Translations under genes and position numbers: made by a program
The notes under the pieces: generated by a model
What the model was told of the DNA's origin: nothing
Database searches by the model: none
What the model saw: the letters and a program-made list of their open reading frames with translations, nothing else
In this document: positions 1 through 32,496 of the stretch, piece by piece
Layout of the letters: each line of letters starts with the position of its first letter
Position numbering within the stretch: the first letter of the stretch is position 1
DNA from: Prochlorococcus sp. AG-347-I21
Lineage (GTDB): Bacteria > Cyanobacteriota > Cyanobacteriia > PCC-6307 > Cyanobiaceae
Length of the DNA: 32,496 nucleotides
Assembly (NCBI GenBank): GCA_003279055.1
Contig: QCBP01000013.1
Span: 1 to 32,496 of the forward strand
Reading direction: 5' to 3'

Positions 1-94
1 ATTATTTTAATAAGTTAATAATAATATGAACATAATTAAATATTTAAGAATTGAATTTATAAATTTATTATTTGAAGACTAATTTATCATGAAA

Positions 95-862
95 CTAAAG
101 AAAGTTTAGTTTATTATATTTCTTTTTTTTCCTAATTTCTTTTGCAGCAAGTATTTGGGCATATCTTCTAATTTTATGATCACTTATAGGATTTTTATCA
201 TTATAAACATATAAAACTTCATCGATAAATTCTTGACGATTTCCAGCCATTTCTAACATTGGGAACATAATTGCCAAGTCAGAAGCAACAGAATAATACA
301 TGCCATTCTGATCTAGAAAATCATTCGGATCAATAGATAGCCACAAATCATGTCTAAATGTTTTTAAATGTGAAGCATACCAAAAATAATTTCTAAACAT
401 ATTGAACTTTTTTATAAAACTAGGATATCTTTTCCCTTGAACTCCTTTAGATGATAAGTGTGATCCATAAGTAATCAAACAATTAGTCTGTAAGTATTTA
501 TCCTTAAGGATATTCAAAACATCTCCACTATATAAGTAATCATCTCCATCTATTAAAACGTCAATTGTTTTTGAAGGTTCTTTTATTTTTTTTTTAAGAA
601 GAGCAACTATATTATTTAAAGAGCCTAATCTACTAGTATTTCTAAAAATACTAAAATTCTTATGCTTCATAATTATGGAAGCAGCAATCTCAAAAGTAGA
701 GTCTGTAGAACAATCATCAACTATTTGGACTTGATAATTTTTATAGGTTTGCTTTATTAAGGAATTTAGACATTTTTCTATATATTTTTCGGCATTAAAT
801 ACTGGGACAACAATATTAAATAAAAATGGTTTATTATTTTTCCTATTAAAATTTTCTTCCAA
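95..862 (-). CDS. Family 2 glycosyltransferase (GT-A fold)
   Basis: Probable inverting glycosyltransferase that adds a sugar from a nucleotide-sugar donor during surface polysaccharide assembly at the cytoplasmic face of the membrane. The N-terminus NIVVPVFNAEKYIEKCL (about residues 16-32), the VDDCSTDST nucleotide-binding motif (48-56) and the acidic DGDD motif (105-108, metal/donor binding) are typical of GT2. At 255 aa it is little more than the catalytic domain and has no membrane segment. The first usable start is TTG at 862; no ATG lies between it and the conserved core. It is divergent from the GT11 gene at 960 across a 97-bp spacer with a symmetrical promoter-like palindrome. Donor and acceptor cannot be read from the sequence. 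The family call is firm, the pathway inferred from neighbours. Confidence 0.88.
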   Translation of the reverse strand: MEENFNRKNNKPFLFNIVVPVFNAEKYIEKCLNSLIKQTYKNYQVQIVDDCSTDSTFEIAASIIMKHKNFSIFRNTSRLGSLNNIVALLKKKIKEPSKTIDVLIDGDDYLYSGDVLNILKDKYLQTNCLITYGSHLSSKGVQGKRYPSFIKKFNMFRNYFWYASHLKTFRHDLWLSIDPNDFLDQNGMYYSVASDLAIMFPMLEMAGNRQEFIDEVLYVYNDKNPISDHKIRRYAQILAAKEIRKKKKYNKLNFL

Positions 863-874
863 TTACAAATATCT

Positions 875-896
875 TATAATTTAATATTAAATTATA
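875..896. promoter_or_regulatory. Back-to-back -10 elements in a perfect 22-bp palindrome
   Basis: The 22 bases 875-896 form a perfect palindrome. It begins with TATAAT at 875-880 on the + strand and ends with ATTATA at 891-896, which is TATAAT on the - strand. Each strand therefore carries a consensus -10 hexamer pointing at one of the flanking divergent genes (TTG at 862; ATG at 960). Expected transcript starts would overlap, leaving leaders of about 20 nt and 70 nt. Function is inferred, and palindromes of A and T arise easily in DNA this AT-rich. Confidence 0.4.
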
Positions 897-959
897 GGAT
901 AAAACATAACTGAAATTTACAGAAAAGTTTTAATTTAATAATTATTATGTTTTTTAAAA

Positions 960-1793
960 ATGCTTTTTTCTAGGATGGTAGGAGGGTTAGGAAATCAATT
1001 ATTCCAGACTGCCGCATTTCTTAAATATAGAAGAAAAAATGAGAGGATTATCATCTCTTTTTTAGGCGATATTCATATTCCTCGAAGAGAGAATTGTTTA
1101 AATTATATATTTGAAATGCCTAAATGGATATATTTGGATGGGTCATCAAAATTAAATTTATCTACAAAATTACTCGCATGCATTTCAGCTAGATTAAGAT
1201 TCGGAAGTTTTTTACCTTTAATAAGTATTAATGATAGAAATTTTTATTTAAGCAAGGCTAAATTTAAAAAAAATAAGATTTTATTTTTAGATGGTTATTT
1301 TAATCAAAATTGGAAATATGAAAGCCTTTATAAATTATTCTCTCAATTAAAATTAAGAAAAATAATATTAAATAAAAAAAATCTTAAAATTTGCGATGAG
1401 AATGTAATCATACATATTAGAGGTGGTGATTTCCTAAATATAGAAAATTTAAATATTTGCAAATCAGAATATTATAAAAATTCAATAAAATATTTCCACT
1501 CCAAAGGCTTAAAAAATTTTACAGTTATCTCTGAAGATCAAAAATACGGGAAAGAAATAATTAATGAAATGAAAAGTTCATTTGAAAATTTAAAAATATC
1601 ATTACTCAATTCAAATTCAATCAAGAATGATTTCAACATTATAAGATCTTCTAAGTTAGCTATTTTAAGCAATAGTACTTTCTCTTGGTGGGCTTCATTT
1701 CTTTCAAATTCGAAAATAGAATTTTTAGTGCCATCTAATTTTTCATCAATAGAAAAAAGAATAATTCTTCCAAATGAAACAATAATAAATTAA
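960..1793 (+). CDS. GT11 family alpha-1,2-fucosyltransferase-like protein
   Basis: Predicted to transfer fucose (GDP-fucose donor) or a related sugar onto a surface glycan. The three GT11 signatures are present in order: GGLGNQLFQ at residues 8-16, the HIRGGDF motif near 151-157 (donor-phosphate-binding HxRxxD), and SNSTFSWWASF near 237-247. The length of 277 aa is close to the usual bacterial range. The start at 960 places only seven residues before the GGLGNQ motif, as is normal; ATG at codon 6 is an alternative. It is divergent from the GT2 gene and is the first of two quite different GT11 genes in the island. No GDP-fucose synthesis genes (gmd, fcl) lie in this window, so the donor identity is assumed from the family. 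Confidence 0.88.
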   Translation: MLFSRMVGGLGNQLFQTAAFLKYRRKNERIIISFLGDIHIPRRENCLNYIFEMPKWIYLDGSSKLNLSTKLLACISARLRFGSFLPLISINDRNFYLSKAKFKKNKILFLDGYFNQNWKYESLYKLFSQLKLRKIILNKKNLKICDENVIIHIRGGDFLNIENLNICKSEYYKNSIKYFHSKGLKNFTVISEDQKYGKEIINEMKSSFENLKISLLNSNSIKNDFNIIRSSKLAILSNSTFSWWASFLSNSKIEFLVPSNFSSIEKRIILPNETIIN

Positions 1794-1894
1794 AAACAAA
1801 TTTAAAAATCAATATTTAAATAATCAAATTTGATAAAAACTTGATGAAATTATTTTTTTTTGTATTTTAATAATGATAGGTTTAATTTATTTAT

Positions 1895-2755
1895 ATGAAG
1901 AATAATTTTAAAATAATAAAAGAAATATATCTGAAATTATTGATTTTCAAGCCTAAAATACTTTCCACAATTCTATTTATTCCTTGTTTATATTTATTAG
2001 GTTGGATTTTAGCTAAAGCAATATTTTTAATTGATCTAAATAATCAAAATATTTCCTTGATTGGTACTATTATCACTTTCTCTATTTTTCTTATTTCATT
2101 ACCTAAATGGTTTGAATTACGTTGGGGGTTGGTTAATACATGGGAATTAGTTGGAATTAATAAAATTTATAAAAGGGAGATTATTTATTTTATTAAAGGA
2201 TTATTATTTTCAATTGCTTTGATGCTAATAATTTTAGTTCCAATACTAAAATACAATTCTGCAAACTGGCTAGGAAATATATCTAGTGACATTTTAATTA
2301 ATGCAATAATTCTAATGATGGGAGTAGGTTTTGCTGAAGAATTAATCTTTAGAGGATGGCTCTTTGAAGAATTCAAAAATCAATTCGGATTAAAAAAGGC
2401 ATTAATTTTTCAGGGGCTTATTTTTAGCTTGGTCCATATTGGATTTAATATGCCTTTTATTGAAATGATAAGTATTTTAATAGGTTTATTTTTACTTGGT
2501 ATTTTACTAGCACTTTTTAGATTAAAAAGTAATAACTCATTATGGGGATGTGTTGGTCTTCATGGCGGTCTAGTTGGAGGCTGGTTTCTTATAAATAATG
2601 GTTTATTTCAAATCTCAAAGGATGCACCTTCATGGTTAGTAGGACCTGGCAATGTCAACACAAATCCTCTTGGAGGCATTGTTGGAATAATCTTACTAAT
2701 TAGTTTATGTTTTTTTTATTTAGTAAGATTAAGAATTTTCCCTATTATCAAATAA
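1895..2755 (+). CDS. CPBP family intramembrane glutamic endopeptidase
   Basis: Polytopic membrane protein of the CPBP (CAAX protease/bacteriocin-processing, Abi) family. The catalytic signature EELIFRGWLFEEF (about residues 149-161) supplies the EExxxR motif. FSLVHIGF follows near 178-185 with the conserved histidine, and a third motif, WGCVGLHGG, lies near residue 222. Six to eight hydrophobic segments span nearly the whole 286 aa. Bacterial members are thought to be membrane-embedded proteases, some giving resistance to self-made peptides; the substrate here is unknown. It sits alone on the + strand in the glycan island with a 101-bp AT-rich leader. It may be ancient core sequence or island cargo; the window does not decide. 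Confidence 0.88.
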   Translation: MKNNFKIIKEIYLKLLIFKPKILSTILFIPCLYLLGWILAKAIFLIDLNNQNISLIGTIITFSIFLISLPKWFELRWGLVNTWELVGINKIYKREIIYFIKGLLFSIALMLIILVPILKYNSANWLGNISSDILINAIILMMGVGFAEELIFRGWLFEEFKNQFGLKKALIFQGLIFSLVHIGFNMPFIEMISILIGLFLLGILLALFRLKSNNSLWGCVGLHGGLVGGWFLINNGLFQISKDAPSWLVGPGNVNTNPLGGIVGIILLISLCFFYLVRLRIFPIIK

Positions 2756-2940
2756 TTATTTTGATCTCGATAAAATATAAACCAATTTATTCTTTATAAT
2801 TATCATCAAATCATTTGAGCAACTATTCAATTAATTGAAAATGCACCTATGTAAAATTCGATTAATTTTTTATTGAAAATTATAGCTTTTATTAATCTCT
2901 TTTAACCATATTAATATTATTCATACTTAGCAAAATATTT

Positions 2941-3663
2941 TCAATGATTCAATTTTTTCATTTCTGTTTCATTTATAAAATAGGAATCAGATGTGAATTT
3001 TATTTTCTTAGTCAAAGAGCTAACATTATTAGTTAAAAAACTATTTGGAATAAATCTAAAATCCATTGAGACTCTTGTTTTTCTAGTTTTATTTATAAAA
3101 TCGCCATGTTTATATATTGAGGTATTAAGTATTGCGTATTCTCCTGGTTTTAAATTCAAGGGTACATAATTTTCAAATCCTAAATTTTTTTCCACATGAA
3201 GAGCTGAAGAATTATTGCATTCATTTAAAGCATAAAAACAATTAATTTCTCCTATTGGATGTAAATAATTAGAATCTCTATGAAATTCAAAGACTGATAT
3301 ATTTTTTGGGAAGTGAAATCTAATGGTTGGGTATCGTTGAATTGCCCATTCTCCAAAATAACAAGTTTCATTTTTGAGTTTATCAACTATTTCAAGAGAT
3401 AATATTCTGTAGTTCTGCCAGAATTCAGATTTAAAAAAAGAAGGTTGATCAAAAGTTGAATATATAGCTTTATGAAATACTGTAGATTGATCAGTACCTT
3501 TTTGAAGAAGATTTTTTTCATCAACTAATAAATGGTGAAGGTCATCAAGTTCAAAATTTTTTTTAATTAAATTTAGTGATGAAAATGCTTTCTTAAAATG
3601 TAAAATAAAAGAATCATGAATTTTATTTGAAGATTTTATTTTATAAATATTTTGATGGGTCAT
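2941..3663 (-). CDS. 2OG-Fe(II) oxygenase-like (phytanoyl-CoA dioxygenase/StrG-like) protein
   Basis: Soluble 240-aa protein with the layout of a jelly-roll 2-oxoglutarate/Fe(II) dioxygenase. A facial-triad motif FHRD (H128, D130) is followed about 56 residues later by a distal histidine in KHGD (H186), then arginines in TRVSMDFR (R197, R203), one of which would hold 2-oxoglutarate. LKPGEYAILNTSIYKHGDF is the typical strand pair before the distal histidine. Such enzymes hydroxylate or oxidise small molecules or sugars. It starts 7 bp after the GT11 gene on the same strand, so the two probably share an operon and act on the same glycan or its nucleotide-sugar precursor. The fold is inferred from motif spacing and the substrate is unknown. 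Confidence 0.6.
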   Translation of the reverse strand: MTHQNIYKIKSSNKIHDSFILHFKKAFSSLNLIKKNFELDDLHHLLVDEKNLLQKGTDQSTVFHKAIYSTFDQPSFFKSEFWQNYRILSLEIVDKLKNETCYFGEWAIQRYPTIRFHFPKNISVFEFHRDSNYLHPIGEINCFYALNECNNSSALHVEKNLGFENYVPLNLKPGEYAILNTSIYKHGDFINKTRKTRVSMDFRFIPNSFLTNNVSSLTKKIKFTSDSYFINETEMKKLNH

Positions 3664-3670
3664 AATGAAA

Positions 3671-4729
3671 TCAGATGTATGTCTTATGAGGGTTCTCTTT
3701 TAATAAACCAAGATAAATTAAGCATTTTTTTAATAGCCTAATAATACTAATCTGGTTAATTTTTTTTAAAATTGCACGATAAATTTTTATTGTTAATAAT
3801 CTTCTTGAATTATAAACCCCATTATTAATAACTTTTTCATTAATGATTGCTTTAAATATATTTTGATTGTGGTGTGTAAAAGGGTTTATTTCTCCAGAGT
3901 AAATTTGTTCCCAATGATCAGGAGTCTTCAAATTTGGTTCCCAAAGGTTCATAACAGGACTGAAGATTTTACCATTACTTAAATAAGCTCCCCACCAACT
4001 CAATGTGGAATTGCTAATTACGCAGACTTTGGCTAATGAAAAAACGTTTACAATATCCAAAGGTGATTTAATCTCTCTATCTCCATTTATATAGCTTATT
4101 CCAGTCTTTTTTAATAATGCCTTAATTTGCGGCAGCAACTTTGAATTTTCTGGATTTTTCCAAGTATCACAAAAAACAACTCCATATTTAATTTTATTGT
4201 GATATGGACTCCTAATTATCCTATAAATTGCTTCTGAGTAATATTGAATTTGAATATTGTCAATATTATTATTAATTTTGCTATTACCTGTTCCATGTAA
4301 TTCTCTCAAATGTATAGCGATAAATTCTAATTCCTTAAAGCTATCATTTATTGCTAGTTTTCTTATATAAGATTTTATTTTTCCCTTAACATTTGGATGA
4401 TGGATTCTGTAATTTGTAAAATAACCTTCTAAATATATATCATGTTTTAGAGAAGCCAAAGGAGAATTATTGCTAAAATAAATAGGATGATCAATATCAT
4501 ATTCATCTAAGTAAATTATCAAACTTTTATTTTTTAAATTTTTTTCTCTAATATCAAGATGTTCAAGTAATTCATAAATCTCTAATTTTCTTTTATATTT
4601 ATCTTTACTAATGTTATCTGTACAATACTGACAATTTTTATTAAAGGTATGTGATAAAGAGAGTGCCGCAGCAGCTTGAAATAATTGATTACCAGTTCCA
4701 CCTCTCAGTTTAATAATTAAATTTGACAT
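3671..4729 (-). CDS. GT11 family alpha-1,2-fucosyltransferase-like protein (second copy)
   Basis: Second predicted fucosyltransferase of the island. GT11 signatures are KLRGGTGNQLFQ (about residues 7-18), the HxRxx donor-site motif as IAIHLRELHG (near 135-144) and ISNSTLSWWGAYLS (near 237-250). I prefer the ATG at 4729 (MSNLIIKL), which puts the glycine-rich motif right at the N-terminus as in the family; an in-frame ATG at 4765 adds 12 residues. The protein of about 352 aa has a basic C-terminal tail beyond the transferase domain. It differs strongly from the GT11 gene at 960, so it is not a recent duplicate; two linkages or two acceptors are implied. It leads a two-gene operon with the oxygenase-like gene. 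Confidence 0.87.
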   Translation of the reverse strand: MSNLIIKLRGGTGNQLFQAAAALSLSHTFNKNCQYCTDNISKDKYKRKLEIYELLEHLDIREKNLKNKSLIIYLDEYDIDHPIYFSNNSPLASLKHDIYLEGYFTNYRIHHPNVKGKIKSYIRKLAINDSFKELEFIAIHLRELHGTGNSKINNNIDNIQIQYYSEAIYRIIRSPYHNKIKYGVVFCDTWKNPENSKLLPQIKALLKKTGISYINGDREIKSPLDIVNVFSLAKVCVISNSTLSWWGAYLSNGKIFSPVMNLWEPNLKTPDHWEQIYSGEINPFTHHNQNIFKAIINEKVINNGVYNSRRLLTIKIYRAILKKINQISIIRLLKKCLIYLGLLKENPHKTYI

Positions 4730-4825
4730 CTTTTTCAAAAATAACCTTGATTGATTATCCCACAAGAAATACTTTTTTATATTATAAAAAGCATCTTTTT
4801 AGTACTCAATAACTATAAATTATTT

Positions 4826-4867
4826 AAATCTAGAGAATTATTTTTAAATAAACTGGAATCTAGATTT
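4826..4867. repeat. 9-bp inverted repeat between divergent island operons
   Basis: AAATCTAGA at 4826-4834 and its exact complement TCTAGATTT at 4859-4867 flank a 24-nt AT-rich spacer. The right arm is itself inside the 10-bp palindrome AATCTAGATT. It lies between the genes starting at 4729 (leftward) and 5011 (rightward), where an operator could sit. No regulator is identified and the match may be chance. Confidence 0.25.
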
Positions 4868-5010
4868 CTATAAGGCTAAGTTTTTTTAAACTTTAAATTA
4901 ATTTATTTAATAGACTATCATTTGTTTATATTTTTTTTAAATAATTGCTTTAAATTAATGTACTATGTAGAAATAGAGCACTAAATTATATAACAAAATA
5001 ATATATTTAA

Positions 5011-5838
5011 ATGGATTTTAATTTTATAAAAAGAAGAATAAGAAATTTAATTAAGATTTTTTTTGAGAGTTTTGAGTGTATCTATAAAGAAATTCCTAAT
5101 CAAATCGTAGAATTAAAATATAAAAATAAAATCCCTAATGTTGTTTATCAAACATGGGTAAGCAGGTCTCTCCCTTGGAGAATGTTCATCGAAATTAAAA
5201 AATTCAGGAATCTGAATAAGGACTATTCATTTATAGTATTTGAAAATTCTGAAAGAGATAAATATATGAAAAAATCCTGGGGAGACAGAAAAATTTATCA
5301 AATTTATAAGAATTCAGTTTTTGAAAGTTCAAAAGCAGATATTTGGAGATATTGCATTTTATACGAAAAAGGTGGCTATTATTTTGATATAAAATCAAGT
5401 TGTGAAAACCCTTTATCTCAATTAACTATTTCGAAGGGGGCTTTAATATCTTATGAGTTTAATAATACTTATATTGTGCCTTCAATTGAATTATTATCAG
5501 AAATTAAAACTTTTGATTTAAGTGTAATAGCTAACTGGGGATTGGCTTTTAAAAAAAATCATCCTCTTTTAAGAATTCAAATAGAGAACATTGAGAAATA
5601 TTCAAAATTCTTTAAAAGCAAAATTTTTAAAAATCCAAAAGCAAATATTATTGCTTTTACTGGCCCTGGTATGTTAACCAAATCTTATAGAGATTACTTA
5701 GAGATTTACAAATCTAAAATCATTCCTAATGGTTTTGATTTTAATGGTAAAGGAATATATCAGGTTAAAGGTTCTCGTTATAGGTACAAACAAAGTAGTG
5801 GTTATGGAGGATTAAGAAACTCAAAAATTCTTATTTAG
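5011..5838 (+). CDS. GT32-like glycosyltransferase (DXD sugar-binding family)
   Basis: Predicted retaining glycosyltransferase related to the OCH1/mannosyltransferase-like GT32 group. PNVVYQTW (about 40-47) is the N-terminal strand that precedes the nucleotide site. SSKADIWRYCILYEKGG begins at residue 106 and leads into YYFDIKS with D126. Instead of a classical DXD the motif reads DIK (126-128), so only the first acidic residue is kept; some GT32 relatives are known with this form. The 275-aa length fits a single catalytic domain, and the N-terminal region is basic. It stands alone on the + strand, with more than 240 bp before it and 515 bp after it without a gene. The donor sugar cannot be predicted. 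Confidence 0.8.
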   Translation: MDFNFIKRRIRNLIKIFFESFECIYKEIPNQIVELKYKNKIPNVVYQTWVSRSLPWRMFIEIKKFRNLNKDYSFIVFENSERDKYMKKSWGDRKIYQIYKNSVFESSKADIWRYCILYEKGGYYFDIKSSCENPLSQLTISKGALISYEFNNTYIVPSIELLSEIKTFDLSVIANWGLAFKKNHPLLRIQIENIEKYSKFFKSKIFKNPKANIIAFTGPGMLTKSYRDYLEIYKSKIIPNGFDFNGKGIYQVKGSRYRYKQSSGYGGLRNSKILI

Positions 5839-6353
5839 AGATTAACTTTAATCTTCTTGAAATTTTCTTTATAAGATTTAAAATTTTTAGAGCTTTGATT
5901 ATTTAATTTCAGTATATTTTTAAATTATTTCTCAAAACTATATTATTTAATTTTGAATATCCAAAATTCTATGGGATATTGATTTTAAATTTATTTATTG
6001 CTGCTTAGAAAATTAAAATAATGACTTCTTTTATAAATTTGCTCATAGAATTAAATATTTTTTTTATTTCAATATTTAGATTCTGGAATAGTAAAATTAT
6101 TTGATTATTTCTATCAATAATGATTTGGGTTTCCAAAGTAAAATTTTTTCTATATTTATATTGGCATAGAAGTAATAATTTTCATAATTAAATCTATCAA
6201 ATTATTTTGGGTAAATTATCAATATTAATTTTCCTCTTTGAAATTATCAATCAAACTAAATTATAATTAAGTATGAATATATTTTTAATTACCAAATTTT
6301 ATAGATATTTGATTTATATAAAGCAACACTAAATTAATTAGCATTAATCAAAA
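5839..6353. other. 515-bp AT-rich gap without a recognisable gene
   Basis: All frames are closed by frequent stops, and I see no tRNA, hairpin with a T-run, or recognisable protein fragment. The base composition is even more AT-rich than the flanking genes. It probably holds the promoter of the TPR-sulfotransferase gene near its right end and may be decayed island sequence, but no parent gene can be named. Confidence 0.5.
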
Positions 6354-7931
6354 ATGAAAGATTTTGAAGAAGAAAAAAAATCTAAGAAAACAAATTACAT
6401 TAACTTTTCTAAAAATGAAATATTTAAGAAGGCATTAGCATTCCATTCACAAGAAAATATTCCAGAGGCAAGAGAACATTATGAATATTTAATAAATCAA
6501 GGATTTAAAAATGAAATAATTTTTTCTAATTATGGAGCAATCTTAGAAAATCTAGGAAAAATTCAAGAAGCAGAATTTTCATACAGAAAAGCTATAGAAA
6601 TTAATCCTGATTTCGCTTATGCGCATTATAATCTAGGGAATATATTGAGAGATCTTAAGAACTTAGAAAACGCAGAATTGTCATATCGAGAGGCAATCAA
6701 AATTGATCCAAATTTAGCAATTGCTCATTACAATCTAGGAAATTTATTGAGAGATATTGAGAACTTAGATGAAGCGGAATTATTCTACCGTAAAGCAATA
6801 AAAATAAATCCTAATTATGCTAATGCGCATTCTAATTTGGGAAACATTTTGAGAGATCGCGGCAAATTAAAAGAAGCAGAATTATCCTACCTAAAAGCAA
6901 TAGAAATAAATCCTGAATATTCCTTAGCATACTATTTTCTTTCTTTGCTAAAAATTAATAATCATACTTTAGTTTGGAGAGATAAACTCTTTTCAAAAAG
7001 CATGTTATGCAACAAATCAAGAAAAGATCAAATTAATATCTTTTTTGCAAGAGCAAATATTCTTCATAATGAGAAACAATACAAAGAGAGTTCTGAATGT
7101 CTTAAATTAGCAAATAACTTAAAACTAAATATTGAAAAATCTAATGCTGAAATTATATTTAATAAATCTAAATTATTACTTATTGAATCTAATAAAAAAG
7201 AAATTAATCAAAAAAAATACAAAAATGCTCCTCAGAGTATTTTTATTGTAGGCATGGTTAGAAGTGGCTCTACATTACTAGAGTCAATTCTAAGTATGAA
7301 CAAAGATGTTGATGATTTGGGAGAGATAAAGATTCTTGAAGAATCATTCCTACATACTAAGAAGAATCCTCAATCACTTAGTCTTGCAGAAGTGTATTGG
7401 AAAAAAATCAAAGATCTTAAAAAAAATTCGCATATCACAACTAATAAAAACCTATTTAATTATCAATATTCAGGTATCATCGCTAAGAAAATACCAAACT
7501 CTAAAATAATTCATTGTTTTAGAAATCCTTTGGACAATATTCTTTCAATTTACAGAGCAAATTTTGCTGATGGAAATGAATATTCTTATTCCTTAATTAA
7601 TTCAGCAAAAGTATATTTACATCAAGAAGAATTAATGACTAAGTATAAAAGTAATTTTAGATCGAAGATATATGATTTAAATTATGATTTATTAGTAAGC
7701 AATCCTCATCAAGAAATTAAATCTTTGATTGCATGGTTAGGTTGGAAGTGGAACGATAAATATTTATCCCCACATTTAAATCTACGTTCAGTTTTTACTG
7801 CAAGTTCCATTCAAGTTCGTTTCCCAATAAATTCAAAATCAATAGAGGGTTGGAAGAATTATAGAGAAATGCTTAGACCTGCCATGGAAGAAATTACCAA
7901 ATTAGCCAAATATCAAAACCTAAAGTATTAA
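6354..7931 (+). CDS. TPR-repeat sulfotransferase fusion protein
   Basis: Two-part protein of 525 aa. Residues about 20-200 contain five to six tetratricopeptide repeats; the clearest units read A-x-A-H-Y-N-L-G-N-I-L-R-D and A-E-L-S-Y-x-K-A-I-E-I-N-P at 34-residue spacing. Residues about 290-525 form a Sulfotransfer_3-type domain with the PAPS 5'-phosphosulfate loop IVGMVRSGSTLLES and, about 85 residues on, the 3'-phosphate motif IIHCFRNPLDNILS. It would transfer sulfate from PAPS to a hydroxyl of a glycan, or possibly to protein tyrosine, while the TPR part binds a partner or acceptor. No membrane segment or signal peptide is seen. The location among glycosyltransferases favours a polysaccharide acceptor, which is an inference. 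Confidence 0.88.
   Translation: MKDFEEEKKSKKTNYINFSKNEIFKKALAFHSQENIPEAREHYEYLINQGFKNEIIFSNYGAILENLGKIQEAEFSYRKAIEINPDFAYAHYNLGNILRDLKNLENAELSYREAIKIDPNLAIAHYNLGNLLRDIENLDEAELFYRKAIKINPNYANAHSNLGNILRDRGKLKEAELSYLKAIEINPEYSLAYYFLSLLKINNHTLVWRDKLFSKSMLCNKSRKDQINIFFARANILHNEKQYKESSECLKLANNLKLNIEKSNAEIIFNKSKLLLIESNKKEINQKKYKNAPQSIFIVGMVRSGSTLLESILSMNKDVDDLGEIKILEESFLHTKKNPQSLSLAEVYWKKIKDLKKNSHITTNKNLFNYQYSGIIAKKIPNSKIIHCFRNPLDNILSIYRANFADGNEYSYSLINSAKVYLHQEELMTKYKSNFRSKIYDLNYDLLVSNPHQEIKSLIAWLGWKWNDKYLSPHLNLRSVFTASSIQVRFPINSKSIEGWKNYREMLRPAMEEITKLAKYQNLKY
6540..6920 (+). repeat. 102-bp tandem repeat array encoding TPR units
   Basis: Within the TPR-sulfotransferase gene, blocks of about 102 bp recur nearly in register, seen as repeated DNA for GCAGAATT-x-TC-x-TA, AAATTAATCC-like and AATCTAGGAAAT-like segments. 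This reflects recent amplification or strong conservation of 34-residue TPR units and is a likely site of unit gain or loss by recombination. Confidence 0.6.
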
Positions 7932-8194
7932 TTAACAAATTCGTTATTGATTGAACACTTAGCACCTTATTTTTTTATTTCTATTTTTACTATTAAGCGA
8001 CAAAAAATTCCTGGCCTAGATTTATTTTCCTAAAAATTATACCCAATTTTAAGCTTTCATATTATCACAACTTTAGAGTTTCATTATGTTTATTTTATGG
8101 CTCACAGAGACCATATAGGATTGAAAAGATTATTGCAAAAGTTTTGCCTCTACTGAAACTTTTTTAAAATTATTAAGGTAAATAGAGAATCAAG

Positions 8195-8239
8195 TGGAGC
8201 CAAGCGGACTCGAACCGCTGACCCCCTGCATGCCATGCA
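8195..8239 (-). repeat. tRNA-Ala 3' fragment, distal attachment-site copy
   Basis: These 45 bases match 9654-9698 of the intact tRNA-Ala(GGC) exactly and in the same orientation; identity stops at once on both sides (8194/9653 and 8240/9699 differ). The copy covers part of the anticodon stem, the anticodon loop, the variable region, T arm, acceptor 3' strand and discriminator base. It lacks the D arm and 5' acceptor strand, so it cannot be a functional tRNA. Confidence 0.9.
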
Positions 8240-8288
8240 TATCATAAACTAAGTATAAATAAGTTTGGCAGGTATTTTTGGGCAATTT

Positions 8289-8310
8289 GCTCGCAGGGGT
8301 GCTCGTACAG
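8289..8310. repeat. GC-rich tandem motif near left attachment copy (candidate arm-type site)
   Basis: GCTCGCAGGGGT (8289-8300) is followed directly by GCTCGTACAG (8301-8310), two imperfect copies of a unit that also occurs at 9527-9560 as GGTCGCAGAGGT. It stands out by its GC content in an AT-rich spacer, 50 bp inside the left tRNA fragment. Position and repetition suit an integrase arm-binding site; this is inferred. Confidence 0.45.
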
Positions 8311-8418
8311 ATAATAATTTTAACAACACAAGATAAAATTACCCTTTTATCTTTAATTTTTGATTGAATATAAATTTATTTGAAGGACTCGATATGCCAG
8401 AGTTCATACATTGTTTTA

Positions 8419-9375
8419 TCAGGTAGTGAAGATCTTTTTAATTTTTCTTAAAATTAAATTAATACTTTTACTGATTCCTTTTAGATATAAATATCTCAAA
8501 AAATTTTTAAATCTCAAAAATAAAAATGATCCAGAGTAGTCACTAAAAAAATGTAAGAATTTTGGTAAAACTTGAAATCTTCTTGGTGATATTTTAATGT
8601 TAGGTTCCCAAGGACAAATAGGTCCAAAATTAGAACCATAACCAATTGAAAAAATTTCGGCATTATAACCAAAACCAATATAAGAGAAGAAATTAGATGT
8701 AATATTTTGGTAAGGAATCCTTTGAAGATTTAGTAATCCAATTAATTCATTTTTTACCAATAGAAGATCACTCTCAAAATAATGAACAATAGAATAACCT
8801 TTTTTAAGTGCTAACTTGGCTATTGCAGTTGATGAGCATCCAATATTAACTTTTGGATCTTCTGGTTGTATAAAACTTACATCTGGATGAAAAGTCGGGT
8901 TAAACTCAATTAGTATTACTTTCGGAGAAATATCAAGATCTCTAAAAATAAAATAATCCATACCATCTACATCAATAGAGAGAAAGTCAAGTTGATCGAA
9001 TCCTGCTTTTTTTAAAAAATAACTAACACTATTTTTTTTTGAATCCAAAATTGAATTAAATGGGAAAACTTTTTTCTGAGCGATTTTTAATTTATGATTC
9101 TCTAAAAGTTGATTGTATTTTTTTTTATTAGACTCTATAAAGATACAATTCGAATTGAATTTTCTAACTAAGTTACAAGTGTTAGATAGTAATACACCAT
9201 CCCATGCTCCTACCTCTAAACAATTAATATTTTCTAAAGGTCCAATTCGAGATAATATATTTTCCAAAACCCCATCTTGCCCAAATTGTGAGTAAATATT
9301 TTTTTCAAATTTTTTGAGGGCTAAATAAGTTTTACTTGCATTTTCTATTTGAATTTCGTATTTATTTTTAGACAT
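8419..9375 (-). CDS. FkbM family (Methyltransf_21) SAM-dependent methyltransferase
   Basis: Predicted O-methyltransferase acting on a sugar hydroxyl of a surface glycan. YSQFGQDGVLENIL (residues 28-41) is the typical lead-in. NCLEVGAWDG (51-60) is the glycine-rich SAM-binding strand and loop, FIESN (79-83) carries the acidic residue expected to hold the ribose, and LSIDVDGMDYFIF near 130-145 resembles motif IV. A stretch of about 130 residues follows the Rossmann core, ending in a strongly basic tail with many K and R. It is the only gene between the two copies of the tRNA-Ala 3' end and reads in the same direction as the tRNA, making it the apparent cargo of that element. Its acceptor is unknown; methylation of terminal sugars can block further glycosylation or phage binding. 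Confidence 0.82.
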   Translation of the reverse strand: MSKNKYEIQIENASKTYLALKKFEKNIYSQFGQDGVLENILSRIGPLENINCLEVGAWDGVLLSNTCNLVRKFNSNCIFIESNKKKYNQLLENHKLKIAQKKVFPFNSILDSKKNSVSYFLKKAGFDQLDFLSIDVDGMDYFIFRDLDISPKVILIEFNPTFHPDVSFIQPEDPKVNIGCSSTAIAKLALKKGYSIVHYFESDLLLVKNELIGLLNLQRIPYQNITSNFFSYIGFGYNAEIFSIGYGSNFGPICPWEPNIKISPRRFQVLPKFLHFFSDYSGSFLFLRFKNFLRYLYLKGISKSINLILRKIKKIFTT

Positions 9376-9526
9376 TTAATTATTGATATTTAAATGATAA
9401 AAATATAAATAACTATAGTCTAAAACTAGCAAAAAAGTTTTTTACTTTTTTTAAATTAGCCTCTTTATTATTTTAAAAGAATTAAAAATAACTATCAATA
9501 TCTTTCAACTATTTGCAAGACTTACT

Positions 9527-9560
9527 GGTCGCAGAGGTGGTCGCAGAGGTGGTCCAGAGG
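9527..9560. repeat. 12-bp direct repeats next to tRNA-Ala (candidate arm-type sites)
   Basis: GGTCGCAGAGGT occurs twice in tandem (9527-9538 and 9539-9550), followed by a degenerate third unit GGTCCAGAGG (9551-9560) that runs into GGTCATATTTT. The run lies about 95 bp from the tRNA 3' end, inside the element. Short GGGGTCATATTTT-like repeats in this position recall arm sites of P4-type tyrosine integrases; the comparison is from general knowledge and is not proof. Confidence 0.5.
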
Positions 9561-9588
9561 GGTCATATTTTGCCATATTTTACCTTAT

Positions 9589-9605
9589 CAAAACGTATCG
9601 TTTTG
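9589..9605. repeat. 7-bp inverted repeat beside the attachment site
   Basis: CAAAACG (9589-9595), a 3-nt spacer and CGTTTTG (9599-9605) form a perfect small dyad about 50 bp from the tRNA-Ala 3' end. It could bind a directionality factor or form a weak hairpin after the tRNA. A following A/T run without clear U-tract makes a terminator uncertain. Confidence 0.3.
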
Positions 9606-9653
9606 TTATGATAAATTGGTCAAACTAATTGGTATAACTAGCTAAAATCCTGA

Positions 9654-9726
9654 TGGAGCCAAGCGGACTCGAACCGCTGACCCCCTGCATGCCATGCAGG
9701 TGCTCTACCAGCTGAGCTATGGCCCC
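9654..9726 (-). tRNA. tRNA-Ala (anticodon GGC)
   Basis: Read on the - strand, the 73 bases fold as a full cloverleaf: acceptor GGGGCCA/TGGCTCC, D arm GCTC-AGCTGGTA-GAGC, anticodon stem CCTGC/GCAGG with loop ATGGCAT (anticodon GGC), T arm AGCGG-TTCGAGT-CCGCT and discriminator A. The G3-U70 pair that marks alanine tRNAs is present. The CCA end is not encoded; the gene is followed by TCA. Anticodon GGC reads GCC/GCU alanine codons. It forms the right border of the glycan island, and its 3' 45 bases are duplicated at 8195-8239, so it has served as an integration target. Confidence 0.97.
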
Positions 9727-10186
9727 AGACTTCAAAACATCCCCATATTAATCTATTTAAAGATTTCTTTTATGAAGTTCCTAATCATTATAGTACTTTA
9801 TAGAATTTGATAATTAAAATCTGAACCTTAAAATATCCCTTGAGATTTAAAAGTTGCAGCATGCTTTTTGAAGCTTCTCTAAGGCAATTATGTACCTACT
9901 TAAAAGTCATGTTAGTCATAGATAGAATGCGAATAGAAAGAGGATATTATTAAGAATGGACTCAAAAAATATTACCTTGAATAAAGCTCATCAAATAATA
10001 AATAAGTTATGCCTTTAAATAGATATTGAACAAATTAAATAATGAAAGATTTAATGGAAATTTTAATACTTTCCAAACATTCATAAACTTTGAGTGGTTG
10101 TAATGCAGAAAAATACAAATGAATGCTAAAAACTAAACAAGCATATAAGAATTAAACAAAAGGTGGGGCATCATTTATTTAAAAAT
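9727..10186. other. 460-bp intergenic stretch between tRNA-Ala and the LptD-like gene
   Basis: No convincing gene is visible. Short frames of about 20 codons with ATG starts occur, for example around 9956-10018, but have no recognisable product. The left end must hold the tRNA-Ala promoter; TTAATAT around 9745 on the - strand is a possible -10. The stretch may also contain the 3' end of the transcript from the LptD-like gene. Confidence 0.4.
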
Positions 10187-12325
10187 TTAGAATTTTGAGT
10201 TAGTTCCAGAAAAATCAAAATTAAATATATTGAATTTCAATCCAATACTTTCATTATCAGTGTTATAAAAAGCTCCCAAAGAATAAGCTCTTCTCTTAAT
10301 ATTGATTGCATAAGTCGGAAGTGTGTATTGTCCATCATCCAAATTTAAGGAAGTTTCATAGCTAAATAATAAAGGTCCAATAATTTGTTGATCTAAATTA
10401 ATTTTTACTCTTGTAGATTCAATAACATCGTCAAAAGCAAAAGGACTTTGCCCATTTTTAAGAACGTAACTTAGACTTGTATTTAATTTTGTAAAGTCAA
10501 AGAAATTCCTAGTAAGACCTCCTAAAATAATCTCTGGTCCAGTATCAAAACTTATAGAAGATTGATAATCATTATTACTGTAAATCAAATAACTTGCCTT
10601 AATCTCAGAAATTAAATTTATTCCCTGATCAATAATTTTTGGCGAATATTTGTAATTCTCATCAATATTAGACTTAAGAATTTCTTTTTCCCATAATGGG
10701 AATTTATAGTTGTATTTTATTAAAAATCCATGTCTTGAAAGTTTTGCTAATTGATTAATATTTTTCTTTTTTGCATTAAATTCGCCAAAATCATATACAA
10801 AAGCTAGATTTGAATTGACATTATTTTTATTCCAAATACTTCTATTAGCAATATTGAAACCATTACCGAAATAAATTTCCTGATCGCCAGCATACGTCCT
10901 TGATACCTTTTCTCTATAAGAACTATATATTTCAAAATCAAAAAAGTTTCTAAAAAAAATATTTTTGTCATTATCAGGATTTTGAGTTAAGAATTTTTGA
11001 GTGTTATTCGAATTATATTCAATAGTTTTCCTCAGAGATAATCTAGATCTAGCTGCTTGATCAAATCTATCAAGATTTAAAGAATTTAAACTAGTTTCCA
11101 GTACAACATCCCAATCATTTGATTTGCCTTTAAGTTTCATATCTAAAGCAAAATAATCCGGAAATTCTGCATCAGTTTTCTTCTTATCACTAAAAATTGA
11201 TGTCCCAGAATCTCGAAAAGAATTTGTATTACCTTTTATTGCTCTTTGAATTAAAAAATATGGTTGCAGTTTTAAAGAAAAATTTTTAAATAAGCTAATT
11301 TCGTCAGAACCTCTAAAAATATAAATACCATCTTTTTCACTACTATCGGAACCTAAACCCCATCTAGTTAATGGATCTTTATCAAGTATGTTTCTTCTTC
11401 CAATTGGAAATCTAAATTTATTATCTAAATTAATCCAAGTATTTTTACTAGTAAGTTTTGTTTTATCATTTAAAATTTCTGCTTTAAAATTTCTGCTTTC
11501 AAGAATTAGTTGTGGCTTGTTAATAGGATCATTGGTGAAATATACAATATCGGATTTTATTGAGTCAGAATCAAATATTAATTTTGACGATTTAAATCTC
11601 CATTTTGAAATTGCGGGAACCTTAAGTTCTAATTCAGATATATTAAATCTTGAATCTTTTTCAAAATCATTTACAAAACCAAAAGTAGCACTATCTTTGT
11701 AAGTTAGATTTTCTAAATTATCTTGTTGATATTCAAAGTTCGATTTTTCATCAAAATCTAAATTACTAAGTTCAAAATCTTTATTTATTGTTTTAATATT
11801 TAATACGCCATATATATTTTCTATGTAACCTTCTTTTGTGATTAAAGAATACTGAAGATTAGATGCTTCAAAATACTGATCTCCTTTATAAAACTTTAAA
11901 TTACCTTTAGCAATAAGTTTTTTATTTTCTCTATTAAAAGTCACCTTATCTGCTTTTAACTTGGCATTCCCTATATAAAGGATGACATTTCCTTCTGCTA
12001 TAAGAATATTATCAATTTGATATTGAACATCAGATTCAATATCCAACAAAAAATCTTCATTTTTTTCTCTTCTATTAGAAATAAGGGTGCCAATAAAAGT
12101 ATTTTCAATTTTTCTTATATCATTATTAAATGTATCTATAAATTCTTTTCGATGAAATAAAAATGATTTCTTTTGAAAATCTGCTAAAGAGTTAATTTTT
12201 TCATCTAATGAAAGAAACTCATCATTAAAAGATTTTGATTCTATTGGCAATAAAAAAATAGAAAAAAATTCTAAAAATATAAACAATGGAAAATATTTTG
12301 AATTTTTAAAATAAGTTTTATCCAA
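10187..12325 (-). CDS. DUF3769 protein, cyanobacterial LptD/OstA-like outer-membrane protein
   Basis: Large 712-aa exported protein. A hydrophobic signal-like segment (about residues 12-28) is followed by a region (about 105-170) with repeated OstA/LptA-like strands, for example ILIAEGNVILYIGNAKLKAD and KGNLKFYKGDQYFEA, and then a long C-terminal half rich in alternating polar/hydrophobic strands ending in phenylalanine, as in outer-membrane beta-barrels. This is the plan of LptD, which inserts lipopolysaccharide into the outer leaflet; cyanobacterial members carry DUF3769. It is leftward, 67 bp after lexA, and is the first core gene beyond the tRNA-Ala border of the glycan island. The family call rests on my reading of the OstA-like part; the exact cyanobacterial substrate is not established. 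Confidence 0.75.
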   Translation of the reverse strand: MDKTYFKNSKYFPLFIFLEFFSIFLLPIESKSFNDEFLSLDEKINSLADFQKKSFLFHRKEFIDTFNNDIRKIENTFIGTLISNRREKNEDFLLDIESDVQYQIDNILIAEGNVILYIGNAKLKADKVTFNRENKKLIAKGNLKFYKGDQYFEASNLQYSLITKEGYIENIYGVLNIKTINKDFELSNLDFDEKSNFEYQQDNLENLTYKDSATFGFVNDFEKDSRFNISELELKVPAISKWRFKSSKLIFDSDSIKSDIVYFTNDPINKPQLILESRNFKAEILNDKTKLTSKNTWINLDNKFRFPIGRRNILDKDPLTRWGLGSDSSEKDGIYIFRGSDEISLFKNFSLKLQPYFLIQRAIKGNTNSFRDSGTSIFSDKKKTDAEFPDYFALDMKLKGKSNDWDVVLETSLNSLNLDRFDQAARSRLSLRKTIEYNSNNTQKFLTQNPDNDKNIFFRNFFDFEIYSSYREKVSRTYAGDQEIYFGNGFNIANRSIWNKNNVNSNLAFVYDFGEFNAKKKNINQLAKLSRHGFLIKYNYKFPLWEKEILKSNIDENYKYSPKIIDQGINLISEIKASYLIYSNNDYQSSISFDTGPEIILGGLTRNFFDFTKLNTSLSYVLKNGQSPFAFDDVIESTRVKINLDQQIIGPLLFSYETSLNLDDGQYTLPTYAINIKRRAYSLGAFYNTDNESIGLKFNIFNFDFSGTNSKF

Positions 12326-12391
12326 ATTAGAAATAATAAAGATTTTAATTATATATTCATTTTTTAATAAAAAATGAAGAGTTAATTTAAA

Positions 12392-13006
12392 TTAAATTTT
12401 TCTCCAAACTGCTAATAATTTTCCTTGAAAGCTTACTTGTTCTAAATTCAACTCAATAGGATCATAAGAAGGATTAGCGGCTTCAAGGAAGATTTTGCCT
12501 CCTCTTTTAAAGAAATATTTAAGAGTAGTCCCAAGTCCAGGAACCAGAGCACTAACAATCATACCGTTTCGTAGTAATTGTAGATCCTTTATTGGCTCCA
12601 TTAGAACCATGTCACCATCAGCAATACATGCATCTATCATTGAATCGCCATTAACTGTCAATGCAAAAATATTTTTCTTTTTTAAAATATCAGTTAAATC
12701 TAATGTTTCATTTACATCAGTGAATGTTTCTATTAACCCTCCTGCAGCAATAGATCCCATAACAGGAATTCCTTCAAATATTTCTTCAACTAAATTTAGA
12801 GTCCTCGCTTTTCCTTCCTGCCAAGAGATAAACCCTTTTTCTTGTAAATGTTTTAATCTGCTTTGTATAGGTGCAGGAGATTTTAAATTCATAGCTTCCA
12901 TCATTTGTCTTATTGAAGGGCTATGTTTGTAATCTTTCATATAACTTTTAATCCACTCAAATAATTCTTTCTGAGCATCAGTTAATTTTTTTTCGTCAGC
13001 GAACAC
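12392..13006 (-). CDS. lexA: LexA SOS repressor/autoprotease
   Basis: Transcriptional repressor of DNA-damage genes that cleaves itself when RecA is activated. I chose the GTG at 13006 (product begins MFADEKKLTDAQ), giving 204 aa, close to the usual 200-205; the frame is open to an ATG at 13144, but that would place 46 extra residues inside argF. The helix-turn-helix covers SPSIRQMMEAMN and the following SPAPIQSRLKHL. The self-cleavage bond Ala88-Gly89 lies in GSIAAGGLIE, the nucleophile is Ser122 (NGDSMID) and the general base Lys163 (TTLKYFF). All catalytic residues are present, unlike some freshwater cyanobacterial LexA proteins that lost them, so true SOS cleavage is expected. Two LexA-box-like sequences lie 7-40 bp upstream, suggesting autoregulation. 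Confidence 0.95.
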   Translation of the reverse strand: MFADEKKLTDAQKELFEWIKSYMKDYKHSPSIRQMMEAMNLKSPAPIQSRLKHLQEKGFISWQEGKARTLNLVEEIFEGIPVMGSIAAGGLIETFTDVNETLDLTDILKKKNIFALTVNGDSMIDACIADGDMVLMEPIKDLQLLRNGMIVSALVPGLGTTLKYFFKRGGKIFLEAANPSYDPIELNLEQVSFQGKLLAVWRKI

Positions 13007-13012
13007 AGTAAA

Positions 13013-13036
13013 ACAAATGTACTTTAATACATTTGT
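13013..13036 (-). promoter_or_regulatory. Twin LexA boxes as a 9-bp inverted repeat before lexA
   Basis: ACAAATGTA (13013-13021) and TACATTTGT (13028-13036) are exact complements separated by 6 nt. On the lexA strand they fall in GGTACAAATGTATT and AGTACATTTGTTTT, each one base away from the reported cyanobacterial LexA consensus RGTACNNNDGTWCB. They end 6 bp before the GTG start of lexA and lie between the argF stop and lexA. Binding is inferred from this match and from the known autoregulation of lexA. Confidence 0.65.
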
Positions 13037-13064
13037 ACCTTTTATCTCAAAGAAAGCAAGTATT

Positions 13065-13991
13065 TCAAGAAAGAAGTAATGACAAAAGTGCTTGTTGAAC
13101 ATGCATTCTATTTTCTGCTTGTTCAAAAATTCTGCTTTTTTCACTTTCTAAAACTTCATTAGTTATCTCTTTCGACCTATAAGCGGGAAGGCAATGAAGA
13201 ATAATTACATCTTTCTTTGCCCTTTTTACTAAATTATTATCAATAGTAAATCCATTGAAATCTTTATCTTTATCTTCCTTTTGATTTTCTTCACCCATAG
13301 ATGACCAAACATCTGTATAAAGAACGTTTGCGCCAGAGGCTGCAGAATATGGATCATTAGTAATTTGCAACAAATTTTTATTCTTGTATGTTTCTTTTGC
13401 CTTATTGATTATCAATTTGTTTGGTTCGTAACCCTTAGGACAAGCTATTCGAACTTCAACCTCTAGTAAAGCTCCACATAAAATTAGGGAATTAGCAACA
13501 TTATTACCATCTCCAATAAATGATAAAACAATATTTTTGAAGTCATTAAACTCCTCTTTAATTGTCATAAAATCAGCCAAAGCTTGGCATGGATGTTCTA
13601 AATCTGTAAGAGCATTAATTACAGGTATAGACGACCATTTAGCGTACTCTTCCAGATCAGATTGATTAAAAGTTCTTATCGCAAGTACATCACAATATCT
13701 ACTTAAAACTCTAGCTGTATCTTTAATTGGTTCGCCCCTACCTATCTGAGAGGTATTTGGATTTAAGTCAACTGTGGAACCCCCGAGTCTGGACATAGCT
13801 ACTTGGAAGCTCACCCTTGTTCGTGTAGAGGATTTATCAAAAATCAAACCCAAAACTTTATTTAAAGATTCAATTTTTAAATCATTATTTTTAAATTTTT
13901 TTGCAATTTCTAATATATTTAAGACTTCTTCAGTTGACATATCCAAACTTGATAAAAAATTCTTATTAACAAGTTTGTTTAGTTTTAGCAT
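13065..13991 (-). CDS. argF: Ornithine carbamoyltransferase
   Basis: Cytoplasmic enzyme of arginine synthesis: carbamoyl phosphate plus ornithine gives citrulline. The carbamoyl-phosphate loop SSTRTR (residues 54-59), the HPCQALAD motif near 132-139 and the ornithine-binding HCLPAYR near 266-272 are intact. The 308-aa length is normal for the homotrimeric enzyme. It follows ftsH on the same strand by 29 bp and precedes lexA by 58 bp, so it may be co-transcribed with ftsH, while lexA seems to have its own LexA-controlled promoter. Confidence 0.97.
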   Translation of the reverse strand: MLKLNKLVNKNFLSSLDMSTEEVLNILEIAKKFKNNDLKIESLNKVLGLIFDKSSTRTRVSFQVAMSRLGGSTVDLNPNTSQIGRGEPIKDTARVLSRYCDVLAIRTFNQSDLEEYAKWSSIPVINALTDLEHPCQALADFMTIKEEFNDFKNIVLSFIGDGNNVANSLILCGALLEVEVRIACPKGYEPNKLIINKAKETYKNKNLLQITNDPYSAASGANVLYTDVWSSMGEENQKEDKDKDFNGFTIDNNLVKRAKKDVIILHCLPAYRSKEITNEVLESEKSRIFEQAENRMHVQQALLSLLLS

Positions 13992-14020
13992 TAATTCGAT
14001 TTTATTAAACCTAAATTCTA

Positions 14021-15883
14021 CTATGCAGGCATTTTACTTTCTGCAAGAAGAGTTTTTAAATCTTCCCCTTCAATCACTTCTTCTTGAAGAATTTTTTGAG
14101 AAATTGACTCAAGTAAAGGTAAATTGCTCCTCAAAATCTTTAAGGCCGTCTCATGTGCATCATCTACAAGATCTCTAACTTCTTTATCTATAGCTTGTGC
14201 AGTAGCATCACTTACTGATCTTCTTGGATTATTACCATTACCAAGGAATTGACTTCCCCCTTGTTTGTCATAAGCTAAAGGGCCAAGGATATCACTCATA
14301 CCAAAAGTACCTACCATTTGTTCTGCGATATCCGTTGCTCTTTGTAAATCGTTTGAAGCTCCAGTAGTAATTTTCCCAAAAACCACTTCCTCAGCAGACC
14401 TTCCACCTAGAAGTGTTGCAATTTGTCCTTTTAATTCCTCTTTAGAATTAAGAAATCTTTCTTCTGTAGGAAGTTGCAAAGTGTAGCCTAATGCGCTCAT
14501 ACCTCTTGGAACTATTGATATTTTGGCAACTTTTGATCCTCCTGGCATTAGATGTCCTACGATTGCATGTCCAACTTCGTGATAGGCAACCACTTTTTTC
14601 TCGTCATCTTGAAGAACTCTACTTTTTTTCTCGAGCCCGGCAACAACCCTTTCTATAGCCTCACTTAAATCTTGTTGTTCAACACTTTTTCTTTTAGCTC
14701 TAGCAGCTAGCAAAGCAGCCTCATTTACCATATTTGCCAAATCAGCCCCGGCAAATCCGCTAGTAGCTTGTGCTATGGAATCTAAGTCTATAGAATCGGC
14801 AAGTTTTACTTTTTTTGTATAAATTTCAAGAATTGTCTTTCTACCCGATAAGTCTGGCCTGTCAACTAAAACTTGCCTATCAAACCTTCCAGGTCTTAAC
14901 AAAGCAGCATCAAGTACTTCTGGTTGGTTAGTCGCAGCAAGAACAATAACTGGTTTATCCGTCGAAGCAAACCCATCCATTTCAGTAAGTAACTGGTTTA
15001 AAGTTTGTTCTCTTTCATCATTTCCACCAACTACCCCCATTGAGCCTGATCGGCTTTTACCAATAGCATCCAGTTCATCAATAAAAATTATACAAGGAGC
15101 TTTTTTCTTAGCTTGTTCAAATAAATCTCTTACTCTTGCTGCTCCAGCACCTACAAAAAGTTCTACAAATTCAGAACCTGAAATTATAAAGAATGGAACT
15201 TCAGCTTCTCCAGCCACTGCTTTAGAAAGAAGTGTTTTCCCTGTACCTGGAGGGCCAACTAAAAGTACACCTTTAGGGATCCTAGCTCCTATGTCTGTAT
15301 ATCTTTCTGGCTTCTTTAAAAAATCCACTATTTCAGTCAATTCATCCTTAGCCTCATCAACGCCTGCCACATCAGCAAAAGTTACTTTAGATTCATCATC
15401 TGGGACATAAACTTTAGCTTTACTTTTGGTAAAACTTAATGCTCCCTGAGCACCTCCACCACCCATACTTCTTCTCGCAAAGAATTGTAAAACAAGAATA
15501 AAAATCAATGGTGGAACAACCCAGCTAAGAATAGTTGAAAAGAAATTAGGTTTTTTGGGGGGAGCAGCGGCGAATTCTACTCCTTTGTTTTCCAACCTTT
15601 GTGGAAGATCCATATCAAAAATTGGAGTTGTTGCTAATACAGATGGAGCACCTTCTTCAGCACCATTAAGTTCATATCTGATTTGTTCTTGAGTGATATA
15701 TGCTCTTTTAACTTCTCCATCATTAACTTGATCTATAAATAAAGAGTAGGGAACTCTTGGTATTTGCATGTTTTGATTGGGAAAAAGGCTACTAAATAAA
15801 AGTAATGCTCCAACTCCTATTAAAATTATATTTATAATTCCAAATCTTCTACTAGGTTGATTATCGTCTTGTCTTATTGGCAT
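14021..15883 (-). CDS. ftsH: FtsH ATP-dependent zinc metalloprotease
   Basis: Membrane-bound AAA+ protease that extracts and degrades membrane proteins; in cyanobacteria FtsH complexes drive photosystem II repair by degrading damaged D1. Two N-terminal membrane segments (about 15-31 and 115-135) flank a lumenal/periplasmic domain. Walker A GPPGTGKT lies at 210-217, Walker B IIFIDELDA at 265-273, the second region of homology around LLRPGRFDRQ, and the zinc site HEVGH at 435-439. I prefer ATG at 15883 (MPIRQDD); an ATG four codons upstream at 15895 is the alternative. At 620 aa the protein is full length. Which of the several cyanobacterial FtsH paralogues it is cannot be settled by eye. Confidence 0.96.
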   Translation of the reverse strand: MPIRQDDNQPSRRFGIINIILIGVGALLLFSSLFPNQNMQIPRVPYSLFIDQVNDGEVKRAYITQEQIRYELNGAEEGAPSVLATTPIFDMDLPQRLENKGVEFAAAPPKKPNFFSTILSWVVPPLIFILVLQFFARRSMGGGGAQGALSFTKSKAKVYVPDDESKVTFADVAGVDEAKDELTEIVDFLKKPERYTDIGARIPKGVLLVGPPGTGKTLLSKAVAGEAEVPFFIISGSEFVELFVGAGAARVRDLFEQAKKKAPCIIFIDELDAIGKSRSGSMGVVGGNDEREQTLNQLLTEMDGFASTDKPVIVLAATNQPEVLDAALLRPGRFDRQVLVDRPDLSGRKTILEIYTKKVKLADSIDLDSIAQATSGFAGADLANMVNEAALLAARAKRKSVEQQDLSEAIERVVAGLEKKSRVLQDDEKKVVAYHEVGHAIVGHLMPGGSKVAKISIVPRGMSALGYTLQLPTEERFLNSKEELKGQIATLLGGRSAEEVVFGKITTGASNDLQRATDIAEQMVGTFGMSDILGPLAYDKQGGSQFLGNGNNPRRSVSDATAQAIDKEVRDLVDDAHETALKILRSNLPLLESISQKILQEEVIEGEDLKTLLAESKMPA

Positions 15884-15957
15884 AATTGTGATCAATTTGA
15901 ACTTATTATAAACTAAACCAAAGGTTTCCGTATCTGTATTATTTTTTTTGGGTAAGA

Positions 15958-15967
15958 ACCGTACGGT
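15958..15967. promoter_or_regulatory. 10-bp palindrome ACCGTACGGT upstream of ftsH
   Basis: The perfect palindrome ACCGTACGGT lies about 75 bp before the ftsH start and 30 bp after the ribD stop. Outer bases GGGTAA and TTTAACCC extend it into an imperfect inverted repeat (15951-15976). There is no U-run on the ribD side, so a terminator is unlikely; an operator for ftsH is possible. No known regulator motif was matched. Confidence 0.3.
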
Positions 15968-15996
15968 ACTTTAACCCATTCACATTATTAATAAAT

Positions 15997-17097
15997 TTAA
16001 TTTTTTAAAGAGCTTTTAACGCATATATCGTCGCCAATCAAATTAAACTCAGAATCGCTTAATTTCATAATTTCATTCATTTCTGTGAATTTGAAATCTC
16101 CAAGAGGATTCATACTATTTTCTCCACCTAAAATTTTTGGGGCAATAAAAGTAATAAGTTCCTGAATACAATTAGATTTAATAGCGGCAGTAGCCAATCT
16201 GGGGCCACATTCCCAAAGAACTTTATTACATCCTCTTTTTGCAAGTATTTTTGAAATTAACTCTGGATTATCTGATGACACCTTTTCAACCTCCACACAT
16301 TTCGGAATCCTTGAGAGGTAACTTTCATTTGCTGTAGAAGAATCATAAATAACTAATGTTTTTGCCTTATTACAATCCCAAAGATTAGATTTTGTTGGCA
16401 GGTCTAAACTTTTTGTAAACACAACCCGCAAAGGCTCAGGATTTTTTAAACCTCTAGTGGTTAAGAGGGGATTATCTCTTCTTAATGTGTTTCCACCAAT
16501 GATTATTGCATCAAATTCTGCTCTAAAAGAATGTACTAATGCCCTTGATTCTTCATTAGTAATCCATTTACTTTTACCATTTTTTAAAGCTATTCTTCCA
16601 TCAATACTCATTGCCCATTTAAAAACACCAAATGCCTTTTTAGTAATATTCCTATGAATGAAAGTCTTATTTAAATCTAAGGATTCCTTTTTACATAATC
16701 CTAAGTGAACTTGTATTCCAGCTTCTTCAAGAATCTTAATACCTTTACCAGCGACTCTTACATCAGGGTCTTCAATAGATATAAAAGCCCTTTTTATCCC
16801 AGAGGATATCACCTTATCTACACATGGAGGTGTTCTACCCTGGTGGCAACAAGGTTCAAGATTTACATACATTGTTCCACCTTTAGCATCTTTTTTTAAA
16901 TTATTAAAAGCCATTGCCTCTGCATGAGGCATCCCTGCCTTGTAATGAAACCCTTCCGAAATAAGGCTTCCATTCTTATCAAGTATCACTGCTCCCACCC
17001 TTGGGTTTGGACTCGTTGTATTTTTGCCTAAAGAAGCCAAAAAAATTGCTCTTTTCATCCATTTTGTATGGCTTACATTTTTTTCAGTCATCTCCAA
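15997..17097 (-). CDS. ribD: Bifunctional riboflavin biosynthesis deaminase/reductase RibD
   Basis: Two consecutive steps of riboflavin synthesis: deamination of the diaminohydroxyphosphoribosylamino-pyrimidinone, then NADPH reduction of the ribosyl chain. The N-terminal deaminase domain has the zinc/catalytic motif HAE (58-60) and PCC with GRTPPC (82-92). The C-terminal reductase domain (about 155-366) begins AFGVFKWAMSIDGRIA and contains IIGGNTLRRDNPLLT. At 366 aa it is complete. The first ATG at 17097 is used; ATG at codon 3 (MTEKNVSH) is equally possible. It lies 9 bp after the DUF3122 gene, forming a leftward operon with it and a small upstream gene. ribF is in the same window but on the other strand. 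Confidence 0.95.
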   Translation of the reverse strand: MEMTEKNVSHTKWMKRAIFLASLGKNTTSPNPRVGAVILDKNGSLISEGFHYKAGMPHAEAMAFNNLKKDAKGGTMYVNLEPCCHQGRTPPCVDKVISSGIKRAFISIEDPDVRVAGKGIKILEEAGIQVHLGLCKKESLDLNKTFIHRNITKKAFGVFKWAMSIDGRIALKNGKSKWITNEESRALVHSFRAEFDAIIIGGNTLRRDNPLLTTRGLKNPEPLRVVFTKSLDLPTKSNLWDCNKAKTLVIYDSSTANESYLSRIPKCVEVEKVSSDNPELISKILAKRGCNKVLWECGPRLATAAIKSNCIQELITFIAPKILGGENSMNPLGDFKFTEMNEIMKLSDSEFNLIGDDICVKSSLKN

Positions 17098-17106
17098 AAA
17101 TCAAAT

Positions 17107-17607
17107 TCAGTTTAGTGATCTCCACTCTTTAACAACAAATGGGGGAACAGGTAACTCAGAAAAAACTCCCGACAAAGATAATCTTAATGGTCTATTTTTA
17201 TCTAAATTTTTAATCAATTCATCAAGATCGAATTCTGCTGCAGCTTGTCTTGCATCATTTGCTAATTCAACATTAAGTAATGTTTTATCATCTAAAAACC
17301 ACTGTTTTCTCCCAGATTCAACCCTCAAGTCAGTGGGATGATCAATCCTAAGATTTCCTGGATATCCTATTACTCTCAAGATCAATTTATCTTCAAAAAG
17401 AGGTGATTTATAGGCTACTAATTGCCAAGTTTCAAAGTCCAAATCTCTTAAAAACTCACTGCTGGCATTCATAAATTCCCCATTTATTTCTGTTTCTGCA
17501 ACTTCTGCGTATACTTTTAATGGGTTAAAAATAAAGGATAGTAGTAAAAGTAAAGGGAATATTTTTTTTAAAAAAATATTTTTATTTGATTTTGTAATTT
17601 TCTTCAT
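17107..17607 (-). CDS. DUF3122 family secreted protein
   Basis: Exported 166-aa protein of unknown function. Basic residues then a hydrophobic stretch IFPLLLLLSFIFNP (about 15-28) and a VYAEV cleavage-like site mark a signal peptide. The mature part has the DUF3122-like pattern: TWQLVAYKS, ILRVIGYPG, HPTDLRV and a C-terminal VPPFVVKEWRSLN. The family is largely cyanobacterial and its role is unknown. Its first 26 bp overlap the end of the upstream small gene, implying translational coupling, and ribD follows after 9 bp. The family is recognised from the overall pattern, so moderately sure. Confidence 0.7.
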   Translation of the reverse strand: MKKITKSNKNIFLKKIFPLLLLLSFIFNPLKVYAEVAETEINGEFMNASSEFLRDLDFETWQLVAYKSPLFEDKLILRVIGYPGNLRIDHPTDLRVESGRKQWFLDDKTLLNVELANDARQAAAEFDLDELIKNLDKNRPLRLSLSGVFSELPVPPFVVKEWRSLN

Positions 17608-17887
17608 TTTCAGAATCCATCAGGGCATCAAGAGTAACAGCTGTTCTTACAATAGCTTGATATCTTTTGATTATTTTACGATTTTTTTCTATAACTCGAG
17701 ATAAATTCAAAGTGTCTTTTTCGGAATAGCTAGATGTTAAATCGTTAGAATCTTCTTCAATAAACTCAAGTTCATTATCTTTATTTATTAGAGTTAATAA
17801 TAAATCATGTAATCTCTTTCTTCTTTCGGACAATTGATTTATTATGAAAGCTCGAACAATCATAAGATAATTTAATAAAACATTCAA
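17582..17887 (-). CDS. Small conserved-looking hypothetical protein
   Basis: 101-aa protein that I do not recognise. The N-terminal third (MIVRAFIINQLSERRKRLHDLLLTLIN) is amphipathic helix, the centre is acidic, and the rest looks helical (SRVIEKNRKIIKRYQAIVRTAVTLDALMD). No membrane segment or catalytic motif is seen. Start may be ATG at codon 9 (MIVRAF) rather than 17887. Its 3' end overlaps the DUF3122 gene by 26 bp, and it is divergent from cobL with a 29-bp gap, so a real leftward operon seems likely. Function unknown. Confidence 0.65.
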   Translation of the reverse strand: MNVLLNYLMIVRAFIINQLSERRKRLHDLLLTLINKDNELEFIEEDSNDLTSSYSEKDTLNLSRVIEKNRKIIKRYQAIVRTAVTLDALMDSENEENYKIK

Positions 17888-17916
17888 ATAGATAAGTTTC
17901 TTTTAATTAAATATTC

Positions 17917-19191
17917 ATGACTGAAAAAAAAAGAAAAATTCATGTAGTAGGAATTAATTCTTATAAATTTGAGGATCTATCTTGCAAATTACAAAATCTA
18001 TTTCAAGAGACAGATTCTATTGCAGTTCCAAATTCATATTTTGAAGAAATAAAATCATGGTGCGAAAATTGTTTAGAAAAAAAGAAATCATTTTTTTCGA
18101 GCAACAGTAATAAGGAACTTGTTAACTGGCTTAGATCACAAAAAACTGATGTTATTTTAATTTCGAGAGGAGATCCACTTTGGTTTGGCATTGGGAGAAT
18201 ACTACTAGAAAATTTTTCAAAAGATGAATTAATTTTTTACCCTTCAAATACTTGCATTCAATTAGCATTTAGTAAGTTAAAGATCCCATGGCAAGATACT
18301 GTAAATGTGAGTATTCACGGCAGAGATTCGACTAAGTTAATTGAGGCTCTTAAAGCAAGACCTTCAAATTTAGCTGTCATTACAGATTCAAATAACAAAA
18401 GTCTAGAAATAATCAAAAAAAACTTATCAGAATTTGATCTGATTGACATCTATGATTTTTGGCTCTGTGAAGAAATAGGCTTCGAAAATGAAAAAATCAG
18501 GAAATTAAATCTTAAAGAGTCATTACCATCAGATATATCAAATTTGAATATTGCTATTCTTTCAAAAAAAAAGGAAAATTATTCGAACAACAATCTTCCA
18601 CTATTCGGAATCAATGACAATGTTTTTAAGACTTTTGATGATAGACCAAATTTATTAACTAAAAGGGAAGTTCGCATTCAAATATTAGCTGCTTTAGAGC
18701 TCCCAAGAAATGGTGTCATTTGGGATATAGGAGCAGGTTGTGGTTCAATTGGTTTAGAGGCACTAAAGTTAAGGCCTAATTTGGATTTGTTTTGTTTCGA
18801 CAAAAGGATTGGTTCAAAGTCATTAATACTAGAAAACTCAAAAAGGCTTGACGTCAAACCAAAATTTATTTTTGAGGAAGACATCAATTACACCTTGAAT
18901 ACGAGAAATTTAAGTTCTTTTGAAAACCCTAATAGATTAATAATTGGAGGATGTGATAAAAAAACTAAACTCCAGATTATTAATAAACTTGCGCAAGATA
19001 TGGATATTGGAGACATTATCGTTATCCCAATAATTAATATTCAAACTATTAAAGAATTGACAGAGGAATTGGAAGATAAAAATTTCAAAACAAATTTAAA
19101 TTTAATTCAGACCTATAAAAGCTTAAGTATTGCGGAGGGAATGAGACTAGAACCAAATAATCCTGTTTTTCTATTAAAAGGGAAGAAATAA
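17917..19191 (+). CDS. cobL: Precorrin-6Y C5,15-methyltransferase (CbiE-CbiT fusion)
   Basis: Cobalamin-pathway enzyme that methylates precorrin-6Y at C5 and C15 and decarboxylates the acetate chain. The N-terminal CbiE-like tetrapyrrole methylase domain (about 8-210) has VVGIN, DVILISRGDPLWFGIGR and the long second half. The C-terminal CbiT domain (about 235-424) starts with LTKREVRIQILAALELP and carries the SAM motif IWDIGAGCGSIGLEAL and LIIGG. At 424 aa both halves are complete. It is consistent with a cyanobacterium making pseudocobalamin. It is convergent with nadK, ends 13 bp before it and has no neighbouring cobalamin gene here. Confidence 0.92.
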   Translation: MTEKKRKIHVVGINSYKFEDLSCKLQNLFQETDSIAVPNSYFEEIKSWCENCLEKKKSFFSSNSNKELVNWLRSQKTDVILISRGDPLWFGIGRILLENFSKDELIFYPSNTCIQLAFSKLKIPWQDTVNVSIHGRDSTKLIEALKARPSNLAVITDSNNKSLEIIKKNLSEFDLIDIYDFWLCEEIGFENEKIRKLNLKESLPSDISNLNIAILSKKKENYSNNNLPLFGINDNVFKTFDDRPNLLTKREVRIQILAALELPRNGVIWDIGAGCGSIGLEALKLRPNLDLFCFDKRIGSKSLILENSKRLDVKPKFIFEEDINYTLNTRNLSSFENPNRLIIGGCDKKTKLQIINKLAQDMDIGDIIVIPIINIQTIKELTEELEDKNFKTNLNLIQTYKSLSIAEGMRLEPNNPVFLLKGKK

Positions 19192-19204
19192 ATTCAAATA
19201 ATTG

Positions 19205-20113
19205 TTATTTATCAGGTTTAGCCACATGGGGTAAACCCCAACCAAGTTTATTTCTTAAAACTTGGAAAAATTCGTGATCTTCAAGTCTAATAAATTTTAC
19301 TGAGTGTTTACTTTTTCTTATTAAAACCCTATCTTCAGGCCAAACATAACAACCAGCATTGCCATCAACAACCATTACTAACCTTTCAGGAGTTGCAGGA
19401 AAAACAGTTACTGGCTCTGAATCATTAAAAACCAATGCCCTAGAGGCCAATGAATGTGGAGCAATTGGAGTTAATTGCACGACTGGGCAGTCGGGTGTGA
19501 TAACTGGTCCTCCAGCACTTAGAGAATAAGCGGTAGAACCAGTTGGAGTAGATAAAATTACTCCATCAGCTGAAATATCCACAGGGGCATGTCGCCCTAT
19601 AGAAATTTCAAAGTGACACATACTTGTTAGAGGTTCTCTATGAAGAGCCATCTCATTAAGGCAAAGAGACTCCCATCTCCTCTGATCATTCCTCATTACG
19701 CTAATGATAAAGCAAGTTCTTTCTTCAATATCCCAATTTCCAGCAATTATTTTATCTATAGCCTCATCTAGGTTAGATAAGTAAGCTTCCGCAAGAAATC
19801 CTAAATGACCAGTATTTATTGTAAGAATTGGAATTTTAGCAGGTGCCGTTTGCCTTGCAGCAGAAAGTACAGTCCCATCTCCACCAAGAACAACTGCAAA
19901 TTCCATTGATGAATCAAACCCCTCAGGGACACAATTCGTATATCCCAAAGGACGTACATGTTGATCAGGATTTGCGAACCCAACCATCCCTCCAGAGCTA
20001 CTAACTCTTACAACTTCAAAATTAGATTTTTCCAATTTTTTTTGAACAGAAGTTGCAGTTTGAACAGCTAGTTCCTTGCCATCATTAACGATTAGTCCTG
20101 CTTTACGTACCAA
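19205..20113 (-). CDS. nadK: NAD kinase
   Basis: Phosphorylates NAD to NADP in the cytoplasm. The GGDG motif (residues 77-80, [10 protein letters not shown]) and the second conserved block [17 protein letters not shown] (about 184-200) are intact, followed by the SLASRALVF segment. At 302 aa it has the usual cyanobacterial length, with an N-terminal alpha/beta domain. Cyanobacteria often have two NAD kinase paralogues; this window shows one. It is leftward, 70 bp after pheS, and convergent with cobL. Confidence 0.95.
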
Positions 20114-20183
20114 TCAAAAAATTAAAACTAGGACTATCTTAAACTAATTTGTTGGACAATCCTAATTTAAAAATTAAATACTA

Positions 20184-21191
20184 TTAGAACTGTTCTAAGA
20201 ATCTAATATCATTTGTATAAAATTTTCTGATGTCTTCGATCTGATGTCTCACCATACAAAATCTCTCAACTCCTAATCCTGCTGCAAAACCAGTCCATTT
20301 CTCAGAATCAATTCCTAATTTTTCTAAGACCTTTGGATCAACCATTCCGCAACCCATTACTTCTAACCATTTACCTTTCCACTGGACGTCTACTTCTGCT
20401 GAAGGTTCAGTAAATGGGAAATAACTAGCTCTAAATCTTACAGGAATATCTCCAAAAAAGGCCTTTAAAAATGTAAGAACTGTTCCTCTTAAATGACTAA
20501 AATTAATGTCTTGATCGATACATAAAACCTCAACCTGATTAAATACAGGGGAATGAGTAGCATCTACTGCATCTCTCCTATATACTCTCCCGGGAGCAAT
20601 AATTCTTACTGGAGGAGGATTCTTCTCTAAGTACCTTATCTGAACAGGAGAAGTATGGGTCCTTAAAAGTCGATTTTCATCTAAGTAAAAAGTATCCTGC
20701 ATATCTCTTGCGGGATGATTTTTGGGTATGTTGAGAGACTCAAAATTATAAAAATCAGTTTCTATTTCAGGGCCACTTTCAACTGAGTATCCTAAACCAC
20801 AAAATATATCTATTATTTCGTCTTGAGTTGAAATCAAAGGATGTTTATTCCCAGGGGGAGTTCCAATTGAAGGGATAGTTACATCAATTTTTTCTTTTTT
20901 AATCTTTTTATCCAAGGCTTCGCTGTTTAGTTTATTTTTTCTTTCAGTTATTAGTTCTTGCAAATTTATCTTTATTAAGTTTGCCTTCTGGCCAATAATT
21001 GGTCTATCAGTAGAAGATAATTGACCCATTGTTTTCAAAATAATTGATAAATCACCTTTTTTCCCTAGCAAGGAAATTCTCAATTGATCCAGTTCTTCAT
21101 GAGTATTAGAATTATCTATATTATTTTTTGCTGTTAGAGAAAGATTATTTAGTTTTTCCTCAATTTGACTTAATGATTCAATTTGACTCAC
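20184..21191 (-). CDS. pheS: Phenylalanyl-tRNA synthetase alpha subunit
   Basis: Catalytic subunit of the alpha2beta2 class II synthetase that charges tRNA-Phe. An N-terminal coiled coil (about 1-95) is followed by the class II core: [12 protein letters not shown], motif 2 [19 protein letters not shown], the [10 protein letters not shown] block and motif 3 GLGVERFCM near the C-terminus. The 335-aa length is normal. pheT is not adjacent, as is usual in picocyanobacteria. The start ATG at 21191 lies 68 bp from the divergent surE. Confidence 0.96.
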
Positions 21192-21259
21192 TGATATAGT
21201 AAAAATAAGTATTGCTTTATCTTACTTAAATATCGTCCATAAATAAAATGTCTTGATTA

Positions 21260-22069
21260 ATGAAACCGTTAAATATATTAATTAGCAATGATGATGGCGT
21301 TTTCGCAGCGGGGATAAGAGCTTTAGCAAAATCAGCCCAAAAAAGGGGACATAAGGTAAAAGTAGTATGTCCTGACCAAGAAAGATCAGCTACTGGTCAT
21401 GGTCTTACTTTGCAATCCCCATTAAGAGTAGAAAAAGCTGACGAATTATTTGGAGAGGGTATTGAAGCTTGGGGATGTTCCGGCACACCTGCTGATTGTG
21501 TCAAATTAGCACTATCTGAACTCTTGGATCAAAAACCTGATCTGGTACTATCCGGAATAAATCACGGACCCAATTTAGGGACAGATATTTTTTGTTCAGG
21601 CACAGTCGCTGCAGCTATGGAAGGCACTTTAGAAAATGTTCCTTCCATGGCAATAAGTGTTGCTAGTTTTAAATGGAAAAATTTTGAATTTGCTGGAGAA
21701 ATTGCAATGAATATTGCCGAACAAGCAATTAAGGATAGTTGGCCAGCTTCACTTTTATTAAATTTGAACATCCCCCCCTGCGAAAAAAACAAGATAAAAG
21801 AATTATCCTGGACAAGATTATCGGTAAGAAAATATAAAAATCAATTTTCCAAAAGGGAAGACCCTAGGGGCGATGATTATTATTGGTTAGCAGGAGAAGT
21901 TGTTTTAGATCTTAAATCGAAAGGTTACGGTCCTAAGAATTGGCCTAGCGATGTATCTCAAATACAAGAAAATAAAATATCTCTTACACCTGTAGAACCA
22001 GATTTATTTTGGAGAGGTAATTTAGATGACTTACCTAAAATTAATAATTCATTTGTAAATCCTCCTTAA
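21260..22069 (+). CDS. surE: 5'/3'-nucleotidase SurE
   Basis: Metal-dependent nucleoside monophosphatase of the stationary-phase survival family. The N-terminal ILISNDDG motif supplies the metal ligands D11 and D12; [10 protein letters not shown] near 96-105 provides the asparagine ligand, and the [12 protein letters not shown] segment precedes it. At 269 aa it is complete. Divergent from pheS; its last 21 bp overlap the end of the oppositely directed DUF3611 gene. Confidence 0.95.
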
Positions 22070-22582
22070 AAGCCATAAAGAAAAGCAAAGTCCAAAAAAA
22101 TGAGCAGCGATAACTTGCGTGTTACTGAGAACTGATAATATTTCAAGACCAGTAATTGGGATATCAGATGTCGCTGTTATCAATTGTCCAGTTGTTTGAG
22201 AGGATGCTTGTATGAATAAGGCTCCCATAAGAGCTTGATATCCAATTAATCCAAACAAAATTCCAAATAAATCAACTATTAGTCCTCGTTTTATCAATTT
22301 ACCGGTTTGTCCTCTTGAGGGTCTAGCGTTGCTTGCGATTGCTCTTCCTGTTCTAACTATTAACCAACCTTGCCAAAGACTAAAAAGTAGTAAAATCAGG
22401 GATATTGTTGTTAGTGATAGACCAGGCGCTAAGCCAAGCTGTCCTTCACTGTTATTTACAACATTTGAAAAAAGCAAAACAGCTGCAACAACAACACCTA
22501 AAATGGATTGAACCCAAAAGCGTATCCATCCAATGCGTCGCATTCCAAATGAAAGGGACTGAAAATCCATTTTGTCAGACAT
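22049..22582 (-). CDS. DUF3611 family membrane protein
   Basis: 177-aa integral membrane protein with four predicted helices (about 20-42, 55-74, 107-128 and 150-172). The N-terminus [20 protein letters not shown] and the [22 protein letters not shown] cytoplasmic loop match the cyanobacterial/plastid DUF3611 pattern as I know it. Function is unknown; plant relatives are plastid envelope proteins. It is convergent with surE, overlapping by 21 bp, so the two transcripts are antisense at their ends. Confidence 0.75.
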
Positions 22583-22649
22583 TCATTTGATTGAATAACT
22601 GTAATCAATCCAAATTTGCCACTAAAATCATAAAATTGCACGTAATCTT

Positions 22650-23573
22650 TTGATCTCTTTAATATCGCCATCTGAAGTTAAGAGTCCCACTTCAATAGCT
22701 ATTGGAAGTTTTGATGGCCTTCATGCTGGCCACAGACAATTAATAAAAAGTGTAGTTGAAGAAAATCAATATACCCCAACAATTGCAAGCTTCTGGCCTC
22801 ATCCCCGAGAAGTTCTTTACAAAGAGATGCGTCTTAGACTAGATCTCCCTAATGAAAAACTATCTATTCTTGAAGATCTGGGGATTGAACAATTAGTGCT
22901 GATTCCTTTTGATATGGAACTATCCAAATTAAGTGCAGAAAGATTTGTAAGAGATATTTTAATAAATCAATTACAAGCAAAAAAAATTTCTGTAGGTGCT
23001 AACTTTAAATTTGGTTTCAGAAGAAGTGGAGATATAAATACAATAAAAAATTTGATTAAGGATACGGATATTAAACTAAAAATTACTCCAATTTTAGAAG
23101 ACAAAGAAGGTAGAATCAGCAGCAGCAGAATAAGAGATTTATTAGAGAAAAGTGATCTGAAAAATGCTTTCAAAATTCTTAATAGGCCTTATAGTTTTAA
23201 TGGAAAGGTTGTTAAAGGTAAAGGAATTGGGAAAAGTATAGGATGGCCTACCGCAAATCTTGAAATAGATGGCAGAAAATTTCTACCTGGAGAAGGAGTT
23301 TACGCATCTTGGACAACCATAGAAAATTCCAACCAAAAAATTGAATCTATTATGAATCTTGGCTCTCAACCAACAATAAATCCTTTATTGCCTTCTGCAG
23401 TTGAAGTTCATTTAATAAATAAAGATATCGATCTATATGGTTTAAATCTGTCTGTAGAACCAGTTGAAAAACTTAGATCTCAAATCAAGTTCAAAAATAT
23501 AGCTCAACTTTCTAATCAAATCAAAAAAGATAGAGATAATGCTCTAAAAATTTTTAAAACCTACAAAAAATAA
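22650..23573 (+). CDS. ribF: Bifunctional riboflavin kinase/FAD synthetase
   Basis: Makes FMN from riboflavin and then FAD. The N-terminal FAD synthetase domain has IAIGSFDGLHAGHRQLI (nucleotidyl-transfer HxGH at about 26-29) and GRISSSRIRDLLE. The C-terminal kinase domain has GKGIGKSIGWPTANLE and the flavin-binding GEGVYASWT followed by SIMNLGSQPT. The frame opens with TTG at 22650, and no ATG precedes the conserved core, so a TTG start is assigned. At 307 aa it is full length. It leads a rightward group ribF-thiE-thiS with gaps of 7 bp and an 11-bp overlap, an FMN/FAD and thiamine cofactor operon. Confidence 0.94.
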   Translation: MISLISPSEVKSPTSIAIGSFDGLHAGHRQLIKSVVEENQYTPTIASFWPHPREVLYKEMRLRLDLPNEKLSILEDLGIEQLVLIPFDMELSKLSAERFVRDILINQLQAKKISVGANFKFGFRRSGDINTIKNLIKDTDIKLKITPILEDKEGRISSSRIRDLLEKSDLKNAFKILNRPYSFNGKVVKGKGIGKSIGWPTANLEIDGRKFLPGEGVYASWTTIENSNQKIESIMNLGSQPTINPLLPSAVEVHLINKDIDLYGLNLSVEPVEKLRSQIKFKNIAQLSNQIKKDRDNALKIFKTYKK

Positions 23574-23580
23574 ATTACAA

Positions 23581-24636
23581 ATGCTGAATTCCAATAGTAA
23601 AGAAGCTGAAGATTTAAGAATTTATCAAATTATTGACGCTAATCTAGATAGAGCCAGAGAAGGACTAAGAGTATTAGAGGATTGGGCTAGATTTGGTCTA
23701 GGCAAAGAAAAATATGTTGAAAAGATTAAAAATTTTAGACAAATTTTAGGAAAAAATCATTTAGAAGTTTATAAACAATCCAGAAATCGCATTGAGGACA
23801 AATGTAAAGGATTGACTCATCAAGAGCAATTCAACAGAAAAACTTCTGAGCAAATTATAAGTTCTAATTCAGCCCGAGTTCAAGAAGCATTACGAGTTAT
23901 AGAAGAATTCTCAAGGCTAGAGAATCATGAGCTTTCAAAAATCGCTTCGAAAATTAGATATGAAATATATACTATTGAAATTGACTTATTGAGTTTTAGC
24001 AAGTTTAAGAAGTCGGAGGAAATATTAAAAGAAAATGACTTATATGTAATAACAGATCAAAAAGACAATTTATTAGAAATAATAGAAGCGATTTTAATTT
24101 CTGGAGTAAGAATTATTCAACATAGATTTAAAACGGGAACTGATCAAGATCATCTTCAAGAAGCAATTCAGATTAAAAATCTATGTAAAAGATATAATTC
24201 TTTGTTTATCGTTAACGATAGAATTGATATAGCTCTGGCATCTAACGCTGATGGGATACATCTTGGTCAAGACGATTTAGATTTAAAAACCGCGAGAAAA
24301 CTATTAGGCTATTCAAAAATTGTCGGTATAAGTGCAAATAATGCAATTGATATTTCAAATGCTCTTAAGGAGGGTTGTGATTACATAGGAATTGGACCAG
24401 TATTTGAAACTACAACAAAAAAGAATAAAATACCTTTAGGTATTGAAAATATCAAATCATTAACAAAGGATTTAAATATTCCTTGGTTTGCTATTGGAGG
24501 AATCAAGTCAAATAATATTTCATATTTAAAAAGAAATGGGTTTAGAAAAGTTGCCATAGTCTCGGAATTAATGAATTCTGAAGATCCTAAAGAAGACGCT
24601 ATGATGATTCTAAAAAAGTTGTCTCATGAAAATTAG
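23581..24636 (+). CDS. thiE: Thiamine-phosphate synthase, cyanobacterial long form
   Basis: Joins the pyrimidine and thiazole phosphates to thiamine phosphate. Residues about 1-140 form the helical N-terminal extension found in cyanobacterial ThiE (IIDANLDRAREGLRVLEDWARF, RVQEALRVIEEF). The TIM-barrel follows: LYVITDQ, VRIIQHRFK, FIVNDRIDIALASNADGIHLGQDD, IGIGPVFETTTKKN for the phosphate-binding and substrate sites, and AIGGI. At 351 aa it is complete. It overlaps thiS by 11 bp, indicating coupled translation. Confidence 0.94.
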   Translation: MLNSNSKEAEDLRIYQIIDANLDRAREGLRVLEDWARFGLGKEKYVEKIKNFRQILGKNHLEVYKQSRNRIEDKCKGLTHQEQFNRKTSEQIISSNSARVQEALRVIEEFSRLENHELSKIASKIRYEIYTIEIDLLSFSKFKKSEEILKENDLYVITDQKDNLLEIIEAILISGVRIIQHRFKTGTDQDHLQEAIQIKNLCKRYNSLFIVNDRIDIALASNADGIHLGQDDLDLKTARKLLGYSKIVGISANNAIDISNALKEGCDYIGIGPVFETTTKKNKIPLGIENIKSLTKDLNIPWFAIGGIKSNNISYLKRNGFRKVAIVSELMNSEDPKEDAMMILKKLSHEN

Positions 24637-24835
24637 GGTTAATGGAGAAGAAAAAAAAATAGAACTTGATCAAGAAAATGCTCTATTATCTACAGCTCTT
24701 CAGCATATGGGATATAAACCAAACACAATTGTAGTAGAGTTAAATAATTTAATTATAAATTCAATGAAATGGGAAAAAGTGAAGCTTAAAGATGGTGATA
24801 ATTTAGAAATCGTTTCAATAGTTGGTGGTGGTTAA
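24626..24835 (+). CDS. thiS: Sulfur carrier protein ThiS
   Basis: Ubiquitin-like sulfur carrier for thiazole formation. The 69-aa protein starts MKIRVNGEEKKIEL and ends SIVGGG; the C-terminal Gly-Gly is adenylated and thiocarboxylated before sulfur transfer in the ThiG reaction. The start codon lies inside the end of thiE. thiG is not in this window. Confidence 0.95.
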   Translation: MKIRVNGEEKKIELDQENALLSTALQHMGYKPNTIVVELNNLIINSMKWEKVKLKDGDNLEIVSIVGGG

Positions 24836-24947
24836 AAGATGAATTCTTTACATTTTAAAAATCTTCATAATTTTTTAAGTTTAAGCTTGAAACAATAACC
24901 AAAACTATCTAGTTTTCGTTTTATATTTTTAATGCGTAAATATAACA

Positions 24948-25115
24948 ATGAAAGAAAAAATTGATAGCAACTCAAGATCCCTTAAATGGGAGCAAAATGG
25001 TGAGTTAGCACATAAAGATCTCTCTGAGCTAATAGAAAGATTAAAAAATGTAGAAAGTGAACATACCTCATCTGAGCTTTCTAGATTAGGTACAAAATCA
25101 AACATAAAAGATTAA
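24948..25115 (+). CDS. Small hypothetical protein (55 aa)
   Basis: ATG at 24948 opens a frame of 55 codons ending in TAA at 25113-25115. The product is hydrophilic and probably helical, with MKEKIDSNSRSLKW at the start and LSELIERLKNVESEH in the middle. I know no family for it. Support comes from a clean frame in an otherwise gene-free gap, low-bias composition typical of real proteins, and a short AT-rich promoter-like stretch (TTTATATTTTTAAT) 25 bp upstream. Could be chance. Confidence 0.5.
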   Translation: MKEKIDSNSRSLKWEQNGELAHKDLSELIERLKNVESEHTSSELSRLGTKSNIKD

Positions 25116-25182
25116 ATTTGTTACTTTGATCTTGTTTTTATAAAAATTTGTACCAAATTAAAATTACTGAATATAAAAATAA

Positions 25183-25314
25183 ATGCCGAAAAGATTTCCT
25201 GAGTGGGTAAATACAGAAGTCGTTATAAAAGCAATAAAAATGAGAGAAGAGGGGATGCTATCAAAACAACTTAATTTATGGATAGAAAACCTGTTAGAAA
25301 TAGAAAAAAAGTAA
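25183..25314 (+). CDS. Very small hypothetical protein (43 aa)
   Basis: ATG at 25183 opens 43 codons to TAA at 25312-25314, 4 bp before the end of larB on the opposite strand. The product begins MPKRFPEWVNTEVVIKAIKM and ends LWIENLLEIEKK: basic, tryptophan-containing and probably helical, a composition uncommon in random AT-rich frames. It follows the 55-codon frame by 67 bp on the same strand. No family known to me. Confidence 0.45.
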   Translation: MPKRFPEWVNTEVVIKAIKMREEGMLSKQLNLWIENLLEIEKK

Positions 25315-25318
25315 TTAT

Positions 25319-25975
25319 TTAGGAACTACTATTAATAATTCTGAGGGCCGCCATTGCTGCTCCATAACCATTATCTATATTCATAACTGCAATACCGGGA
25401 GAACAACTTGACAACATACTATTTAAAGCAGTTTCTCCGTCCTTGCTAACGCCGTATCCGACTGAGATAGGTACTGCAATTATCGGTTGTGCCAACAATC
25501 CACCCACAACCGTTGCCAAAGCTCCTTCCATTCCAGCACAAACTATTAATACATCATATTTATTAATTTCTTCTAACTGACTCATCAATCGATGAAGTCC
25601 AGCTACTCCAACATCTATAAAAGATTGAGAATTTATTCCATAAATTTCAAGCGCTAATTGTGCTTCAAGGGTTACGGCCAAATCGCTTGAGCCGCCTGAA
25701 ATTATGGCAACTTTTTTATTCGTATTTATTTTATTCATATTTTTCCCAATTGTTAGGCAATTTGCTTCTTCATAGAATCGTGCATCATCATACAAATCTA
25801 AAAGATAATTAGCCTTTTCACTATTAATCCTAGTAATGAAAACAACCTCATTTTTACTTAATACATTTTCAGATAATCTACCTAATTGGTCGATACTCTT
25901 ATCTTGACCCCAAATAGCCTCGATGAGTCCAAGCCTATTTCTTCTTTGAAAATCAAACTTTATATCAAAATTCAT
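25319..25975 (-). CDS. larB: LarB-like (AIR carboxylase-like) protein
   Basis: LarB carboxylates and hydrolyses nicotinic acid adenine dinucleotide in the first step of nickel-pincer nucleotide cofactor synthesis. The 218-aa protein has a short N-terminal part (RRNRLGLIEAIWGQDKS) and a PurE-like domain (about 85-218) with ISGGSSDLAVTLEA, DVGVAGLHRL, CAGMEGALATVVGGL and NIDNGYGAAMAA, which is the LarB pattern. No larC or larE is in the window, and picocyanobacteria may use it differently. It ends the leftward operon; its ATG overlaps the stop of the TIGR03792 gene by 4 bp. Confidence 0.88.
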   Translation of the reverse strand: MNFDIKFDFQRRNRLGLIEAIWGQDKSIDQLGRLSENVLSKNEVVFITRINSEKANYLLDLYDDARFYEEANCLTIGKNMNKINTNKKVAIISGGSSDLAVTLEAQLALEIYGINSQSFIDVGVAGLHRLMSQLEEINKYDVLIVCAGMEGALATVVGGLLAQPIIAVPISVGYGVSKDGETALNSMLSSCSPGIAVMNIDNGYGAAMAALRIINSSS

Positions 25976-26418
25976 CTTTGCTTATCTAATTCTCCCTCAT
26001 AAATTAATTCAAAAGGATTTTCGCCTAAATTTAGAGCAGCTTTAACATTATCTTCAAATTTTTGTTGAACTACATTTACTTCTGACATTGGTATGCTTTT
26101 CCATAATTTCTTACTTTTCCAATTTACTAATATTAAAGCTTCTTCTTTTTCTTTATCCCAAAATAATTGTCTTCCCAAAAAACCATCTTGAGAAGATAAC
26201 CATGGCTCCCATATTTCTTTTTCAGCATTTAACCAAGCTGCTTTTACATCGGCAGGTACTTTGAGTCTTAGTTCCTCTATGACCATTTCACTTTGATAAT
26301 TATCCATTGTAAGAGCTTTTAAATTGGGAATATCAGATTGAAAAATTAAAACTACTAAGCATATTAATAATAAACAAAATCTTTGAAAACTTTTTTTCAA
26401 ATTTAAATTAAATCTCAT
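25972..26418 (-). CDS. TIGR03792 family protein
   Basis: 148-aa protein with a hydrophobic N-terminal segment [16 protein letters not shown] (about 13-28) as signal or anchor, then a ferredoxin-like domain resembling antibiotic-monooxygenase folds: [56 protein letters not shown]. This is the TIGR03792 pattern, a family of cyanobacteria with no known function. It overlaps both neighbours by 4 bp (ATGA type), so it is translationally coupled between ispF and larB. Confidence 0.78.
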
Positions 26419-27635
26419 TTTTTCTCAAGTAGAACTACTGAATGGCAACTTATACCCTCTTCCCTCCCTTCTGGACCCAATTTTTCATTCGTGGTTGCTT
26501 TAATCCCAATTAAATTTTGATCAATATTTAAAATTTCAGAAATGTTTTCTTTCATTAGTTTTATATGTGGCATGATTTTTGGCCTTTCAGCAACAATAAC
26601 ACTATCAATATTATTTATTTCCCAACCATCTTGTCTTATCAAGTCAATTACTTTTGATAACAAAAACAAGCTATCAGCATTTTTCCATTTTTCATCAGAT
26701 GGAGGGAAATACTTTCCTATGTCGCCCAATGAAAGAGCGCCCAATAATGCATCCATTATTGAGTGACTTAACACATCAGCATCACTATGCCCATCTAATC
26801 CTAAACTTTCAGGGTGATGCAACTTTACACCTCCAATTATTAGATCTCTATCCTCTACTAGTCTGTGAATATCGTATCCATTACCTATTCTAAATTTCAT
26901 GAATTGATTATTTTCTTTTATTATTCTCTTACTTTGTGGGGATTTTTTGTAGTTTTCATTTGAAATCAAGTCACTTCTTCTCTCCAATGTTCTTTCTAAA
27001 CTTTTTTTTCTTCTCCACGATTTAATCTCTTCATGATTACCGCTCACTAAAATATCTGGCACTTTCATATCTTTAAAAGTTAAAGGCCTTGTGTATTGAG
27101 GATATTCTAATAAAGAGAAATTATGACTCTCATCGACTAAGGAGTCTGGATCACCAAGAGTCCCTGGTAATAACCTAGTCAAACCATTAATTATTGATAT
27201 AGCAGGTATTTCACCTCCAGAAAGGACATAATCGCCTATCGATATCTCTTCATCAGCTAAGCATCTAATCCTTTCATCAAAACCTTCATATTGACCACAA
27301 ATAATTATTATTTGATCCAAAGTGGACCATCTCGCAAGATCCTTTTGCTTTAAAACTTTACCCTGAGGGGTCATCAGCAAAGTTTTACTTTTAGGTGATT
27401 TTCTAATTGATTCATATGCCTTATAAATAGGTTCAGGCTTTAATACCATACCTGCTCCTCCTCCATAAGGCTTATCGTCTACTTGTCTGTACGAACCTTC
27501 TCCATATTCTCTTAAATCATATAAATTTACATCGATCAAATTCTTATCTCGAGCTCTTGTTATGACCCCTAAATTATTTAATAAATCAAAAGCTTTAGGG
27601 AACAATGTAATTACATCAAAATTAAAACCACTCAT
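26415..27635 (-). CDS. trmD-ispF: TrmD-IspF fusion: tRNA m1G37 methyltransferase / MECDP synthase
   Basis: One continuous 406-codon frame holding two complete enzymes. Residues 1-245 are TrmD, which methylates G37 of tRNAs: [23 protein letters not shown], the SAM-binding knot [10 protein letters not shown] and LSGGEIPA. Residues 246-406 are IspF, which cyclises the methylerythritol intermediate for isoprenoids: GNGYDIHRL with zinc ligands D255 and H257, [19 protein letters not shown], and the C-terminal [14 protein letters not shown]. An internal ATG at 26900 begins the IspF part (161 aa, normal length), so IspF could also be made separately. The link is a basic stretch rich in K, R, N and S with no stop codon. 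The TrmD start abuts the era stop. Domains are certain; the physical fusion needs checking. Confidence 0.9.
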
Positions 27636-28547
27636 CTAGAATTCTTCCTCAAAACCAAACTCAATTAACCTTGATTCTTTTTTTCTCCAATTTGGAACAA
27701 CTTTCACAAACAACTCTAGGTGAACTGGACCATCAATTAATTTTGACATATTTGATCTTGCTGACTGACCAATCATTTTTAACATTGAACCTTTCTTTCC
27801 AATAAGAATGCCTTTTTGAGTGGACCTTTCAACAATAATAGTAGCCAAAATAGCTGTAAAAACTTTTCCATTTTTCCTTTTCATTTCCTCTCTCTTTTCT
27901 ATCTTTACTGCAACACTATGAGGTACTTCTTCTCTTGTATTTCTTAATACCTGTTCTCTTACTAAATCAGATAATAAGTTATCTAATGGTTGGTCGCAAA
28001 TAGTCTCTTCGCCATAAAGTTTTGGTCCTTCTGGAAGAAAATTAAGAGCCATATCGACTAGTTCAGAACATCCTTCTCCTTGGGAAGCACTTACAACTTG
28101 AAAGTTTCTGTTAATTCCAAAAAATCTTCTATATTGATCTAATCGTAAATTCCTAAATTCTTTATTAACCAAATCCCACTTATTTAATGCAACAATAAAC
28201 TCAGTTTTATTTGCGAGTAGAAAATCCAAAATATATTCATCACCTCTACCAGGTTCTTCACTTGAATCAATTACAAAAATTACCATATCAACTCCATTAA
28301 TTGCAGATTTTGCGTTTTTTACTAATATCTCTCCAAGTCGATGATGAGGTTTATGAACACCTGGCGTATCAACAAAAATTATTTGCCCATTCTCTGTAGT
28401 AAGTATTCCTTTTAATTTATTTCTAGTAGTTTGCGCTATTGGAGAAGTAATTGTTATTTTTTCTCCAATCAATTTATTTATTAAAGTAGATTTACCCACA
28501 TTTGGCCTTCCTAGTAAAGTTACAAACCCAGATCTATAATTGGCCAA
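27636..28547 (-). CDS. era: GTPase Era
   Basis: Ras-like GTPase that binds the 3' end of 16S rRNA and helps 30S maturation. G1 GRPNVGKST (13-21), G3 DTPGVHKPHH (60-69), G4 NKWD (122-125) and the C-terminal KH domain with GKKGSMLKMIGQSAR (about 252-266) are intact. At 303 aa it is full length. It is the first gene of the leftward operon era, trmD-ispF, TIGR03792, larB, with no gap before trmD. Divergent from the 175-aa gene at 28586 with a 38-bp spacer. Confidence 0.96.
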   Translation of the reverse strand: MANYRSGFVTLLGRPNVGKSTLINKLIGEKITITSPIAQTTRNKLKGILTTENGQIIFVDTPGVHKPHHRLGEILVKNAKSAINGVDMVIFVIDSSEEPGRGDEYILDFLLANKTEFIVALNKWDLVNKEFRNLRLDQYRRFFGINRNFQVVSASQGEGCSELVDMALNFLPEGPKLYGEETICDQPLDNLLSDLVREQVLRNTREEVPHSVAVKIEKREEMKRKNGKVFTAILATIIVERSTQKGILIGKKGSMLKMIGQSARSNMSKLIDGPVHLELFVKVVPNWRKKESRLIEFGFEEEF

Positions 28548-28585
28548 AGACTTTCAATGCATCAATAATAAAATTCTGATCAAAA

Positions 28586-29113
28586 ATGGAAAAAAAAACC
28601 ATAAATTTAAAAGAAGCTTCGTTCACTCAAGCAATAAACATATCCGCACAATGGTGCAAAGAGTGGGGTGAAGATTTACTCAGCGAAGAGGTTTTAGCAG
28701 ATAGAATCGCAGAGCTAACTAAAACAAGAAATGGACTCAGAGGATTTTTTGCATATGCTTTATCAGATAAAGATTGTTTTTTGTTAGATAAACTTCCTTT
28801 TTCACTAATTTACAAACTGAACGAAGGTGGTGATGCTGTAACAGAAATAGTAGTAAAAAATTTAATAATGAGTTCTGCTCAAATTATTATTCATCGAAGA
28901 GATAATAATCATGAATATGAGATGACATCAGAAAACATTTCAGATAGATGTAAGGCTATTTTAAGACTGCTAGAAACTAAGTCAGTGACAAAGTCTGTCA
29001 ATCAAGTCCTTAGAGATTTAGATGATATGGGCAATAGTTTTGATAATTCCGTAAAGTATGACTCAGAGCAAAAGGAATTCATAAAAAAACAAATCCTTGA
29101 TATCGCCCATTAA
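28586..29113 (+). CDS. Conserved cyanobacterial hypothetical protein
   Basis: 175-aa soluble protein I recognise only as a picocyanobacterial-type conserved protein. It looks alpha/beta: ISAQWCKEWGEDLLSEEVLADRIAEL, NGLRGFFAYALSD, LIYKLNEGGDAVTEIVVKNLIMSSA and a helical C-terminal half. No enzymatic motif is evident. It stands alone on the + strand between era and the Bax-inhibitor gene and ends at a strong hairpin (29115-29140). Its length and composition mark it as a true gene; function unknown. Confidence 0.75.
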   Translation: MEKKTINLKEASFTQAINISAQWCKEWGEDLLSEEVLADRIAELTKTRNGLRGFFAYALSDKDCFLLDKLPFSLIYKLNEGGDAVTEIVVKNLIMSSAQIIIHRRDNNHEYEMTSENISDRCKAILRLLETKSVTKSVNQVLRDLDDMGNSFDNSVKYDSEQKEFIKKQILDIAH

Positions 29114-29140
29114 AAAAGCGTAGAAACAAATCTACGCTTT
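29112..29140 (-). terminator. Rho-independent terminator hairpin
   Basis: AAAGCGTAGA (29115-29124), loop AACAAA and TCTACGCTTT (29131-29140) make a perfect 10-bp stem. On the - strand the stem runs into six consecutive T (29117-29112), so it is a textbook terminator for the leftward Bax-inhibitor gene ending at 29165. For the + strand gene ending at 29113 the hairpin lies directly at the stop codon but lacks a U-run after it, so it would be a weaker stop. Confidence 0.85.
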
Positions 29141-29164
29141 AGGTTAGTTATTTACGTAATGTGT

Positions 29165-29902
29165 TTAGTCTCTTCTTCCACCGCCTTGAAGTGCAATCAT
29201 TAATCTCAATATGAAAACAAAAAGATTTATATAAGTTAGATACATACCTAAAGCTCCTGCAAGGTATTGATCATCATTATATCTTCTTGGCATTGTATAG
29301 AAATCAACAAAAGACATTGCGACAAATAAGACAGTTCCAAATCCTGCAATAATCAATTCGAGTCCTGAACCTCCAAAAACTCCTGGAGCAAAGAATCCTC
29401 CAATTAATTGGACAAACATGGCTATAAGCAGACCTATCAATCCAAGCCCAACTACTCCGCTTAGTGCTTGACCAACACTATCACTCATTCTTTGGCCAGT
29501 GTAAGAGGCAATAACGAAGGTTATACCGGTGGCTAAGGCGGCTGTTCCAACCGAACCAATACCAATTGTTCCTATTGCTAAAGCAACTATTCCACTTAAG
29601 GTGAATCCAGTTAACAAACTAAATCCTGTCAACAAGGGCAGGGCCTTCGCATTATTTGCATTATTTGCAGCACTTGTGGCTATAAAAAACAAAATTAATT
29701 CTGCAATCAGTGCAACTATTGAAAGAGGCTGGAAAAGCCCTGGATTTGTTGCTATTAGTGAAACACCTGCTAAAACGCCTAAAGAAGTTAGAACCATACC
29801 TCCACCAACGTAAGGTAAAGCTTTTTGAACAACATTAGGTCCAACAATTGAACTAGTTTGTGCTTCACGAATAGCTTGATTGAAATTACTACTTGCTGGC
29901 AT
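29165..29902 (-). CDS. Bax inhibitor-1/YccA family membrane protein
   Basis: 245-aa polytopic membrane protein with about seven hydrophobic segments, consistent with the BI-1/YccA (TMBIM-like) fold. A cytoplasmic N-terminus with SSIVGPNVVQKALPYV precedes the first helix, and a conserved acidic region FVDFYTMPRRYNDDQYLAGALGMYLTYINLFVFILRLM near the C-terminus (from about residue 198) is typical. Bacterial members are pH-sensitive calcium-leak channels or modulate FtsH (YccA in E. coli); an ftsH gene is in this window but 14 kb away. A clear terminator follows. Family firm, role unknown. Confidence 0.87.
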   Translation of the reverse strand: MPASSNFNQAIREAQTSSIVGPNVVQKALPYVGGGMVLTSLGVLAGVSLIATNPGLFQPLSIVALIAELILFFIATSAANNANNAKALPLLTGFSLLTGFTLSGIVALAIGTIGIGSVGTAALATGITFVIASYTGQRMSDSVGQALSGVVGLGLIGLLIAMFVQLIGGFFAPGVFGGSGLELIIAGFGTVLFVAMSFVDFYTMPRRYNDDQYLAGALGMYLTYINLFVFILRLMIALQGGGRRD

Positions 29903-29975
29903 TTTCTTTTTTAAACATGAATATATTCTACTCGATTTTTAAAATTTCAGGGTACGGATCTCCAGAGTTATGAAA

Positions 29976-30934
29976 TTACTGATAAGCCTCAATAATTTTC
30001 TGAACTAAAGGATGACGAACTACATCTTCAACAGTTAAATAACAAAATTTAATACCTTGAGTATCAGAGAAAATTCTCGATGCTTCGATGAGGCCGCTTT
30101 CCTGTTCTTTTTTTTAAATCAATTTGTGTAATATCTCCATTTACAACCATTTTTGATCTCTCTCCTAATCTGGTCAAAAACATTCTCATTTGAGAGCAAG
30201 TAGTATTTTGTGCTTCATCTAGGATAACTATTGAGTTGTCTAAGGTTCTACCTCGCATAAATGCCAAAGGAGCAACTTCAATAATTCCCTTATCAATTAA
30301 CGAATTTGTTCTGTCAATCCCGAAAATACTATGTAAAGAATCAAATAATGGTCTTAAATATGGATCTACTTTTTGTTGCAAATCACCAGGTAGGAATCCC
30401 AAACTTTCACCAGCTTCTACAGCTGGTCTGGTTAAAACAATTTTTTCAATTTTTTTCTCGTTCAATAGTCGTGCCGCGCAAACAGTTGCTAAAAATGTCT
30501 TACCGGTTCCAGCTGGGCCAATTGCAAACGTAAGATCAAAGTTTTCAATTGATTCAACATATTCTTTTTGCCTTATAGTTCTTGGTCTTAAATATCTTCC
30601 TTCTTTAGAACGCGCAAGAATCTTTTTTCCTAGTTCAGCATGTGAAGACGATTCGCCCATATTTAAAGAACTTAAAGCCGCCTTAAGATCCACCTCTGGG
30701 ACTTCTAACCCTTGTTCCCAAATTGGTCTTGTTAGTTCTACTAATGCTGAAGCTCTCTCAATTTTAGATATGACACCGTTCATCTCAAGTTGTAAGCCTC
30801 TTATAGTTAAAGAAACTCCTGTAAGAGACTCAAATTTTTTTTAAAAAAGAATTACCAGGTCCAGATAATGCAGTAGCGGCATCAGAGCTTGGCAAATCTA
30901 TTTTGAAGTGACCAGTTTTGGAAACTTCCTTCAT
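29976..30934 (-). pseudogene. phoH: PhoH family ATPase, interrupted by two frameshifts at A8 runs
   Basis: PhoH-like P-loop protein, probably an RNA-related ATPase/helicase. The long middle frame (to 30783) contains Walker A GPAGTGKTFL, LTRPAVEAGESLGFLPGD and Walker B IVILDEAQN. It stops early at 30064, but the next frame goes on with SGLIEASRIF and VRHPLVQKIIEAYQ to a stop at 29976-29978. Upstream, ATG at 30934 begins MKEVSKTGHFKIDLPSSDA and meets a stop, while the middle frame reads KFESLTGVSLTIRG just before MNGV. Each break falls at a run of eight A (T8 on the + strand, 30835-30842 and 30108-30115); with seven A in each, a normal PhoH of about 318 aa is restored. Sequencing error, true decay or slippage are all open. 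Confidence 0.85.
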
Positions 30935-30991
30935 CTAGTTATTAAATAAGAATAAAAATTTATCAACTCACTAGCTTTCAGCTTCATTACC

Positions 30992-31336
30992 CTAGCTTTC
31001 AGCTTTACTACTTTCATTTTCTTCGTCTTTAGTTTTAGCCTTAGCTAATTTTTCCTTCTCTAACTTTGCTTTGCCAATTGCGATAGAGGGTCTTTCTGTT
31101 TTTTCTAGTAACCCTCCCTTTTCTAATAAAGTTCTCACAACATCAGTTGGCTGAGCACCCTGAGTAAGTCTTGTTCTTAAAGCTTCTGTGTCAAGCCTGG
31201 TTTCCTTAGTTCTTGGGTTATAAAAACCTAGTTCCTGCAGAGGTCTACCATCTCTTCTGGAAGTGCTATTGCATGCAACAATTCTGAAACTTGCCTCTTT
31301 TTTCTTTCCAAAGCGCTTGAGGCGCAATTTAATCAT
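30992..31336 (-). CDS. rpsP: 30S ribosomal protein S16
   Basis: Small-subunit protein needed for 30S assembly. [36 protein letters not shown] and [17 protein letters not shown] are the S16 hallmarks. A charged low-complexity tail (about 80-114) is usual in picocyanobacteria. The stop TAG lies within a 21-bp tandem duplication: the next seven codons after it (G-N-E-A-E-S and another TAG) are in frame and resemble the tail, so the protein may be recently shortened. It lies 54 bp after ffh in the order ffh-rpsP-phoH. Confidence 0.97.
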
Positions 31337-31390
31337 TTTAAATTAATGGGTTTTTAATAATAATATCATTTAAAGGTAAAAATATAGAAA

Positions 31391-32496
31391 CTATAAATCA
31401 GCAAAACCTTTTTTCTTTTTATTATTTTTTTGTTTTTTTATTGGTTTATTAGCACTCATTCCTGGCATTCCTCCCATTCCTGGCATTCCTCCCATTCCTG
31501 GCATTCCTCCCATTCCTGGCATTCCTCCGTTAGACATTTGTTTCATAAAACCCCTCATTCTTTGAAAATCAGCTAAAACTTTATCTACATCTTTTGCTTC
31601 ATAACCACTGCCCTTAGCAATTCTTTGTCTTCTTGAAGGCTGAGCAGCGAGAACTTCAGGTTTTTGCTTCTCCTCAAGAGTCATCGAAGAGATCATAGAT
31701 TCTATTTTCTTAAGTTGATCTTCACCATCTTTGATCATCCCATCATCGATCTTATTCATTCCAGGAATCAGCTTAATCAATCCACCAAGTGATCCCATTC
31801 TTTTAATTAATCTCATTTGCTTAACAAAATCATTAAAATCGAAAGTCGCTTCTTGAAGTTTCTTTTGCATAGCTTCTGCATCAGCAAGTTCAACTTCTTT
31901 TTGGGCTTTTTCAACAAGTGTCAATACATCACCCATACCTAAAATTCTGCTAGCCATTCTCTCTGGATGAAATGGTTGCAATGCCTCTATTTTTTCACCT
32001 ACACCTATAAATTTGATTGGCTTACCACTTATTTTTCTTATTGATAACGCAGCCCCTCCTCTAGAATCTCCATCCAACTTAGTTAATATCGCACCTGAAA
32101 TTCCTACTTTTTCATGAAATGATTTTGTTAAATCAGCAGCTTCTTGACCAATCATAGAATCAACAACAAGCAAAACTTCATCAGGATTAGAAACTTCTTT
32201 TATTCGAACCATTTCACTCATCATGGAATCATCAATTTGCAATCTTCCAGCGGTATCAATAATTATCGAATTAAAATCATTTTTAACAGCAAAATTCAAT
32301 GCTTCTTTTGCTATCTCTTCTGGTTTGCTATTTTTTTCTTTAGCTGAAAAAACTTCCAAGTCATATTGACTTCCCAATGTTTTAAGCTGCTCTACAGCTG
32401 CTGGTCGATAAATATCTGCAGCAACCAAAAGAACTTTTTTATCTTTTTCCTTCAAGTAAAGTCCTAATTTTCCTGTTGCAGTTGTTTTACCGGCTC
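31391..32496 (-). CDS. ffh: Signal recognition particle protein Ffh (5' part missing)
   Basis: GTPase that binds signal sequences and SRP RNA to target membrane proteins to the translocon. The window end cuts the gene in the P-loop: the last visible codons read AGKTTATGKLGLYLKEKDKK. G-domain motifs seen are DTAGR, LTKLDGDSRGG and GVGEK; the M domain follows with GSLGGLIKLIPGM, SMTLEEKQKPE and RRQRIAKGSG. The C-terminal tail has methionine-glycine repeats and a lysine-rich end. There is no internal start; the TTG-initiated frame at 32455 is only a fragment. Missing: N domain and the start of the G domain. Confidence 0.96.
   Translation of the reverse strand, partial: AGKTTATGKLGLYLKEKDKKVLLVAADIYRPAAVEQLKTLGSQYDLEVFSAKEKNSKPEEIAKEALNFAVKNDFNSIIIDTAGRLQIDDSMMSEMVRIKEVSNPDEVLLVVDSMIGQEAADLTKSFHEKVGISGAILTKLDGDSRGGAALSIRKISGKPIKFIGVGEKIEALQPFHPERMASRILGMGDVLTLVEKAQKEVELADAEAMQKKLQEATFDFNDFVKQMRLIKRMGSLGGLIKLIPGMNKIDDGMIKDGEDQLKKIESMISSMTLEEKQKPEVLAAQPSRRQRIAKGSGYEAKDVDKVLADFQRMRGFMKQMSNGGMPGMGGMPGMGGMPGMGGMPGMSANKPIKKQKNNKKKKGFADL
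31457..31528. repeat. 18-bp tandem repeat (4 units) in the ffh M-domain tail
   Basis: CATTCCTGGCATTCCTCC and its neighbours repeat with an 18-bp period, giving four units over 72 bp that encode GMGGMP-type hexapeptides. Such glycine-methionine tails are common in bacterial Ffh, where methionines help line the signal-sequence groove. Perfect DNA repeats mean unit number may vary between strains. Confidence 0.85.

Follow-up and report, generated by a model that had tools for sequence, protein, structure and literature searches.

The window (the whole 32.5-kb stretch of Prochlorococcus DNA analyzed here) contains a single tRNA gene found by ARAGORN, coding for tRNA-Ala(GGC). A repeat search of the window finds 45 bp of this gene, from nucleotide 29 to the discriminator A73 (counted on the sequence), a second time, identical and in direct orientation (Table 1). 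Since the copy reaches A73, its end is the exact 3′ end of the tRNA. Identity breaks off on both flanks, and the chance expectation of an exact 45-nt match in 32.5 kb is essentially zero. The two copies delimit a unit of 1.46 kb with only one ORF of at least 80 aa, and neither the ORF list nor comparisons with integrases revealed an integrase within 8195-9653. The sequence-only reading had noted such a sharply ended copy around one complete gene without an integrase, and both observations are confirmed. Besides this one-gene unit, the window holds relics of two further elements, one of which forms the outer border of the unit. Apart from this pair, the repeat search (minimum length 25) finds just one further family in the window, a tandem array of 9-nt units (31439-31537) with one distant 61% copy at 27429.

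Table 1. Features of the one-gene unit at tRNA-Ala(GGC) and of the relics beside it
Feature	Position	Strand	Evidence
Relic of the tRNA-proximal end of an older element (right arm and first integrase codons), G017/G066 integrase type	7932..8194	.	
45-bp copy of tRNA-Ala(GGC) nt 29-73, outer attachment half-site	8195..8239	-	100% identical to 9654-9698
Left attachment arm	8240..8383	.	left-arm profile E 3e-14 (window in training set); BLAST 85%/128 bp to L033
Left-arm paired sites GCTCGCAG-N4-GCTCGTAC	8289-8308		
FkbM-type methyltransferase, 318 aa, intact	8419..9375	-	PF05050 23.5 bits
Right attachment arm	9486..9653	.	right-arm profile E 5e-33 (window in training set); 98.2%/113 bp to G191
Right-arm sites GGTCGCAG; third half-site GGTCCAGA	9527 and 9539; 9551		exact pair at 9527-9546
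Intact tRNA-Ala(GGC), inner attachment site	9652..9727	-	ARAGORN
Relic of a 5′-side-class element: tRNA-proximal arm and integrase start	9744..9930	.	homologous to L192/L193

The gene product passes the Pfam gathering cut-off of PF05050 (Methyltransf_21), which is 22.7 bits, only narrowly. The gene is under purifying selection, with a dN/dS relative to its homolog in G076 of 0.24 (NG86) or 0.12 (YN00); the NG86 values range from 0.10 to 0.24, dS relative to G121 being saturated. Considering the family and the adjoining glycan genes, the FkbM-type methyltransferase most likely modifies a surface glycan. Counting the own genome, homologs with at least 51% identity are present in no more than 4 of 264 genomes, and that of G094, one of the four, has an in-frame stop. 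In G076 the same gene (72% amino acid identity) is contiguous with the right arm at the same tRNA, and no outer tRNA fragment was detected beside the two; the gene may therefore have arrived, or stayed, by other routes. A sulfotransferase-type gene flanks the unit and has a partial relative near the tRNA in L104 only.

tRNA-Ala(GGC) is by all appearances an accretion hotspot in Prochlorococcus. In a non-random sample of 81 tRNA-Ala loci, 24 have tRNA 3′ fragments in the same direction. Most of the fragments (28 of 32) begin at query position 1-3, which corresponds to the 3′ end of the tRNA. The other end falls at position 45-50 in 19 fragments, and at 47-48 in 16 of these. There is an exception to the orientation rule in L121, where a 5′ fragment (q35-76) lies inverted approximately 0.9 kb from the tRNA. 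Exactly one ORF is found in 19 of the 32 bounded units, and the cargo is on either strand. Cultured strains have such units too: that of MIT 9201 carries sites at its two ends, that of MIT 9302 a left arm. Methyltransferases recur among the cargo, at a frequency counted without a background control. In other genomes the same tRNA-Ala has different cargo, or none was detected, and the gene is not fixed in the relatives; the proposal of a minimal cargo unit, for which fixation of the gene was to be the decisive objection, therefore passes this check. It is upheld in part, with respect to the site, the alternative alleles, the larger relatives and the two arms without an integrase. What has to be given up is the claim that the unit is at the lower size limit, since one-ORF units of 880 and 659 bp exist, as do ORF-less ones of 206 and 178 bp. 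A true empty site carrying the window's own left flank was not found in the loci compared.

Integrase-bearing elements of 6.4-13 kb are present at the same tRNA, on both sides of it. Those of G017 (6.8 kb), G106 (7.9 kb) and G067 (13.0 kb) are bounded by this tRNA and the same fragment; they are larger, integrase-carrying versions of the kind that the sequence-only reading had proposed to look for, and they support integration by tyrosine recombinases at tRNA-Ala. G142 and G129 have integrase-bearing elements on the 5′ side. Some of the large elements carry, in addition to the integrase, Xis-like and AAA proteins or nutrient cargo. Crossover would take place within 9685-9699, in the anticodon stem-loop, because the common 3′ fragments (q1-48) and 5′ fragments (q34-76) overlap there. 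The relic at 7932-8194 aligns over its length with six ends of the G017/G066 type; its match to L199 (71.5% over 144 bp) scores 69.8 bits versus 49.1 for the best of 200 dinucleotide shuffles, and counterparts at a similar offset from the tRNA (about -235 to -95) are found in L191, L199 and, weaker, L156. In 51 of 94 loci, sequence homologous to 9744-9930 lies beside the tRNA.

The window unit and its counterparts have two conserved ends with paired sites of 12-bp period, GSTCGCAG-N4-GSTCGCAG. The strict pair is matched 24 times in 16 of the 264 genomes (reversed-pattern control, 0). All but one of the matches are within about 110 bp of tRNA-Ala or a fragment; the exception is a left arm for which no fragment was detected, its fragment being read as decayed. 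Profiles were trained on 20 left and 18 right arms from the same loci. Applied to 94 loci (E ≤ 1e-3), the left-arm profile gave 36 matches and the right-arm profile 43, all on the expected strand, some of them being one profile recognizing the site pair of the other arm; in the reversed sequences of the 94 loci there are 0 matches. A direct repeat is also what a recombinase-free tandem duplication of the tRNA 3′ end, with the gene inserted between the copies later, would leave behind. This explanation is scarcely credible, however, given that the fragments recur in many genomes, in one orientation, with conserved non-tRNA arms on both sides, and that integrase-bearing elements at the same tRNA have the same fragments. 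Indeed, the arms, the orientation and the full elements rule out chance or a simple tRNA duplication.

Within the left arm the sites are better kept than the remainder (mean pairwise identity 0.874 vs 0.692, p 0.0015), and the right arm shows the same tendency (0.759 vs 0.668, p 0.07). The similarity of the arms to those of the window has no relation to the similarity of the hosts (rho 0.03, p 0.93, 15 genomes). For example, the noncoding right arm is 98.2% identical over 113 bp to that of G191, as compared to 87% for a 3.6-kb core stretch, and in three genomes an arm identity of 96-98% goes with a core identity of 85-87%. This independence, the better kept left-arm sites and the recurrence of both conserved arms around single genes of many unrelated kinds would be expected if single genes were still moving between lineages as small circles, with arms and tRNA core only, and were supplied with an integrase by a satellite, a phage or another element. 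The arm subtype also points in this direction, being the same at both ends in 10 of 12 legible units (22 scored; Fisher p 0.028). The agreement includes, however, a unit of 206 bp in which left and right arm have a single site pair in common, and is given little weight because without this unit p is approximately 0.06 (hand calculation). Moreover, the window's own left and right sites differ in subtype (C vs G), which is one of the two mismatches, and the unit is for this reason possibly a recombinant that any integrase would handle poorly. Ongoing movement in trans is therefore to be regarded as possible but rather doubtful, all the more as some sibling units have kept integrase relics, which point to decay in place, and as a helper integrase is missing from the places searched (see below).

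The relics are found directly behind the right arm of the GSTCGCAG type, where G124 has an integrase N-terminus and G246, G069 and G256 have a decayed one; G134, G121 and G076 show a possible trace of the integrase start codon. In the window unit only the arm is left, perhaps up to the start codon, and the homology of its right arm to other element ends may, in an alignment by eye, run to about this codon. It could thus be that a full element has lost its inner part by deletion, that one useful gene remained between dead att sites, and that the likeness of the arms stems from homologous recombination around the tRNA. Such a fossil would agree with the relics, with the mosaic arms of the window and with G076, where this gene and its right arm occur together but no fragment was detected. 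It does not readily explain why the left-arm sites have diverged less than the remainder of the arm, nor why 18 one-ORF units have by profile kept both arm types; in addition, dead noncoding DNA would not retain a cross-species arm identity of 96-98% without recent exchange. We give this explanation about an even chance.

An intact integrase of the relic type was not found at tRNA-Ala in the 264 congeners, which is why the assignment of the GSTCGCAG class to a recombinase rests on relics. The G124 interval with the GSTCGCAG right arm does contain an intact integrase, a different one of 429 aa that is about 30% identical to that of G017; its start lies behind other repeats, approximately 140 bp away from the outer fragment, and we tentatively read it as belonging to another element rather than to the GSTCGCAG arm. 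The own genome has no match to the relic-type N-terminus at E ≤ 0.01. Searched with the tRNA-Ala integrase of G017, it gives a single match, elsewhere, on contig 19; this protein of 468 aa (29% identity over 251 aa; 38% over 71 aa to a frame of G094) is tentatively not taken for the cognate integrase. PF00589 matches three times in the own genome, and among the matches listed is a 389-aa protein with counterparts of like size in many genomes. The G094 frame was rejected as a full-length cognate: it is truncated (about 263 aa) and 1.6 kb from its tRNA-Ala, and on the stretch examined around it there is no strict site pair. Full-length relatives in G059 and G113 (51-53% over the N-terminus) were rejected too, since their neighbor is a 5′ half resembling tRNA-Arg(TCT) and the arm motif there is a different one. 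In a sample of 300 genomes of the family no close relative of the relic-type integrase was found, identity being at most 43%, and that over 48 aa.

Viral contigs contained, in one search, no relative of the G017 integrase. In the viral collection the site pair alone is unspecific (at least 120 stretches), and fragment and site together yielded one stretch, without tRNA-Ala context. Of phage records 247 match; among the 20 listed, query coverage is at most 8% and 14 matches are at an annotated tRNA-Ala. A further 47 non-Prochlorococcus stretches had no tRNA-Ala context in a crude text test and were treated as chance.

In our view the interval is with good probability an integrase-less, att-bounded, CIME-like cargo unit within an array built up at tRNA-Ala(GGC) by tandem accretion. 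This reading covers both the moving and the fossil unit, which differ only in whether the units still move. Crossover in the anticodon stem-loop would have been carried out by a tyrosine recombinase belonging, broadly, to the family of the integrases at tRNA-Ala, and every new insertion would have rebuilt the tRNA from its own copy, pushing the old 3′ end outward as a fragment. The ancestor was presumably a full element with its integrase directly behind the GSTCGCAG right arm; the integrase and the remainder would then have been lost, or replaced by a single gene. What remained could move only with an enzyme from outside, be it a matching integrase or one brought by a new element accreting beside it. 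Indeed, because landing sites are present and an integrase is absent, the cassettes look dependent, now or once, on an outside recombinase. The window unit itself is probably old and mosaic rather than the product of a recent single delivery, since G076 has gene and arm without the fragment and the window's arms differ in subtype.

CIMEs are defined, in the account given in PMC5704250, as decay products of ICEs or IMEs. As described there, they resemble the units discussed here in having no integration genes, in keeping their att sites and in being stacked at a tRNA 3′ end beside elements of the same site, whether decayed or intact. The window unit has no integration or transfer genes, only the FkbM ORF, and appears to retain attL and attR, with the 45-bp core at both ends and two paired-site arms. 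It differs from the CIMEs of that account in that most units here comprise a single gene in about 1 kb and have their relatives among small satellite-like or cargo elements. Moreover, the integrase class behind window-type arms was seen here only as relics. For ssrA of Dehalococcoides, att-bounded arrays are described in which 15 units lack an integration module and CIMEs were suggested, and the plastic regions contain tRNA-Ala 3′ fragments (PMC3146451, PMC2764846). As portrayed there, these islands are likewise arrays of att-bounded units at an RNA gene, with a serine-recombinase module and rdhA-bearing units, whereas the units here are of the tyrosine-recombinase type, with paired 12-bp arm sites and often one gene.

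Integron cassettes have a single palindromic attC site and one orientation. In the units here the sites are a tRNA core plus direct-repeat arms, and the cargo is on both strands. Nevertheless, single genes between recombination sites in integrase-less arrays recall the integron gene cassettes and CALINs mentioned in PMC11389934.

Tycheposons of Prochlorococcus are reportedly the subject of work by Hackl and colleagues from 2023. The larger tRNA-Ala elements share with them, as far as they are characterized in the source consulted, the genus, the integration at a tRNA and the tyrosine recombinase. That source gives 4-200 kb, a tyrosine recombinase and one of seven tRNA genes (PMC10872708); the window unit shares the location at a tRNA gene, but has 1.46 kb and no tyrosine recombinase. 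In the additive flexible genomic islands of Methylophilaceae, tRNA-Lys end repeats precede variable islands down to 330 bp with one CDS (PMC10872708). The likeness lies in tRNA-end repeats bounding variable cargo, with variable cassettes at one tRNA and an inferred site-directed recombination; conserved arms or paired sites, present here, are not mentioned in the passages on these islands in PMC10872708. A Prochlorococcus island with five pseudo-tRNA copies resembles the array here, but is at another tRNA and, as far as described, is connected with a phage attP and with transposases rather than with one-gene units.

Prochlorococcus islands hold many flexible genes, and how individual genes get into them has mostly escaped observation. 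At tRNA-Ala small integrase-less cassettes, many with a single gene, e.g., for a methyltransferase, are, to judge from their sequences, stacked behind one tRNA between copies of its tail. The locus thus offers a readable stratigraphy, in which element classes with different arm motifs are stacked on both sides of the anticodon loop. The unit ends are defined by sequence, and gain, loss and excision are therefore directly testable in cultured strains by PCR and read mapping; the missing integrase could be searched for via its expected binding sites. It is even conceivable, although unlikely, that there is an integron-like economy at this one tRNA, in which single genes, many of them for methyltransferases, travel as circles of approximately 1 kb with a tRNA-Ala core and two GSTCGCAG-paired arms, moved in trans by a recombinase that is almost never integrated. 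If this were true, surface-modifying genes would be swapped singly in the most abundant phototroph.

The unit at the tRNA-Ala(GGC) gene of the window consists of one FkbM-type gene between a 45-bp copy of the tRNA 3' part and the intact tRNA. A repeat search of the window confirmed that the two copies, which lie in direct orientation, are exactly identical. Counted on the sequence, the copy begins at tRNA nucleotide 29 in the anticodon stem, includes the anticodon loop and ends at A73, its terminus coinciding with the exact tRNA 3' end. As the sequence-only reading had it, the interval holds a single gene and no integrase: the only open reading frame (ORF) of at least 80 amino acids between the copies encodes 318 amino acids on the minus strand and narrowly passes the cut-off of PF05050, FkbM methyltransferase (23.5 bits versus 22.7). 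Its left neighbours are glycosyltransferase-type and sulfotransferase-type genes; to the right follow a DUF3769/LptD-like gene, lexA and an aspartate/ornithine carbamoyltransferase gene. In some relatives (loci L036 and L038) no more than about 70 bp separate lexA from the tRNA, so the right side varies, too. The source genome (1.56 Mb, 96.8% complete) contributes its contig 13 as the window. A 9-bp tandem repeat (CATTCCTGG/CATTCCTCC) lies within another ORF of the window.

Features of the window and the basis of their assignment
Feature	Position	Strand	Basis
45-bp copy of tRNA-Ala 3' part	8195-8239		Repeat search
Identical part of intact tRNA-Ala	9654-9698		Repeat search
tRNA-Ala(GGC), intact	9652-9727	-	tRNA gene prediction
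Relic of G017/G066-type element (tRNA-proximal end, decayed), just outside the fragment	7932-8194		Sequence comparison
5'-side-class relic (arm and integrase start), directly upstream of tRNA-Ala	9744-9930		Sequence comparison
DUF3769/LptD-like gene, between tRNA-Ala and lexA	10187-12325		
9-bp tandem repeat	31439-31537		
ORF containing the tandem repeat	31391-32455		

A 241-bp query spanning the window tRNA has matches in 250 of 266 genomes of the genus. Eighty tRNA-Ala loci (L numbers, up to 20 kb each) were fetched and oriented like the window. They were picked from the listed matches, and the sample of 81 loci, window included, is therefore not random. In 24 of the 81 there is at least one tRNA-Ala 3' fragment on the 3' side, 32 in total and all in a single direction; those of L040 are weak (74%) yet within the 32, and three shorter matches (L106, L133, L158) and one inverted 5' fragment were excluded. 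Counted from the tRNA 3' end (query 1) to 76, 28 of the 32 fragments start at query 1-3, and 19 end at 45-50 (16 at 47-48), 5 at 54 and 8 at 65-69. After 13 loci had been added, fragments were present in 28 of 94. The inverted 5' fragment (L121 in genome G104, contig C6) lies on the 3' side of the tRNA at a distance of about 0.9 kb, near a broken integrase.

The units have in common conserved ends beside the fragments and the tRNA that are not part of the tRNA. The left arm (about 95 bp past the fragment) has a AAGCTATAACTAG block and a direct pair GSTCGCAG-N4-GSTCGCAG, and the right arm (about 120 bp ahead of the tRNA) the identical pair and a TAATTGGTATAACTAG block. Profiles built from 20 left and 18 right arms gave 36 left and 43 right matches in the 94 loci (E ≤ 1e-3), some being one profile on the opposite arm's site pair and so not all separate arms. 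Every match is on the expected strand, and reversed sequences gave none at E ≤ 1e-3. In an unselected test over 264 congener genomes (G numbers), the strict site pair matched 24 times in 16 genomes, and the pattern read backwards not at all. Within about 110 bp of 23 of these pairs there is a tRNA-Ala or a fragment; the 24th (G193) is a left arm with no fragment detected. A fragment-plus-site search of genome_contigs (one genome per species, 84,980 species) returned 58 stretches. Eleven are Prochlorococcus records, MIT 9302 and MIT 9201 included; each of their 13 matches carries the tRNA-Ala fragment (recognized by a text test in 12, by eye in L403), which the text test did not find in the other 47 stretches. 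In the left arm, the sites are more conserved than the remaining sequence (p 0.0015; p 0.07 for the right arm), and such conservation speaks for their use over evolutionary time, although neither a helper integrase nor a circle has been seen.

Fragments and tRNA delimit 32 units in the 24 loci, with exactly one ORF of at least 80 amino acids in 19, several in 9 and none in 4 (126, 145, 178 and 206 bp). The ORF-less units of L147 (178 bp) and L047 (206 bp) contain only two arms and are apparent solo attachment sites. Two extra one-ORF units were found in L032 (no fragment detected) and L148 (weak similarity to a fragment). Both arm types were recognized by profile in 18 one-ORF units, which range in size from 659 bp (L050), 778 bp (L037) and 880 bp (L041) to 2.6 kb (L031). 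The window unit (1.46 kb) is therefore not, as had been supposed, at the lower size limit. The Pfam scan of the cargo covered 20 ORFs; one belongs to a two-ORF unit, and three belong to units in which at least one end has no GSTCGCAG arm. The FkbM cut-off is passed by four of them (L034, L047, L107, L099) and, with the window, by 5 of 21 scanned ORFs, a plain count. Other methyltransferase models are passed by the cargo of L150 and L040, and L145 has a methyltransferase below the cut-off. The remaining classes are acyltransferase-SGNH, GDSL lipase, trypsin-like and metallo-lactamase-like proteins; 9 of the 20 lack a Pfam match. The L037 gene is a 91% homolog of that of L034.

Besides this alternative cargo at the same tRNA, which the sequence-only reading had proposed to look for together with larger, integrase-carrying versions, the latter were also found there (G017, G106, G067). 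In G017, 6.8 kb separate a 47-bp fragment (100%) from the tRNA. Its integrase (429 amino acids; phrog_1 E 1e-16; PF00589 25.4 bits, below cut-off) starts about 135 bp from the tRNA, and a weakly Xis-like HTH protein and an AAA protein are also encoded. In G106 (7.9 kb) and G067 (13.0 kb), the integrase adjoins the tRNA and the fragment is at the distal end. The G067 element (L190, contig C2), on the tRNA 3' side, carries ExbB, ExbD, a TonB-dependent receptor and an FecCD ABC system. Of the best 14 matches to the G017 integrase in the 264 genomes, 13 have tRNA-Ala alongside: ten open copies on nine contigs and broken copies in G104, G152 and G255. The remaining match, in G202, is a C-terminal piece that shares its contig with the tRNA-Ala, some 7 kb away; weaker matches belong to remnants or to other families. 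The 3.2-kb locus of a 70% piece (83 amino acids) in G176 contains no tRNA-Ala. At L189 (G106, contig C25), related integrases lie on both sides of one tRNA-Ala.

Six of the ten open copies (52-59% identity) are on the tRNA 5' side. Two of these elements, G142 (12.95 kb) and G129 (6.4 kb), leave a 5' fragment (query 34/35-76); the cargo of G142 (L193, contig C8) comprises a phosphonate-binding protein, an ABC permease, a PhyH-type oxygenase and a 2-hydroxyacid dehydrogenase. Only query 34-48 (window 9685-9699) is shared by the 5' fragments and the common 3' fragments, which reach query 48, and this places the crossover most likely within the anticodon stem-loop. Those 3' fragments that extend further, to 54 or 65-69, blur this placement but do not contradict it. 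The arms of the integrase-bearing classes contain repeated motifs peculiar to them (GAGCAG/GTGCAG; CTGCACC/GCGCCA).

G124 has an integrase N-terminus of 82 amino acids directly behind a right arm of the GSTCGCAG type. At the same place, G246 and G256 have a decayed N-terminus, G069 a 20-amino-acid piece, and G134, G121 and G076 a possible start-codon trace. An intact copy of the relic type was not found at tRNA-Ala in the 264 genomes, nor a close relative in a 300-genome family sample, and the window genome has no match to the relic N-terminus at E ≤ 0.01. It should be noted, however, that G124 (L195, contig C24) also has an intact 429-amino-acid integrase of another branch (about 30% to that of G017) at -2646 to -1357 from the tRNA. 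It starts about 140 bp from the outer fragment, in the same interval as the arm and the relic, and counts against a simple account of the missing integrase. Full-length relatives of the latter are found in L399 (G059, contig C4) and L400 (G113, contig C7) beside a tRNA-Arg(TCT)-like 5' half, with arms of a different repeated motif (CTGAGTGACCA).

The relic just outside the window fragment scores 69.8 bits versus 49.1 for the best of 200 shuffles and has a similar offset in three loci. Homology to the relic upstream of the tRNA adjoins the tRNA in 51 of the 94 loci, so that the tRNA-Ala's own upstream region seems to be element-derived in many genomes. With these two relics besides the unit, at least three element classes have landed at the window site. 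Compared with the window right arm, those of G191, G090 and G145 show 98.2% (113 bp), 97% (103 bp) and 96% (100 bp) identity, versus a core identity of 85-87% over a 3.6-kb stretch. Arm (68-114 bp) and core identities are unrelated in the 15 genomes with both values (rho 0.03, p 0.93), and the arms thus seem to have a history separate from that of the host. The window unit is a mosaic, C-subtype sites on the left being combined with G-subtype sites on the right; subtypes match in 10 of 12 legible units (22 scored), numbers for which the statistics are weak. In G076, the same gene (72% amino acid identity) is contiguous with the right arm at the same tRNA, with no outer fragment detected at the locus. 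The window gene is intact and constrained (NG86 dN/dS 0.24 versus G076; 0.10 versus G121, with dS saturated). It is not fixed: homologs of at least 51% identity occur in 4 of 264 genomes, its own included and one with a stop, and any match at E ≤ 0.001 in 16 of 264.

Units that lack an integrase, are bounded by att sites and stack up by accretion are known as CIMEs (PMC5704250), and the window unit resembles them in these features. Dehalococcoides has ssrA arrays with 15 units without integration module, and tRNA-Ala 3' fragments (PMC3146451, PMC2764846); Methylophilaceae have tRNA-end repeats ahead of small variable islands (PMC10872708), and Prochlorococcus MIT9313 five pseudo-tRNA-Met copies (PMC2784084). 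One-gene units at Prochlorococcus tRNA-Ala are not described in the titles and abstract openings surveyed; the original tycheposon paper, outside the survey, may mention them. On this literature, integrase-less att-bounded accreted units and tRNA-end repeats were already known, and the one-gene tRNA-Ala units appear as a variant thereof.

At the level of sequence, the comparison establishes an att core with arms at both ends, absence of an integrase, alternative cargo and full elements at the same tRNA, and integrase relics behind the same kind of arm in sibling units. A tyrosine recombinase would have inserted an element at tRNA-Ala, and its integrase would later have been lost or replaced by one gene. 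The unit may persist owing to the usefulness of this gene, and would move solely in the presence of an integrase that matches its class of arms.
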